From Mariprofundaceae bacterium (GTDB lineage: Bacteria > Pseudomonadota > Zetaproteobacteria > Mariprofundales > Mariprofundaceae), in NCBI GenBank assembly GCA_021772895.1, contig JAJFLC010000012.1, forward strand, positions 186,001-250,000: DNA of 64,000 nt, in the 5' to 3' direction. The notes under the pieces were generated by a model. The model made no database searches, had not been told where the DNA came from, and saw nothing but the letters and a program-made list of their open reading frames with translations. Positions 1 to 64,000 of the stretch are shown here, in pieces. Position 1 is the stretch's first letter; the number at the start of each line of letters is the position of its first letter. The translations under genes and the position numbers were made by a program.

Positions 1-697
1 TTGCTTTGGCATTCACGCCATCGGTAATGGCAAACTTACCCAGCTTCTCTGAATCGATAGCATAAAGCTGAGCGTCTAACTTTCCTGCGGCGACCGAACA
101 GGCTGTATCAATCGTCCAGTACTCTTTCGGTTCAAATGCGCGAATAAGCTGTTCCCGTTCACAGATCAAACGCAGCGCAACGGACTGAACACGCCCTGCC
201 GACAAACCACTGCGTACCTTTCGCCATAACAAAGGTGATAATGTAAACCCCACCAGATAGTCAAGCGCACTTCTTGCCTGCTGCGCATCGACCAGTTGCA
301 TATTGATTTCAAGCGGCTTCGCCATGGCTTCCAAAATCGCTTTTTTTGTAATTTCGTTAAAAACAATCCGGTTTACTTTTTTTCCTTCCAGCACCCCGCG
401 TTTTTTCAGCTCATCGGCAACATGCCAGGCAATGGCTTCTCCTTCGCGATCCAGATCGCTGGCAAGAATAAGCTCATCAGCCTTTTTCATCGCCTTTTCA
501 ATGGCGGCTATTCGTTTTTCTTTGTCTTCAATGACAATATATTTAAGTGCAAAATCATGCTCGGTATCAACCGAACCATCTTTTTTTGGAAAAGCCCGAA
601 CATGTCCATAAGAGGCCAGGACTTTGTAACCTTTGCCCAAATATTTTTCGATGGTTTTTGACTTGGCGGGGGACTCCACCACTACAACTGCACTCAT
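1..697 (-). CDS. topA: DNA topoisomerase I, N-terminal part (runs off window)
   Basis: Type IA topoisomerase that relaxes negative supercoils. Only the first ~232 codons are in the window; the C-terminal part lies beyond base 1. Translation from the ATG at 697 opens with the Toprim signature VVVVESPAKSKTIEKYLG, followed by ILASDLDREGEAIAWH, with the metal-binding DxDxE-type acidic residues. Near the visible end, RSGLSAGRVQSVALRLICER is the conserved DNA-gate region. The active-site tyrosine lies outside. The start overlaps the dprA stop by one base (TGATG), so dprA and topA are probably co-transcribed and translationally coupled, an arrangement common in proteobacteria. Confidence 0.96.
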   Translation of the reverse strand, partial: MSAVVVVESPAKSKTIEKYLGKGYKVLASYGHVRAFPKKDGSVDTEHDFALKYIVIEDKEKRIAAIEKAMKKADELILASDLDREGEAIAWHVADELKKRGVLEGKKVNRIVFNEITKKAILEAMAKPLEINMQLVDAQQARSALDYLVGFTLSPLLWRKVRSGLSAGRVQSVALRLICEREQLIRAFEPKEYWTIDTACSVAAGKLDAQLYAIDSEKLGKFAITDGVNAKA

Positions 698-1791
698 CAG
701 TTTTTGCCTCCAAGAACATACCGGCTACCGGGCAAGCGTTCGATCACGCCCTGCATTTCAAGCGCGAGCAAGCTTGGCGAAAGTTCCGGCACGGTCAAGC
801 GGCAAGCATCTGCAAGACTATCCAGATGCATAATTTCCTGCTTCAATGCATCAAGAATTTTATACTCTTCATCATTCATTGGAGTATATGAGTCATCGAT
901 TTTTTTCTCTTGCTGTAACCAGCCTAAAAGCTGTAAAAGACCGTCCGCCGACTCCACAAGAGCAGCACCATCACGAATAAGTTGATGACACCCTGCGTGG
1001 GCTTCATTTAATACCGAACCGGGCACAGCAAACACTTCACGTCCATAAGAAAGAGCCTGGCTCGCTGTAATCATTGAGCCCGAACGAAGCCCAGCCTCAA
1101 TCACAATCGTTGCCTGTGCAAGGCCCGCAATAATTCTATTTCTTTGTGGAAAATGCTCCGGCCGTGCATTTATATCAGGAAGATATTCACTGATCACACA
1201 GCCTTGAGCCGCAATTGCATCAACCTGCTTCTCCTGTGTATCAGACAACACGTCCAGGCCACATCCAAGCACAGCGACTGTTAAACCCTCCCCATCCAGA
1301 GCCCCGCCATGCGCAGCAGCATCAACGCCATAAGCCATGCCACTGACAATCGTTACATCCCGCTTCGAGAAATAGCTACTCCATCGGCGTGCAATCAATT
1401 TACTTTCCCGGCTTGCTTTACGTGCCCCTACAACAGCAAGTATCCGTTGACTGCTAAGCGCCGCAACATCCCCTCGCACAAACAGCACCAACGGCGCATC
1501 TTCACATGTTTTTAACAGATCTGGATATGCCTGATCTTCCAAACAAAGAATATGAATCTTGGAATTTTGGCAGTGTAAGGCCATTTTTTTTGCTGCGTTT
1601 TCATCTGTTTGCTGAAGCGATGTCAACAGCTTTGGCCCAACACCATCAATTTGCTGTAATTCGCCAGTAGATTTAGACCAAATTGCCTGAATCGAACCAC
1701 AAGCAGTAACAAGCTGTTGCCCAATGCGCGGCCCGACACCTCGCGCCATCACAAGGCGCAAATAAGCTATTGCAGCATCAGAACATTGCAC
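697..1791 (-). CDS. dprA: DNA-processing protein DprA
   Basis: Loads RecA onto incoming single-stranded DNA during natural transformation. The 364-residue protein has an N-terminal helix-hairpin-helix region (ARGVGPRIGQQL near residue 18, IDGVGPKLL near 49). A Rossmann-like DprA/Smf core follows (VVGARKAS near 118; SGMAYGVDAAAH near 150; FPQRNRIIAGLAQATIVIEA near 215), and a C-terminal winged-helix segment from about 300. Length is normal for the family. The first in-frame codon is GTG without a clear ribosome-binding site, so the exact start is uncertain; later starts would cut the conserved N-terminal helix-hairpin-helix region. Lies between the LysM gene and topA, all on the minus strand. 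Confidence 0.95.
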   Translation of the reverse strand: MQCSDAAIAYLRLVMARGVGPRIGQQLVTACGSIQAIWSKSTGELQQIDGVGPKLLTSLQQTDENAAKKMALHCQNSKIHILCLEDQAYPDLLKTCEDAPLVLFVRGDVAALSSQRILAVVGARKASRESKLIARRWSSYFSKRDVTIVSGMAYGVDAAAHGGALDGEGLTVAVLGCGLDVLSDTQEKQVDAIAAQGCVISEYLPDINARPEHFPQRNRIIAGLAQATIVIEAGLRSGSMITASQALSYGREVFAVPGSVLNEAHAGCHQLIRDGAALVESADGLLQLLGWLQQEKKIDDSYTPMNDEEYKILDALKQEIMHLDSLADACRLTVPELSPSLLALEMQGVIERLPGSRYVLGGKN

Positions 1792-1808
1792 CTAATAGAA
1801 CAGGGGGA

Positions 1809-2861
1809 TTACCGGTTTGCTTTATTACGAACTGCATCGCCAATATTGATAGAAGAGGCCGACTCCACAACCAATGCGACAGAGGCATCTTTCTGTGCTA
1901 CCAATACTAAAACTTCACCGATTTTCTCTTCAGGAAGACGCACTTTTTTACCTGTGACACGATCTTTAATGATACGCCCTGCCCGATGAATAGAAAGCGC
2001 TGTTCCTGCTTTCAAACCATCACCAAGACCAAGGCTGATACCAATCACCTGATTGCGGCCCGCTTCAGCAGCATCATTTCGAATATAAAGCACTTTGCCA
2101 AGCGTATTTCCAGATGGGTAAGACGGTGTAATCTTTGTATTGATGTGCTTGGCCGGTTTCAACCGATCACCACGGGAAAGTTCTTCAAACGTGTGTAAAA
2201 CCACGCCACGATAAATGCCTTCGGCTTTTGAACGAACTTCAATCTGCCCCAGATGATTCACCAGAACACCTACAACTTTACCACTCTGAGGGTCTTTGAT
2301 CGGATCGCCTGTTCTGAACACATCAAATATATCGCCATCATTAGCAGCCTGTTGCATTTTCAAATAGAGATGATCATTGGCACCGTAGTTGATGCGATCA
2401 TCCGCCGAATCAAGAATATAACCGACACCTTCAATATCATCTTCCTGAATAAAATCCTGTCTGGCCAATGCTGTCAAAAGCTGACTGGCATCAATCTTTG
2501 CCTCAAGTTTTTCAACTGCTTTAAGCACCACTTTTGGTTGTGGTCGAATCTGGCTCAAACCACCATTTTTTTTCTTTTTGATATTAAACCAGATTTCATT
2601 TCCTGGATAAATCAAATCCGGGTTACTAATATATAGATTTCTTTCCCAGATTTTCAGCCACTTTTCCGGATCTTTGAAAAAATAATTGGCGATATCCCAA
2701 AGGGTATCACCTTTTTTCACCACGTAGGGCTGTGGCAAATCTGCTTTAATGTCTGCTTCACTGATTTCTTGGGGAATTGCTAACGCATTGGCGGTCGCCT
2801 GCACAGAAAATGTGCATGCAAAAAATGCCCATGCAATGATAAAAAAGTGTTGAAGTTTCAT
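1809..2861 (-). CDS. LysM domain-containing exported protein
   Basis: A 350-residue secreted protein. Residues 1-24 form a signal peptide ending at ATA. A LysM peptidoglycan-binding module spans about residues 47-95 (YVVKKGDTLWDIA, then NPDLIYPGNEIWF). The rest (100-350) resembles proteins annotated only as 'LysM peptidoglycan-binding domain-containing'; two similar stretches (VGYILDSADDRI..., GKVLYIRNDAAE...) suggest a repeated SH3-like fold, which is inference. It lies directly upstream of dprA-topA (17 bases from the dprA start), as LysM genes often do in proteobacteria. The role is probably envelope-related; the precise function is unknown. Confidence 0.85.
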   Translation of the reverse strand: MKLQHFFIIAWAFFACTFSVQATANALAIPQEISEADIKADLPQPYVVKKGDTLWDIANYFFKDPEKWLKIWERNLYISNPDLIYPGNEIWFNIKKKKNGGLSQIRPQPKVVLKAVEKLEAKIDASQLLTALARQDFIQEDDIEGVGYILDSADDRINYGANDHLYLKMQQAANDGDIFDVFRTGDPIKDPQSGKVVGVLVNHLGQIEVRSKAEGIYRGVVLHTFEELSRGDRLKPAKHINTKITPSYPSGNTLGKVLYIRNDAAEAGRNQVIGISLGLGDGLKAGTALSIHRAGRIIKDRVTGKKVRLPEEKIGEVLVLVAQKDASVALVVESASSINIGDAVRNKANR

Positions 2862-2984
2862 ATGAAGCCCCTGATTCTAAGTACTTAATTTATCAAAGAT
2901 TGGCATATCCTGATACATAGCGCAATACCAGTGCCTAAGCAGGATATAAAATTAAGTTTTAAAGCAGCTGGAACGAAACAGTAA

Positions 2985-3587
2985 TCAGTCGTTTTTGCTA
3001 CCCGTTTTCGGTTCCACACCTGCAATCAAACGCTCAATATTTCCCTTATGCCGCAAGATCATGATACCCCCGAGTATCATACAAACACCAAAATTCACCC
3101 ATGACACATACAACGCCAGGGTCAACAATGGTAGTGATATGCCTGCAAAAACAGAGGCAAGAGAAACATAGCGGGTAAGTTTAAATACAATAAACCAGAT
3201 AATAAAAGCGCCAATAGCCACCCATGGCATCCATGGAATCATCACACCAAACATCGTAGCAACGCCTTTCCCACCTTTAAAAGCGAGATATACCGGAAAG
3301 ATATGTCCAAGAAATGCTGACAATGCCACAGCACCAGTCAACAGCTCATCTGCACCCAACATGATAACGATAGCAACAGGAATCGTGCCCTTGAAAATAT
3401 CCGCCAACAACGTAACAGCACCAACTTTTTTGCCACCTGTACGCATGACGTTGGTTGCTCCGATATTGCCACTACCATGTTCACGCGGATCTTTACCTGT
3501 TAAAAGTTTTGCAAACAAAAGGCCAAAAGGAATGGCCCCAATAAGATATGCCACAACCACGGCAATCAAAAATTCTATCGACAACAA
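2985..3587 (-). CDS. plsY: Glycerol-3-phosphate acyltransferase PlsY
   Basis: Inner-membrane enzyme that transfers the acyl group of acyl-phosphate to glycerol-3-phosphate, the first step of phospholipid synthesis with PlsX. The 200-residue, multi-helix protein has the family motifs YLIGAIPFGLLFAKLLTGKD (residues 15-34), HGSGNIGATNVMRTGGKK (37-54) and AFKGGKGVATMFG (around 103-115). The open frame begins with two TTG codons (3587 and 3584) and no ATG, so a TTG start is likely. It begins 2 bases after the stop of the NDUFA9-like gene, indicating co-transcription. Confidence 0.95.
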   Translation of the reverse strand: MLSIEFLIAVVVAYLIGAIPFGLLFAKLLTGKDPREHGSGNIGATNVMRTGGKKVGAVTLLADIFKGTIPVAIVIMLGADELLTGAVALSAFLGHIFPVYLAFKGGKGVATMFGVMIPWMPWVAIGAFIIWFIVFKLTRYVSLASVFAGISLPLLTLALYVSWVNFGVCMILGGIMILRHKGNIERLIAGVEPKTGSKND

Positions 3588-3589
3588 AT

Positions 3590-4543
3590 TTATCGGTGTT
3601 GGCGATAGCGAGTTCGGCTATCATCCAGATGGCTTTGCATACGTCCAGCCTGACCCTGACGTATATAAGTAGGTAATATCGCCTCCAGATCTGCGGCCTC
3701 TCCGAAAATTTTAGGAAAAGCCTCCCCACTATCAACAACATTATCACGTTGAAGTAATTTCAACTGATCCGTTGTCAGTAAAGGCACAGGCAACAACTGC
3801 ATGAATACAGCCATCATCTTTGCTACAAAGTTTGGAACCTTTATCAACAAACGCCGCCGCCCCAGAGACTTCATTAACATCTGCATCAATGCCATGAAGC
3901 TATAGCTTTTTGGCCCTGCCAAAGTATAAATATTCCCACCAACCTGCTGATTTCCAATAGACTCAACAAAAGCTCCGGCAACATCTTCAACCCAAACAGG
4001 CTGAAAACGGGTATCGCCTGCAATCACAGGTAATACAGGCGCAAAACGCGTCATAGACTTAAATTTGGTGAAAAATGAATCTCCTTCACCATAAATCAAT
4101 GATGGCCTGAAGATTGTCCAATGCTGCCCTGACTGTCGCACACGGGTTTCCGCCTCTCCTTTGGTACGGGAATAGCGGCTTTCCGGAATTTTTCCTGCCC
4201 CCAATGCGCTCATGTGTAAATACTGAGAGACCTTTTCATCTTTGCAAGCCTGCAAAATGTTTTCTGTGCCTTTTACATGTGAAGCATCAAAAGAATAACG
4301 CCCACGCTCAAACAAAAGGCCCACAAGATTGATCACGCAATCACTGCCAGCCACCGCCTCAGTTAAACCTTTAACGTTCGTAATATCGGCTTTAACCAGC
4401 CGTACACCGCGGACGAGAAGATCTCTTGCACGTTCAGGATGCCGGCAAACTACCGTTACATGATAGCCAACACTTATGGCCTGCCTGACTATTGCACGAC
4501 CAACAAAACCGCTACCACCAATGATACACACGTGTTTAGGCAT
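3590..4543 (-). CDS. Complex I NDUFA9-like NAD(P)-binding protein
   Basis: Atypical short-chain dehydrogenase of 317 residues. It has an N-terminal Rossmann glycine motif (CIIGGSGFVGRAIVRQ, residues 6-21), an NAD(P)-site arginine (VVCRHPERA) and the stretch YLHMSALGA...SRYSRTKGEAE, where the usual catalytic YxxxK appears as YSRTKGEAE. Families annotated 'complex I NDUFA9 subunit family' and 'NAD(P)H-binding protein' match this pattern. Bacterial members are of uncertain function; the link to respiratory complex I comes from the eukaryotic homologue and no nuo gene is nearby. Upstream of and probably co-transcribed with plsY. Confidence 0.85.
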   Translation of the reverse strand: MPKHVCIIGGSGFVGRAIVRQAISVGYHVTVVCRHPERARDLLVRGVRLVKADITNVKGLTEAVAGSDCVINLVGLLFERGRYSFDASHVKGTENILQACKDEKVSQYLHMSALGAGKIPESRYSRTKGEAETRVRQSGQHWTIFRPSLIYGEGDSFFTKFKSMTRFAPVLPVIAGDTRFQPVWVEDVAGAFVESIGNQQVGGNIYTLAGPKSYSFMALMQMLMKSLGRRRLLIKVPNFVAKMMAVFMQLLPVPLLTTDQLKLLQRDNVVDSGEAFPKIFGEAADLEAILPTYIRQGQAGRMQSHLDDSRTRYRQHR

Positions 4544-4646
4544 AAAGTCTCCCTCAAGTTATTTGAATGAATTTCCAGACAATGCTGCGAAAGAGTAAAA
4601 CAAAACGCAATGTAAGCCTGAAGACAAAAGTGTATTAAAAGTCATC

Positions 4647-4676
4647 ATAGACAGGCACATCAATGCGCCTGTCTAT
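4647..4676. terminator. Perfect 10-bp hairpin after rpoD
   Basis: ATAGACAGGC and GCCTGTCTAT form a perfect inverted repeat with a 10-base loop, located 26 bases beyond the rpoD stop. A short T-rich stretch follows on the minus strand (GATGACTTTTAA), so it may terminate the rpsU-yqeY-dnaG-rpoD transcript, though the T-run is weak. Confidence 0.5.
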
Positions 4677-4702
4677 ATATTCCTTATTGTCGTTCCTTTA
4701 AC

Positions 4703-6673
4703 TCATGTCATAGGTGGCGCATCAGGTGAATCAGCAAATGTCTTCAGCTTTTGAGCTCTGGAAGGATGACGCAGTTTACGCAAAGCTTTGGCTTCAATCT
4801 GACGAATACGTTCGCGTGTCACACCAAATTGTTTACCAACCTCTTCCAAGGTGTGATCTGTGTTCATGCCAATACCAAATCGCATACGCAATACTTTCTC
4901 TTCACGAGGCGTCAGGTTATCCAGCACCTCAAGAGTTGCCTCGCGGAGTGCTTCATTAACAGCTCCATCGAGTGGATTTTCTGCATTGTCATCTTCAACA
5001 AAATCACCCAATTGAGAATCTTCATCATCACCGATAGGCGTTTCGAGCGATACTGGCTCTTTTGCCACTTCAAGAATCTGTTCAACCTTCTCAACAGGCA
5101 TTTCCAAAAATTTCGCCAATTCTTCAGGTGTAGGCTCACGACCGATTTCCTGTGCAATTTGACGTGAAACACGCATGATTTTATTAATCGTTTCAATCAT
5201 ATGAACCGGTATACGAATCGTACGTGCCTGATCGGCAATAGATCTGGTAATCGCCTGACGAATCCACCAGGTTGCATAGGTTGAAAATTTATACCCACGA
5301 CGCCATTCAAACTTATCCACCGCCTTCATCAGGCCGATGTTTCCTTCCTGAATCAGATCAAGGAAACCTAAACCACGGTTTGTGTATTTTTTAGCAATGG
5401 AAATCACCAATCGCAGGTTGGCTTCAATCATCTCACGTTTAGCCTGACGTGCCTTGGCTTCACCCATCGTAAGCTTACGAGCAACCGTTTTCAGCTCCTC
5501 AACACCCATCTCACTTTCCTGCTCAACACGCTTCAAACGGCGCTGATTTTCACGAATTTTACTGGAGCACTGCTCAAATGCGGGCACCCATGGCTTGTCT
5601 CCATGTTCCTTAACAACGGTGTCCACCCAGCGCTCATTGGTTTCATTAGGCAAAAAACTTTCAATAAATAGTTTGCGTGGCATTTTTGCCTCAAGGGCAA
5701 AATCACGAATCGCCCGTTCGTATTTACGAACGCGATCTACAGCATTTTTAAAACGCTTAATAAGCATATCGATCTGCTTGGTAGAAAATGGGATAGATAC
5801 CAGTTCCATCAACATACTATCCAAAACTTCCTGTGTTTGCTTAGCCAGGTTTTCATCACCTGGCTTTTTATCCAGTTTTTTCTTCAGCTTAATGAATTCA
5901 TCGTGCAAAACCTTGGCCGCATCAAAATGCAAAAGCGCTTCTTCAAGCTGCTCTTCCTTGGTAATCACCGTCTCTTCCATTGGTGTACCATCTGGTGTTG
6001 CTGTACGCGCTTTAATCGCTGCAGAAAGCTGATCCGGGTCAAGCTTCTCCGCATCATTCGGCTCATCATCTTCGTCATCGCTCTTGTTCAAACGATTTTC
6101 GTATTCAGCGATAGCAGCCGCATTCACAACCTTGTCATCAATATCAAGGATATCACGAAAATTGGGGCCATCTTCCAGTTCAAGTTCAATGGCTTCATCG
6201 CGAATTTCAATCACGCGCTCCCCAAGCAACATGATTTCACGGAATGTCGCTGGGCACAGGCAGATAGACTCATGCACCTGTAAACGGCCTTCTTCAATAC
6301 GGCGAGCTATTTCAATTTCACCTTCGCGGGTCAACAACTCAACCGTCCCCATTTCACGCAAATACATACGCACCGGATCATCAATACGAATTACGGTTCC
6401 CAATGTTGTGGTGTCCGCACGTAATGCTGAATCCTCTTTGCGCAAGCGATCTTTACGCATAGCGTACTCACCGGTTGGGGCGCGTTCAGGATCTACAACC
6501 TCAACCCCCATTTCGGTGAACATATTGATGATCTGCTCAACATTATTTGCTGAAACAAGACCTTCAGGCAGGTGTTTATTCAGCTCATCATAAGTGATGT
6601 AACCTGCTTCCTTTCCCTTGGCCATAAGGCTGCCAAGCTCTTTTACACGAAACTGATCAACTGCTTGTGTCAT
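4703..6673 (-). CDS. rpoD: RNA polymerase primary sigma factor (sigma-70)
   Basis: Housekeeping sigma factor of 656 residues, similar to other proteobacterial RpoD. Region 1.1 is at residues 1-80 and region 1.2 near 110 ([20 protein letters not shown]). The charged non-conserved insert is about 140-380. Region 2 holds [20 protein letters not shown] and [14 protein letters not shown]; region 3 holds [14 protein letters not shown]; region 4.2 holds [20 protein letters not shown] near the C-terminus. The ATG overlaps the dnaG stop (ATGA), so translation is coupled. It forms the distal gene of the macromolecular-synthesis operon. Confidence 0.98.
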
Positions 6674-8388
6674 TCATTACCTCTGCGTAGTTCATCCAAT
6701 TCTTCCAGCTTGCGCTTAAGCTCAACCGCCTCTCGCAAGTCAACACCATCTTTTAGCCTACGGCGAATTGCATTTGCACGCATCGTCGCCAATAGAGCGA
6801 AAAATCCTTCATCTTCAATGTCAGGAGCGTTACTCCACAGTGCCAAGTCTGAACCTAAGTCCGAACCATCTTTGGCTACACCTGCAAGCCTTCTCATCAA
6901 CTCAGCCGAGCTGACATCAGCCATTTTTTTATCCTGAATAAGGGAAAAGGCCCGGGTGTATATCTCATTGACAGGGCTACTGTCAAGAAAAATCCTTAAA
7001 TCTTTTTCTGCCAATGCGTTAAAACGAACGGGCTTCTGCAATAAAGCGGCTACAAACCTTTCTTCTATTGCCAAGGCATCCACCTTTAAACGCACACTGG
7101 AAGCCCTGCGTTTAATATACTTTTCAGTGATCGGCACACCGGTCTTCTGGTTTGCTTCCTTACGCCATGCTGCAGCCAAAAATTCATCTGCCATAGTCTT
7201 GAGCATCGCATCTGCTTTTTTGGCCATACGTGCATCACCATCGGTTCCCTGACCTGCAATATTTCTAAGCCCCTGCAACCATGTCTCCAATACCGGTTGC
7301 GACTCTTTTCGAATGCGTTCAACAAAAGCCTCACTGCCTTCTTTGTCCACCATTGAATCAGGATCTTCCCCATCCGGCAGGTAAAGAAATTTGGGTGCAT
7401 GTTCTGCCTTAAGAATTGGCATCATGCGTTCCAGTGCCCGCCATGCGGCCTGCTTGCCTGCCCTGTCACCATCAAAACAGAAAACGGGTTGATCGTGCAA
7501 ACGAAGAATCTCACGAATTTGATGTTCACCAATGGCTGTACCGAGGGGCGCAAGTCCAATCGGCAAATCATGCGCAGCCAATGCCAACACATCCATATAT
7601 CCTTCAACAACCAGAAGCATTTTACGCTTCCGAATTTCATCACGATGCTCTGCAAGGCCATACAACAAGTCAGATTTATGAAAAAATGGCGTCTCAGGTG
7701 AGTTCAGGTATTTGGCTGTTTTTTCGTCACCAAGTACACGGCCACCAAACCCGACCACCTTCCCTCGTCGATCTCGAATAGGAAACATCAAACGATTACG
7801 AAACCTGTCCACATAACCACGCTCACCTTTAAAAAGAACGCCAATCGATTCCAACTGTGCCGCAAGCCTTAAATCTGTACCGAAACAATGCTGCATAAAT
7901 CCGTAACCATCTGGCGCAAAACCAAGCTTGTATTTCCGAACAATTTCATCTGGAAGCTTTCGCTTTTGCAGATAGTTTCGAGCCACTGAGCCTTTTTCAC
8001 TCTCAAGTTGCCTGGTAAAAACATCTGCAACCTGAGCCAGCATCTCCAATGCCCGGTTTCTGCGTTCAGCATCGCCCGGTTCTGAGGCCATCTCCTGCGG
8101 AATCTCAATGCCAACCTTTTCTGCCAGATATTCCACCGCTTCCGGAAAAGAGTATCCATCATGCTCCATCAAAAACTGGAACGCGCCACCACCCTTACCA
8201 CAGCCAAAACAATAATAGAGCTGTTTATCCGGAGAAACAGAAAAAGAAGGGCTTTTTTCATTATGAAAAGGACATAATCCCATCATATTTGAACCGGAAC
8301 GTTTTAACTCAACATGCCTGCCAATAATCTCAGCCAGATCTGTTCGCGCCAGTACCTCATCCAGAAATGTAGGTGGAAAATGAGCCAT
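6670..8388 (-). CDS. dnaG: DNA primase
   Basis: Synthesises RNA primers for replication. The 572-residue protein has an N-terminal CHC2 zinc finger ([11 protein letters not shown] ... [11 protein letters not shown], residues 39-67). The Toprim catalytic core follows ([14 protein letters not shown] near 260; [13 protein letters not shown] near 305), and a C-terminal DnaB-interaction region. Length is typical. It sits between yqeY and rpoD and overlaps rpoD by 4 bases, matching the classic rpsU-dnaG-rpoD operon. Confidence 0.98.
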
Positions 8389-8434
8389 GATTTACCTATT
8401 TAAGTTGCATACAGGCAATTACGCAAGTTACGCA

Positions 8435-8878
8435 CTAACCCTGAAGCTGCTGCTTCACCAACGCCGACACCATGCCCATGTCAGACTTCCCTTGCAGCTT
8501 CGGACGAATAATTCCCATCACCTTACCCATGTCACGCATGCCTTCTGCGCCACTGTCAGAAACAGCCTGACTAACAATTTGGCTCACCTCTTCTTCAGAG
8601 AACTGTTCCGGCATGTAAACTTCAAAAAAACCAATTTCCTCAAGCTCTTTTGATGCAAGATCATCGCGACCTGCCTCAGCATATTGGTTCGCCGCATCTT
8701 TACGCTGTTTAACCATCTTTGCCGCCACAGCAATCACATCTTCTTCACTCAATGCATGGCCCAACTCAATTTCTTTATCTTTTAGTGCAGCACGAAACAT
8801 TCGGATCGCGCCCAGTTTTAACTTGGCGCCATCTTTCATTGCCTGTTTCATATCATCTGTAATTTGTTGCAGTAACAT
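8435..8878 (-). CDS. yqeY: GatB/YqeY domain-containing protein
   Basis: A 147-residue stand-alone version of the C-terminal tail of amidotransferase GatB/E. YqeY proteins are widely found between rpsU and dnaG; a role in tRNA-dependent amidation is suggested but not established. Visible family motifs are MKDGAKLKLGAIRMFRAALK near the N-terminus, then VKQRKDAANQYAEAGRDDLA and a C-terminal DMGKVMGIIRPKLQG. The ATG at 8878 is preferred because AAGG lies 6-8 bases upstream; a GTG at 8884 overlaps that site. Confidence 0.93.
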   Translation of the reverse strand: MLLQQITDDMKQAMKDGAKLKLGAIRMFRAALKDKEIELGHALSEEDVIAVAAKMVKQRKDAANQYAEAGRDDLASKELEEIGFFEVYMPEQFSEEEVSQIVSQAVSDSGAEGMRDMGKVMGIIRPKLQGKSDMGMVSALVKQQLQG

Positions 8879-8906
8879 AGCCACACCTTTTCACACAAAA
8901 GATTCT

Positions 8907-8940
8907 CAAAAAAAATGCCGGACATTAAAGCCCGGCATTT
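8907..8940 (-). terminator. Rho-independent terminator/attenuator after rpsU
   Basis: On the minus strand, AAATGCCGG pairs with CCGGCATTT (stem 8913-8921/8932-8940) and is followed by eight or more T residues. It sits between rpsU and yqeY-dnaG-rpoD. In E. coli a terminator at the same place lets S21 be made in excess over primase and sigma; the same role is inferred here. Confidence 0.85.
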
Positions 8941-8979
8941 TATATCACAATCTAAGCAAAAATGCTTTAGATATCATCT

Positions 8980-9195
8980 TTAATACTCGCGATTCTCACG
9001 TGAGCGCATTCGACGTAAACGTTTCATCAGACGCTTGCGCGCTGCTGCTTCTTTACGTTTGGCCGCAATAGAAGGTTTTTCATAAGCTTCACGGCGGCGG
9101 CATTCACTAACCACCCCAGCACGTTCAACTTGTTTACGAAAGCGCTTAAGCGCCAATTCGATAGGCTCATCTGGACTTAATCTAATTCCAGGCAT
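8980..9195 (-). CDS. rpsU: 30S ribosomal protein S21
   Basis: Small basic ribosomal protein of 71 residues beginning [19 protein letters not shown], with the diagnostic [10 protein letters not shown] and a lysine/arginine-rich tail. The ATG at 9195 is chosen over upstream GTG/ATG codons at 9207/9204. A near-perfect anti-SD match (AAGGGGGTGAT, one mismatch) overlaps those codons and stands 7 bases before 9195. First gene of the rpsU-yqeY-dnaG-rpoD operon. Confidence 0.95.
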
Positions 9196-9367
9196 TTTAA
9201 ACATCACCCCCTTTGGGTTTGTTCCAATAAAATTTACGGTAGTGCTTGTTTCTTAAAGCTTTAAACCACTTAGATTTCAAGCCACCGTTGCAATCTGTCC
9301 CTTGTCTCTGCACGCTTGGCACCAGAGCGTATCAATGCCATGCAGTGGTCAAAAAAGGTTGCGCATT

Positions 9368-10948
9368 ATGAATAATATAGACACCAAGTCAAACAAAGAC
9401 AACAAAAATGCCTCGAAAAGCATCATCAGAGCCGCATCTACTGTGGGAAGCTGGACCATGCTATCCCGGATTCTCGGATTTATCCGGGATGTAATTTTAG
9501 CTCGAATTCTTGGTGCAGGGCCACTGGCAGATGCTTTTTTTGTTGCCTTCAAACTGCCTAACTTCTTCCGCCGCATGTTTGCCGAAGGCACACTCACGGT
9601 TGCACTCGTGCCCGTATTGGCTGATGAAAGACAAAAAGGCAAAGCTGAGACACATGCCTATCTGAATGCTCTCGCCACGCTACTATTGACCGTACTCCTG
9701 TTATTTACCATTGCAGGCATTGTTTTTATGCCGTGGCTTTTGCTCGGTTTTGCGCCCGGTTTTCATGATGAACCGGATCGCTGGCAACATGCGCTAACAC
9801 TTGCTCGCTGGATGTTTCCTTATCTGTTACTCATTTCGCTCTCAGCCATGGCCTGGGCAGTGCTCAACGCACATAAAAAATTCTCACTGGCTGCAGCAAG
9901 TCCCGCTCTGCTCAATGTGGCTATTATTTTTTCCGCGATTGTGCTGGCCCCTTCTTTTAAAAATCCGGCGGAGGCTCTCGCGATCGGCGTTGTACTCGGC
10001 GGAGTCCTGCAACTCGGCATCCAGTTTCCGGCATTGAAACGGATCGGCTGGGTGCCAAAACTATCGTTTCAATTCAAAAATCCGGCGATCTTTCAAACAT
10101 TGAAACTGTTTGGCCCTGCCTTGCTTGGTGTGGCTGCCGTACAGATCAACATTTTAGTCGGCACGATACTTGCCACGCTACTTCCTGCCGGGGCAGTCTC
10201 TTATCTCTATTATGCGGATCGGATCGTACAGCTGCCATTGGCCTTGTTTGGCATCGCTATGGGAACCGCGTTACTGCCTGCTTTATCCGAACATCTTGCC
10301 AATCAACGTGAGAATGAGGCAAAAAAAGACCTGCGCAATGGACTCACATGGCTAACATGGATCACCCTGCCTGCTGTGGTTGGTATTTTCATGCTTGCAG
10401 AACCCATTATTGCCACATTGTTTGAACACGGAGAATTCTCGCATCAGGCAACCATTGCAACCGCTCTGGCACTCAAAGCTTATGGACTAGGCTTGATCGC
10501 ATTTAGCTGGATACGTGTGCTCTCCACCGCTTGTTATGCTGGAAAAGATGCTAAAAGCCCTATGAATTTTGCCATGATCAGCGTGCTTGCCAATATCTTA
10601 CTTGCTATGATCCTGATGCAAACGCTGAAACATGTCGGGCTGGCATTGGCGACCTCACTGGCTGCCTTTATTAATGTGGGGCTGCTTATCTATCACGTAC
10701 ACAAAAAATACGGTGCTATTTTTGATAAAAAAAGTGTCATACGCATGCTCAGAGCTATCTTTGCCTGTCTGCCTATGCTCTTTTTCCTTATTGGCTTATC
10801 AGAATTATGGACCTTTCCTTCAATGGGTAAATGGATGCAGGCACTCTGGCTTGGCGCTGCCATATCCGGAAGTGCTATAATATTCTTTGCTGCGGCTTTT
10901 CTATTGGGTGAGAGAAAACTGCTGGGGAGAAAAAATCATGCGGCGTGA
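9368..10948 (+). CDS. murJ: Lipid II flippase MurJ
   Basis: Integral inner-membrane MOP-superfamily flippase that moves lipid II across the membrane for peptidoglycan synthesis. From the ATG at 9368 it has 526 residues and about 14 hydrophobic segments. Family motifs are visible: MLSRILGFIRDVILARILGAG, ADAFFVAFKLPNFFRRMFAE (residues ~46-65), and YLYYADRIVQLPLALFGIAM mid-protein. AAAAGG lies 9 bases before the chosen ATG; the open frame reaches back to 9302 but the added residues are not family-like. Overlaps the next gene by 11 bases. Confidence 0.95.
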   Translation: MNNIDTKSNKDNKNASKSIIRAASTVGSWTMLSRILGFIRDVILARILGAGPLADAFFVAFKLPNFFRRMFAEGTLTVALVPVLADERQKGKAETHAYLNALATLLLTVLLLFTIAGIVFMPWLLLGFAPGFHDEPDRWQHALTLARWMFPYLLLISLSAMAWAVLNAHKKFSLAAASPALLNVAIIFSAIVLAPSFKNPAEALAIGVVLGGVLQLGIQFPALKRIGWVPKLSFQFKNPAIFQTLKLFGPALLGVAAVQINILVGTILATLLPAGAVSYLYYADRIVQLPLALFGIAMGTALLPALSEHLANQRENEAKKDLRNGLTWLTWITLPAVVGIFMLAEPIIATLFEHGEFSHQATIATALALKAYGLGLIAFSWIRVLSTACYAGKDAKSPMNFAMISVLANILLAMILMQTLKHVGLALATSLAAFINVGLLIYHVHKKYGAIFDKKSVIRMLRAIFACLPMLFFLIGLSELWTFPSMGKWMQALWLGAAISGSAIIFFAAAFLLGERKLLGRKNHAA

Positions 10949-11741
10949 TGTGATTGTTTTTGATAGTGAAACCATTCCTGATGCACAGGCCGCTCGCCAA
11001 TTGCTTGGCAAACCTGAGCTCAATGATATCGAAGCGCGTGATGCCTTAAGTGCTTATTTTCTTGAAAAAACAGACGGAAAAAATGATTTCCCCCGCCAGC
11101 CATTTCATCAGGTTGTTGCGATCAGTTACGCCCACCTGATTGCCGAACCCGGCGAAGAGGGTATGGAGCTGGTGATCCGCCAAATTGCCTCAGGTGGCGA
11201 GCCAGACAGCTGCGAAACAGAGCTTCTGGAAGGTTTTTTCAACCTCATTGAAAAACGTGCACCACAAATTGTCAGTTTTAATGGTAGAGGTTTTGACATT
11301 CCCGTATTGAAATATCGTGCTATGGTGCATTCACTTTCATGCCCGAGATGGTTTTCAGAAGGTGACAAATGGAACAATTACGACACCCGATTTTCTCACA
11401 AATACCATTTGGATCTCTTGGAAGTCTTATCTGATTTTGGTGCGTCTGCTCGTTGCTCCATGCATGAAGTAGCCTCGGCTTTTGGCGTTCCAGGCAAACT
11501 GGACACGGCAGGTGATGACGTGCGCGCTATGTATGAAGCGGGTGAAATCGAAGCCATTCGTAACTATTGTGAAACGGATGTCTGCACAACATTGCTGACC
11601 TTTCTACGCTGGCAACGCTTCACTGGCAGCCTATCCGAAGGAGCCTATGCACGAAGTATGCTGGGTATTCGCAACTATCTCGAAGAAGAAGCTTCAACAC
11701 GCCCGCACTTTGCAATTTTTCAGAAGGCATGGGGTCAATAG
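10938..11741 (+). CDS. Predicted 3'-5' exonuclease (PF10108-like, DnaQ-like fold)
   Basis: A 267-residue protein starting VIVFDSETIPDAQAARQLLG, with exonuclease motif I (DxE) at residues ~9-11. Motif II is QIVSFNGRGFDIPVLKYRA and motif III YCETDVCTTLLTFLRW (Y..xxD). These acidic residues would bind two metals. The family is often named 'predicted polysaccharide biosynthesis 3'-5' exonuclease' because of genomic neighbours; the substrate is unknown. The start codon lies inside murJ, so the pair is probably translationally coupled. Confidence 0.85.
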   Translation: MRRDVIVFDSETIPDAQAARQLLGKPELNDIEARDALSAYFLEKTDGKNDFPRQPFHQVVAISYAHLIAEPGEEGMELVIRQIASGGEPDSCETELLEGFFNLIEKRAPQIVSFNGRGFDIPVLKYRAMVHSLSCPRWFSEGDKWNNYDTRFSHKYHLDLLEVLSDFGASARCSMHEVASAFGVPGKLDTAGDDVRAMYEAGEIEAIRNYCETDVCTTLLTFLRWQRFTGSLSEGAYARSMLGIRNYLEEEASTRPHFAIFQKAWGQ

Positions 11742-11743
11742 TC

Positions 11744-12023
11744 ATGAAAGTGGTTGTTTTTAGTAGTAAATCCTACGACGTCGAATCCCTACAAGCTGCC
11801 ACTACACAACTGTCTCAATCACAACAGCATCAACTGACATTTCTCAATACACATTTGAAAACCAGACGGCAAAGCTGGCAGATGGCTATGATGTTGCGTG
11901 TGTATTTGTGAATGATGAACTCGCCCTTGCCTTGATGCACTATCGAAAGTCAGTGTTCGCCTGCTCACTTTTCCTACCGTATTGGTCACAGGCCATCAGG
12001 GCTTTTTTAGAGACCAAAGATAA
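11744..12023 (+). pseudogene. Remnant of a D-2-hydroxyacid (D-lactate) dehydrogenase
   Basis: The ATG at 11744 gives MKVVVFSSKSYDVESL and LTFLNTHL, the usual N-terminus of LdhA-type dehydrogenases. The frame then breaks: the family continuation QTAKLADGYDVACVFVNDEL is found in another frame from about 11860. After a further shift and loss of most of the gene, the typical C-terminal VRLLTFPTVLVTGHQGFF appears around 11955-12008, ending at a TAA at 12021. So at least two frame changes and a large internal deletion (about 200 codons compared with ~330-residue relatives) have occurred. The tail overlaps the 3' end of the convergent YdjM-like gene. Confidence 0.8.
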
Positions 12024-12490
12024 ACCGCCCAGATAGTAATAAGTATTTCCAGCGAAAAGGTCCAGTGAAGCATAAAATTAAGCCACCAGGGATTATGGAT
12101 GGCCGGTAAGACGAAAATCGAAAATGGCTTATCTACGAAAGGTGCCAACCACCAGACATCTCCTACCACAGTGTCCAAAAGAAGATGAATAAAGACTGTA
12201 GATGAGAATATTAATCCAGTAAAAGCAAAGCTCTTTTGGGACAAGTATCGAAACCAGAGAGCAAACAGTAGTAGAAGGGTGATCCACACTACTGGGTAAT
12301 GGCTCCAGTAGCTATGGTGGTGGTGTTGACGATTGTCAACCAAGTGGAAATAGATCATATCCAAATCTGGGGCGATAGCTCCCAGCAGACAGGATGGTGC
12401 AACCAATCGCAAATCGAATCCTTTATCAACCAGTTTCTTGAATAATAGCCTGGAGAAAATATAACCTGCAGGTAGATGTGCAATCATCAT
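11996..12490 (-). CDS. YdjM-like membrane-bound metal-dependent hydrolase family protein
   Basis: A 164-residue inner-membrane protein with about four hydrophobic helices. The family (PF04307, YdjM/LexA-regulated inner membrane proteins) is recognised by an N-terminal IAHLPAGYIFSRL, a GAIAPDLDMIYFHLVDN motif near residue 38, HHHHSYWSHYP near 55, and FIHLLLDTVVGDVWWLAPF near 100. These histidines and aspartates probably bind metal. Its substrate is unknown. Downstream of creD, convergent with a decayed dehydrogenase. Confidence 0.8.
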   Translation of the reverse strand: MMIAHLPAGYIFSRLLFKKLVDKGFDLRLVAPSCLLGAIAPDLDMIYFHLVDNRQHHHHSYWSHYPVVWITLLLLFALWFRYLSQKSFAFTGLIFSSTVFIHLLLDTVVGDVWWLAPFVDKPFSIFVLPAIHNPWWLNFMLHWTFSLEILITIWAVYLWSLKKP

Positions 12491-12567
12491 GATATGCCTC
12501 CTTTATTGATGTTGAAGATACTATGATGAATAGAAGGGTCTCCGAGAGGCCCTTCCTGATATCGTAG

Positions 12568-13902
12568 TTATAATTTTTTCTCAAATTGATTGCTGTTATA
12601 GCTGTACCAGTCAATCTTTCGGGACAGCGTCATCATGGAGGCAAGCGCGATGAAGATGAGCAGTGTGCCCATTAGAAGGGCATTATCTTCTGACTGTAAC
12701 ACGCCATACAGCACCGCATATAGCAGTGCTATGGCTACAGAGAAGGCAAGCGCAGGCCTGAAGTCCTTTAAAACGCCCACTAGATAGAAACCGATCAGCG
12801 CAACACACATTGTTCCCGATACCGCGTAGGCCGATAGAAAGGGAATATGCTCGGAGAGACTTATAATTAGCAGAAAAAACATCGCCAGTGCCAGCCCTAC
12901 CAACAGATACTGCATCGGGTGAATACGCAGGCTGCGAAGAATCTCAAACATAAAGAACCCGGCGAATACCAGCACGATGAATAGCACGCCATATTTCACT
13001 GCCCGTTCTGATTGAAGGTAAATATTTACAGGGTTGATGAAGTCCACTGAAAATGTCTCCGCACCAACCTGATGATTGTTTCCAACGACAGCGCCTTGAT
13101 TGCGAGCCAGGTTGCTTACCAACCACTGTGCTGTGAACCCCTTGCCGGTCACACTTCGGGCACGCGGTAAGTAGCTGCCACCAAAAGATGGATGCGGCCA
13201 AGACGATTGCAGTGACACCTCTGTTGTATCACCCGATGGTGTTACTGTGAGAGTACTCATGCCTTGCAGTTCGAGAGGAAATTCAAAATGTAGGGTATGT
13301 ACTTCGCTCAATTTCAGGGTTTTCAGCGGCACATGTATTCCACTTCCCGATAGTGCTGCACCAACGCTTCCCGGCTTAAACTCGAACTTATTTTCATCAA
13401 GCTTTAGAAGCGGAACATTGCGAATTCCCCTAGCATCACTGACTTTTAGCACGAAAAATGCAGCAACAGGGGTGATATCGGCTAACGGTTTGTTCAGACC
13501 ATATCCTTTCGGTACTTCAAAAGAACCCATCACCTGACTGTGTAAATTAAACAGACGTGCCTGATAGATACCCCGGCTTCGAGTCTCTACATCGGCACTT
13601 CCATCAATTTTAAAACTGACGGGTTTTAAGATGGTCTCACCGTTCACTTTGCCAACAGAAATTTTTTCGTTTCCATCATTATCCTTGATCATCCTGCGTA
13701 CGGTCTCTTGGTATTTGAGGACCAGAAATGGCCCGGCAATGGTCTGTGGCCCGGAGGCACTGCGTGCGATGTCCTGTTGTACACCTTGTTGCAAAAATTG
13801 CCGTTCGGTGACTTTAGATTGGATCATGGTCAGCGGGATCAATAGCAGTAGTGCCATCAGGCTGATCATTAGAATTTTAGATAAGAGAGGGTTACGTAAC
13901 AT
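12568..13902 (-). CDS. creD: Inner membrane protein CreD
   Basis: A 444-residue membrane protein of the CreD family, the main output of the CreBC two-component system. It is linked in gamma-proteobacteria to envelope homeostasis and beta-lactam response. An N-terminal helix (residues 8-26) is followed by a large extracytoplasmic domain, including LEFPLELQGMSTLTVTPSGD and WPHPSFGGSYLPRAR. About five C-terminal membrane helices follow, among them RIHPMQYLLVGLALAMFFLL. AAGGAG stands 6 bases before the ATG. Separated from creC by 83 bases that hold a candidate CreB-binding direct repeat. Confidence 0.93.
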   Translation of the reverse strand: MLRNPLLSKILMISLMALLLLIPLTMIQSKVTERQFLQQGVQQDIARSASGPQTIAGPFLVLKYQETVRRMIKDNDGNEKISVGKVNGETILKPVSFKIDGSADVETRSRGIYQARLFNLHSQVMGSFEVPKGYGLNKPLADITPVAAFFVLKVSDARGIRNVPLLKLDENKFEFKPGSVGAALSGSGIHVPLKTLKLSEVHTLHFEFPLELQGMSTLTVTPSGDTTEVSLQSSWPHPSFGGSYLPRARSVTGKGFTAQWLVSNLARNQGAVVGNNHQVGAETFSVDFINPVNIYLQSERAVKYGVLFIVLVFAGFFMFEILRSLRIHPMQYLLVGLALAMFFLLIISLSEHIPFLSAYAVSGTMCVALIGFYLVGVLKDFRPALAFSVAIALLYAVLYGVLQSEDNALLMGTLLIFIALASMMTLSRKIDWYSYNSNQFEKKL

Positions 13903-13965
13903 TTTGTGCTCCTTTGTCAGTTTGGAGCGTAGGCTGTCAGTGCCATGTGTGCAGATAATGGGCTT

Positions 13966-13985
13966 ATGTGTGGTAAATGTGTGGT
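13966..13985 (-). promoter_or_regulatory. Direct repeat upstream of creD, candidate CreB box
   Basis: Read on the minus strand, ACCACACAT occurs twice with an 11-base period (ACCACACAT TT ACCACACAT), ending 64 bases before the creD start. The E. coli CreB box (TTCAC, six bases, TTCAC) is also a direct repeat with an 11-base period, though with a different sequence. The assignment rests on position and spacing only. Confidence 0.4.
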
Positions 13986-15416
13986 CTATTTATTCAAAGG
14001 TAAGATGAGTCTTGCTTCTACGCCTCCGTCGGGATGATTGCCAAGCTTTGCTTCTCCACCATGTAGGATGGCCACTTCTCTTACGAACGGCAAACCTAAC
14101 CCAGTACTTTTAAGTTGCGATTCCGGACGTGCGAGAGAGTAGAATCGTTCGAAGATTCTCGGGAGGGCATATTCGGGAATTTCTGGTCCAGGGTTGCGAA
14201 TAATCAGGGTGTGTTTGTCCGTATCAGTTTCCAGCGATAGTGAAATAGAGCTCTTTTCCGGGGAAAAGTCGAGAGCATTATCCAGTAGATTGGAGAGTGC
14301 CTGTCGCAACAAGAAGGCCTCTCCCGTTATTTCAGCGTCATGGGCTATATAATTCTGACAGTTGATGTGACGTTGATGTGCATGCGTCTGATGATCAGCG
14401 ATAACCCTGCCTGCAAGTTCGTGCAGGTTGATGCATTCGGTATCTCCAAGGGTGTCACGATGTTCTACTTTGGCTAGAGCCAGAAGTTTATCCAGCATGT
14501 TTTTCAGACGTCCACTCTGTTCCTGAATGTTGGCTGTAAAGGTAGAGCGCTCTTTTTGAGGCAAGTTTTCATCCAGCAGTTCTGCCGAGCCGATCAGCGC
14601 TGTAATCGGACTCTTCATTTCGTGTACGAGATGATGCACATAATTTTCTACATATTCGCGCCCATCCAGCTTCTCGCGCATCTCAGCCAATGCATGGCCC
14701 AACTCGGCCAACTCGCCACTTCCCAATTTGGGTAATCGGGTTTTCTTACCTTGACTGACATCACGAGCATAGCGGCGAAGCTGGCCGATAGAGCGGGTAA
14801 GCCACCAGGTGAATAGTAGTCCTATCACTAAAGCACCGCCCATCAGCCACCAGCCTGCGCGTTCAACGCGCTGATGGCTTCGGTCAATGAATGGTTGAAC
14901 GCTTAGAACCGGCTTGGCAACGGTCAGAACGCCGGCAATTTGCCCCTGATGTATGATGGGGGCAGCGACATACATGACCATGCTTCGACTATCTTTGGGG
15001 TCTCTTCTTGTGCTGCGAACACCGTAACCTCCACGCAGCGTTAAATAAACATCGTTCCATTTGGAGTAGTCTTGCCCGGCAGCGTTACCGGCAGAGTCGT
15101 ATATTACGATTCCATGGGAATCAGTCATATATACACGAATATCTAGGGTGTCTTTTTTAAAGCCCCATATATCCCCATGTGGCTCGCGCACCTGATATCT
15201 TTGAAAAGCGGATTCAAAATAATGAGTATCAAGCTTGCCGGATGAAATATTCTCTGCGGCAATTTCTGCCAATAGATGTGCAGTGTCCACCAGTGTCTCT
15301 TCCATGGCCTGGCGAACTCCGGGCTTAACTTCTTCTGCAAAAATGTTCAGCACAAACCATGCTGCAAGCCCGATGATGAGAAAGTACCCGATCAACAGGC
15401 GCAGCGAGATATTCAT
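13986..15416 (-). CDS. creC: Two-component sensor histidine kinase CreC
   Basis: A 476-residue inner-membrane kinase. It has a first membrane helix (residues 5-25), an extracytoplasmic sensor domain, a second helix near 190-208, and a HAMP-like linker with LGSGELAELGHALAEMREKL. The phosphoacceptor helix is HHLVHEMKSPITALIGSAEL (His near 265). The ATP-binding domain has NLLDNALDFSPE and STGLGLPFVREVAILHGG. The start overlaps creB by 4 bases (ATGA), so the pair is translationally coupled. The neighbouring creD identifies it as CreC rather than a generic kinase. Confidence 0.92.
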   Translation of the reverse strand: MNISLRLLIGYFLIIGLAAWFVLNIFAEEVKPGVRQAMEETLVDTAHLLAEIAAENISSGKLDTHYFESAFQRYQVREPHGDIWGFKKDTLDIRVYMTDSHGIVIYDSAGNAAGQDYSKWNDVYLTLRGGYGVRSTRRDPKDSRSMVMYVAAPIIHQGQIAGVLTVAKPVLSVQPFIDRSHQRVERAGWWLMGGALVIGLLFTWWLTRSIGQLRRYARDVSQGKKTRLPKLGSGELAELGHALAEMREKLDGREYVENYVHHLVHEMKSPITALIGSAELLDENLPQKERSTFTANIQEQSGRLKNMLDKLLALAKVEHRDTLGDTECINLHELAGRVIADHQTHAHQRHINCQNYIAHDAEITGEAFLLRQALSNLLDNALDFSPEKSSISLSLETDTDKHTLIIRNPGPEIPEYALPRIFERFYSLARPESQLKSTGLGLPFVREVAILHGGEAKLGNHPDGGVEARLILPLNK

Positions 15417-16099
15417 GCCTCTTTGCCATTTGTTACGCTGTAACCCATGCCGCGATGTGTGACGATAGGCTCTAGGCCATTCCGAACTGTTTTGAGTTTG
15501 GCTCGCAACGTTTTGATGTGAGTATCTACAGTGCGATCAGATGTCTCCAACGCATCGCACCAGACCAAATCCATAAGTTGGTCGCGAGAGTAGATGCGGC
15601 CAGGATGTTTTAGTAGCACTTTAAGTAGCAGGTATTCGTAGCGGGTCAGGTCTAGAAGTGATCCACAGTAGTGTATGCGTGCACTTTCAAAGTCTATCGA
15701 AAACCATTGGGTGGATTTGACCCCCTTTGATGGCATGCCACGGCGAAGAATGACCCTCACCCGCGCAACTACTTCTCGCGGTGAAAACGGCTTTGTAACG
15801 TAATCATCAGCTCCGATCTCCAAACCAACGACGCGATCCACCTCGTCTGAACGAGAAGAAAGAAACAGAATCGGAATATCTGTAAAATTACGGGCTTTAC
15901 GGCAGACATCGAAACCGTTCATGTCCGGCAATCCAATATCCATAATCACCAAGGCATAATTACCACTGCGCAATAGCTCAAGGCCTTCGTACCCCAGTGT
16001 ACTGTGTCGAACGGCATAACCCTCGGAAACAAGTGCGTAGGTGAGTACATCTGCGATAGCGGATTCATCTTCGATAATAAGGATACTACTTTCTTTCAC
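15413..16099 (-). CDS. creB: Two-component response regulator CreB
   Basis: OmpR/PhoB-type DNA-binding regulator, about 228 residues. The receiver domain has the acidic pair in LIIEDESAIAD, the phosphoacceptor aspartate in VIMDIGLPDMNGFDV and the conserved lysine in ADDYVTKPFSPREV. The C-terminal winged helix holds LTRYEYLLLKVLLKHPGRIY and SDRTVDTHIKTLRAKL. Two starts are possible: the GTG at 16099, preceded by AAGGGGAG, or an ATG at 16120 without a ribosome site; the GTG is preferred. First gene of creB-creC-creD. Confidence 0.92.
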   Translation of the reverse strand: MKESSILIIEDESAIADVLTYALVSEGYAVRHSTLGYEGLELLRSGNYALVIMDIGLPDMNGFDVCRKARNFTDIPILFLSSRSDEVDRVVGLEIGADDYVTKPFSPREVVARVRVILRRGMPSKGVKSTQWFSIDFESARIHYCGSLLDLTRYEYLLLKVLLKHPGRIYSRDQLMDLVWCDALETSDRTVDTHIKTLRAKLKTVRNGLEPIVTHRGMGYSVTNGKEA

Positions 16100-16409
16100 A
16101 CACTCCCCTTTTAATCTCATCGCTATTTAAAAGGATTAAAGGGCTTTCCACAAGGAAGAGGCTACCTAGAGGCTATGGTATTATTTTTTAAATCTCTTGC
16201 CTGCCTTCTTGGCGCAGACTGGATATAACACCAATGCTCTATTTAATCAGCTTATCGAAAAAGAAATAAGAAAGTTGAATGACCGATACTATAAATATGT
16301 TAAACAGGCATATATTAAAACGCACGGCCAGTGCACTTTTATAAGCATCTACAGCCCACCGCAATTTGAAAAACGATAGTGCATCACCTAAAATAACATC
16401 AGGCTAATC

Positions 16410-17147
16410 ATGAAACTCTATCGCCATTTTCAAGATGGTATTCCTTGGTACTTGGCCCGCCATTACTGGTGGGCTTATCTCTGGTCTGCCGCGGTCTGGT
16501 TTTTTGATCATCAACCGATTATTAATGCCATTCTCTTTGGTCAATATCAAAAACTGATGCAGGCCACAATGTCGCGGCTTGAGTGGGCACCAAAAGAGCG
16601 TGTGTTACAGCTGACCTGCGTTTACGGGAAGTTGACCCCGAAGCTGGTCGGAATGTTACAACCCAAAGCCCTACACATCACCGATGTCGCAACGGTTCAG
16701 CTCAAACTGGCACGAAGCAAGACTTCGAAAGGGCAGCTACTCGCCACGCGCATGAATGCCGAATCTATGGGTTATAAACAGGATATATTTTCAACAATCA
16801 TTCTCTTTTTTCTCCTGCACGAAATGCCACCGGAAGCACGCATTAACACATTATCAGAATGTATGCGTACCATCATGCCGGGGGGCACACTGCTGCTCAC
16901 CGAATACGCCCCGTTGCCAAAGCAACATTGCTTATACCGCTTCCCTCCCTTTCGCTGGCTCCTGACAACACTGGAACCCTTTTTGGCCAGCTTTTGGCAA
17001 CTGAACCTTGAAAGTCAGCTAAGGGAACTGGCCGCCATGCACGGAAAAAACGTATCCCTGCATTGGAGCAAAAACATATTTTCAGGTTTTTATCGTGTTT
17101 CAGAATTCAGGGTTTCTTCAGTTTCACCACTTATCCGCGACAAATAA
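16410..17147 (+). CDS. rquA: Rhodoquinone biosynthesis protein RquA
   Basis: A 245-residue protein of the RquA family, the marker for bacterial rhodoquinone synthesis. It replaces a ubiquinone methoxy group by an amino group, using S-adenosylmethionine as amino donor. The hallmark N-terminus is present (IPWYLARHYWWAYLWSAAVW, residues ~11-30), then INAILFGQYQKLM. Where ordinary methyltransferases have a glycine-rich SAM motif it reads RVLQLTCVYGKLTPKL, the RquA-type variant. The later ALHITDVATVQLKLAR and LFFLLHEMPPEAR segments match the class I fold. An AGG lies 6 bases before the ATG. A [2Fe-2S] ferredoxin follows at once. Rhodoquinone would support low-potential electron transfer such as fumarate reduction when oxygen is scarce. 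Confidence 0.9.
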   Translation: MKLYRHFQDGIPWYLARHYWWAYLWSAAVWFFDHQPIINAILFGQYQKLMQATMSRLEWAPKERVLQLTCVYGKLTPKLVGMLQPKALHITDVATVQLKLARSKTSKGQLLATRMNAESMGYKQDIFSTIILFFLLHEMPPEARINTLSECMRTIMPGGTLLLTEYAPLPKQHCLYRFPPFRWLLTTLEPFLASFWQLNLESQLRELAAMHGKNVSLHWSKNIFSGFYRVSEFRVSSVSPLIRDK

Positions 17148-17165
17148 ACAGTGGAGAAATACATT

Positions 17166-17480
17166 ATGTGGAACCCATTTAAACCCAAGGGCCCAGCCCT
17201 CACCTTTATCCCTTTTGGAAAAACCGTCACGGTTCAAGCTGGCACAACCGTCCTTCAAGCTGCTATTGATAATAACATCGAATTAGATCATGCCTGTGAT
17301 GGCAACATGGCCTGTACAACCTGTCACATCTATATCCGTGGTGGCGAACATGGGCTACTTCCATCCACGACCGATGAAGATGATTTGCTTGATGGTGCTA
17401 AAGATGTTCGTCCATGCTCTCGTCTAGGCTGTCAAACGATTGTACAGCATGATTTGGTGGTAGAAGTCCCAATGTCCTGA
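17166..17480 (+). CDS. [2Fe-2S] ferredoxin (Isc/adrenodoxin type)
   Basis: A 104-residue ferredoxin. Cluster ligands are in CDGNMACTTC (Cys-x5-Cys-x2-Cys, residues ~44-53), with the fourth cysteine in RPCSRLGC near residue 88. The layout matches the adrenodoxin/Isc Fdx group. GGAG stands 8 bases before the ATG at 17166; a GTG at 17151 is also in frame. It begins 18 bases after rquA with no terminator between, so the two are likely one transcript. No isc genes are nearby, so a role as electron donor in quinone chemistry is possible but unproven. Confidence 0.9.
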   Translation: MWNPFKPKGPALTFIPFGKTVTVQAGTTVLQAAIDNNIELDHACDGNMACTTCHIYIRGGEHGLLPSTTDEDDLLDGAKDVRPCSRLGCQTIVQHDLVVEVPMS

Positions 17481-17538
17481 TGCAACAGACCCACTCACAC
17501 CCTTCATTGTTTGATCACTGATCTACAATTGCAGTTAT

Positions 17539-19479
17539 TTACCCTTCATCGTTCGAAGCAGGCTGTATTTGCACAACAATACCGACAGGTGCTTTGGCCT
17601 GTCGCCAATCATATACCACGGTAAATGCCATCACCTGCTGCACATATTGGCGCGTCTCTTCAAATGGAATTGTTTCAATCCAAAGGTCAGCCTTATCAAA
17701 AGGAATCCGTTTCAACCATCCTGCAACACGACTCGGCCCCGCATTATATGCCGCGGCAACAATTGCATAATTATCACCAAATCGCTGCGTAAGCTTACGA
17801 AGATAGAGTGCCCCTAAGCGTATATTAACCTCTGGATTTAAAAGATCGGGATCACCTTCAGATATTTTATATTTATGTGCAACTTCACGCGCTGTTGAAG
17901 GCCGTAGCTGCATCAAACCCTGAGCCCCAACCCTTGAAATTGCTTTGACGTTAAACGCTGATTCCTGCCTGATAATGCTCCAGATTAAAGATTGCGAAAG
18001 CCCGCTTTCCATAGATGTTTTTGCAACAACCGCCTCAAAAGCGATAGGAAAACGCCGTTCCAATGCATCTACCTCACCCGATTGAAATGCAGCACGAATA
18101 ACCTGATCATGCCATTGCCAATCTGATGCCAACAGAGCCGCAGCTTTCCACGTCTCATCAGATGCGCCCTTGAGTGCCAGATTCCACTCACGTATTGCTT
18201 TGTCTGACTCATCCAGTTGCCACCACTCATAAGCGCGTTGAATACCAATCTTCCGCTTTAACTCCCGAACCTGAGAGACACTCGCATCCAGATGCGAAGC
18301 TCCTAATTGATAGGGCAAATTTAAACGTTCAGCGCTTAAAAAACTGTAAAAGCCACGGCCTATTGCGGTGAATCGATAAAGACTTTGAGCCTCATCTTTT
18401 TTACCAAGTGCTTCCAACGCCCGTGCCTGCCAATAAGTCCAGCGACTATGCCCTTGTTCAGATTCAGGCAAGCTTTTCATAGCCTGTAAGGCTTTAAGCC
18501 AATGTCCATACAGCAGCTGCAAACGTATCTGCCAAGCCCTCGTCTTTTCTGTCTGCATCGTTTTAGGCAGTTCAGCCAACCACTTGGCGGCTATAAGTGA
18601 ATGTCCGCCTGCTGCACGCAAGGCAATGCGCTGCTCAATTTTCAAAAACTGTTTTTCTTCAAACACACGTTGAAGCCTGTGCAATGGCCTCCATGCTGAA
18701 ACCGCATCGTTACGGGAAAGCCTCTTCAACCCATCACTGATAATCATTGCCTCTGCTATGTGATATGGCCGTTTGCTAAGCTTCCACTGTTTTAGACCCG
18801 TTTGTGGATCATTCTGCATCGCCTGCCAGCGACGAACCCACTTCTGTTCCTGTTTTGGCAGTATGTTTTCAAGCTCACGGACTTTTTGCCATTTTCCTCT
18901 TTTGGCAAACACCCCAATCCTCATCCAGATTTCACTACGAGTCGGATGACCTTGAGCCTGCCATTTTTGATGAAGTCTTTTTGCCAACTCAGAAATATCA
19001 TGACCTTTTTCCCAATGCTCAGATAAACGTTTCAACGCTTCTTTTTTCTCCCCGGTATACCATAGAGAAAGCATCGAAATTTCAGGTAATTGTTGCTGAA
19101 TAGAATACGGAGCTTTTTTAAGCGCAAGGACTATATGCGGCCATTGTCCACGCTTTGCCAGATTTTTAATCCGTGCCAGACGAAGATCCATAATTTCAGG
19201 TATCTTTGCATACTGATTCAGCACCATTGGAAGGCCAAAATCATCATCTTGTTCAAGCTTTTTACGCGCATGCCATATCTCCAGATATGGCATGAGAGGA
19301 TAGTCTTTAAGTTTCTCTTTTATACGCTTAAAACGGGGCAAATCATCCGACTGCAAAGCATCTCTGGCCTCTTTAAACCATGCCCGCTGCTTTTCCATAG
19401 AAACCCCGGCCATGGCACTGGATTCCGCCATGATTAAGAGCAGTGCAATACAACAAAATGATCGTACAACTCGAATCAC
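17539..19479 (-). CDS. slt: Soluble lytic murein transglycosylase (Slt70-like)
   Basis: Periplasmic enzyme cleaving the MurNAc-GlcNAc bond with formation of 1,6-anhydro ends. The 646-residue protein starts with a signal peptide (residues 1-24, ending SAMAG). A long alpha-helical superhelix (about 30-450) is rich in tryptophan/arginine repeats. The C-terminal SLT domain has the catalytic glutamate in SIIRQESAFNVKAISRVGAQ, then GLMQLRPSTAREVA, and AAYNAGPSRVAGWLK. Length and order match E. coli Slt70. Confidence 0.94.
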   Translation of the reverse strand: MIRVVRSFCCIALLLIMAESSAMAGVSMEKQRAWFKEARDALQSDDLPRFKRIKEKLKDYPLMPYLEIWHARKKLEQDDDFGLPMVLNQYAKIPEIMDLRLARIKNLAKRGQWPHIVLALKKAPYSIQQQLPEISMLSLWYTGEKKEALKRLSEHWEKGHDISELAKRLHQKWQAQGHPTRSEIWMRIGVFAKRGKWQKVRELENILPKQEQKWVRRWQAMQNDPQTGLKQWKLSKRPYHIAEAMIISDGLKRLSRNDAVSAWRPLHRLQRVFEEKQFLKIEQRIALRAAGGHSLIAAKWLAELPKTMQTEKTRAWQIRLQLLYGHWLKALQAMKSLPESEQGHSRWTYWQARALEALGKKDEAQSLYRFTAIGRGFYSFLSAERLNLPYQLGASHLDASVSQVRELKRKIGIQRAYEWWQLDESDKAIREWNLALKGASDETWKAAALLASDWQWHDQVIRAAFQSGEVDALERRFPIAFEAVVAKTSMESGLSQSLIWSIIRQESAFNVKAISRVGAQGLMQLRPSTAREVAHKYKISEGDPDLLNPEVNIRLGALYLRKLTQRFGDNYAIVAAAYNAGPSRVAGWLKRIPFDKADLWIETIPFEETRQYVQQVMAFTVVYDWRQAKAPVGIVVQIQPASNDEG

Positions 19480-19549
19480 ACACGCCTCACGTACAGTCGA
19501 ATAAAAGAGAAGCTATCGTGATTATATAAAAACAGCCAATCTGATCTGT

Positions 19550-20254
19550 TTAAACAGATACGTTTCCGTCCCTCGGAGGGTCATCACCAGCATCCGATGG
19601 AGCCTTTTCCTGCGCATTGCTATCTACTGTTTTCCCCTCATCTTTGCCGCCTCCAAACAGACGGGCTATTCGCCGAAACAAGCCTTTGATCCCTCGCCAG
19701 AGTTTTGGCAATAACCAAATCAGTAACAATATAAACAGGACCACAGCCACAACAAACAAAACAGGATGATTAAGTGCTGCCCACAAGCCGCCAATAACTG
19801 CGATATCTTCACCGATTGAAATGGCCCAATTAGAAAACGGTTCTGGCGATGTGTTGACCAGTGCACGTGTACCAGCCTTGGTTGCATGTGTCGCCGCAGT
19901 TAATCCACCACCAAGAATACCGGCAGCTACTGCGACAGCCGGATCCACTTCGCCCACAGCTCCGGCAGCCAACATCGCACCCGCCGGAATACGAACAAAG
20001 GTATGTATCGCATCCCAACCCGTATCAACACCAGGAATTTTATCAGCGAAAAACTCGATTCCGTACATAACACCTGCAGCGATAAGAACAAGTGGATTTT
20101 CGAGCACCTCTAAACCCGGCGGTAATTCCATATTCCCGGTCATGCCCATAAAACCAAGCATGAATATTGCAGCATAAAGATTGATGCCGCTGGCCCATGC
20201 AGCTCCCATGGTGAGAGCAAGTACTGCTGCAATCTGGTCAAACTGTTCCATCAT
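19550..20254 (-). CDS. DUF4126 family membrane protein
   Basis: A 234-residue inner-membrane protein with a glycine/alanine-rich N-terminal half: GAAWASGINLYAAIFMLG at residues 17-34, VMYGIEFFADKIPGVDTGWD near 63-82, and GGGLTAATHATKAGTRALVN near 114-133. A membrane helix follows near 165-187, then a basic segment and a polar acidic tail. These are the signature blocks of DUF4126, whose function is unknown. It lies 70 bases upstream of slt and 61 bases downstream of a small lipoprotein gene, all on the minus strand. Confidence 0.85.
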   Translation of the reverse strand: MMEQFDQIAAVLALTMGAAWASGINLYAAIFMLGFMGMTGNMELPPGLEVLENPLVLIAAGVMYGIEFFADKIPGVDTGWDAIHTFVRIPAGAMLAAGAVGEVDPAVAVAAGILGGGLTAATHATKAGTRALVNTSPEPFSNWAISIGEDIAVIGGLWAALNHPVLFVVAVVLFILLLIWLLPKLWRGIKGLFRRIARLFGGGKDEGKTVDSNAQEKAPSDAGDDPPRDGNVSV

Positions 20255-20314
20255 CTCCCCCTTTTACCCATTTTTCTGCGCTATATTTACAGCTTTAAGC
20301 CTGTTTTTTCGAAT

Positions 20315-20533
20315 TTATTTAAATGCACGCTGCACCGATTTTTTTGCCGCTTCGATCTGAGCCTTGGCTGCCAGTTGACACTTCTCCTCATCTTTAGAGG
20401 CAACCCCCATCTCAGCACACTCTTTTAAAATCTGGTGGCGCGTTTCATCATCCTCTGTCAAACCTTCTACGGTATAACCGCACGCACTTAAACCCAATAA
20501 CACCAACATGGGCAATATCCAAACAACTTTCAT
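20315..20533 (-). CDS. Small predicted lipoprotein
   Basis: A 72-residue protein with a lipoprotein signal peptide: a hydrophobic stretch (WILPMLVLLGLSAC) with a lipobox LSAC placing the acylated cysteine at residue 18. The remaining ~54 residues are polar, contain two further cysteines (KECAEMG, EKCQLAAKAQIEAAKKS) and could form a short helical hairpin. A strong AAGGAG stands upstream of the ATG. No family recognised. Confidence 0.7.
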   Translation of the reverse strand: MKVVWILPMLVLLGLSACGYTVEGLTEDDETRHQILKECAEMGVASKDEEKCQLAAKAQIEAAKKSVQRAFK

Positions 20534-20811
20534 AATCCTTCTCCTTTCTTAGCCCAACCCTAATCAAAAGATAGCTGAAAGTGGCGTAATATTTCTTTCA
20601 AAATGTTCATGTTAATCTAAATGAGCCCGTTATGCCTAGCTTAACGGGAGATATAAAGATATCTAAATAGCAAGAATCCAACCTTGCAGGGATGCTTCAA
20701 GTACTTAAATTGTTCTCTACATTTATCCCTGTTGGCATAAAAGCAAACATTAAAGTCTTGGTATCATATGAAGTATGTTCGAATAGCTATGCACAACAGG
20801 CATGAATCAGA

Positions 20812-21027
20812 TCATGCAATCAATCTGGCTTCTGCCTCTGCTACGATACTTTCCTGATGACAGGCGTGAGCGATATGGAAAAGAAATGCCCATAAGTTTT
20901 TTTCATCTTCAAAATAAGCATGATAATCTCTATAACTTATCGTAACGCCTTGCAGTCTGTTTTTGACCTGAAATGCTCCAACGGTTGCAAATTGGTCAGC
21001 GATTCTTTTTGCTCGAAATGCGTTCAT
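20812..21027 (-). CDS. Small hypothetical protein
   Basis: A 71-residue protein starting MNAFRAKRIADQFATVGAFQ. The ATG at 21027 is chosen because AAAGGAG stands 7 bases upstream; the open frame extends to 21048 without a better site. Rich in aromatic residues and histidine (DYHAYFEDEKNLWAFLFHIA). I do not recognise the family. It is a monocistronic minus-strand gene 120 bases from the divergent xth. Confidence 0.6.
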   Translation of the reverse strand: MNAFRAKRIADQFATVGAFQVKNRLQGVTISYRDYHAYFEDEKNLWAFLFHIAHACHQESIVAEAEARLIA

Positions 21028-21147
21028 CAATAAACTCCTTTGGTACATGCTTTAGATTTATATCGGAATGGCCTCATCACTCTTTAACAACCTCACAAGT
21101 AACATGCCAACATTGAGTCGATACTGTTTTTTGTTCATCATACCCCA

Positions 21148-21906
21148 ATGAAAATTGTCACCTGGAATGTAAACTCTCTGAATGTTCGCCTGACACATGT
21201 ACTGGCTTACTTGAAAACACATCAGCCGGACATCCTGGCTTTGCAGGAAACCAAACTTCCAGATGAAAAATTTCCTGAAACCGAAATAACTTCGGCGGGT
21301 TATCACGTCATTTTTTCAGGACAAAAAACTTACAACGGTGTTGCCATCATCAGCAAAAAAAAAGCTGTCGATATTAAAACAGATATCCCGGATCTGAATG
21401 ATCCGCAGCGCAGACTTCTTACCGCAACCATTGAGGGGATTCGTATTGTGAATGTCTATATCCCGAATGGTCAGGAGGTAGGTTCAGAAAAATATGATTA
21501 TAAATTTCGTTGGTTGAATGCATTTCGAAATGATTTATTCAATGAAATTTCAACCCACGAAAAGCTTCTTATACTCGGTGATTTTAATATCGCTCCGGCT
21601 GATTTGGATGTTCATGATCCCAAACGCTGGTATGGAAAAATTTTATGTTCTGACCCCGAACGGGATATGTACCAATCTTTATTGGCACTCGGCCTGACCG
21701 ATACAATCCGCACATTACACCCAACAGAGCCCATGCATAGCTGGTGGGATTACCGCCTTAACGCATTCCCTCGCGGATGGGGCATACGCATCGACCATAT
21801 TCTTACAACGCCATCCCTGCAGCTCATTGCTGCAGGTGTTCATCAGGATGAGCGCGGCAAGGAAAGACCTTCGGATCATGCCCCCGTCTGGTTAGAATTC
21901 GAATGA
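21148..21906 (+). CDS. xth: Exodeoxyribonuclease III
   Basis: AP endonuclease/3'-exonuclease for base-excision repair, 252 residues. Catalytic blocks are all visible: MKIVTWNVNSLNVRL at the start, ALQETKLPDEKFP (metal-binding Glu near residue 34), RIVNVYIPNGQEVGSEKY, LILGDFNIAPADLDVHDP, IRIDHILTTPSL and the closing SDHAPVWLEF. The stop overlaps the yjbQ start (ATGA). Confidence 0.95.
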   Translation: MKIVTWNVNSLNVRLTHVLAYLKTHQPDILALQETKLPDEKFPETEITSAGYHVIFSGQKTYNGVAIISKKKAVDIKTDIPDLNDPQRRLLTATIEGIRIVNVYIPNGQEVGSEKYDYKFRWLNAFRNDLFNEISTHEKLLILGDFNIAPADLDVHDPKRWYGKILCSDPERDMYQSLLALGLTDTIRTLHPTEPMHSWWDYRLNAFPRGWGIRIDHILTTPSLQLIAAGVHQDERGKERPSDHAPVWLEFE

Positions 21907-22322
21907 AACAATCACAACATCGTTTAACCATCAACGGGCACGGGCGAGGCATGATCAATGTGACTCGCGATGTTCAGCAATGGCTTGCAACATCTGATAT
22001 TGAAACCGGGTTACTCAATTTGTTTATCCCTCACACCAGCTGCTCTCTAATGATACAGGAAAATGCCGATCCTGATGTATTACACGATATGGAGACCTTT
22101 ATGTCCCGGCTGGTGCCAGATGGTGATCCCATGTTCCTGCATCGTGCAGAAGGCCCGGATGATATGGCGGCACATATTCGCATGGCACTCACCCAGGTTT
22201 CACTGAATATTCCTCTGACAAATGGCTGCTTAGCTTTAGGAACCTGGCAGGGTATCTACCTCTATGAACACAGACACCATCCCATGACCCGGTATATACA
22301 GTTGCATCTGATGGGTATCTGA
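21903..22322 (+). CDS. yjbQ: YjbQ family protein (UPF0047)
   Basis: A 139-residue protein with the family signature in two parts: PHTSCSLMIQENADPDVL near residue 46 and LTNGCLALGTWQGIYLYEHR near residue 105. Members are small trimers with weak thiamine-phosphate synthase activity in E. coli; the physiological role is not settled. Overlaps xth by 4 bases, so the two are co-translated. Confidence 0.92.
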   Translation: MKQSQHRLTINGHGRGMINVTRDVQQWLATSDIETGLLNLFIPHTSCSLMIQENADPDVLHDMETFMSRLVPDGDPMFLHRAEGPDDMAAHIRMALTQVSLNIPLTNGCLALGTWQGIYLYEHRHHPMTRYIQLHLMGI

Positions 22323-22405
22323 CCGGCATCAGATAAACTCGTGATCTGGCACACATCTTATTTCATGAACAAGCCTACTATTCGGTTTGTCCCAAGGAGA
22401 TACAG

Positions 22406-22516
22406 ATGTACGCAAATTACGTTACAACACCGCACCGTTATTCAAAAATCACTTTCAAAGGTTATGTTGTAATAGCTCTGATTTGCGTATTAATGGCTTC
22501 AACCATTGGTGTCTAA
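22406..22516 (+). CDS. Candidate 36-residue membrane peptide upstream of mreB
   Basis: An ATG at 22406 is preceded by a strong ribosome site (AAGGAGATACAG). The 36-codon frame ends at TAA 22514-22516. The peptide starts MYANYVTTPHRYSKITFKGY and ends in a 16-residue hydrophobic run (VVIALICVLMASTIGV), fitting a single-pass membrane peptide with its basic side in the cytoplasm. It lies in the otherwise empty 315-base gap between yjbQ and mreB. No family is recognised. Support is the ribosome site and composition only. Confidence 0.45.
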   Translation: MYANYVTTPHRYSKITFKGYVVIALICVLMASTIGV

Positions 22517-22631
22517 TCCCGTTTCGATACTTTTCTCCGTTAAACTATCTTATTAAAACATCGTTGTTTTCTTTACCTGAAGGAATACTACAATTATGCT
22601 GCCCAACAACGTCTTATTAGCAATCAGGTAA

Positions 22632-23672
<1,041 letters not shown>

Positions 23673-23678
23673 ACTGTG

Positions 23679-24479
23679 ATGCAAAGAAGATCATTTTTAC
23701 GGTCATTAGCATGGCTTGGCCTTCTGCTTGTTCTTCTCGTCACATTGCAACAACTACCCATAGGACAACGCCTAAATCTTGGCATGGCACCATTATTATC
23801 TGTTTTTCAGACACCTGGCCGGTGGTGGCAAGATGTCAGTCTCTGGTTTGATGAGCGGAGTCAACTACAAAACAACTATCAACAAGCCTCCCTTCAACTC
23901 GAAAAACAAACAGCTCAGGTGCAGGAAGTCAAAAGCCTGCGAGAAGAAAATCAACAACTGCGTGCCCTGCTCAATATTCGACAACTGAAAGGATATTTTT
24001 GGTACGCCGCTAAAGTTCAGGGAAGAAGTCCTGATAAAATGAGTCAACGCCTGATTCTGCTTGTCGATCAAGCCCGCCCGGATGATGTCATTGTCTCCAG
24101 CACTGGGTTGGTAGGTCTGGTTGATCAGGCCAAATCCGGCTCAGCAGTTGTGCGAACCATTCTCGATGCTTCTCTTGCTGTACCCGTCACCATGCCCAAT
24201 TCTTCATTGGCCGCACTGGTTCGTGGGGAAGGTGAGCGACTCATCATTGATTTTGTCCCGACTGAACAGGCTCCAGCCGTAGGTTCTGTATTTCAAACAA
24301 GCGGTGCCGGAGGCATGTTTCCTCCCGGTATCCCTGTTGCCCGCATCACCAAAGTCACCCCGATTCCCGGCCAGGTGTTTGCACATATCAATGCGGTACC
24401 AACAGCGCATTGGCAACGGGAAAGCTGGTTGGCACTGGCATCTTCAATCAATAAAACAATTGACCAAAAAGCACCATGA
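23679..24479 (+). CDS. mreC: Cell shape-determining protein MreC
   Basis: Bitopic inner-membrane protein, 266 residues, linking MreB to periplasmic wall enzymes. It has an N-terminal membrane helix (residues 6-24), then a coiled coil (QLEKQTAQVQEVKSLREENQ, about 65-85). The two beta-barrel domains include VQGRSPDKMSQRLILLVDQA and GAGGMFPPGIPVARITKV, which is the family signature. A GTG three bases earlier could also serve as start. Overlaps mreD by 4 bases. Confidence 0.95.
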   Translation: MQRRSFLRSLAWLGLLLVLLVTLQQLPIGQRLNLGMAPLLSVFQTPGRWWQDVSLWFDERSQLQNNYQQASLQLEKQTAQVQEVKSLREENQQLRALLNIRQLKGYFWYAAKVQGRSPDKMSQRLILLVDQARPDDVIVSSTGLVGLVDQAKSGSAVVRTILDASLAVPVTMPNSSLAALVRGEGERLIIDFVPTEQAPAVGSVFQTSGAGGMFPPGIPVARITKVTPIPGQVFAHINAVPTAHWQRESWLALASSINKTIDQKAP

Positions 24480-24880
24480 TCCCGCCATTCATCTTATTAT
24501 TATCACTGCTTGGTATTATGTTAAATCTAAGCCTTTCAGGATTAATTATACAGCCGGACTGGAGTGCTGCCTTGCTCCTGGCCTCTCTTCTCGCACAGAG
24601 AAGTAACTGGCCCTGGGTGTTGCCGGGTGTTTGGTTACATGATTTGATGCTTCACTGGTCTTCACTGATCTGTTTGCCAGTGATTGCTTTTCTACCATGG
24701 TTGTTGACTCAAGCCGATGCGCGCCTCGGTGCAGGTTTACCGCAGCGTATTGTCTTGATGATATTAGGACTACTTCCTCTTCTCTGGAACGGCTGGGCAT
24801 TTTTGCAGTGGTTGCTCACGCTCATGCTCTGTATCTTTGTATGGCACTTTATTGCCAAAGCTTATGCTCAATCAGCTTGA
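24476..24880 (+). CDS. mreD: Rod shape-determining protein MreD
   Basis: Polytopic inner-membrane elongasome subunit. It has 134 residues with about five hydrophobic helices (e.g. FILLLSLLGIMLNLSLSG, IVLMILGLLPLLWNGWAFLQ). Sequence conservation in the family is low; the call rests on hydrophobicity, size (somewhat short against the usual ~160) and position between mreC and mrdA. The ATG overlaps the mreC stop and its 3' end overlaps mrdA by 17 bases. Confidence 0.85.
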   Translation: MIPPFILLLSLLGIMLNLSLSGLIIQPDWSAALLLASLLAQRSNWPWVLPGVWLHDLMLHWSSLICLPVIAFLPWLLTQADARLGAGLPQRIVLMILGLLPLLWNGWAFLQWLLTLMLCIFVWHFIAKAYAQSA

Positions 24881-26705
24881 TATCAGGCCCCGCTTTGAAG
24901 GGCGCATGGTTACGTTTCAGATTATACTGGCTATTTTGTTGCTGTTATTGTTTGCGCGTCTGGTCAATCTACAACTGTACGAACATGAAGGTTTGCTTCT
25001 GCAAGCCAATAAAAACCGTATCAATGTTGTTCCCCTGCTTCCTACTCGCGGCATTGTTACCGATCGAAATGGCATCGGCCTGGCGGTCAATCATATCTCC
25101 TATAAAGTACAAATGATCCCGGAACGTGTTGAAGATATGGAAAGGGTATTACAAGATCTTCAACATCTTCTTCAATGGAATGACCAACAACTTGGCAATA
25201 TTCGCAAACGAATCAGTCATGCACGAAATGACCGCCCGGTGTTACTTGTCGATAAGCTGGGCTGGAAGCACGTTGCTCCAATCACGGCCAGGCTTCATCA
25301 CCTGTCTGGCATTGATGTTGTTGCCGGTACTCACCGCGATTACCCTTATGCTGAATTAACCTCACATCTGATTGGGTATCTCTCACTGGCAGAGCCCAAA
25401 GATTTAAAACGACATTACCTACGAACAGAAAATGTTGGCCGCAGCGGTCTGGAGAAGGTTTATGAACCCTTGTTACACGGGAAACCGGGATCACAACAGG
25501 AAGAAACAGATGCGACAGGCCGACGTGTCTCTGTTTTAAAGCAGGTTCCACCAACAACAGGTACTGATATTCAGCTTAGTATTGATATCGAACTACAACA
25601 AGTGGCATCGAAAGCACTCGGTAACCGAACAGGCGCTGTTGTTGTCATGGATGTGCACAACGGCAAACTATTAACATTATTGAGTAAACCTGGTTTCAAT
25701 ACCAATCGTTTTATTACCGGGTTGGAACATGAACAATGGCAATCCTGGATTAAAGATATTCGTAAACCGCTCATTAATCGTACAACACAAGCCGCTTACC
25801 CGCCTGCATCAACGTTGAAGATCGTTACTGCCCTTGCAGGTTTGAGGCATGGCATGCCGCTTGCCACAGGCTCAACGCAGTGCCCCGGATATCTGGAATT
25901 GGCTGACAGAAAATTACGCTGCTGGAAACGCAAAGGACACAAACACGTTACACTACAGAAAAGCCTTGTGCGCTCTTGTGATGTATATTTTTATGAACTT
26001 GGAGATCAACTGGGCATGCAACGGTTGACTGAAGAAGCAGCACGCTGGGGTTTTGGCGAACAAACAGGTATCGCACTGACGCCTGAAACACGCGGTGCCC
26101 TTCCCTCCCCAGAGCAACAACTTCGCAATGGCGGCACGCGTGCATGGTATCGTGGTGAAACCATGATTACCGCCATTGGCCAAGGCTCTTCAACGGTCAC
26201 TCCCATTCAAATGGCACGTTTTACTGCTGCGATCGCCAATGGCGGGAAAATTCTTGTGCCACAATTACTGGAAAATTCCGAACCCATTGTATTGCGAACC
26301 ATTGATGTCAAAAAGGCACACCTGATTAAAATTCGCAATGCCATGCGTGATGTCATTGCAGATCCAAAGGGCACGGCGCACTGGTCACTGAACTGGACGC
26401 CCTGGCCTATTGCTGGAAAGACCGGCACCGCTCAGGTCATTGCGATGGCCCAGGATGATGAAAACAATCAACAAAACAAAACTCCCATACTGGATCGACA
26501 CAAAGATCACGCATGGTTTATGGGCTACGCACCCTTTGACAATCCCAAAGTTGCCTTTGCGGTGTTTGTTGAACACGGTGGGCATGGCGGTAGCGATGCC
26601 GCACCCGTTGCTGCAGCCATCGTTCGTCAGTTAGCCAAACAGGAAGCTCAACAAAAGGCCCTGCAAGTAGCCAGACAAAAAAACATTGAGACAAGCCCCT
26701 TATGA
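24864..26705 (+). CDS. mrdA: Penicillin-binding protein 2
   Basis: Class B transpeptidase of the elongasome, 613 residues from ATG 24864. It has an N-terminal membrane anchor (residues 13-33) and a pedestal domain (LLPTRGIVTDRNGIGLAVN near 56). The transpeptidase domain carries the serine motif STLK (YPPASTLKIVTALAG), the SxN-type motif SCD (LVRSCDVYFYELG) and KTG (IAGKTGTAQV). Glycine-rich RSGLEKVYEPLLHG matches MrdA specifically. The frame extends 27 bases upstream to 24837, but the ATG at 24864 gives the usual N-terminus. Confidence 0.96.
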   Translation: MLNQLDIRPRFEGRMVTFQIILAILLLLLFARLVNLQLYEHEGLLLQANKNRINVVPLLPTRGIVTDRNGIGLAVNHISYKVQMIPERVEDMERVLQDLQHLLQWNDQQLGNIRKRISHARNDRPVLLVDKLGWKHVAPITARLHHLSGIDVVAGTHRDYPYAELTSHLIGYLSLAEPKDLKRHYLRTENVGRSGLEKVYEPLLHGKPGSQQEETDATGRRVSVLKQVPPTTGTDIQLSIDIELQQVASKALGNRTGAVVVMDVHNGKLLTLLSKPGFNTNRFITGLEHEQWQSWIKDIRKPLINRTTQAAYPPASTLKIVTALAGLRHGMPLATGSTQCPGYLELADRKLRCWKRKGHKHVTLQKSLVRSCDVYFYELGDQLGMQRLTEEAARWGFGEQTGIALTPETRGALPSPEQQLRNGGTRAWYRGETMITAIGQGSSTVTPIQMARFTAAIANGGKILVPQLLENSEPIVLRTIDVKKAHLIKIRNAMRDVIADPKGTAHWSLNWTPWPIAGKTGTAQVIAMAQDDENNQQNKTPILDRHKDHAWFMGYAPFDNPKVAFAVFVEHGGHGGSDAAPVAAAIVRQLAKQEAQQKALQVARQKNIETSPL

Positions 26706-27805
26706 ACACCTTATCAAAAATGGATAAAGTGCTGCTCGCCGGACTCGCCTCCCTTGCCGTTTTGGGTATTTTTACACTGTATGCAGCCGTACACCATGGC
26801 GATATCACAATCTGGCAAAAACAGAATTTGTTTTGGCTGTTGGGTATGATGAGTTTCATGACGGTATGTTTTATACCACTGCGCAGCATCGGTTTAATGA
26901 CCTGGCCGCTCTATCTTATCGCACTGCTGTTTTTGATGATGGTTCCTTTTATTGGTGATATACAAATGGGGGCTCGGCGCTGGCTCGATCTTGGTATTAT
27001 TTACCTACAGCCCTCCGAATTAATGAAATGGACATTGGTATTCCTGCTCGCTCACTGGTTTGCATCTCGCGAACCAGCAAGTTTGATCAGTTTTTCGGCC
27101 GCCTTGATTGCCACCCTGCTTCCTGCCGCGCTGATTGTGATCCAACCAGACCTTGGGACGGCACTTGTTCTGTTGCTTGCTGCATGTGCCATGTTGCTTG
27201 TATCCGGAATACGCTGGCGCTGGATATTTGCCGCAATTGCTACAAGCCCGGTTTGCCTCTATCTCCTTTGGAACAACATGCATACCTATCAAAAAACCCG
27301 GGTTTTAAGCTTTCTCGACCCTCAATCTGATCCGCTGGGCGCCGGTTATCACGTCATTCAGGCCGGCATTGCCATTGGTTCCGGTGGCATATTTGGAAAA
27401 GGTTTTCTTGAAGGTACACAGGCCCGTCTTCATTTTTTACCGGAACAGCATACCGATTTTATTTTTGCGGTATTGGCTGAAGAAGGTGGCCTCATCGCTG
27501 TTCTACTATTGCTGGCACTCTACGGAACTCTGATTTCACGTATTCTGATCATCGCATCGCGTGCCCATAACCGTTTCGGGTCACTACTTTGTGTAGGTAT
27601 CGCATCCATTTTTATGCTCTATATCTTTGTGAACATCGGTATGGTCTCAGGCATGCTGCCCGTGGTTGGCGTTCCGCTGCCTTTTATCAGCTATGGCGGA
27701 TCATCTCTGGTCACTATGCTGGCTGCACTGGGTATTGTGATGCGCGTAGCAATCGAATCCAAAGATAAAATTCCGTGGCAACGCCCCGGCAGTCCACTTT
27801 CCTGA
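26702..27805 (+). CDS. rodA: Peptidoglycan glycosyltransferase RodA (SEDS family)
   Basis: Polytopic SEDS glycosyltransferase that polymerises lipid II with PBP2, 367 residues and about ten helices. Family blocks are GARRWLDLGIIYLQPSELMK (residues ~82-101), VIQPDLGTALVLLLAAC near 147, FLPEQHTDFIFAVLAEEGGL near 245, and PVVGVPLPFISYGGSSLVTM near 320. Starts inside mrdA (ATGA overlap) and closes the mre operon. Confidence 0.97.
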   Translation: MNTLSKMDKVLLAGLASLAVLGIFTLYAAVHHGDITIWQKQNLFWLLGMMSFMTVCFIPLRSIGLMTWPLYLIALLFLMMVPFIGDIQMGARRWLDLGIIYLQPSELMKWTLVFLLAHWFASREPASLISFSAALIATLLPAALIVIQPDLGTALVLLLAACAMLLVSGIRWRWIFAAIATSPVCLYLLWNNMHTYQKTRVLSFLDPQSDPLGAGYHVIQAGIAIGSGGIFGKGFLEGTQARLHFLPEQHTDFIFAVLAEEGGLIAVLLLLALYGTLISRILIIASRAHNRFGSLLCVGIASIFMLYIFVNIGMVSGMLPVVGVPLPFISYGGSSLVTMLAALGIVMRVAIESKDKIPWQRPGSPLS

Positions 27806-27852
27806 CATATATTAAAGAAGCTCAAAGTTTGCAGACTTTCTGACAACTCTGC

Positions 27853-28650
27853 TCATATCAAAGCTATCACCGCTGCCAAAAAGAATAGCATCGATAAAAC
27901 AAAAAAAAGACCCTTCAGCATCGCCTGCATCATTGTTTCCGTTACTTTTGTATGCAAATAAGCTGCCCAGCCCGAAGCTTTGGGTATCATCAAAAGGATA
28001 CCAAACCAGGCACCTGTCAAAAAATTTAACTGCCCTGAAAGCAACCCTCGCCAAGTCGCCTCGAACATAAGGTTAAATAATACCGCACCCACCGCCATCA
28101 ACATCCCACAGGTTGCAGATGTGCCTACAGCTTCTCGAAGTGACACTGTTCTTCTCAACAATGGGACCAGCATCGTTCCGCCTCCCACGCCCAAGGCCCC
28201 TGACATATAACCAATAGGTCCTGACAACCATGCCAAAGGAATCGTTTTTTTAACCTGATGGCCTCGACCAAGATCCCAGGAAACCCACCCATTCAAACAT
28301 GCCAATGCAAAAAGAATCAGTACCGCTGGTGCTTGAAGTGTACTCCACAAACCCATGGCTGCTCCAATCATCAATCCCGGCAATAATCGTTTAAGTGAAT
28401 TTTTATGCAGATGCCCTAAACGCCAATGCGCGCGTGCGGAAAAAAATCCCGTCATGGCAACTGCCACCAAGCTGGCCATGATATGTATCAATAACCCGTT
28501 TTGATCTCCCGGCATGGTCAGATAAAACAGTGGCACATAGATCAATCCACCACCGATACCTGCCAGACCTGCCAATGTTCCAACAATAGCCCCTCCGATA
28601 AGACCAATGAACAGGCCATAAAAGAGAAGTTCATAAGAAATGACCTCCAT
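27853..28650 (-). CDS. TSUP (TauE/SafE) family permease
   Basis: A 265-residue inner-membrane protein with about eight helices and the twofold glycine-rich TSUP repeats: VGTLAGLAGIGGGLIYVPL near residue 22 and YMSGALGVGGGTMLVPLL near 148. Family members export or import sulfur compounds and organosulfonates; the substrate here is not determined. It begins 3 bases after a MarR-type regulator gene on the same strand, so its expression is probably controlled by that protein. Confidence 0.88.
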   Translation of the reverse strand: MEVISYELLFYGLFIGLIGGAIVGTLAGLAGIGGGLIYVPLFYLTMPGDQNGLLIHIMASLVAVAMTGFFSARAHWRLGHLHKNSLKRLLPGLMIGAAMGLWSTLQAPAVLILFALACLNGWVSWDLGRGHQVKKTIPLAWLSGPIGYMSGALGVGGGTMLVPLLRRTVSLREAVGTSATCGMLMAVGAVLFNLMFEATWRGLLSGQLNFLTGAWFGILLMIPKASGWAAYLHTKVTETMMQAMLKGLFFVLSMLFFLAAVIALI

Positions 28651-28653
28651 TAA

Positions 28654-29091
28654 TTAGTGATCAACATGCTTTAACTGACTTAGACTATTAAGAAGCAGTT
28701 CGACCTGCTCATCATCCAACGATACAAACGCCTGATCAATGGCAGGGGTGAGGTGTCCATAAGCTTCGATCACCAACCCCAATCCCTGTGGTGTAATGCT
28801 AAGTAGCTTCTTTCGAGCATCACTCGGGTCAGATATTCCAGATAACCAACCCTGATTCATGAGATAAGCAACAATCTTGGTGACTGTCGGCTGATTCATA
28901 TCGACTGCTTTAACAATGGATGTGATCGTCCGGGTCTTATTTGGTTGATTTGAAAAGTGGGCAAGCACCGTAAGCTGAGACGTATTCAGTCCCATCGGGT
29001 CAAGAATCCGATTCATCAACGTCGATAGATTCAGTTGAGCAATATTGATGCCCTGAACGATCCGACCCAGATTTCGAGAACGGCTGTGCAC
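28654..29091 (-). CDS. MarR family transcriptional regulator
   Basis: A 145-residue dimeric winged-helix repressor of MarR type. It has dimerisation helices at both ends and a recognition region around VKAVDMNQPTVTKIVAYLMN (residues ~62-81). The wing is LSGISDPSDARKKLLSITPQ, where the conserved DxRxK-like pattern (SDARKK) is diagnostic. The likely start is GTG. Upstream lies an array of three 12-bp palindromes, plausible operators for itself. Forms an operon with the TSUP permease. Confidence 0.9.
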   Translation of the reverse strand: MHSRSRNLGRIVQGINIAQLNLSTLMNRILDPMGLNTSQLTVLAHFSNQPNKTRTITSIVKAVDMNQPTVTKIVAYLMNQGWLSGISDPSDARKKLLSITPQGLGLVIEAYGHLTPAIDQAFVSLDDEQVELLLNSLSQLKHVDH

Positions 29092-29129
29092 TAATACTCT
29101 TGCCTCATAAGTTAAAACCTTAAATTAAC

Positions 29130-29181
29130 ATTCTCAGGAATGCAATTACATTCTATAGAATATATAAACATTCCCTGGAAT
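29130..29181. promoter_or_regulatory. Three evenly spaced ATTCnnnnGAAT palindromes (operator array)
   Basis: ATTCTCAGGAAT (29130-29141), ATTCTATAGAAT (29150-29161, perfect palindrome) and ATTCCCTGGAAT (29170-29181) are repeated with exact 20-base spacing, close to two helical turns. Each is preceded by AC or AAC. They lie 39-90 bases upstream of the marR start in the divergent gap, so cooperative binding by the MarR protein is the simplest reading. Confidence 0.7.
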
Positions 29182-29535
29182 TGTTATTCGCTCATCACTT
29201 GCCGTTTTAAGCATGTTACATCTAGCTCTGGACGAGCAATTTCAATAATTCATGCGCACCCTGGTAAAGATTGCTCAGTAAAATCTTTGGCACAACATGT
29301 TGCCATGTCACCCTCAAGATTTGCAGCCCGTTTTTCTGCTGCGCTGGGCGATAGTCCTATAGCCTATGTGACAAAATGGCGCATGAATATTGCCGGGCGT
29401 CAACTCATAGAATCACAACAAAGCATAACTAAAATTGCTGAGTCTGTGGGTTATGAAAATGTGTCTGCATTCACTCGCGCCTTCAAGCGTCATTTGGGTG
29501 TTCCACCCGCTGTCTGGCGTGCCGAGCAATCCTAA
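29140..29535 (+). pseudogene. C-terminal remnant of an AraC-type regulator
   Basis: From about 29236 the frame encodes only the DNA-binding part of a cupin-type AraC regulator. This is seen in SLAQHVAMSPSRFAARFSAA, AYVTKWRMNIAGRQLIE, ITKIAESVGYENVSAFTRAF and KRHLGVPPAVWRAEQ, i.e. both helix-turn-helix motifs. The expected ~190-residue N-terminal cupin domain is absent. The first in-frame ATG (29140) lies inside the palindrome array, an unlikely start. Either a decayed gene or a free-standing HTH protein; decay is more likely. Confidence 0.7.
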
Positions 29536-29575
29536 AAGCATCAGGCTTGGAACAGCTTTTATCTTGTAAACAAAG

Positions 29576-30190
29576 CTATTTTTTCCAAATCACCTGACGA
29601 CCCTCAATATCAAAACCTTCATTCGCCATGCGGGCAAGGGTGGCCGGATAAAGTTTATACTCTTCGATCTGAATGCGGGTATGTAATGAATCTCGGGTAT
29701 CATCATCAAACACTGTCACAACGGATTGCGCCAGAATTGGGCCGCCATCCAGCACTTCATCCACCAGATGCACTGTGCAACCTGATACCTTCACGCCATA
29801 TTCAAGTGCATCCTCTACAGCCTTTGCACCGACAAAAGATGGCAAAAGCGATGGATGGATGTTGATAATACGACCACGGAAACGACGAACAAACGAAGAA
29901 GATAAAATCCGCATATAACCAGCCAGCACAATCCATTGACAACTATGTCGATCCAGCAACTCAGCACACTCGGCATCAAACTGTTCGCGTCCTGAAAATT
30001 TTTTCGGATCAACATGCGCCACATAGGGTACGCCAGCTTCACGAGCAATAGTCAGAGCTTCGGCATCGCCTTTGTCAGAAATAACCAAACGGACATCGAC
30101 AGGGCATTCGCCTTTGGTAACTGATTCAAGAATCACTTTCAGATTAGTCCCACGACCGGAAGCCATCACTGCAACTGCTTTAGAGTTCAT
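29576..30190 (-). CDS. purN: Phosphoribosylglycinamide formyltransferase
   Basis: Third step of purine synthesis: formylation of GAR with 10-formyl-THF. The 204-residue protein has VAVMASGRGTNLKVILESV at the start. The formate-transfer site is YMRILSSSFVRRFRGRIINI, with catalytic-type asparagine/histidine in INIHPSLLPSFVGAKAVED and HLVDEVLDGGPILAQSVV. Begins 21 bases after purM, same strand, forming a purM-purN pair at the end of the dnaN-recF-gyrB run. Confidence 0.96.
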   Translation of the reverse strand: MNSKAVAVMASGRGTNLKVILESVTKGECPVDVRLVISDKGDAEALTIAREAGVPYVAHVDPKKFSGREQFDAECAELLDRHSCQWIVLAGYMRILSSSFVRRFRGRIINIHPSLLPSFVGAKAVEDALEYGVKVSGCTVHLVDEVLDGGPILAQSVVTVFDDDTRDSLHTRIQIEEYKLYPATLARMANEGFDIEGRQVIWKK

Positions 30191-30211
30191 ATATTTTTAC
30201 TGATTAATAAA

Positions 30212-34834
<4,623 letters not shown>

Positions 34835-34844
34835 AAATCATGTG

Positions 34845-35945
34845 CTAAATTCGCATGGGCATCACAACATATTTTGACGCATCGCTTCCATCTTCAAGAA
34901 TCAAAACCGGAGATAATTCATCTTTGAACTGAATGCGTACCCGTTCCGTCTGTACCGCGCTTAAAACATCACGCAGATAACGACCATTAAACCCGATACT
35001 GACATCTTTACCTGTATAATCTGCTTCGACAAACTCTTCTGCTTGCTCCTGTTCAGTATTATGAGCCGATACCTGAATGCTATTGTTTGAGAATTGTAAG
35101 CGAACATCATGTGTAAATTCATTGGCTACAATCATACTTCGACGCAATATCTGATCCATTCGAATACGATCAACCACCGCCTCTTCAGGATTATCAGATG
35201 GAATTACATCCTGATAAACAGGGAATTTTGCATCAATCACCTTTGAAGTCAGGCTATGTTCTCCAGCATCAAGGCGAACCTGTCGTTTACCAAGTGAAAG
35301 TGTGACCTGACCTTGGGTTTCTTCACATATTTTTTTAATTTCTGCAACCGCTTTGCGGGGAACAATCGCACGACACGCTTCTACGTTTTGATCTAACAAT
35401 GTACCTACCAGTGCCATACGATGCCCGTCTGTAGCAATCAATTGCAGTCCCTGTTCCGGTGAAATTTCAAACAATGTGCCTGTTAAATATTTCCGTGTTT
35501 CATCCGTTGACATAGAAAAGCTGGTTGCACCAATCATTGTAGCCAAATCTTTTCCTTCAAATTGAATCGAAAAATCAGTGTCCTGTTCAGGAATACCTGG
35601 ATAATCAATGGCAGGCAATGTGGATAATCGGAATTTTGAACGTCCACTTTTAATTTCCATAAAAGATGATTCCGTTTTTAATTCAACATCACTATCAACA
35701 TCCAATTCTTTTACAATATCAAAAAGTTTTTTTGCGGAAATGGTGATTTCGCCTTCATCCTGTATATGAATATGTACTTTCGAAGATACACCGATCTGTA
35801 AATCTGTTGCTACAATTTCAAGTGTTTCATTTGATGCCCGTAGTAACAAATTTGATAATATGGCATTGGGACTTCTTTTTTCAACGATGTTTTGACAACG
35901 CTGCACATGCTGTAAAAAACTGGTTCTGGGTACTGTGATGTGCAT
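34845..35945 (-). CDS. dnaN: DNA polymerase III subunit beta (sliding clamp)
   Basis: Ring-shaped processivity clamp, 366 residues with three similar domains. Visible blocks are LSNLLLRASNETLEIVATDL, FRLSTLPAIDYPGIPE, IATDGHRMALVGTLLDQN and FNGRYLRDVLSAVQTERVRI. The protein ends in the typical YVVMPMRI. First gene after the origin-like region downstream of dnaA. Confidence 0.97.
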   Translation of the reverse strand: MHITVPRTSFLQHVQRCQNIVEKRSPNAILSNLLLRASNETLEIVATDLQIGVSSKVHIHIQDEGEITISAKKLFDIVKELDVDSDVELKTESSFMEIKSGRSKFRLSTLPAIDYPGIPEQDTDFSIQFEGKDLATMIGATSFSMSTDETRKYLTGTLFEISPEQGLQLIATDGHRMALVGTLLDQNVEACRAIVPRKAVAEIKKICEETQGQVTLSLGKRQVRLDAGEHSLTSKVIDAKFPVYQDVIPSDNPEEAVVDRIRMDQILRRSMIVANEFTHDVRLQFSNNSIQVSAHNTEQEQAEEFVEADYTGKDVSIGFNGRYLRDVLSAVQTERVRIQFKDELSPVLILEDGSDASKYVVMPMRI

Positions 35946-36214
35946 CTTTACTCCTTCAATAATACTTAAATCAATATATATAGTCTTCTTAGTAGGGGCT
36001 GTTAATAACGTGGATAACCTAATTCAGTCATTATTTTTAAATAGTTAGCAATATTTTTCATGTGCATAACAATTGTTTGTCTCTGTGCATATGATGTGTG
36101 TCCAGGAGCAATGTTTAATCAGATCTTTTAATCTGGCAAGTAACTCCAAAGTTATCCACAGCAATCCACCCCTCTTTTCCTCAGCTTATTCTTTTTATTC
36201 ATATCGACTGTTTA
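35946..36214. other. Origin-like intergenic region with DnaA boxes
   Basis: The 269-base dnaA-dnaN gap is AT-rich. It holds two perfect DnaA boxes (TTATNCACA): TTATGCACA on the minus strand at 36061-36069 and TTATCCACA on the plus strand at 36152-36160. Two one-mismatch boxes are at 36009-36017 (TTATCCACG, minus) and 36084-36092 (ATATGCACA, minus). An AT-rich GATCTTTTAATCT stretch at 36122 resembles an unwinding 13-mer. This is a good oriC candidate, though dnaA autoregulation alone could explain some boxes. Confidence 0.7.
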
Positions 36215-37540
36215 TTATGGTTTCAAACGAGTCAGAACTCTTTTGATTTCATCATCAAAGTCTTTATCCTCATTGCGCATTTTAGCAATCTTTCGATGCG
36301 CATACAAAATAGTTGTATGATCTTTACCACCAAAGGCTTCACCGATCTCAGGAAGTGAATGTGTGGTCAGCTCTTTGCATGCATACATGGCAATTTGTCT
36401 GGGGAATGAAATAGTCCGTGTTCGTTTTTTTGAAAGCATATCCTGAATACGGATGTTGTAATAGTTCGCCGTACCTTTCTGAATATCTTCCATAGAGATG
36501 GTTCGCATATCTTCCTGAAGCTGATCACGCAATACATGTCGTGTCATTTCCATATCAATCATTTTATCTGTAAGTCGGGCATAAGCAGTCAGGCGGGTGA
36601 GCGCACCTTCAAGCTCCCGAACATTGTTGGTGATACGTGAAGCCAGCAGATAAGCGACCTCTTTATCCAGTGTGATGCCTGCCAGTTCAGCTTTACTTTC
36701 CAGGATCGCAAGACGTGTTTCTAAATTGGGCGGCTGAATATCTGCAACCAATCCCCAGTTAAAACGGGATCGCAAACGTTCTTCTAAATGACTCATCTCT
36801 CTGGGGCTTCGGTCTGATACAAGAATGATCTGTTTATGAACTTCATGCAATGCATTAAAGGTATGGAAAAATTCTTCCTGTGTACTGGTTTTTCCAGCAA
36901 TAAACTGCACATCATCAATGATAAGCACGTCAACTTTGCGATATTGTTCGCGAAATTGATGGGTTGCACCATTTCGAATGGCGGTAATCAACTCATTGGT
37001 AAAGCGTTCACCGGTACGGTAAGCAATTTTAATATGATCTTTTTTAATCAGTTCATTGGCCACAGCGTTGATCAGATGGGTTTTACCCAAACCCACACCA
37101 CCATGAAGATAAAGAGGGTTATAACTTTCACCCGGTTTGTCCGCCACAGCCCGGCAGGCCGCGTAACAGAACTCATTACTGGAACCGACCACAAAATTTT
37201 CAAAGGTGAAACGTGAATCAATATAACCATCAACTTTTCCGGGTTGGTGATTACTTTCTTTTTTCTCAGGTTCCTGTGAGAAAGAAAGTGATGTATCGAT
37301 TGCGAAACGAATGGTGATGTCGGGTTGAAAAAATTGAGCTGCTGAAGCCAATATCTTTTTCTCACAATCTGCTTTAAGACCATCAAGAAAAATTCGACTC
37401 GGTACTTTAAGTGTTAACGTTTTATCAGAAAATTCAGGTTGAATAGGTCTTACCCAAGCATCAAATTTTGATACCGGAACATCTTCTTTCAATTGTTTGA
37501 CAATGGATTGCCAATTGTTCTCCCAGTCTTGTGTTACCAT
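36215..37540 (-). CDS. dnaA: Chromosomal replication initiator protein DnaA
   Basis: AAA+ initiator of 441 residues. Domain I is at residues 1-85, linker about 86-105, and the AAA+ core has Walker A HGGVGLGKTHLINAVA near 145 and Walker B DVLIIDDVQFIAGK near 205. Box VII-type sensor residues follow. The C-terminal DNA-binding domain has ELTTHSLPEIGEAFGGKDHT and TILYAHRKIAK, the DnaA signature. Divergent from rpmH. Confidence 0.98.
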   Translation of the reverse strand: MVTQDWENNWQSIVKQLKEDVPVSKFDAWVRPIQPEFSDKTLTLKVPSRIFLDGLKADCEKKILASAAQFFQPDITIRFAIDTSLSFSQEPEKKESNHQPGKVDGYIDSRFTFENFVVGSSNEFCYAACRAVADKPGESYNPLYLHGGVGLGKTHLINAVANELIKKDHIKIAYRTGERFTNELITAIRNGATHQFREQYRKVDVLIIDDVQFIAGKTSTQEEFFHTFNALHEVHKQIILVSDRSPREMSHLEERLRSRFNWGLVADIQPPNLETRLAILESKAELAGITLDKEVAYLLASRITNNVRELEGALTRLTAYARLTDKMIDMEMTRHVLRDQLQEDMRTISMEDIQKGTANYYNIRIQDMLSKKRTRTISFPRQIAMYACKELTTHSLPEIGEAFGGKDHTTILYAHRKIAKMRNEDKDFDDEIKRVLTRLKP

Positions 37541-37612
37541 TGGCTGAATAGTACATGCTTAGGAGGGCTTATCCAGACTCCTCGATGATATTATCATCTT
37601 ATACCCAATGGC

Positions 37613-37640
37613 TTGACATCAGGATGGTGAGACATATGAT
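37613..37640 (+). promoter_or_regulatory. Sigma-70 promoter for rpmH operon
   Basis: A perfect -35 TTGACA (37613-37618) is followed after 16 bases by TATGAT (37635-37640), 30 bases before the rpmH ATG. The shared dnaA/rpmH gap also has two 8/9 DnaA-box matches at 37569 (TTATCCAGA) and 37599 (TTATACCCA), which could mediate DnaA control. Confidence 0.65.
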
Positions 37641-37670
37641 TCGCGGCCCTTTAATTCCGAGGAGTTGGAT

Positions 37671-37805
37671 ATGAGTTTTACTTACAAGCCTAGTCGCATT
37701 CGTCGCGCACGTACCCATGGATTCCGTGCACGCATGGCAACTCGCGGTGGACGCGCAATTATTAATCGTCGCCGTGCAAAAGGGCGCAAACGGTTGTCTA
37801 CCTGA
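37671..37805 (+). CDS. rpmH: 50S ribosomal protein L34
   Basis: A 44-residue, very basic ribosomal protein: [20 protein letters not shown] at the start and a C-terminal half with [13 protein letters not shown], the universal L34 signature. GAGGAG lies 6 bases before the ATG. Its last four bases overlap the proposed start of rnpA. Encoded divergently from dnaA, the standard bacterial arrangement. Confidence 0.97.
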
Positions 37806-38146
37806 ATCAAGACTTTCCGCCTGAGTTCCGTTTAAAGTCCAAAGCTGACTTTAATGCTTTAAGAGGTGGTTATCGTTTATATATAGATGGTTTATGTTTT
37901 GTTTATCGTAAAAACCATCTGTCACACGCCCGACTTGGGCTCGCTATTTCAAGAAAATATGGTAATGCTGTAAAAAGAAATTCCCTTAAACGTAGATTAA
38001 GGGAGGTTTTTCGTCAGCATGAAGTGCGTTCATGCGCGATAGATGTTCTATTGCTGCCTGCAAAAAGCGCGGAATCATCGATGGCTTTTTCGCATATGAT
38101 GGACAGGGGTTTGAATAAGATCACCCATCGTTGCCGAGAAATATAA
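37802..38146 (+). CDS. rnpA: Ribonuclease P protein component, non-standard start
   Basis: Protein subunit of RNase P (tRNA 5' maturation). The frame between rpmH and yidD encodes [40 protein letters not shown], then [12 protein letters not shown], the RnpA RNA-binding signature, and ends at TAA 38144-38146. No ATG, GTG or TTG exists in frame between the upstream stop (37763) and the conserved region. The best-placed candidate is CTG at 37802, overlapping the rpmH stop (CTGA) and giving 114 residues of normal length. Translation may rely on coupling to rpmH. Function is certain from the motif; the start is inferred. Confidence 0.9.
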
Positions 38147-38149
38147 AAT

Positions 38150-38359
38150 ATGAAGATATTATTGATCGGCTTTGTTCGTTTTTATAAATATTTTATATCA
38201 CCTGTTTTACCTGCACGGTGCATTTATACACCCACATGTTCCGAATATGCCGTTGAGGTGTTACAACGTTATGGCGCAATCCGCGGTGGATGGTTAGCGT
38301 TCCGCCGCCTGTGCAGTTGCCATCCTTTTTCCAAGGGCGGTTATGATCCTGCACCCTAG
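38150..38359 (+). CDS. yidD: Membrane protein insertion efficiency factor YidD
   Basis: A 69-residue protein assisting YidC-dependent insertion. The family signature is complete: [20 protein letters not shown] (residues ~11-30), [20 protein letters not shown], then [18 protein letters not shown] with conserved cysteines. Begins 3 bases after rnpA and sits between rnpA and yidC, the conserved order. Confidence 0.96.
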
Positions 38360-38390
38360 TTATTTTTTGAAGGCTCAAGGAGTTTAAATC

Positions 38391-39998
38391 ATGGAACAAC
38401 GCAATATTATTCTGGCGTTTGGCTTATCCATGTTGATTTTGTTGGGATGGGGAAGTCTTTTTCCACCTGCAGAGCAACCGATTGTACAGGAACAGATAAC
38501 TGCTGAGCAGCAGGAAGCGATAGAGCAAGCACCTGCTGGGTCTGAGCTCGGGCCTGATGAAGGCAGTATGAATTCTATAGATTCTCCTGCACCTGTAGAA
38601 AAACGTGTGGATACGGTTACAGATACAGTCTTTAGCGGAGAAACGATTTCTTTTTCTAATGATCTTCTTGAGTTGCAAGTCAATGAAAAAGGCTGGCTGG
38701 TTGCTGCAAAACTGGCGAAATACAAAGAGAGTAAAGATAAGGATGCGAAGTCAGTTTCTGTTTTAGGTAAGCAGGATATGCATTCCGTTCATGTCAGTGC
38801 TGGTATTATGCGCGAAAAAGGCAGCTCTTTATTTAAACTTGTCTCTAAAGAGCGCGTGAATGGTGCGGATGTTTTGAAAATTCGTGCAAGCCTTGCTGAT
38901 GGCAGAATTTGGGAACGTACGATGACGCTGATTCCAGGCTCTTACCTTGTTGAGTTGGAAGACAGTGTTCAGAACGGCGCGGGACTTAAATTGTTTCGGC
39001 AGGTGGTTGAGCGTTATCCAAATCGGGATGGCTCAACATTTTATGAATATGCTGGGCCAGTTGGCCTGGTAAACGATGTGTTACAAGAGCCAGGTTATGA
39101 TGATTTGGATGAATCAGGCACTGTTCGTGTAGCCGGAGTCGGTGGCTGGACGGGCGTGATGGACCGTTATTTTATCACGGCATTGTATGGTGATCAGTCT
39201 CAGGATTATCGTTATTATTATATTGGCGATGGTCGTTCTTATCAGGCAGGGATGATTGATGACGGTGTGATGGATGGTGCAACGGCAGTATTTAAGTCCA
39301 ATGTGTATATTGGGCCGAAATTGATTTCAGAATTGGAACGCGAAGGCGCACAGCTTGAACGCAGCGTTGATTATGGCTGGTTTGCTTTTATTGCCAAACC
39401 ATTGCATGAAGCCTTGAGCTGGTTTTATAAATACGTCCCCAATTATGGCTGGTGTATTATTTTGTTGCTGATTGGCATTAAAATAATCTTCTTTTACCCA
39501 ACCCAGAAATCTTATCAGTCCATGGCGGCTATGCGTAAAATTCAGCCTGAACAGAAACGTTTACAAGAGCGTTTTGGTGACGATAAACAAAAGCTTGGCC
39601 AGGAAATGATGGGCTTGTATAAAAAACATAAAGTGAATCCTTTGGGTGGTTGCTTGCCAATCATCATTCAGATTCCGGTGTTTTTTGCGCTTTATAAGGT
39701 TTTATTAATGTCGATTGAAATGCGACATGCACCTTTTATTGGCTGGATTCAGGATTTGTCTGCTCAAGATCCGTATTTCATCCTCCCTTTGCTGATGGGC
39801 GCATCCATGTACATTCAGCAGAAACTTAATCCTCAACCACCGGATCCTATGCAGGCTAAAATCATGTCGTTTTTGCCTGTGGTATTTACCGTGATGTTCC
39901 TGTTCTTCCCTTCAGGTCTGGTTTTGTATTGGGTGGTCAACAACGTACTTTCCATTGCCCAACAACGATTGGTGATGCGCAAAATGGGCGTTGATTAA
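38391..39998 (+). CDS. yidC: Membrane protein insertase YidC
   Basis: Inner-membrane insertase of 535 residues. It has an N-terminal helix (residues 5-22), a large periplasmic beta domain (about 60-330) and a five-helix conserved core: PNYGWCIILLLIGIKIIFFY, QPEQKRLQERFGDDKQKLGQ (cytoplasmic coiled-coil hairpin), GGCLPIIIQIPVFFALYKVL, and FFPSGLVLYWVVNNVLSIAQ. AAGGAG lies upstream of the ATG. Confidence 0.97.
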   Translation: MEQRNIILAFGLSMLILLGWGSLFPPAEQPIVQEQITAEQQEAIEQAPAGSELGPDEGSMNSIDSPAPVEKRVDTVTDTVFSGETISFSNDLLELQVNEKGWLVAAKLAKYKESKDKDAKSVSVLGKQDMHSVHVSAGIMREKGSSLFKLVSKERVNGADVLKIRASLADGRIWERTMTLIPGSYLVELEDSVQNGAGLKLFRQVVERYPNRDGSTFYEYAGPVGLVNDVLQEPGYDDLDESGTVRVAGVGGWTGVMDRYFITALYGDQSQDYRYYYIGDGRSYQAGMIDDGVMDGATAVFKSNVYIGPKLISELEREGAQLERSVDYGWFAFIAKPLHEALSWFYKYVPNYGWCIILLLIGIKIIFFYPTQKSYQSMAAMRKIQPEQKRLQERFGDDKQKLGQEMMGLYKKHKVNPLGGCLPIIIQIPVFFALYKVLLMSIEMRHAPFIGWIQDLSAQDPYFILPLLMGASMYIQQKLNPQPPDPMQAKIMSFLPVVFTVMFLFFPSGLVLYWVVNNVLSIAQQRLVMRKMGVD

Positions 39999-40019
39999 TC
40001 CGATAAGGAAGTTTTTGTT

Positions 40020-41363
40020 GTGAGTACAATTGCTGCCATCGCCACACCCGCAGGACGGGGTGGCGTTGGTATTGTTCGTATATCAGGCGAGGCTGCGGCA
40101 TCCATTGCCAAAAAACTTTCTGACCAGAAGATTCTTTCTCCGCGACATGTTCAGCTTTGTCACTGGTATGATGCAGATCATTCTTTGATTGATTCCGGTG
40201 TGATGCTTTATTTTCAAATGCCACATTCCTATACCGGCGAAGATGTTATTGAACTTCAGGCACATGGCAGCCCTGTTCTTTTGAGAGCACTGTTGCAACG
40301 TGTGTTTGATTTGGGTGCATCGCCTGCTGAGCCGGGAGCCTTTACCCGCCGGGCTGTTGAAAATGGAAAAATGGATCTTTCGCAGGCAGAAGCTGTGATT
40401 GCCTGTATTGACGCATCAACGCTTAGGGCTGCTAAGTTAGCTCAGCGGCATTTGCATGGTGAGTTTGGTGCGAAAGTACAAAGTCTGATGCATGACCTGA
40501 CAGGGGCTGTTGCACATGTTGAAGCCTGTCTGGATTTCCCTGAAGAAGAAATTCCAGCGTTGTTGTTTGATCAAATTCATGCAGATGTATCTGAACAGCT
40601 GGTCAAACCCATCAGGGCATGGCTTGCTACGGCGAGTTTGGGAGAGCGCTTGTTTGATGGGGTAACAGTTGCCATTGTCGGAGCACCGAATGTGGGTAAG
40701 TCCAGCTTGTTAAATGCCTTGTCGGGTAGGGATCGAGCCATTGTAAGTGATATACCGGGCACCACACGGGATGTGTTGGAGATTGATTTCGAGGTGGATG
40801 GCATCCCTGTTCGCTTGGTGGATACCGCAGGTATGCGTAGCAGTGATGATGTGATTGAACAGGAAGGCATTCGAAGGGCGGAGGTTGCGGCAGATGACGC
40901 TGATATCGTTTTGTTTGTTGCTGATGCCTCACGCCCGGAGACGTGGCAGGTTGAATATTATGCAGATGATGCTGTGAATCGTCACGAAGAGCACCATATC
41001 GATATCAAATTAATGAATAAGACTGACCTTGCTCAAGATGACTACCCGGAAATATATCTTCCGCTTTCAGCCAAACACGGCATTGGTTTGGATGCTTTAA
41101 TGGAAAGGCTGGCTGAATTGCTGGGTACGGTGGATGCAGGTGAAGAGAGTTTGCTGGTGACGCGATCGCGGCATCGTGAGTCTCTTCAGCTTGCGTTGCA
41201 GCATATTGAACAAGGCCTTGGTTTGTTAGGCTCGGAGGAAAAATTCGATCTTGTCGCGCTTGAATGGCGAAGGGGCTGGACATCGTTGGGCGAAATTCTT
41301 GGTATTGGTGATATCGAATTTATTTTAGATCGGGTGTTTTCTGAATTTTGTGTTGGAAAATGA
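40020..41363 (+). CDS. mnmE: tRNA modification GTPase MnmE
   Basis: With MnmG makes 5-carboxymethylaminomethyl-uridine at the tRNA wobble base. 447 residues from a GTG start that gives the usual STIAAIATPAGRGGVGIVRI. The folate-binding N-domain includes YTGEDVIELQAHGSPVLLRA. The G domain has GAPNVGKSSLLNALSG, SDIPGTTRDVLE, VDTAGM and MNKTD. The C-terminal FCVGK motif carries the catalytic-type cysteine. Confidence 0.97.
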   Translation: MSTIAAIATPAGRGGVGIVRISGEAAASIAKKLSDQKILSPRHVQLCHWYDADHSLIDSGVMLYFQMPHSYTGEDVIELQAHGSPVLLRALLQRVFDLGASPAEPGAFTRRAVENGKMDLSQAEAVIACIDASTLRAAKLAQRHLHGEFGAKVQSLMHDLTGAVAHVEACLDFPEEEIPALLFDQIHADVSEQLVKPIRAWLATASLGERLFDGVTVAIVGAPNVGKSSLLNALSGRDRAIVSDIPGTTRDVLEIDFEVDGIPVRLVDTAGMRSSDDVIEQEGIRRAEVAADDADIVLFVADASRPETWQVEYYADDAVNRHEEHHIDIKLMNKTDLAQDDYPEIYLPLSAKHGIGLDALMERLAELLGTVDAGEESLLVTRSRHRESLQLALQHIEQGLGLLGSEEKFDLVALEWRRGWTSLGEILGIGDIEFILDRVFSEFCVGK

Positions 41364-41382
41364 GCAAAAGTGTTTATTTTTC

Positions 41383-41412
41383 TTGAATCTATGGGCCTGT
41401 AGCCGTCATAAT
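41383..41412 (+). promoter_or_regulatory. Putative promoter of phosphoribulokinase gene
   Basis: TTGAAT (41383-41388) and CATAAT (41407-41412) are separated by 18 bases in the 135-base gap upstream of the phosphoribulokinase gene. Reasonable sigma-70 match by eye; no regulator site recognised. Confidence 0.4.
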
Positions 41413-41498
41413 GCTGCGCTTATCAAAAAACAGATTAGGGAGAGAGCCTGTGTTTGTCATGTTGCTCCCGGAATTGAATAAATTAGTTAGGGGGACCT

Positions 41499-42365
41499 AT
41501 GTCCATTAAGCATCCTGTCATTTCTGTAACCGGCTCTTCCGGTGCAGGCACGAGCACTGCCAAAGTAGCATTGGAGCATATTTTTCATCGTGAGCAGGTC
41601 ACACCCGCTATCGTAGAAGGTGATTGCTTTCATCGTTTTGGCCGCATTGAATTTAAAGAAAAAGCCAAAGAGTTTGAAGCTGCCGGAAAGCGTTTAAGTC
41701 ACTTTTCTGATGAAGCAAACTTATTTGATAAGATTGCAGAGCTGTTTAAGGATTATGGAGATACCGGTCTTGGTAAGGCGCGTACCTATGTTCATGATGC
41801 TGGAGAAGCAAAGCTTTATGGCGTTGAGTCAGGTTTGTTTACTGACTGGCGTGATGTGGGTGAAGGCTCCGATCTGCTATTTTATGAAGGTCTGCATGGT
41901 GGGGTGGAAGAGGTTCGTCCTTATACCGACCTTTCTATGGGCATTGTACCGGTTGTAAATATTGAGTGGATTCAGAAAATTCACCGTGATACTGCAATGC
42001 GTGGTTATTCACCGGAAGCTGTGGTGGATAATATTTTATCTCGCATGCATGACTATGTTCATTTTATTACGCCGCAGTTCACATACACTGATATTAACTT
42101 CCAGCGTGTGCCGCTGGTGGATACATCCAATCCTTTTGTAGCACGTGATGTTCCGACACCCGACGAGAGCCTGATGGTGATTCGTGTGCGCAACCCTCAG
42201 AAGTGGGGGGTGGATTTCCCATATCTTCTTTCTATGTTGAATGGTTCATTTATGTCTCGCCGCAACACGATTGTTGTGCCATCGAGCAAGATGTTACTGG
42301 CTATGGAGCTAATTCTTTCGCCAATTATACACGAGATGTTGGAGAAGAAACGCGCAGCAGCTTAA
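41499..42365 (+). CDS. prk: Phosphoribulokinase, class I (proteobacterial type)
   Basis: Calvin-cycle enzyme making ribulose-1,5-bisphosphate, the RuBisCO substrate. The 288-residue protein has the class I P-loop variant VTGSSGAGTSTAKVALEH at the N-terminus, EGDCFHRFGRIEFKE near 40, HDAGEAKLYG near 105, and FYEGLHGGVEEVRPYTDLS near 128-146. A conserved RDTAMRGYSPEAVVDNILSR follows near 164. It stands alone between mnmE and mnmG with its own terminator and probable promoter, not within a cbb operon. Strong evidence of autotrophic CO2 fixation provided RuBisCO is elsewhere. Confidence 0.96.
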   Translation: MSIKHPVISVTGSSGAGTSTAKVALEHIFHREQVTPAIVEGDCFHRFGRIEFKEKAKEFEAAGKRLSHFSDEANLFDKIAELFKDYGDTGLGKARTYVHDAGEAKLYGVESGLFTDWRDVGEGSDLLFYEGLHGGVEEVRPYTDLSMGIVPVVNIEWIQKIHRDTAMRGYSPEAVVDNILSRMHDYVHFITPQFTYTDINFQRVPLVDTSNPFVARDVPTPDESLMVIRVRNPQKWGVDFPYLLSMLNGSFMSRRNTIVVPSSKMLLAMELILSPIIHEMLEKKRAAA

Positions 42366-42391
42366 CGACAGGTTTGATGTAATACTTAAGG

Positions 42392-42414
42392 GGAGGCTTC
42401 GGCCTCCTTTTTTT
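42392..42414 (+). terminator. Rho-independent terminator after phosphoribulokinase
   Basis: GGAGGC, loop TTCG, GCCTCC, then seven T residues, beginning 27 bases after the gene's stop. The ultra-stable UUCG-type loop and T-run make this a confident intrinsic terminator. Confidence 0.92.
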
Positions 42415-42543
42415 GTGCTGGAATCAATAGGTTGCGTTATTTTTTTATATGACCACGACATATTGTATGTGTGTAAAATAAATGAACGTTTCTTTTTTCA
42501 TTTCTGGATTTCATGCGTGTAGATACGTAATCTGCCCTCCCTC

Positions 42544-44442
42544 ATGACAACGACAAACAAACAAATGTTCCACGTGAAACATCCGGATGGGCCGGTCGAT
42601 GTGCTGGTGATTGGTGCTGGGCATGCTGGTTGTGAAGCGGCTTTGGTTGCGGCGCGCCGGGGCGCACGAGTTCGTTTAATCACTCAAAACCTTGATACGA
42701 TTGCAAAAATGTCGTGCAATCCTGCGATTGGTGGCGTGGGTAAAGGGCACCTTGTTCGTGAAGTGGATGCATTGGGCGGCGCCATGGGGTGGGTTGCTGA
42801 TCGTTCTGCTATTCAATATCGTGTGTTGAATCAGAGAAAAGGGCCAGCTGTTCAAGCGACACGCTCTCAATGTGATCGAAGAATTTATCATATGGAAATG
42901 CGAGCAATTCTGGATGCCACACCGAAGCTTTGTTTGCATCAGGGAACCGTTCGCGAGCTCTCTTTCACTGGCGATAAGGTCACAGGCGTTGTGGATGAGT
43001 TGGGTGTTTTGCATGAATCAATGACGGTTATATTGACGACAGGAACTTTTCTTGGTGGTCTGGTGCATGTTGGCGAGAAGCAATTTTCTTCAGGCAGAGT
43101 AGGTGATGCAGCCGTCCATGGTTTAACCGATGTGTTGTATAAAAAAGAGTTGCGTCTTGGCCGGTTGAAAACGGGCACACCGCCGCGCCTTGATCGCAGA
43201 ACGATTCATTGGGCATCCCTTGAAGCACAGCCGGGTGAAGAGAGCGCAGTGCCTTTTTCATTTGATAGCGGGTCCCTTATCATGGATCAGGTGCCTTGTG
43301 CGATCACCCGAACCACAGAAAAAACACATGACATCATTCGGAAAAACCTCGAGCGATCACCTATTTATTCCGGAGGCATTGAAAGCAAAGGGCCGCGGTA
43401 TTGCCCCAGTATTGAAGACAAAGTTGTACGTTTTGCAGATAAAACAAGCCATCAGATTTTTCTTGAACCGGAAGGGCGTGATCATGAAGAGGTTTATCCA
43501 AACGGCATATCAACATCGCTTCCGATAGATGTTCAGTGGGCTTTTGTTCGTTCGATTACAGGTCTTGAAAAGGCTAATATTATTCGGCCTGGGTATGCGA
43601 TTGAATATGATTATGTAGACCCGACAGAACTACTGCCCACACTGGAGTGTAAAAAAGTCAGAGGTCTGTTTCATGCGGGTCAGATCAATGGTACAACAGG
43701 CTATGAAGAGGCCGCTGCGCAAGGCTTGATTGCGGGTCTTAATGCGGCTGCATTGGCCTTAGAGGTTGATATGTGGGTTCCAGATCGATCTGAAGCATAT
43801 ATGGGTGTGATGGTTGATGATCTTGTCAACAAAGGTGTGAGTGAGCCATATCGGATGTTTACCTCCAGGGCAGAGTTCAGGTTACATCTTCGGGAAGACA
43901 ATGCTGATCTTCGTCTTGGTGAAACGGCAGTTCGCCTTGGTCTTTATTCTGATGCTCGGAAAAAAGCGTATGAGTTAAGGGCTGAGCGTTTGGCGAAAAG
44001 TGTTGCGGAGAGCCGCGCCACTTTGATCGGAATGGGAAAAGCATGGCGTGAAAAACTTGATGTTTGTGCACTTCCGGCACCGCAGCAAAGCATGTCTTTT
44101 GCTGCATATTGCCACCGTCAGGATGTTGATGTTGAAGATGCGCTTGTGTTGTTAAGTTCAGCGGAAGCCTTGAATGATCGAGATCGGGCGAGCTTAAAGG
44201 CTTTTATTCACTATGAAGGTTATCTTGATAAGCAGGAGCTTGAAATTGAGCGTTTCAAACAACATGAAATGCAGTTGATTCCAGATGGATTTAATTATGC
44301 TGCCGTGAGCGGGCTAAGCCATGAATGTCGGCAGAAGTTAGATCTGGGTAAGCCTTTAAACCTTGGTCAGGCAGCGAGAATGTCTGGCATAACACCTGCG
44401 GCAATCACGGCCTTAATCATTCATTTGAAACAGGTTGCATGA
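42544..44442 (+). CDS. mnmG: tRNA uridine-5-carboxymethylaminomethyl modification enzyme MnmG
   Basis: FAD-dependent partner of MnmE, 632 residues. The dinucleotide-binding motif is [20 protein letters not shown] (near residue 20). Family signatures include [36 protein letters not shown] and [20 protein letters not shown], and the C-terminal MnmE-binding domain is present. Two starts are possible: ATG 42544 or ATG 42565 ([10 protein letters not shown]); neither has a clear ribosome site. The FHVKH residues are encoded by a parS-like site. Overlaps rsmG by 4 bases. Confidence 0.97.
42566..42581. promoter_or_regulatory. parS-like ParB-binding site in mnmG 5' end
   Basis: TGTTCCACGTGAAACA matches the parS consensus TGTTTCACGTGAAACA at 15 of 16 positions. 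It sits within the first codons of mnmG, 2.4 kb from parA-parB. Confidence 0.85.
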
Positions 44443-45014
44443 TGGAGGAAGGGCTTCAGCAGTATGGCGCGGAAGTGCTTCGGTTCAGAAAGGCATTGAA
44501 TCTGACATCGATTAAAAATGAGACTGAGTTTATGTCCCGTTTTATAGAGCCTTCTGTAGCATTGGCTGCGTGGATGCCGGATCACGGGCGGCTTCTTGAT
44601 ATCGGCAGTGGCATGGGCGTGCCGGGCATTCCTCTTTTGATTGCAAAGCCGGGTTTGCAAGGTGTATTGGTAGAGCGAAGAAAGAAGCGAGCGGAGTTTC
44701 TCAGGCATCTGGTTCGGGTCTTGAAGCTGGATGCTGAAGTCTATGATGCGGATATCAATGATTTGTCGCATTTGGGTGTGGATGTCTGTGTTGCCAGAGC
44801 CGTGACGCGTATCTCAGGATTGCTGGAGATGTGTAGTCCTCATGTGAATCAAGGTGCTGTTGCAGTCTTTCCTGTGCCGCAAGATGCCAGGCCAGTCAAT
44901 TTGACGGGTTGGGAATTTAAGCAGAAACACATGATACATGCGGGCGATACGCAGCAGGTATATTGTTATCGTTATGATCATTCGATTCAGGGGGAGGTTT
45001 CACGTGAAACATAA
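44439..45014 (+). CDS. rsmG: 16S rRNA (guanine-527-N7)-methyltransferase RsmG
   Basis: SAM-dependent methylase of 16S rRNA G527, 191 residues. The SAM motif is [20 protein letters not shown] (near 64-83), then [20 protein letters not shown] and [17 protein letters not shown]. The gene's last 11 bases overlap parA, and the C-terminal VSRET residues are encoded by a perfect parS core. Standard mnmG-rsmG-parA-parB order. Confidence 0.95.
44996..45011. promoter_or_regulatory. parS site overlapping the parA start
   Basis: GGTTTCACGTGAAACA contains the perfect palindrome GTTTCACGTGAAAC (44997-45010); only the outermost base differs from the 16-bp consensus. The parA GTG start codon (45004) is the centre of the palindrome and its ribosome site (GGGGGAGG) abuts it. 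Confidence 0.93.
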
Positions 45015-45789
45015 GTGTTTTGGACCTGTGATTGCCATTGCCAATCAGAAAGGTGGTGTGGGAAAAACCACAACAAGCATTAATTTGGCAGCATCGCTGG
45101 CCGCACTCGATAAACGTGTGCTTCTTATTGATCTGGACCCTCAGGGCAATACCACATCGGGCCTTGGCATTGATAAAAAAAGTGTTGAACAAGGCATGTA
45201 TTCGGTTTTGATGCGTGATGCAGGAATCCATGAGGTGTTGATTGAAACCGAATGTGAGGGGCTTTTTTTGCTTCCTGCCAGTATGGATCTTGCCGGTGCA
45301 GAGGTTGAGCTTGTCTCTGTAGAGGGGCGGGAAAACATTATGCACGACGCTATTTCCAGCTATGTGGGGGAACCTTTTGATTATGTGATCATCGATTGCC
45401 CACCCGCGTTGAATTTGTTGACGTTGAATGCGCTTACGGCGGCAGACCGTGTTTTAATTACACTTCAAACTGAATTTTATGCAATGGAAGGACTCACACA
45501 GTTGATTGATACCATTCGCAGGGTACGGCAAAGTCTTAATCTGGAATTATCGATGGACGGCATTCTTCTCACCATGGTTGATCGGAGAAATAATCTGGCT
45601 TTACAAGTAGAGAGTGAAGTGCGCGATTATTTTGGTAATCAGGTGTATAAAAATATTATACCTAGAAATGTACGCTTGTCAGAGGCACCAAGTTTTGGTG
45701 TGCCTGTCATGTATCATGATCTTCGCTCTACAGGAGCACAGGCATACCTTCAGGTAGCACAAGAATTGATTCAGCGTCAGGAAGCATAA
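45004..45789 (+). CDS. parA: Chromosome-partitioning ATPase ParA (Soj)
   Basis: Deviant-Walker ATPase that segregates the origin region with ParB. 261 residues from the GTG at 45004, which is 6 bases after GGAGG. The deviant Walker A is IANQKGGVGKTTTSINLAAS with the signature lysine, LLIDLDPQGNTTSGLG follows, and Walker B is YVIIDCPPALNLLTLNAL. The frame is open back to 44938, but those residues overlap rsmG and are not family-like. Confidence 0.96.
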   Translation: MKHKCFGPVIAIANQKGGVGKTTTSINLAASLAALDKRVLLIDLDPQGNTTSGLGIDKKSVEQGMYSVLMRDAGIHEVLIETECEGLFLLPASMDLAGAEVELVSVEGRENIMHDAISSYVGEPFDYVIIDCPPALNLLTLNALTAADRVLITLQTEFYAMEGLTQLIDTIRRVRQSLNLELSMDGILLTMVDRRNNLALQVESEVRDYFGNQVYKNIIPRNVRLSEAPSFGVPVMYHDLRSTGAQAYLQVAQELIQRQEA

Positions 45790-45802
45790 GGAGAGGGTGG
45801 AA

Positions 45803-46663
45803 ATGAAAAAACCTATGAAAAAACGTGGTTTGGGTCGTGGTTTGGATGCGCTTTTATCGGATATGCCGAGTAAAGGCTTGATAGATGAATCCTCTAAGAT
45901 ACTGATTTCAAAGATAAAACCGAACAGATACCAGCCAAGAACGCATTTTGACGCTGCTGAGTTGAAGTCGTTAACGGATTCTATTCGTAAAGAAGGCGTT
46001 ATCATGCCGATTCTGGTTCGTCCGGCAGGCGATGGTTATGAGCTGATTGCGGGTGAACGGCGCTGGCGTGCTTCACAGGCGGTAGGTTTACTGGAAATTC
46101 CAGCGGTGGTTCGTGATGTGGATGATTTGCAGGCTTTGGAGCTGGCAATCATTGAAAATGAGCAGAGAGATGATTTAACGGCGATAGAATCTGCCCGTGC
46201 CTATCAACGGCTTATGCAGGAGTTTGCTTATACACAGCAGCAGGTGGCAGAGCGCATTGATGTATCACGTGTACACGTCAGTAATACCATCCGTTTGCTT
46301 CAGTTGCCTGAAGCGATTCAGGCCATGATTGAAAACCGTGAACTTAGCATGGGCCATGCGCGCCCATTGATTGGGCTTGATAGTTTTAAAGCGAAAAATC
46401 TTGCCAGACTTTGCATGGAACACGACTGGAGCGCCAGACAGATGGAGCGGGAGGCTAAAAAGGCCTTACAGGAAAAAAGTGAGACACCTGCCAATAAAAA
46501 GATGGATGCGGATATCGCAGCACTTCAGGATGAACTCAGCCGTACACTGGGTTTACCTGTCATCTTTCAATGCAAAAAGAATGGTGCGGGTGAATTGCGT
46601 ATTGCTTATACACGTCCGGAAGAAGTGGATGGTGTGCTTAAACGCTTGAGACGCCCTTTGTGA
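45803..46663 (+). CDS. parB: Chromosome-partitioning protein ParB (Spo0J)
   Basis: CTP-dependent clamp that loads at parS, 286 residues. It has the ParA-stimulating N-terminus (KKRGLGRGLDALLSDMPSKG). The CTPase/ParB-Srx domain includes LVRPAGDGYELIAGERRWRA, then AIIENEQRDDLTAIESARAY. The helix-turn-helix region is YTQQQVAERIDVSRVHVSNT, with a C-terminal dimerisation domain. AGGAGAGGG precedes the ATG at 45803; a GTG at 45797 is also in frame. Confidence 0.96.
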   Translation: MKKPMKKRGLGRGLDALLSDMPSKGLIDESSKILISKIKPNRYQPRTHFDAAELKSLTDSIRKEGVIMPILVRPAGDGYELIAGERRWRASQAVGLLEIPAVVRDVDDLQALELAIIENEQRDDLTAIESARAYQRLMQEFAYTQQQVAERIDVSRVHVSNTIRLLQLPEAIQAMIENRELSMGHARPLIGLDSFKAKNLARLCMEHDWSARQMEREAKKALQEKSETPANKKMDADIAALQDELSRTLGLPVIFQCKKNGAGELRIAYTRPEEVDGVLKRLRRPL

Positions 46664-47679
46664 ACGTTAATGGGAAGCACTTTCGAGCCATCAATTGGCC
46701 GGGAGGGGTGAATGGTCAGCTGCAATGGATTGATCAGACAAAGCTTCCTCATCATTTTGCAATAAAAGAAAGCCGGGATGCAGAAGTGGTTGCCCGTGCA
46801 ATAGAATGCATGGAGGTTCGTGGTGCGCCTGCAATTGGCGCCATGGCTGCTTTTGGTTTGGCTCTGGCTTTTATCACGGACCAAAATCGTTTTGAATCTT
46901 ATTGGTTAACACGCTTTAGCCAAACACGTCCGACGGCTGTTAATCTATTTCATGCCTGCGATACCATGCGCGTTTGTGCCGAAGGTGGTGCGACAGAGCA
47001 GATGATGTTGGATATGGCATGTCATTATGCGGATACGGAGGTGAAGCGCTGCAAAGTGATGGGCGAACATTTAGCTCAAGTTCTGGCGGTGGGAGAGCGT
47101 CGAATCCTGACGCATTGTAATGCGGGTTGGCTGGCAACTGTCGATTGGGGCACTGCGTTATCCGGCATTTATCATCTGGCACGTGCCGGGGAATCGCCTT
47201 CTGTATTGGCTGATGAGACCCGGCCACGTTTACAGGGTGCAAAACTGACTGCATGGGAGCTCTCTCAGGAAAATATTCCATGCAGTATTCAGGTTGACAG
47301 TGCGGCAGCATGGATGATGGCACAGGGCGAGGTTGATGTGATCGTTGTGGGAGCGGACCGGATTGCTGCCAATGGTGATGTAGCGAATAAAATTGGCACT
47401 TATATGTTAGCGCTTGCTGCAAGGGAGCATGGTATTCCTTTTTATGTGGCTGCACCTGAGAGCAGTTTTGATCTATACTGTATATCAGGTAAAGACATTC
47501 CAATCGAGATCAGGGATGAAGATGAAGTGTTGCGGGTGCAAGGCATGAATAACCATGGTGATTTAGGTAAAATAGACATAACAGCCCATGGAATTGTGGC
47601 TCATAATCCTGCATTTGACGTGACGCCCAATCATTTGATTACCTCTATCATTTGTGAGACGGGGTTGTGGAAGCCGTAA
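46660..47679 (+). CDS. mtnA: S-methyl-5-thioribose-1-phosphate isomerase
   Basis: Methionine-salvage enzyme (aldose-ketose isomerase of MTR-1-P), 339 residues from a GTG start overlapping the parB stop. Hallmarks are ECMEVRGAPAIGAMAAFGLA near 48, the catalytic cysteine in RILTHCNAGWLATVDWGTAL near 150, and the catalytic aspartate in VIVVGADRIAANGDVANKIG near 230. No other mtn gene is in the window. Confidence 0.94.
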   Translation: MNVNGKHFRAINWPGGVNGQLQWIDQTKLPHHFAIKESRDAEVVARAIECMEVRGAPAIGAMAAFGLALAFITDQNRFESYWLTRFSQTRPTAVNLFHACDTMRVCAEGGATEQMMLDMACHYADTEVKRCKVMGEHLAQVLAVGERRILTHCNAGWLATVDWGTALSGIYHLARAGESPSVLADETRPRLQGAKLTAWELSQENIPCSIQVDSAAAWMMAQGEVDVIVVGADRIAANGDVANKIGTYMLALAAREHGIPFYVAAPESSFDLYCISGKDIPIEIRDEDEVLRVQGMNNHGDLGKIDITAHGIVAHNPAFDVTPNHLITSIICETGLWKP

Positions 47680-48938
47680 AATCATGGTTGCTGGTGATGT
47701 TGGTGCTGATATCCGGCACAGCATTTGCAAATGCTGAAATTCAAATAAAACATATAGAAATCAGCGGGTTGGAGTATTCCAAAGCGCGTGTTGTGATGCG
47801 TGAGCTACCTTTTTCTGAAGGTGATGTATGGCAGCCGGAGTTTGCTGAAGTCGGTGCGCGGCGGCTCAGGAACCTGGGTCTTTTTAGTGAGGCATCGATC
47901 ACACCACCGGATAGTCATGGCGTGGTTTATATTCATGTCAATGATAAGTGGCCTTTGTGGTTGTTACCGGAGGCAAAACGTTCTGATAATGGGGCATCTT
48001 CAGCCGGTCTGACATTGACCGAACATAATCTTTGGGGATTGCACCATCACCTGCGTTTGGCAACGCGCCGGGATACAGGGAAAAATTTTTCGGGAAACAA
48101 AGGAACCTCTTATCAGGGTTCATATATATGGCGGCGAATTAATGATTCTAATTATGGCATGGATATGTCGATCAATGATGGGAGTAGCACGTTTGATGCG
48201 TATGAAAATGGTGTGGTTAACAGCAGTTATCTTCAGGAGAGCCAAAGCTGGAGTGCCGGTATTAGTTATGGTTTTGGGCCGGTTCCCGGAGAGGGGTGGG
48301 ATGCCCGGCTGGGGTTCTCAGCAAACAAAACAGCTTATACGTTGAAAAGTGGGCCGCCACAGTTGGATGTGAGGGGGTTAAGACGCCATGCGATCAATCT
48401 TTCGGCCGGTTATCGGCTGGTGAATGACCATATCACATGGGTGACTGGTAATGAATTTGATTACAGTCTGAATATTGCACATAAAACAATAGGTTCAGAG
48501 ATTAATAGCTATAAACAGACGATATCGCTGCGCAGGCACCTTGATCTTGGCAAACAACAGACATTGAGCTACAGGATTAATGCTGGTTTAGCGGCAGGGG
48601 ACATTCTTCGTGATGGGCTGTTTGATGTGGGTAACCAAGGTGGAATGAGGGGGTATTATTCCGGCGAGTTGCAGGGTGATGCTTATGTGTATGGTACGCT
48701 GGAGGGGCGCTATCCATTGCAAATGAACAGTAATTTCCAACTGGTGGCTTTCGTGGATGCGGGTTATGTGAGCAGGAATGGCAAACCAGCGCTTGGTCAA
48801 TCTGTTGTTATCGGTGTGGGTGGTGGTGCGCGGTGGACATTGCGCTGGCTGGTGAATGGTACGTTACGTGCCGATGTTGCTTACGGTGTCGCAACGCGCA
48901 AATGGCGTCTACACTTAGGAACAGGACAGTCATTTTAG
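47667..48938 (+). CDS. One-POTRA Omp85/BamA-superfamily outer-membrane protein
   Basis: A 423-residue outer-membrane protein. It has a signal peptide (residues 1-23, cleavage after ANA), a single POTRA-like domain at about 25-95 (IKHIEISGLEYSKARVVMRE, then ARRLRNLGLFSEASI) and a C-terminal 16-strand-type barrel. The barrel ends in alternating hydrophobic strands with terminal phenylalanine (WRLHLGTGQSF) and has the conserved loop-6-like GGMRGYYSGEL. Start is GTG, overlapping mtnA by 13 bases. Much shorter than BamA (5 POTRAs) or TamA (3). Followed by an AsmA-family gene, so a role in envelope lipid or protein traffic is possible. Confidence 0.8.
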   Translation: MEAVKSWLLVMLVLISGTAFANAEIQIKHIEISGLEYSKARVVMRELPFSEGDVWQPEFAEVGARRLRNLGLFSEASITPPDSHGVVYIHVNDKWPLWLLPEAKRSDNGASSAGLTLTEHNLWGLHHHLRLATRRDTGKNFSGNKGTSYQGSYIWRRINDSNYGMDMSINDGSSTFDAYENGVVNSSYLQESQSWSAGISYGFGPVPGEGWDARLGFSANKTAYTLKSGPPQLDVRGLRRHAINLSAGYRLVNDHITWVTGNEFDYSLNIAHKTIGSEINSYKQTISLRRHLDLGKQQTLSYRINAGLAAGDILRDGLFDVGNQGGMRGYYSGELQGDAYVYGTLEGRYPLQMNSNFQLVAFVDAGYVSRNGKPALGQSVVIGVGGGARWTLRWLVNGTLRADVAYGVATRKWRLHLGTGQSF

Positions 48939-48981
48939 AAAGATAATTCTGGATAACTGGTCAATGGGCTAAGAGGTATTT

Positions 48982-50106
48982 ATGAAAAAAATCATTCGTT
49001 ATGTGTTGATTACTGTTGCAGTGCTGCTGTTGATTATTGTTGCCACGCCATTTTTGATCCCGGCGGACCAGGTTCGCCAGTTTGTTGAAGCAGAAGCAAG
49101 CAAAGCTGCCGGTATGCCGGTTAAAATCGAGGTGCTTTCGGTACGTCTTATCCCTGTACCCTCACTATCAATTAAAAAACTGACGGTAGAAGATGTGAAG
49201 GGAGGCACGCCAAAGCTGGCAGTAGCTTCCGGCTCACTGGCTGTTGAGTTGGCACCGCTTTTTGATGGGCGTGCTGAGGTTTCAGGTATTACATTTAAAG
49301 AGATTGTCTTAAGGGTATCTGAAAAGGCGAAAGGTAAAGATGTGCATATTGTCCGTATTGATAGCGTTAGCGGTGCGATTCAGTTGACGGGAGATACGTT
49401 GACGATGCCGAACTGGAAGTTGAAACTCTATGATGGCAACGTGATGATGAATGCCAAGTTAACCCCGTTGGAGGGTAAGAAGCGTACATTGACTGCAGAT
49501 ATTAATGCTGCGGAGATTCAAATGTTAACACTCATGCAGGATGCGGCAGGACAGGATAAGGTGTCAGGAACATTTGGTTCAAGCTTAAAAATCTCTGCGC
49601 AAGGCGCCAGTGAAAAAGCGATGCAGCAGTCACTCAAGGTTGATGGTCCGGTTCATATGACAAAAGGACAGTTTGAAGGTGTGGGTCTTTCGGGCGTGGC
49701 GGCAGCTTTGGTGCATGGCAATGTTACAGGTGCATCTGGAGCGATTCTGTTTGATACGTTCAAAACGCAGTTGAAAGCGCGTGGTCAGGATATTTATTTA
49801 AAAGATATTGTGCTTGATGCATCGGCTTTTGATGCCAGTGGGCATGTCGATATTAAAGGAAGTGGTAAGTTGGATGGGCAGATTGATACCAGCGGTGTGG
49901 GCGGTCTTTCAGGTGCAAAATTATTGGTTGGTGGCACGACAGAAAGTCCCAAAATTTACCCTGCACCATCATCTCTGATTGGAGGTGCGATTGGTGCGGC
50001 GGTTGGTGGTCCGACAGGGGCGGCGGCAGGTTCCAAAGTGGGTGGGGCGGCAGGGGATGCGGTTGAAAGCATCGGTGGCGGCATGAAAGGATTGTTTGGA
50101 AAGTGA
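48982..50106 (+). CDS. AsmA-family protein
   Basis: A 374-residue protein with one N-terminal membrane helix (residues 5-27) and a long periplasmic beta-rich domain. The AsmA N-terminal signature is FLIPADQVRQFVEAEASKAA, then LSVRLIPVPSLSIKKLTVED near 50. The C-terminus (about 335-374) is a glycine-zipper-like run (GGAIGAAVGGPTGAAAGSKV), unusual for AsmA. AsmA-like proteins are thought to bridge lipids between membranes. It follows the Omp85 gene by 43 bases on the same strand. Confidence 0.8.
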   Translation: MKKIIRYVLITVAVLLLIIVATPFLIPADQVRQFVEAEASKAAGMPVKIEVLSVRLIPVPSLSIKKLTVEDVKGGTPKLAVASGSLAVELAPLFDGRAEVSGITFKEIVLRVSEKAKGKDVHIVRIDSVSGAIQLTGDTLTMPNWKLKLYDGNVMMNAKLTPLEGKKRTLTADINAAEIQMLTLMQDAAGQDKVSGTFGSSLKISAQGASEKAMQQSLKVDGPVHMTKGQFEGVGLSGVAAALVHGNVTGASGAILFDTFKTQLKARGQDIYLKDIVLDASAFDASGHVDIKGSGKLDGQIDTSGVGGLSGAKLLVGGTTESPKIYPAPSSLIGGAIGAAVGGPTGAAAGSKVGGAAGDAVESIGGGMKGLFGK

Positions 50107-50160
50107 TTTTCAGCGATCAACACTACAAAAAAGAGTGTGTTTAGCCTTTGAGAAGCAGGG

Positions 50161-51558
50161 TCAGGTCGGCCAATCCCACATCAGCCGGACTCTGAATGTG
50201 CGGCCTTTCAATGTGCCTTCGGTTAGTTTTTTGAGTGCAATTTTAACGATATCCCGGTTAACGGCCACATAAGCCCAGTTATCAGAGATATGAATTTTAC
50301 CAACCTGTTTTCCTGCAATGCCATTTTCGCCCGTTAATGCACCTAAAATGTCACCAGGGCGCACTTTTTGTTTCTTTCCGCCACCAATTTGCAGGGTTGC
50401 CATGAGCGGTTTCATGGCCGGTTCTTCTAATACACTGCGTGCTGGCAATGGCTCACTTTCGATGCTTTTTTCAAGATAATCTCCGAGTACGGTCATCTTA
50501 TAATGTTCTTTATCGCTAAATAAAGAGCAGGCAATGCCTTTGCTGCCTGCACGCCCGGTGCGTCCAATGCGGTGAACATGCACTTCCGGGTCTTGCGCAA
50601 TATGGAAATTGATAACGGCGTCTAAAGCATCAATATCCAGGCCTCGGGCAGCGACATCGGTTGCAACAAGAATGGAGGTGCTTTTATTGGCAAAGCGCAC
50701 CAATGTCTGGTCGCGATCCCGTTGTTCAAGGTCTCCATTCAAAGCCAGTGCACTAAAACCATGTTCAACGAGTTCATTTGCGACTTCCTGAGTTTCTTTT
50801 TTTGTATTACAAAAGATCACCGTGGATTCCGGGCGATGTTGTAAAAGAAGTAAACGCAGAGCAGTCATGCGTTGTTCGTTATCAGAAACTTTATAAAAAT
50901 GCTGTGAGATCGTTGTGTTGTCATGTGTCGATGCAACTTGCGCCATCACAGGCTTGATCATGATGCGTTTGGCGATGGATTTGATTTGATCGGGAAAGGT
51001 GGCACTCAGCAATAACGTTTGCCGTTGCTTGGGTGCTTGATCAATGATGGCATCGATCTCTGATTGGAAGCCCATCTCAAGCATGCGATCGGCTTCATCA
51101 AGCACCAGTGTGCGCAAATGGTTTAGTTTCAACGTTTCTTTGTTCAAATGATCTTCAATGCGGCCGGGTGTCCCGACAATAATGTGCGCGCCATATTCCA
51201 GTGAATTGGCTTGAGGTCTAAATGGGATGCCGCCACACAAGGTAAGTACCTTAATGTTAGAGAGGGTGCGTGCCAGCTTGCGAATCTCTTTGGCCACCTG
51301 ATCAGCAAGCTCCCGTGTTGGGCAAAGCACCAGTGATTGCACGTGCAGGTTCTTTACATCCAGCTTTTCCAACAGGCCAAGGCCAAATGCAGCGGTTTTT
51401 CCTGATCCGGTTTTGCCTTGGGCAATCACATCTTTACCAGCCAGAATATCGGGCAGACTCTGTGCCTGAATGGGTGTCATCGTCTCATAACCAAGGGAAG
51501 TCAGGTTTTTTAACAGGTTGGGATGCATTTTAAGGGTTGAAAAGGCGATTTGGCTCAA
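50161..51558 (-). CDS. dbpA: ATP-dependent RNA helicase DbpA
   Basis: DEAD-box helicase for 50S assembly acting on 23S rRNA hairpin 92, 465 residues. Motifs in order are the Q motif MTPIQAQSLPDILAGKD, I AQGKTGSGKTAAFGL, Ia PTRELADQ, Ib TPGRIEDHL, II LDEADRMLEMGF, III LLLSATFPDQ, V ATDVAARGLDI and VI VHRIGRTGRAG. The C-terminal RNA-binding domain (KKQKVRPGDILGALTGENGI) distinguishes DbpA from other DEAD proteins. The TTG at 51558 keeps the conserved FSTL N-terminus; the next start (ATG 51528) would lose it. Confidence 0.95.
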   Translation of the reverse strand: MSQIAFSTLKMHPNLLKNLTSLGYETMTPIQAQSLPDILAGKDVIAQGKTGSGKTAAFGLGLLEKLDVKNLHVQSLVLCPTRELADQVAKEIRKLARTLSNIKVLTLCGGIPFRPQANSLEYGAHIIVGTPGRIEDHLNKETLKLNHLRTLVLDEADRMLEMGFQSEIDAIIDQAPKQRQTLLLSATFPDQIKSIAKRIMIKPVMAQVASTHDNTTISQHFYKVSDNEQRMTALRLLLLQHRPESTVIFCNTKKETQEVANELVEHGFSALALNGDLEQRDRDQTLVRFANKSTSILVATDVAARGLDIDALDAVINFHIAQDPEVHVHRIGRTGRAGSKGIACSLFSDKEHYKMTVLGDYLEKSIESEPLPARSVLEEPAMKPLMATLQIGGGKKQKVRPGDILGALTGENGIAGKQVGKIHISDNWAYVAVNRDIVKIALKKLTEGTLKGRTFRVRLMWDWPT

Positions 51559-51589
51559 AGTGGGTATCCCTGTGTTAGATGTTATGCGA

Positions 51590-51605
51590 AACCAGCGCGC
51601 TGGTT
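51590..51605. repeat. Perfect 16-bp palindrome upstream of dbpA
   Basis: AACCAGCGCGCTGGTT is a perfect palindrome 32 bases upstream of the dbpA start. Could be a regulator site or a cruciform-forming sequence; no family assigned. Confidence 0.5.
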
Positions 51606-51624
51606 CACTACATCAGCCGAATTT

Positions 51625-51831
51625 TAGTGTTTTGCATGCATAAAAGAAATGGGCATTGTTTTGAAAGTGATTTACCGTGTAGTAAAGTGGCAGTCGTATG
51701 AATCGTCTAAATGCTTTGGCCTATGCTTTATCATTCAGAGATGACTTTTTTCTTCGTTTGACTTTTAATATCCAATATCAAGGAAATTAAGGGCGTATAT
51801 AGGAGGGCAATACATGGAAAATCAAGTCATG
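51625..51831 (+). repeat. 207-bp direct repeat, copy 1 (upstream of methyltransferase)
   Basis: Matches 52866-53072 with 8 differences in 207 bases (about 96%, counted by eye). It contains a non-coding leader, a strong ribosome site (AGGAGGG) and the first six codons of the membrane-protein gene at 53055. In this copy the reading frame becomes MENQVMLLLS and stops at 51843. It marks a partial duplication of that gene's 5' end. Confidence 0.9.
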
Positions 51832-51882
51832 CTATTACTTAGTTAGGCACACACTCAAATCCGTTTTATTTTGGGGAATGGC

Positions 51883-52602
51883 ATGTCAGCGAAGACGGTT
51901 AGTGAAGAGGCAGCTCAAACAGTATCCCCTCGCCAGTGGGTCCGATTAGTTGTGGTGCATCTCCTTATCCCGTTGATTTTATTGATATGCGGTTGGGATA
52001 TCGGTTGGTGGCAGGCGTGGGCCTATTCCCTGCTGATCTTAGCCGCTGGTATTGGGGGACGTATATGGGCGGAACAGCGACACCCTGGATTGACGGCCGA
52101 ACGACAAAATATTGAAAATATCCAAAACGCAAAAGCCTGGGATAAAGTGCTTGCTCCTCTGATGGCAGTGAGTGTCAGTTTTCCTATGGTTATTGTGGCA
52201 GGGCTGGACCGTCGCTATAACTGGTCTCCCGAATTTCCGCTATGGTTAAGTGTAATTGGATTTATGTTGATCGCGTTCGGTTACGCTTTCGCTGCATGGG
52301 CATTGGCAGAGAACCGTTTTTTCTCCAGCGTGGTACGTATTCAGACGGAACGAGGGCATGTGGTGTGTGATACCGGCCCGTACCGATTTGTTCGGCATCC
52401 GGGTTATGCCGGAATTATTCTTCCACTGTTCGGTATTGCTCTTGCGTTGGGCTCGGTATGGACACTGATACCTGCGGCGATGGCAACAATCATTGCGGTA
52501 ATTAGAACAGGACTTGAAGACCAGACTTTACAGGAAGAGTTGCCGGGCTATCGAGACTATGCACGACGCGTGCGCTATCGGTTGATTCCTAGGATATACT
52601 GA
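51883..52602 (+). CDS. Isoprenylcysteine carboxyl methyltransferase (ICMT)-like membrane protein
   Basis: A 239-residue inner-membrane protein with about five helices. The C-terminal SAM-binding block of ICMT/phospholipid methyltransferase families is visible: RIQTERGHVVCDTGPYRFVR, HPGYAGIILPLFGIALALGS, then EDQTLQEELPGYRDYARRVR. Bacterial members methylate unknown substrates. ATG 51883 has GGGGA 5 bases upstream; a TTG at 51871 is an alternative. The gene is bracketed by the 207-bp direct repeat, so it was probably inserted together with the flanking element. Confidence 0.82.
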   Translation: MSAKTVSEEAAQTVSPRQWVRLVVVHLLIPLILLICGWDIGWWQAWAYSLLILAAGIGGRIWAEQRHPGLTAERQNIENIQNAKAWDKVLAPLMAVSVSFPMVIVAGLDRRYNWSPEFPLWLSVIGFMLIAFGYAFAAWALAENRFFSSVVRIQTERGHVVCDTGPYRFVRHPGYAGIILPLFGIALALGSVWTLIPAAMATIIAVIRTGLEDQTLQEELPGYRDYARRVRYRLIPRIY

Positions 52603-52627
52603 GAGACCTGAGTGGTGGGTGTCCAGA

Positions 52628-52864
52628 ATCAATAGGGTCAGACTCACTGCTGTTCCACATAAGCATACCCGCCATGCTCGGCTTGGTCGGGTATCCAATA
52701 AAACGTTGTGAAGATCTAGGTCTGTGTCTTCTCGGGAATGCCGAGGAGGAATAGACAGAATTCATGTCCAATGAAACCGGATATGAAGCAACTTGTTGTT
52801 TCGTAACGTTCTCAAGCATCTATCAATCATTTTATGGGACAGCAGTGAGTCTGACTCTATTGAT
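52628..52864. mobile_element. 237-bp MITE-like element with 29-bp inverted ends
   Basis: The two ends, 52628-52656 and 52836-52864, are inverted repeats matching at 27 of 29 positions (starting ATCAATAGGGTCAGACTC). The interior has no recognisable transposase; a 76-codon minus-strand frame (52589-52819) is not convincing. The TCAATAGGGTCAGACTC core recurs at 53562, and is reminiscent of ends associated with REP-type (Y1) transposases, which is inference. Non-autonomous element mobilised in trans is the best reading. Confidence 0.7.
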
Positions 52865-52865
52865 C

Positions 52866-53072
52866 TAGTGTTTTGCATGCATAAAAGAAATGGGCATTGT
52901 TTTGAAAGTGATTTACCGTGTAGCAAAGTGGCAGTCGTATGAATCGTCTAAATGCTTTGGTCGATGCTTTATCATTCAGAGATGACTTTTTCTTTCGTTT
53001 GGCTTTTAATATCCAATATCAAGGAAAGTAAGGGCGTATATAGGAGGGTAATACATGGAAAATCAAGTCATG
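52866..53072 (+). repeat. 207-bp direct repeat, copy 2 (intact gene leader)
   Basis: Second copy of the repeat at 51625-51831. Here the leader runs directly into the intact gene starting at 53055. It begins one base after the end of the MITE-like element, so the boundaries of duplication and element coincide. Confidence 0.9.
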
Positions 53073-53441
53073 ACCCTATTTATAATTATCTTTGGCGCAC
53101 TGACTTGTTTGGCCGGAATAGTGATTTTAGTTAATCCGGAAGTAATATTTGGTTTTTTACGAAAAAATATAGACAAGATCGAGTTACATATATTAGCTGT
53201 AGTAATTAGACTAGTGCTAGGTGTATTCCTTATATACCAATCAGGTGTATCTAGATACCCTTTTGTAATTGAAATTATTGGTTGGCTATCAATAGTCGCG
53301 GCAGTTTTCTTGGCTATAATAGGACGCAATAAATTTAGCAAGCTAATGTCCTGGGCGCTGTCGAATGTAAAAACCTTGGGTCGCGTTGGTGGCGTCATTA
53401 CAACGGCTTTTGGTGCATTTCTAATACATGCATTTGTTTAA
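53055..53441 (+). CDS. Small four-helix membrane protein, integron-cassette-like
   Basis: A 128-residue protein with four predicted membrane helices (e.g. LFIIIFGALTCLAGIVILVN, LSIVAAVFLAIIGRN, VGGVITTAFGAFLIHAFV). No family recognised with certainty. AGGAGGG stands 6 bases before the ATG. Its AT-rich composition and the attC site 15 bases downstream of its stop make it look like an integron gene cassette. Confidence 0.72.
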   Translation: MENQVMTLFIIIFGALTCLAGIVILVNPEVIFGFLRKNIDKIELHILAVVIRLVLGVFLIYQSGVSRYPFVIEIIGWLSIVAAVFLAIIGRNKFSKLMSWALSNVKTLGRVGGVITTAFGAFLIHAFV

Positions 53442-53455
53442 CAGAGGTGGCAATA

Positions 53456-53522
53456 ACATAACAAAGCAATTCAACACGGACGCCGCAAAAAGACGCGGCA
53501 CCGGTTCATTGCGACGTTAGCC
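53456..53522 (+). other. Integron attC recombination site
   Basis: The outer boxes are ACATAAC (53456-53462, TAAC pairs with GTTA) and GTTAGCC (53516-53522, perfect GTTRRRY). Three bases inward on each side, GCAAT (53466-53470) pairs with ATTGC (53508-53512). Inside, AAC/GTT with an unpaired A and GCCGC/GCGGC complete the imperfect hairpin. Size, box order and asymmetry match attC sites of gene cassettes. No integrase gene is in the window. Confidence 0.82.
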
Positions 53523-53539
53523 GTAAAAAGGAGGTATCA

Positions 53540-53585
53540 AATCAATAGAAATCAATAGAATCAATAGGGTCAGACTCCATTGATT
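53540..53585. repeat. ATCAATAG tandem units and REP-like palindrome
   Basis: ATCAATAG occurs three times in a row (53541, 53551, 53560). The last starts the imperfect palindrome AATCAATAGGGTCAGACTCC-ATTGATT (53559-53585). It shares the first 18 bases of the inverted ends of the element at 52628-52864. It may be a solo end of the same element family or a REP sequence. Confidence 0.65.
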
Positions 53586-53700
53586 CTGATGTTTATTAAC
53601 AAATGATGATCTGGAGCACTTTAAAAAACAATTCAATCAGAACTATTGGGTAAATAAAGCAGAAGATTAAGAATATCTGATAGTAAGAAATGGAGTGTCT

Positions 53701-54348
53701 ATGCTCACAAACAATGAAGATTTGCATGTATCACAGGTGACCGGGGAAAAAGAACTGACGCGCATGCTGGCAAAGTTGCGCTTGCGCAGCGATCTTGAAG
53801 CGAATGCAAAAGGTGTGACAGAAGATATCGTTGATGGTTTTTCGGATGCTGAGGTTTCAGCACTGCCTGAATCAACCATTGTGCATATTGTTGATGCCTA
53901 TTTCATTCTGGAAAAAAAAGGTGTGCCTGATGAGGAAATTTTCAAAAAAATTGACCTGCAACGATCATTAATTGGTGAGAACACGACCGTTCCCGCTGAT
54001 ATAAACCTGAGTCAATACATCAAATGGCGTCTCAAAGTCGAGTTTCCGCAGATTACTTCGCTGGAAGAGATGATTGTGGATATGGAGATTCTTTATGCCG
54101 TTAAATGGTTCTCCAGAACATCAAAGCGTACACGTGACTGGGCAGATGCCGATGCATTTGCTGCTAAGGCGGTTTCTGCCACACGGGAAAAACATCAGAA
54201 TGCCCAAGTTATGATTGAGGCCAAAGAAACGCTTGTGAAAGCTTCCAGCGGAAAGTGGAAATACCTTATTGCAGGCTTGGTGATTGTGCTTGCTGTGGGT
54301 GCAGTGGTTTGTTGGGCCTTTTTCATGGATGGTCTAAAGCTGTTCTAA
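53701..54348 (+). CDS. Hypothetical tail-anchored protein
   Basis: A 215-residue protein, mostly soluble and helical, with one membrane helix at the extreme C-terminus (YLIAGLVIVLAVGAVVCWAF, residues ~188-207), implying a cytoplasmic body anchored at the inner membrane. GGAG stands 6 bases before the ATG at 53701. Contains FSDAEVSALPESTIVHIVDA and FPQITSLEEMIVDMEILYAV. I do not recognise the family. It starts ~110 bases after the REP-like palindrome. Confidence 0.65.
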   Translation: MLTNNEDLHVSQVTGEKELTRMLAKLRLRSDLEANAKGVTEDIVDGFSDAEVSALPESTIVHIVDAYFILEKKGVPDEEIFKKIDLQRSLIGENTTVPADINLSQYIKWRLKVEFPQITSLEEMIVDMEILYAVKWFSRTSKRTRDWADADAFAAKAVSATREKHQNAQVMIEAKETLVKASSGKWKYLIAGLVIVLAVGAVVCWAFFMDGLKLF

Positions 54349-54376
54349 TCATTGGATGGCGATTTTCAGTTTGAAA

Positions 54377-54883
54377 CTATTCCCATTTGAAATCAGGCTT
54401 TTCCTGTGCCTTGTTGGATGCAGGTTTGGCGCGATATTTGAGTTGTAATCCGTTAAGAAAATTGCGCAAAATTTGATCCATACAATCACGGTAGTGTTTG
54501 TGATCCGGTTTGCGGAACAAAGCACTTAATTCGTGTTTACTCAGGCCTAAACCAGCCAGAGCCATGATTTCTAATATGTCTTCGTCTTTTAGGTTGAGTG
54601 CGATTTTTAATTTTCTGAAAATGATATTGTTATTCAAATGCTGCTCGGGCTTGGGTTGCGGGCCTTCTCTTTTACCACGTTTATCGTTAATCAAACCATT
54701 GAGAAAAATGGCCAGCTCACGGTCATGACATGCCTGAAGCGCAGGATCATCATCTTTTTTTAGCCATGCGCTGATTTGTTCTCGTGTTACCGAGTGGTTC
54801 GCCAAAGCAAATAGCGCGATCATTTTTGAATCACTAAAATCAAAGGCGTAACGAATACGGCGTAAAATATCGTTATTGGTCAT
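54377..54883 (-). CDS. DUF1456 family protein (YehS-like)
   Basis: A 168-residue cytoplasmic protein with two repeats of the DUF1456 module. The first has MTNNDILRRIRYAFDFSDSK and REQISAWLKKDDDPALQACH. The second (from about 84) has NNNIIFRKLKIALNLKDEDI and KHELSALFRKPDHKHYRDCM. Each ends in (F)LNGL. Function unknown; E. coli YehS is the reference. Its start overlaps the upstream iron-sulfur protein gene by 4 bases. Confidence 0.88.
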   Translation of the reverse strand: MTNNDILRRIRYAFDFSDSKMIALFALANHSVTREQISAWLKKDDDPALQACHDRELAIFLNGLINDKRGKREGPQPKPEQHLNNNIIFRKLKIALNLKDEDILEIMALAGLGLSKHELSALFRKPDHKHYRDCMDQILRNFLNGLQLKYRAKPASNKAQEKPDFKWE

Positions 54884-55683
54884 GTGTCATACTCCTCAAT
54901 GGTTTGCATGGAGCGGGTGTAGTGATAATTGATTTGTTCGGTTGTGTAGCGGTGTTCAGATGCAACTGGGCAGGCAAACCGGGCAAGGCATTGGGTTTTA
55001 CACTGGGATGATGTGGATAACCTGTAATTGATGCATGTTTCAAATGATGCATCTGTTTCATGGAGTGCTGAAGCAGGACAGGCTGATATACATGGTTTTT
55101 CTTCACAGGAATCACATGGTGAGGGGGTAGTGAGGCATGGTGTTGGTTCAAGCGATGTATCTGCCAGCACAACCACACGATAGGCAAACCACGAACCCCA
55201 GAGAGCATTGATACCCACTTTGAAGGGTGCGGCGTGATGCCAGCCGACGAGTCCACCTAATTTTTGCAATGGGATGGTATCAGCGCCATTGGGATAAAGA
55301 ATTTTGTATGTGTTGTCATTACATGCAGAAGCAAAATAACGGCGCACGACATCGATAGAAAAATTATCGATGGGGTCAGCAAGTTTGGCAAATGTGGATT
55401 GTTGTGTTTTTTCCCACATTTGTTTGCCGCCATGCCCAAAAACAATCAGCTGTTTGAAATGGGAAGTGTCCGAAGATTTTGATGTGATTGCAGTGATAAT
55501 TTCTTCAGGTAAGTTCGGAAGGTTAAAAATAGCCTGAATATTTAAGCCGTTATCGATTAATAGAGGGTGTTTTATCGGGCACATGTTGGCGTATCTATCA
55601 TCCATGAATGAGTAACCTATCCAGCTTGGGGAAAAGGTCATCTGTTGTATGGTTTGGGCTTGTTGAATATGAAGCGCAATCAT
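54880..55683 (-). CDS. QueG-like 4Fe-4S protein, possibly degenerate
   Basis: A 267-residue protein with cysteines grouped near the C-terminus: PCDSCEEKPCISACPASALH (Cys-x2-Cys-x3... ligands, residues ~190-209), then CINYRLSTSSQCKTQCLARF and ACPVASEHRYT. This resembles the ferredoxin-like part of epoxyqueuosine reductase relatives, but the N-terminal half (WIGYSFMDDRYANMCPIKHP) lacks the cobalamin-binding signature, so an altered activity is likely. Translationally coupled to the DUF1456 gene (ATGA overlap). Confidence 0.6.
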   Translation of the reverse strand: MIALHIQQAQTIQQMTFSPSWIGYSFMDDRYANMCPIKHPLLIDNGLNIQAIFNLPNLPEEIITAITSKSSDTSHFKQLIVFGHGGKQMWEKTQQSTFAKLADPIDNFSIDVVRRYFASACNDNTYKILYPNGADTIPLQKLGGLVGWHHAAPFKVGINALWGSWFAYRVVVLADTSLEPTPCLTTPSPCDSCEEKPCISACPASALHETDASFETCINYRLSTSSQCKTQCLARFACPVASEHRYTTEQINYHYTRSMQTIEEYDT

Positions 55684-55785
55684 GAAGCGGCAGCGTAAAT
55701 AGTTACAGTTATGTAAAAATAATTACATCTTGTCGCTCTGATTTATCGTGTGCAGGGTTTTGTTTCATTCACTGCGGAGGCTGGT

Positions 55786-56799
55786 ATGAAAAGGTTATTT
55801 TATTTGTTTTTTGTTTTGGTGTTATTCGGGCTTCTTTCTGGATGTGCAACGATGTCGAAAAAAGAATGTGCCAATGCTAACTGGCACACAATTGGTTATA
55901 GCGATGGCGCAAAAGGTGTTCACCATCAGTATTTGGAGAAACGTCGAAAGAGCTGTGGGAAACATGAAATTATTCCCGACGATGCTGCGTATCATGCAGG
56001 TTGGGGTCAGGGTATTCGCAGTTATTGTACATCCGATAATGGCTATCGGGCGGGTAAAGACGGAAAGGCCTATCCGAATATCTGTCCGCAGGATGTGGAA
56101 ACAAACTTTTTATCTGGGTGGAAGCAGGGGATCAGGCAATTTTGCACACCGGAGAATGGTTTGCAGCAGGGTTTGTCCGGGTATCAGTATCGCGGTGTTT
56201 GCCCTGTAGGTATGGAGGCGACTTTCCATGATTATTACAGGCTGGGTCATGATGTGCGGGAAGCACGTGATGATCATCGAAGCGCTGAGCGTGCAGTAGA
56301 AAAAGCAGAGAAAGCGTTGGCGTCTGAGAAGGATGCCCATAAACATCGAGAGCTTTTGTATCAACTGGAACGCTTGCAGCATGAAGAGGAACGTGGCGAA
56401 GCCACACTTATTTCACTTGAGGCATGCATGAGCCATGATGGATTTGATGCGGGTTATCGTGATGGCGAGGCAGGCCATTCGGATCGAGCTCGTGAAATTG
56501 GCAACGTGTGCCGTAGTTATGGCATCAGAGTAGATAGAGTCGGTTATCGTGAGGGTTGGTATCAGGGAGTTGATCACTATTGCACGTATAATTCAGGCCT
56601 TTATGTGGGCCAGACCAACCAGCATTATTCAGGTGTGTGCAGTGGCAGAGGGCATCGGCAGTTTTGGCGAGGTTATGAAGATGGACGCCATTTATATCAG
56701 AAAGGCAGATATGAGGGGCACCCGAAACCTGAGAAGCAAAGGGCTGTTCAACACCTGCATAGAAATACGGACGATAAACATGAAGAAGAGCATCATTGA
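55786..56799 (+). CDS. DUF2799 lipoprotein with duplicated module
   Basis: A 337-residue predicted lipoprotein: signal peptide with lipobox LSGC (acylated Cys near residue 20). Two DUF2799 modules flank a coiled-coil/charged linker (RSAERAVEKAEKALASEKDA, about 180-200). Module 1 has WHTIGYSDGAKGVHHQYLEK and YHAGWGQGIRSYCTSDNGY; module 2 has FDAGYRDGEAGHSDRAREI and YREGWYQGVDHYCTYNSGLY. The repeated GYxDG/GWxxGxxxYC pattern with paired cysteines is characteristic. GGAGG stands 6 bases before the ATG. Function unknown. Confidence 0.78.
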   Translation: MKRLFYLFFVLVLFGLLSGCATMSKKECANANWHTIGYSDGAKGVHHQYLEKRRKSCGKHEIIPDDAAYHAGWGQGIRSYCTSDNGYRAGKDGKAYPNICPQDVETNFLSGWKQGIRQFCTPENGLQQGLSGYQYRGVCPVGMEATFHDYYRLGHDVREARDDHRSAERAVEKAEKALASEKDAHKHRELLYQLERLQHEEERGEATLISLEACMSHDGFDAGYRDGEAGHSDRAREIGNVCRSYGIRVDRVGYREGWYQGVDHYCTYNSGLYVGQTNQHYSGVCSGRGHRQFWRGYEDGRHLYQKGRYEGHPKPEKQRAVQHLHRNTDDKHEEEHH

Positions 56800-57124
56800 T
56801 TATACATGAATTGGGCATTTGGAACTTTGTGTTGAAAATTGCATGTAGCCTCATACCCTAATTCAGGTTTTAGTGTGGAACATGCAGGGAAAAGGAAGTT
56901 ATCCTGCATGTCTTCTTTCGGCCTTCGATTCAAGCGGTCGATACAACACATGAATTGACTATATTCGCTCTCTATGGGTCATGATTAAATCTAAGAAACA
57001 TGGAGTCGAAATTTGATTCTGTAATTAAGATTGGATGAGAATCGTTTTTTTGCTATTTTGCCAAAGCAATGACGATACCTCATGTTTTAAACAGGGTCTG
57101 AAAATTACTCATAGAGAGCCAAAA
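56800..57124. other. AT-rich gap with one strong hairpin
   Basis: This 325-base stretch holds no credible gene. At 56880-56911, ACATGCAGG and CCTGCATGT form a perfect 9-bp stem with a 14-base loop, a possible terminator of the DUF2799 gene although the following T-run is poor. Otherwise AT-rich, as is the downstream gene. Confidence 0.5.
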
Positions 57125-58033
57125 ATGCTTGTAGAAAAAATCAAAAATAGAGAAAGTGGAATAGTATTATATGGAATAGTTCCGCCTAAAAAAGGAACTG
57201 ATGCTGAGAAAGTTGAGGAGATTTCATCTCGACAAATTCAAAGACTAAAAGGGCTTAGTATTGATGGACTAATTCTATATGATATTCAAGATGAAACGTG
57301 CAGGACGCCTGAAGAACGACCCTTTCCATTTATGGAGACGCTGGATCCTTTTCTGTATAGTAGAGAATGGCTAACCCCTTTATCTGTACCCAAGATTATT
57401 TATCGGTCGGTGGGGAAATATAGCAAGTCTGAATTATCTCAGTTCCTTACAAATTCATCTCCAGAGAAAGACCTAACAGTTTTTGTTGGAGCTTCTTCTA
57501 AATCTCAAGAGGTTACGATGTCTGTAGGCGATGCTTACAGGCTAAGAAGAGAGATCAATAGTAATATTGTTTTAGGTGGGGTTGTTATTCCAGAAAGACA
57601 TCGTTTAAAAAGTGATGAGCATATAAGAGTATTTAATAAAATATCTGAGGGGTGTTCATTCTTTGTCTCTCAAGGCGTTTATGATGTGAATGCCTCCAAG
57701 AATTTTCTATCCGATTACTACTACTATGGATTGGAACATGATATTCCGTTGGTTCCAATAATATTTACATTAACACCATGTGGATCTCTAAAAACGCTTC
57801 AATTTATGAAGTGGTTGGGAATTAGCATTCCTAAATGGCTCGAAAATGAACTAATTTATTCTGCGGATATTCTTCAGCAGTCCATTAATTATTCCGAACA
57901 AAGCTGGAAGGAACTGAAAGATTTTGCTGATGAAAAAGGCATTCCAATTGGTTGCAATATTGAAAGTGTTGCAGTCAGAAAAATTGAAGTAGAGGCGTCA
58001 ATTGAATTGCTTCGGAGAGTGAGCAAACAATAG
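57125..58033 (+). CDS. Methylenetetrahydrofolate reductase-like protein (TIM barrel)
   Basis: A 302-residue protein. It has ESGIVLYGIVPPKKGTDAEK near the N-terminus, GLILYDIQDE near 50, PKIIYRSVGKYSKSEL near 95, VFVGASSKSQEVTMSVGDAY near 120, VLGGVVIPERHR near 150 and FFVSQGVYDVNASKNFLSDY near 185. This block order matches the short mycobacterial-type MTHFR group, which use flavin-free or FAD barrels. Strikingly AT-rich against its neighbours, suggesting acquisition. Start chosen at ATG 57125; the frame extends to 57035. Confidence 0.68.
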   Translation: MLVEKIKNRESGIVLYGIVPPKKGTDAEKVEEISSRQIQRLKGLSIDGLILYDIQDETCRTPEERPFPFMETLDPFLYSREWLTPLSVPKIIYRSVGKYSKSELSQFLTNSSPEKDLTVFVGASSKSQEVTMSVGDAYRLRREINSNIVLGGVVIPERHRLKSDEHIRVFNKISEGCSFFVSQGVYDVNASKNFLSDYYYYGLEHDIPLVPIIFTLTPCGSLKTLQFMKWLGISIPKWLENELIYSADILQQSINYSEQSWKELKDFADEKGIPIGCNIESVAVRKIEVEASIELLRRVSKQ

Positions 58034-58087
58034 CTGTAATTTGAATGGGAAATCAATATTCGAATGTCTACTTTTTATTCGTATGAA

Positions 58088-58465
58088 TTAACCACCAGAC
58101 AATTTGGCTTTGTGGCCTTCCTTTTCTAATAGCAGTAGCAGTTTTTCCCGGTGGTCGCCTTGAATTTCAATGGATGCCCCTTTGACTGCGCCACCACAGC
58201 CAAGGTGGCTCTTTAGTTTTTTAAGTAGAACTTTCATTTCTTTCTCATGCAAAGGGAGATCATCGATCACGCAAACACTTTTGCCACCACGCCCTTTGGA
58301 TTCACGGCGAATACGTACACCTTGTTTGGCCGGGTTCCTGATCGTTGATGCAGGCTCTCCGAAGGCTTTATTTTGTTTACGTTTTTTCTTGCCTGAGCTT
58401 TTATCCATGGCTTTGCCAAGTTGCCCGTGTTCGGTGGAATAAACGACGCGATCATCACGGCCCAT
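58088..58465 (-). CDS. SUI1/eIF1-like translation factor (YciH-type)
   Basis: A 125-residue basic protein. The N-terminus is polar; the SUI1 fold spans about residues 48-125 with GVRIRRESKGRGGKSVCVID, VLLKKLKSHLGCGGAVKGAS and the closing GDHREKLLLLLEKEGHKAKL. In bacteria YciH can inhibit or tune initiation; its exact role is open. The long charged linker KSSGKKKRKQNKAFG precedes the domain. Convergent with the MTHFR-like gene. Confidence 0.9.
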   Translation of the reverse strand: MGRDDRVVYSTEHGQLGKAMDKSSGKKKRKQNKAFGEPASTIRNPAKQGVRIRRESKGRGGKSVCVIDDLPLHEKEMKVLLKKLKSHLGCGGAVKGASIEIQGDHREKLLLLLEKEGHKAKLSGG

Positions 58466-58698
58466 GTGTGTGCTCCTTGATTATGATTTGTGAGATTTCA
58501 GCAGTATGAAATGGATCACTTCAGGCTGCAAATATATATGAGTGCTTCCCTTTTATACTTTAGGGAAAAACCATTATAAAACATGAGTTTTTTAGAAACG
58601 GTGAAAGTGTTCGATGTGATGCTCACTGGAGAGGCTTTGGTTGATGCGTAAGGGCAACTCCGGCATGATTCGCCTTCGCTAAACCTTTTGGGGGATTC

Positions 58699-59754
58699 AT
58701 GGCTGGTAAAATGAAACAGGCAAGCACGGCAGGTATTACACACGAAGGTCGCTTTTATAGCGAAGAACGTTTGCATGCGATGCATGACATGATGCTCTTT
58801 ATTCGTCGCTTTGAAGAAAAAGCCGGGCAAATGTATGGCTTGAAAAAAATTGGTGGTTTCTGCCATTTATGCAATGGTCAGGAAGCGGTGTGTGTCGGTA
58901 TGGAAGAGGCATCTGAACCCACCGATTATATGCTGACCAGCTATCGTGATCATGGGCATGTTCTGGCGCGTGGATCTGATGCTACAGAAGTGATGGCAGA
59001 ACTTTTGGGCCGGGCCGGTGGCATTGTTGGTGGCAAGGGCGGCTCCATGCACATGTTCGACATAAAGAAAAATTTTGTTGGTGGTAATGGCATTGTTGGT
59101 GAGCAGGTGCCTATTGGCATTGGTTTTGGTTTTGCCAGTCAGTATCGCGATGATAAACGTGTATCGATCACGATCATGGGTGACGGTGGTGTGAATCAGG
59201 GTGCGGTGTATGAATCATTTAACATGGCGGCACTGTGGAAATTACCTGTGGTGTTTGTGATTGAAAACAATCAGTACGCTATGGGCACATCCTTGAGTCG
59301 TGCATCCGCAGAAACACACCTCTACAAACGCGGCATTTCTTTCAAAGTGCCAGGTATGCAGGTTGATGGTATGGATGTGCTGGAAGTAGAGCGCAAGATG
59401 TTTGAGGCCATTGAACATGCACGCTCTGGTGAAGGTCCGATCATTGTGGAGATGATGACTTATCGTTATCGCGGACATTCGATGTCTGACCCTGCAACGT
59501 ATCGTACCCGCGATGAAGTGGATGAATGGCGTTCAGGACGTGATCCGATTGCAAATTTGCAAAATCGTATGATTGAAGCAGACCTTGCAACTGAAGATTT
59601 CTTTAAACAAAAAGACAAAGATATTAAAAAAGAAGTGACCAGTGTGGTGAAGGCAGCCGAAGCGCAACCTGAACCTGATCCTTCAGTATTGTGGGATGAT
59701 ATCATTACCGATGAAATCCCAGGTGCGTACCCTTATCCAAGGCAGGTGGGCTAA
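58699..59754 (+). CDS. pdhA: Pyruvate dehydrogenase E1 component, alpha subunit
   Basis: Thiamine-diphosphate decarboxylase of the pyruvate dehydrogenase complex, alpha chain, 351 residues. Key motifs are FIRRFEEKAGQMYGLKKIGG, the GKGGSMHMFD loop, and the ThDP/Mg motif GDGGVNQGAVYESFNMAALW with the closing NN (VIENNQYAMGTS). The phosphorylation-loop-like YRYRGHSMSDPATYRTRDEV follows. GGGGGA stands just upstream. First of pdhA-pdhB-pdhC-lpd; pdhB begins 3 bases after its stop. Confidence 0.96.
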   Translation: MAGKMKQASTAGITHEGRFYSEERLHAMHDMMLFIRRFEEKAGQMYGLKKIGGFCHLCNGQEAVCVGMEEASEPTDYMLTSYRDHGHVLARGSDATEVMAELLGRAGGIVGGKGGSMHMFDIKKNFVGGNGIVGEQVPIGIGFGFASQYRDDKRVSITIMGDGGVNQGAVYESFNMAALWKLPVVFVIENNQYAMGTSLSRASAETHLYKRGISFKVPGMQVDGMDVLEVERKMFEAIEHARSGEGPIIVEMMTYRYRGHSMSDPATYRTRDEVDEWRSGRDPIANLQNRMIEADLATEDFFKQKDKDIKKEVTSVVKAAEAQPEPDPSVLWDDIITDEIPGAYPYPRQVG

Positions 59755-59757
59755 ACC

Positions 59758-60738
59758 ATGGCAAAGATTACATACCGTGAAGCACTGAATCAGGCGATGT
59801 GCAATGAAATGGAGCGCGATAGTAATGTTTTTCTGATGGGTGAAGAAGTCGCTGAATACAACGGCGCATATAAAGTATCACAAGGCATGCTGGATAAATT
59901 TGGCCCACGCCGTGTGATTGATACACCCATTACTGAACTTGGTTTTGCAGGTCTTGGTGTCGGGGCTTCAATGGCTGGGCTGCGCCCGATTATTGAATTT
60001 ATGACATGGAACTTTGCATTGTTGGCGATGGATCAGATTGTCAATGCCGCAGCCAAAATGAAATACATGACTGCGGGTCAATATAACTGTCCAATGGTGT
60101 TCCGTGGTGCGGGTGGTGCAGCAGCACGTGTGAGTTCTCAGCATTCTCAGGCACTGGAAAACTGGTTTGTTAATATTCCGGGTTTAAAAGTGGTGATGCC
60201 ATCCAACCCGGCAGACGCCAAAGGCCTGTTGGCAGCATCCATTCGTGATAACGATACTGTGATTTTTATTGAGAATGAAATCAATTACGGTGATGTTGCA
60301 GAAGTGCCTGAAGGTGAATATATCGTGCCTTTGGGTAAGGCGGATGTGAAACGTGTTGGTAAAGATGTTACACTTGTAGCACATTCGCGTATGACCGGTT
60401 ACGCACTGGCGGCCGCTGAAGCGTTGGCCAAGCAGGGTATTGATGCCGAAGTGATTGATCCACGTACGATTCGACCGCTTGATGAAGCGACGATTCTGGC
60501 ATCGGTGGCTAAAACCAATCGTGCGGTTGTGATTGAAGAGGGTTGGCGCTTTTCTGGGATTGGCGCAGAAATTTCTGCACGGATCATGGAAAAAGCATTT
60601 GATGATCTGGATGCCCCTGTTGCACGTGTAACGGGTAAAGATGTGCCGATGCCATATGCGGCGAACCTTGAAACATTGGCATTGCCAAGTGTGGCCGAGA
60701 TTGTTGAAGCGACACGTGTGGTGTGCGGTCGTGCTTGA
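59758..60738 (+). CDS. pdhB: Pyruvate dehydrogenase E1 component, beta subunit
   Basis: Beta chain of E1, 326 residues. Family blocks are MGEEVAEYNGAYKVSQGMLD (near 25), DTPITELGFAGLGVGASMAG, WNFALLAMDQIVNAAAKMKY, RGAGGAAARVSSQHSQALEN and EVIDPRTIRPLDEATILAS. Together with pdhA it forms the alpha2beta2 E1 of the Gram-positive/alphaproteobacterial type, not the single-chain AceE. Confidence 0.96.
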   Translation: MAKITYREALNQAMCNEMERDSNVFLMGEEVAEYNGAYKVSQGMLDKFGPRRVIDTPITELGFAGLGVGASMAGLRPIIEFMTWNFALLAMDQIVNAAAKMKYMTAGQYNCPMVFRGAGGAAARVSSQHSQALENWFVNIPGLKVVMPSNPADAKGLLAASIRDNDTVIFIENEINYGDVAEVPEGEYIVPLGKADVKRVGKDVTLVAHSRMTGYALAAAEALAKQGIDAEVIDPRTIRPLDEATILASVAKTNRAVVIEEGWRFSGIGAEISARIMEKAFDDLDAPVARVTGKDVPMPYAANLETLALPSVAEIVEATRVVCGRA

Positions 60739-60751
60739 TTTTTTAGATAGG

Positions 60752-60773
60752 TAAAAGTCCTAAGGGACTTTTA
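60752..60773 (+). terminator. Hairpin between pdhB and pdhC (attenuator-like)
   Basis: TAAAAGTCC, loop TAAG, GGACTTTTA: a perfect 9-bp stem 13 bases after the pdhB stop, followed by ATATTG rather than a T-run. May reduce expression of pdhC-lpd or protect the upstream mRNA end. Confidence 0.5.
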
Positions 60774-60887
60774 ATATTGTCGGCGTTGAAAACATGATTT
60801 TTAATGTCTGACAAATTGTCAGGAAGAGCTTGTTGATTTGTCACCCGTGATGGTGAGTTGATATACAACAAATATGAGGTTTACCGA

Positions 60888-62171
60888 ATGCCGATTGATG
60901 TATTTATGTCCCAGCTATCGCCAACTATGACCGAGGGTAAAATTGCCCGCTGGTTAAAAAAAGAAGGCGATACGTTGGAATCCGGTGAAGTGCTGGCTGA
61001 AATTGAAACAGATAAAGCTACGATGGAAATGGAAGTCGTGGATGAAGGTATCTTGCATAAAATTATTGCACCTGAAGGCTCGGTGGTTGCTGTGGGTGTT
61101 GCGATTGGTGTGATTGCCGAAGAGGGTGAAGATGTCCCTGCTGATTATCAGCCAGCTGTTGATTCTGTTTCTGTAACCGAATCCGCTCCTGCTGAAGCTT
61201 CTACTTCGGCACCGACAGTTCAGGCCGGATCAGTCGCATCCGCAACAGTGGCTGAATCTGTTGTAGATTCTAAACGAATCAAAGCAAGTCCATTGGCACG
61301 GCGACTGGCCAAACAGAAAGGCATCAATCTGGCCGCTATTACGGGAACAGGCGCGAAAGGGCGCATTACCAAAGTTGATGTTGAGAAGGCTGCCAAGCGT
61401 GGAATTAGTTTGGGTGCAGGTACGGCTGCTGTTGTAACACCTGCACCTCGTCCGATGCCAACTGGGCCATTGCCATATCATGAAGATGAATTCGAACGTA
61501 TTGAAAATTCCATGATGCGCAAGGCCATCGCCCGTCGCCTGAGCGAATCCAAGCAACAGGTTCCGCATTTTTATCTGACTGTAGACGTAGAGATGGATCG
61601 TCTGATGGACCTGCGGGCCCAACTTAATGAAGCTGCTGATGGTGCGTTCAAATTGAGTGTGAATGATTTCATTATTAAAGCAGTGGCGAAGGCATTGGTT
61701 GATGTGCCAACGGCCAATGCAAGCTGGACGGATGCTTCGATATTGATGCACAAACATGCGCATGTATCAGTTGCGGTAGCGATTGAGGGTGGGTTGATTA
61801 CACCGGTTATTCGTTTTGCCGAACAAAAAGGCATCGTGGACATATCCAATGAAGTGAAAGAGTTGGCAGCTCGTGCTCGGGCGGGTGAGTTAAAACCTGA
61901 AGAATATTCGGGTGGTACTTTCTCGATTTCCAATCTGGGCATGTATGGTGTCAAACAGTTCTCCGCTATTGTGAATCCACCTGAAGGCGTGATTCTGGCT
62001 GTAGGTGGAACGGAAGAGCGCCCTGTAGTGAAACATGGTGAACTGGCGATTGCCAAGGTGATGACGTTGACGCTCTCCTGTGATCATCGTGTCGTCGATG
62101 GTGCTGTAGCAGCTGAATATGCGGCGGCTTTGAAGAAACATTTTGAAACACCAGCAAGCATGTTGATTTAA
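60888..62171 (+). CDS. pdhC: Dihydrolipoamide acetyltransferase (E2) of pyruvate dehydrogenase
   Basis: E2 core, 427 residues from ATG 60888, with GAGG 8 bases upstream. One lipoyl domain (residues 1-78, lipoylated lysine in [17 protein letters not shown]), then an alanine/proline-rich linker. The E1/E3-binding domain is ASPLARRLAKQKGINLAAIT plus GTGAKGRITKVDVEKA, and the catalytic acetyltransferase domain ends in LSCDHRVVDGAVAAEYAAAL with the active-site HxxxDG. Its leader and lipoyl coding region closely match those of lpd. Confidence 0.96.
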   Translation: MPIDVFMSQLSPTMTEGKIARWLKKEGDTLESGEVLAEIETDKATMEMEVVDEGILHKIIAPEGSVVAVGVAIGVIAEEGEDVPADYQPAVDSVSVTESAPAEASTSAPTVQAGSVASATVAESVVDSKRIKASPLARRLAKQKGINLAAITGTGAKGRITKVDVEKAAKRGISLGAGTAAVVTPAPRPMPTGPLPYHEDEFERIENSMMRKAIARRLSESKQQVPHFYLTVDVEMDRLMDLRAQLNEAADGAFKLSVNDFIIKAVAKALVDVPTANASWTDASILMHKHAHVSVAVAIEGGLITPVIRFAEQKGIVDISNEVKELAARARAGELKPEEYSGGTFSISNLGMYGVKQFSAIVNPPEGVILAVGGTEERPVVKHGELAIAKVMTLTLSCDHRVVDGAVAAEYAAALKKHFETPASMLI

Positions 62172-62215
62172 TCGCGATACTGCCTTTACTGTGAAATAAA
62201 ACTGAGGTTTACCGA

Positions 62216-64000
62216 ATGCCGATTGACTTATTTATGACCCAGCTATCTCCAACCATGACTGAGGGCAAAATTGCTCGCTGGTTAAAAAAAGAAGGGGATG
62301 AACTTGTTTCTGGCGAAGTGCTTGCTGAAATAGAAACGGATAAAGCGACCATGGAAATGGAAGTGATCGACGAAGGCGTGTTGCACAAAATTCTTTCGCC
62401 GGAAGGTTCCATTGTACCTGTTGGTATGCCGATTGCTGTGATTGCTGAAGAGGATGAACAGGTGCCTGCTGATTATGAGCCGGAAGGTTTAGTCATGACT
62501 GCGGCGGAAGTGGCAAATGATGCATCGGCTGAAGAAGCTGTTGCATTGGCAGCAGAATCTGCGCCATCCGCACAGCCTGCTCCGATGATCACACATGCAG
62601 ATGATGATGAACATGCACTGAACCTGAAACCAGCAGGAATCTTTAATGCAGACGGTGAATATGATGTGGTTGTCATTGGTGCAGGTCCGGGTGGTTATGT
62701 CGCCGCGATTCGTGCCGCACAACTGGGTTTCAAGGTCGCATGCATTGAATCCACGCATTTGGGCGGTATTTGTCTGAACTGGGGCTGCATTCCAACCAAG
62801 GCACTGTTAAGAACTGCCGAACTGGTCAACGTGATTAAACATCATGGTAAAGAGCTGGGCTTGGGTGTGGAAGAGGCTAATCCTGATTTGGTTCAGGCTG
62901 TGACGCGTTCACGTGGTATTTCCGAGAAATTGAATAAAGGCATCGGTTTCCTGTTTAAGAAAAACAAGATTGAGCATATTGAAGGTTACGCAAAATTTGA
63001 GGCGGGTAACAAGCTGATTGTTGAGGGCAAAGACGGGTCCCGTGAAGTCACCGCCAAACATGTCATTGTCGCTACGGGTGCCAAGGCGCGCGCTTTTCCG
63101 GGCATGGAAGTGGATGAAAAAGTCGTGATTACTTACAAACAGGCACTTGTGCCAACCAAGCTGCCTGAAAACCTTGTGGTGATTGGTAGTGGCGCGATTG
63201 GTATGGAGTTTGCCTATTTTTATAATGCCATGGGTTCAAAAGTCACCGTGATTGAGGCTGCAGATCAGATTTTACCATTGGAAGATCATGAAATTTCTAA
63301 GGTGGTTGAGCGTAGCTTCAAAAAACAGGGCATTAAGGTCATCACCGGCGCTATGGTTTCTTCCGCTAAAAATGTGGATGGCAAAGCTATTGTGGAATAT
63401 GAAGCCAAAGGCAAGGCACAAAGTATCGAAGGAGATATTTGCCTTGTTGCTGTGGGGGTGCTTGGCAATACTGATCATATTGGTGCCGAGAATACTTCGA
63501 TGAAAGTAGAGCGTAATCAGATTGAGGTGGATGATTATTATCGCACCGATCATGCCGGTGTTTATGCGCTTGGTGATGTTGTCGGTGCACCGGCATTGGC
63601 GCATGTGGCAAGTCATGAGGGTATTGTTTGTGTTGAAGCGATTGCTGGCATGAACCCACATGCTGTGGATTATGGAAATGTACCGGGTTGCACCTATTGC
63701 CAACCGCAAGTGGGCTCATGTGGTTTGACAGAAAAGGCTGCGAAAGAAGCAGGTCATAATATCAAGGTCGGCCGCATGTCTTATGCGCCAAATGGCAAGG
63801 CTATGGGACTGGCTGAGACGGAAGGTATGGTGAAAACCATTTTTGATGTTGAGACCGGGGAACTTCTAGGTGCACATATCGTCGGTGCTGAAGCGACCGA
63901 GTTGATTGTGTCACTGGGTTTGGCTCGTACCCTGGAGACCACAGAAGAGGATCTGGCACATCATATGTTTCCACATCCAACACTTTCCGAGATGATTCAC
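62216..64000 (+). CDS. lpd: Dihydrolipoyl dehydrogenase (E3) with N-terminal lipoyl domain, 3' end beyond window
   Basis: 595 residues are visible from ATG 62216; only about the last 15 or so are missing. The N-terminal lipoyl domain (residues 1-78, lysine in [17 protein letters not shown]) is joined by an acidic Ala/Glu linker to a full flavoprotein. That flavoprotein has [20 protein letters not shown] (FAD), the redox disulfide [23 protein letters not shown] motif [40 protein letters not shown], and the catalytic-base region [12 protein letters not shown] (His-Glu pair). It lacks a stop in the window. It follows pdhC by 44 bases and shares its ribosome-binding leader. Confidence 0.95.

Follow-up and report, generated by a model that had tools for sequence, protein, structure and literature searches.

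The window (the whole 64 kb stretch of DNA analysed here, C4:186001-250000 of genome G000, with C-labels for contigs and G-labels for genomes of the family) contains an integrase-less integron remnant in the order attI_a, methyltransferase gene, MITE, attI_b/ORF128 fusion and attC. It is one of several islands in this genome that are headed by a recognisable attI module, and no integron integrase gene (intI) was found in the assembly. With a probability of approximately 0.6, the islands descend from integron platforms at several chromosomal sites, which captured cassettes and later lost intI. A single genome with numerous scattered attI heads and no intI looks new.

The insertion between dbpA and DUF1456

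The remnant lies in extra DNA between dbpA and DUF1456 (Table 1). These genes are co-oriented neighbours in four relatives (G006, G010, G019 and G020) and are 2.8 kb apart in the window; dbpA of G002 has a different neighbour (carbonic anhydrase), and no empty site was obtained from that genome. The edges in the window carry G^TT-like junctions (CCTGTG/TTAGATG), but the intergenic DNA of the relatives is too diverged for a claim.

Table 1. Features of the insertion, in window coordinates.
Feature	Position	Strand	Details
Extra DNA between dbpA and DUF1456	51559-54376		~2.8 kb; junction positions approximate
First 207-nt segment, reaching from upstream into attI_a	51625-51831	+	
attI_a module	51750-51848	+	Profile R1 E=4.0e-25; core GTTAGGC 51842-51848
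attI_a leader	51802-51846	+	SD GGAG 51802-51805, 8 nt, ATG 51814, stop TAG 51844-51846 within core
PEMT/ICMT-type membrane methyltransferase, first cassette gene	51871-52602	+	Pfam PF04191 E=1.5e-11
MITE-like element between methyltransferase gene and attI_b	52625-52864	+	35-nt inverted ends
Second 207-nt segment (promoter side and attI_b)	52866-53072	+	96% identity to 51625-51831
attI_b, attI part of second copy	52981-53072	+	Profile R1 E=6.4e-21; crossover core lost
ORF128, cassette gene, family without known match	53055-53441	+	First six codons MENQVM = attI leader, in-frame fusion
attC of ORF128 cassette	53456-53522	+	R3 covariance match and DNA fold
Lone MITE end 3' of attC	53557-53577	+	21/21 nt identical to 52625-52645
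ORF217, last gene of insertion	53695-54348	+	Candidate cassette gene; no attC 3' of gene

Within the insertion, the first 207-nt segment is followed by the methyltransferase gene, the MITE-like element, the second 207-nt segment, ORF128, attC, the lone MITE end and ORF217. The attI module comprises approximately 95 nt, forms the last part of the 207-nt segment and recurs elsewhere in the genome. A weak sigma-70-like promoter (51661-51688) is present in the first segment, where promoter matches occur at chance number, and no promoter stands out. The methyltransferase cassette has no recognisable attC. The arms of the MITE-like element (52628-52662 and 52830-52864) are 89% complementary, and the element may take part in truncating integrons.

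The gene upstream of the attC had been described from the letters alone as small, AT-rich and of unknown family, and this description holds: ORF128 encodes 128 aa, has a GC content of 36.4% (vs 45.6% for the window) and has no match in Pfam, NCBIfam or PADLOC. No relatives of ORF128 were found in plasmids or viral contigs. Homologues of ORF217 were found in G019 and G010 only, at other loci. MITE-like ends (AATCAATAGGGTCAGACTC) occur in the window (52625-52864 and 53557-53577), at L014 9856 and at L027 about 700-760, and related MITE ends adjoin attI copies in the window, at C1 and in G019. A 16-bp palindrome (AACCAGCGCGCTGGTT) is situated at 51588-51603, between dbpA and the 207-nt segment.

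Scattered attI modules and the missing integrase

The attI module was searched for with a sequence profile (R1) over 74 genomes of the family, and an integron integrase model was run on the same genomes. The genome under study carries 11 modules at E<2e-7 and a twelfth at C10:31845 (E=0.004), which has 155 nt in common with the copy at C7:318742 (E=3.5e-29). A further match at C21:97825 (E=0.006) is weak and was left out of the count. The total of at least 12 modules at no fewer than 11 chromosomal sites has to be taken as a minimum, since not all candidates were scored; by the R1 search it is the highest module copy number in the family, the next being 7. The copies form two subfamilies, and the GTTA core is gone from attI_b and several other modules. 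A recognisable attC is present at 6 of the 11 islands and absent at the other five, and attC-like sites around the modules are found at 0.170 per kb downstream vs 0.061 per kb upstream. The choice between a solitary cassette and a classic attC cluster, as offered by the sequence-only reading, falls on neither: the locus is one of approximately 12 scattered attI-led islands, most of which have no attC or one.

Integron cassettes typically carry many small genes of unknown function. The genes behind the modules of this genome are small and mostly without a Pfam match, the exceptions being KAP NTPase, RsgA-like, OmdA, AlkZ-like, DUF998, DUF2157 and PEMT. The module at C7:1604 heads the KAP NTPase gene (L115 232-1593, minus strand), whose PADLOC match is PDC-S20, a candidate defence family (E=1e-101). 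A short repeat with TGGGGACATAAT ends is present twice within the cassette array at C7:113 kb (L016 8537 and 9318).

No intI gene, the mark of a complete integron, was detected in the 2.45 Mb assembly (a 24-contig draft, 98.5% complete), where TIGR02249 remained below its cut-off throughout; the earlier remark that no integrase was in view extends to the whole assembly. The intI side was assembled for all 12 modules, and their flanks contain no intI gene. Three of the 12 retain an N-terminal intI stub in canonical position and orientation, namely 33 aa at C7:113 kb (E=3e-9), 18 aa at C7:90.6 kb (E=4e-5) and a weak stub of 23 aa at C1:109.7 kb (E=0.018). Stubs or pseudogenes of intI also occur in the relatives G010, G025 and G007, and several relatives carry two or three intI genes. 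Platform relocation followed by intI loss is supported by these stubs and by the multiple intI genes of relatives. No integron integrase was found above the cut-off in three genus-mates (incomplete MAGs). In G010, an intI pseudogene with stop codons (L093 4364-5252, on C5 at about 150 kb) is accompanied by an intact intI at C5:249 kb.

On the favoured reading, cassettes would have been taken up by IntI at the attI G^TT, platforms would have come to occupy several chromosomal sites, with the window locus as one of at least 11 islands, and intI would have been lost afterwards. The cassettes would then be frozen, given that no recognisable integrase is left, yet possibly still expressed, and translation of the first gene would start at the attI leader or be coupled through it. 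A second empty site was found on C5, where the gap between a LexA-like gene and polA measures 99 bp in genus-mate G003 vs 859 bp here; no empty site was obtained for the C10 copy, because genus-mates do not share its argJ/mutT/xerC neighbourhood. Several findings weigh against platform loss: most modules have no intI stub, many begin sharply at the left edge, which fits movement without intI equally well, the assembly is a draft, and 5 of the 11 sites lack a recognisable attC.

The alternative that survives best, which we nevertheless consider rather unlikely, is that the attI module spreads alone. The unit would consist of attI and one or a few cassettes without intI, in many cases together with a short segment of the promoter side, and most loci would never have had an integrase gene. 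A possible route is the insertion of an attI-bearing circle by IntI in trans at attI, attC or a secondary G^TT (attG), and duplication is another; IntI1 excises attI-ORF-attI units (PMC12901181). Such movement is consistent with the C5 module, which begins ~25 nt past the LexA-like stop codon without a trace of intI at a gap of only 99 bp in G003, and with the non-intI upstream sequence held in common by the tandem window copies (115 nt) and by the C7:318.7 kb and C10 copies (~65 nt). Furthermore, numerous copies in the relatives begin just as sharply on the left, and the DNA upstream of them is unrelated. However, canonical intI stubs are kept at 3/12 modules and no second crossover site was identified. 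In addition, the start region of intI falls at this left edge, so that deletion of intI would look alike and the two routes of spread are inseparable by the present data.

It is possible, on a tentative reading, that attI with its SD and mini-ORF is a dispersing element which moves with one or a few cassettes, without intI, to many sites, and that it is kept after the loss of intI because it offers captured genes a translation start. If so, the integron would multiply its entry and expression site instead of lengthening one array.

It is improbable that an active integron integrase resides in the cell on an unassembled plasmid or in the missing 1-2% of the genome and serves live arrays in trans. 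A 24-contig draft of 98.5% completeness leaves room for such a gene, and CALINs (see below) can be mobilised in trans (PMC12444791), but neither the assembly nor the three genus-mates (incomplete MAGs) yielded an integrase above the cut-off. In addition, the GTTA cores lost from attI_b and several modules, together with the first cassette that lacks a recognisable attC, point to disuse.

The attI module and its leader

In all 16 of the cases listed (16 genomes), the module stands 67-85 bp upstream of an intact intI and points away from it, in divergent orientation. These genomes belong to the Mariprofundaceae/Zetaproteobacteria, and those with names include Mariprofundus and Ghiorsea. The module family thus occupies the position of attI, between intI and the first cassette, while the window copy is without intI. 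The GTTAGGC that closes attI_a, where the module adjoins the first cassette, supplies the expected GTT core. As a 7-mer it occurs in the window at chance level (3 seen vs 4.5 expected), and its significance derives from the attI module that it terminates rather than from its frequency. This GTTAGGC is the crossover core of attI and not that of another attC, and crossover in attI_a is expected at 51842^51843. It had been proposed from the sequence as a possible further cassette boundary; a boundary does precede the methyltransferase gene, but its core belongs to attI.

The mini-ORF of attI_a encodes MENQVMLLLS, and its TAG stop codon belongs to the GTTAGGC core. This layout matches that of ORF-11 in attI1 (PMC8876359), which likewise has GGAG 8 nt before the ATG, a mini-ORF of ~10 codons that runs into the core and a TAG derived from GTTRRRY; the SD, the start codon and a stop within the core are all present in attI_a. 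Unlike ORF-11, the module has another sequence and belongs to another family, and in its subfamily B the mini-ORF starts 2 nt earlier (11 codons). An alignment of the genome's own copies revealed the SD and start codon as the best-conserved part of the module. In attI_b, the module ends at the second ATG of the leader and runs on in frame as ORF128, with the core absent, and thus the leader now starts a cassette gene. By analogy with ORF-11 in class 1 integrons, the attI leader probably still helps to translate the first gene.

The module heads single genes without a recognisable attC at several loci, which, along with the conservation of its SD and start codon, would accord with an element that acts as promoter or translation leader, not as a recombination site, and that stands beside intI only secondarily. 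This is very improbable given the fixed 67-85 bp spacing from intI across 16 genomes and the GTT cassette junction at which the module ends, with attC sites downstream. Moreover, the leader was rejected as a structured RNA, having no stable fold (z=-0.58), and the module has no Rfam match.

The order attI_a, methyltransferase, attI_b places an attI part 3' of an ORF, as in the delta-attI-type cassettes of class 1 and class 2 (PMC12901181). What those cassettes retain of attI is its 3' core (usually 14-18 nt), whereas attI_b retains the 5' part and lacks a GTT core after the ORF. The attI-ORF-attI arrangement is also found in G019 and G081 (Mariprofundus ferrooxydans PV-1), at L090 2208-3112 and L081 5178-7636. 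Three attI copies (L014 9690, L118 6830 and L053 655) are followed by a similar short TTCTTCCGCTTAACGCGGGCATTAG-like hairpin and no ordinary cassette start.

The attC site and known integrase-less arrays

The 67-bp site that closes the ORF128 cassette is a true attC of the integron type, directly 3' of the gene in a unit that starts at attI_b, with attI_a further upstream. Its boxes appear in the order ACATAAC (R''), GCAAT, ATTGC and GTTAGCC (R'), the last being one base off GTTRRRY. R'' and R' pair as TAAC/GTTA, and the spacer, the L''/L' stem and the asymmetric bottom-strand hairpin by which attC sites are recognised are all present. Folded as DNA (-14.1 kcal/mol, z=-3.46), the bottom strand has a core stem and a 5-bp L stem, with an internal loop and an asymmetric inner hairpin. 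The attC architecture described in the sequence-only reading was recovered, as was the bottom-strand fold that it proposed as a check. In our own scan, the site ranked first by folding among the attC candidates of the window and 11th by a motif-only score, which is of no use by itself. Markov shuffles of 64 kb are expected to yield approximately one site of equal stability by chance, and thus fold and motif alone cannot settle attC identity.

A covariance model (R3) was built from seven attC sites, none of them from the window; these were attC-like sites downstream of attI modules, from relatives and from other loci of the same genome. R3 is based on alignment A7, the MAFFT alignments A4-A6 having been set aside because they misaligned R'' or the inner loop. 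Against both strands of the window at E<=10, R3 produced a single match, the plus-strand site at 53456-53522 (20.8 bits, E=0.014, with rough calibration of the E-values). Against 217 kb of the genome it produced seven matches, all of them inside attI-led arrays, at 6 of the 11 islands. The window site, C5:37320 and C1:109164 were absent from the training set and all were matched. An earlier model that included the window site (R2) found two new sites, C7:112586 and C7:319265, both within attI-led arrays. Covariation in alignment A3 is biased towards structure because the sites were picked partly by folding.

The 5' half of the window attC is similar to an attC of G019, a relative that bears intI. 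The site stands above chance on account of the R3 match, the attI-headed ORF within an insertion with empty sites in relatives, and the likeness to G019. A chance hairpin, as expected about once per 64 kb of shuffled sequence at this stability, is extremely improbable, since a model trained outside the window lands on exactly this site, which lies behind an attI-headed ORF within an insertion and has a similar counterpart in a relative with intI. The sequence-only reading had also staked its case on further attC or intI in the genome or relatives: further attC sites, as well as attI sites, are present at other places in the genome, and relatives carry intI.

Clusters of attC sites without an integron integrase (CALINs) have been proposed to be degraded integrons (PMC9024848). 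The window locus is like a CALIN in having attC cassettes with no intI nearby, but it has a recognisable attI at its head, is one of 11 such islands in one genome and holds a single attC, where the CALIN definition of IntegronFinder 2 calls for at least two (PMC9024848). Xanthomonas has chromosomal integrons with inactivated intI and additional CALINs at several loci off the platform (PMC12444791), and Treponema phagedenis has attC sites without intI (PMC3607928). The present genome is similar to both in that attC cassettes were kept and the integrase was lost in the lineage, which is probable for the present case. However, one ancestral platform is described there (ilvD in Xanthomonas), whereas attI itself is found here at 11 chromosomal sites.

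The loss of intI and integrase-less cassette arrays are already known (PMC12444791, PMC3607928, PMC9024848), as are attI fragments in cassettes (PMC12901181). Integrons have been described as carrying a single attI next to intI, and descriptions of attI outside class 1 are poor (PMC3607928, PMC9024848). In the open-access literature searched, the coverage of which was incomplete, neither integrons in Mariprofundus nor numerous scattered attI sites within one genome were found to be described. IntegronFinder does not search for attI outside class 1 and by default requires at least two attC for a CALIN (PMC9024848); with no or one recognisable attC per island, most islands would be missed by attC-based surveys. 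An attI family that is recognisable by sequence, with up to a dozen scattered copies, makes platform relocation testable, along with the route of intI loss and the persistence of attI as an expression leader. The module is also found on MAG contigs labelled Gammaproteobacteria and Flavobacteriales (L095, L103 and L110), through possible mis-binning or transfer.
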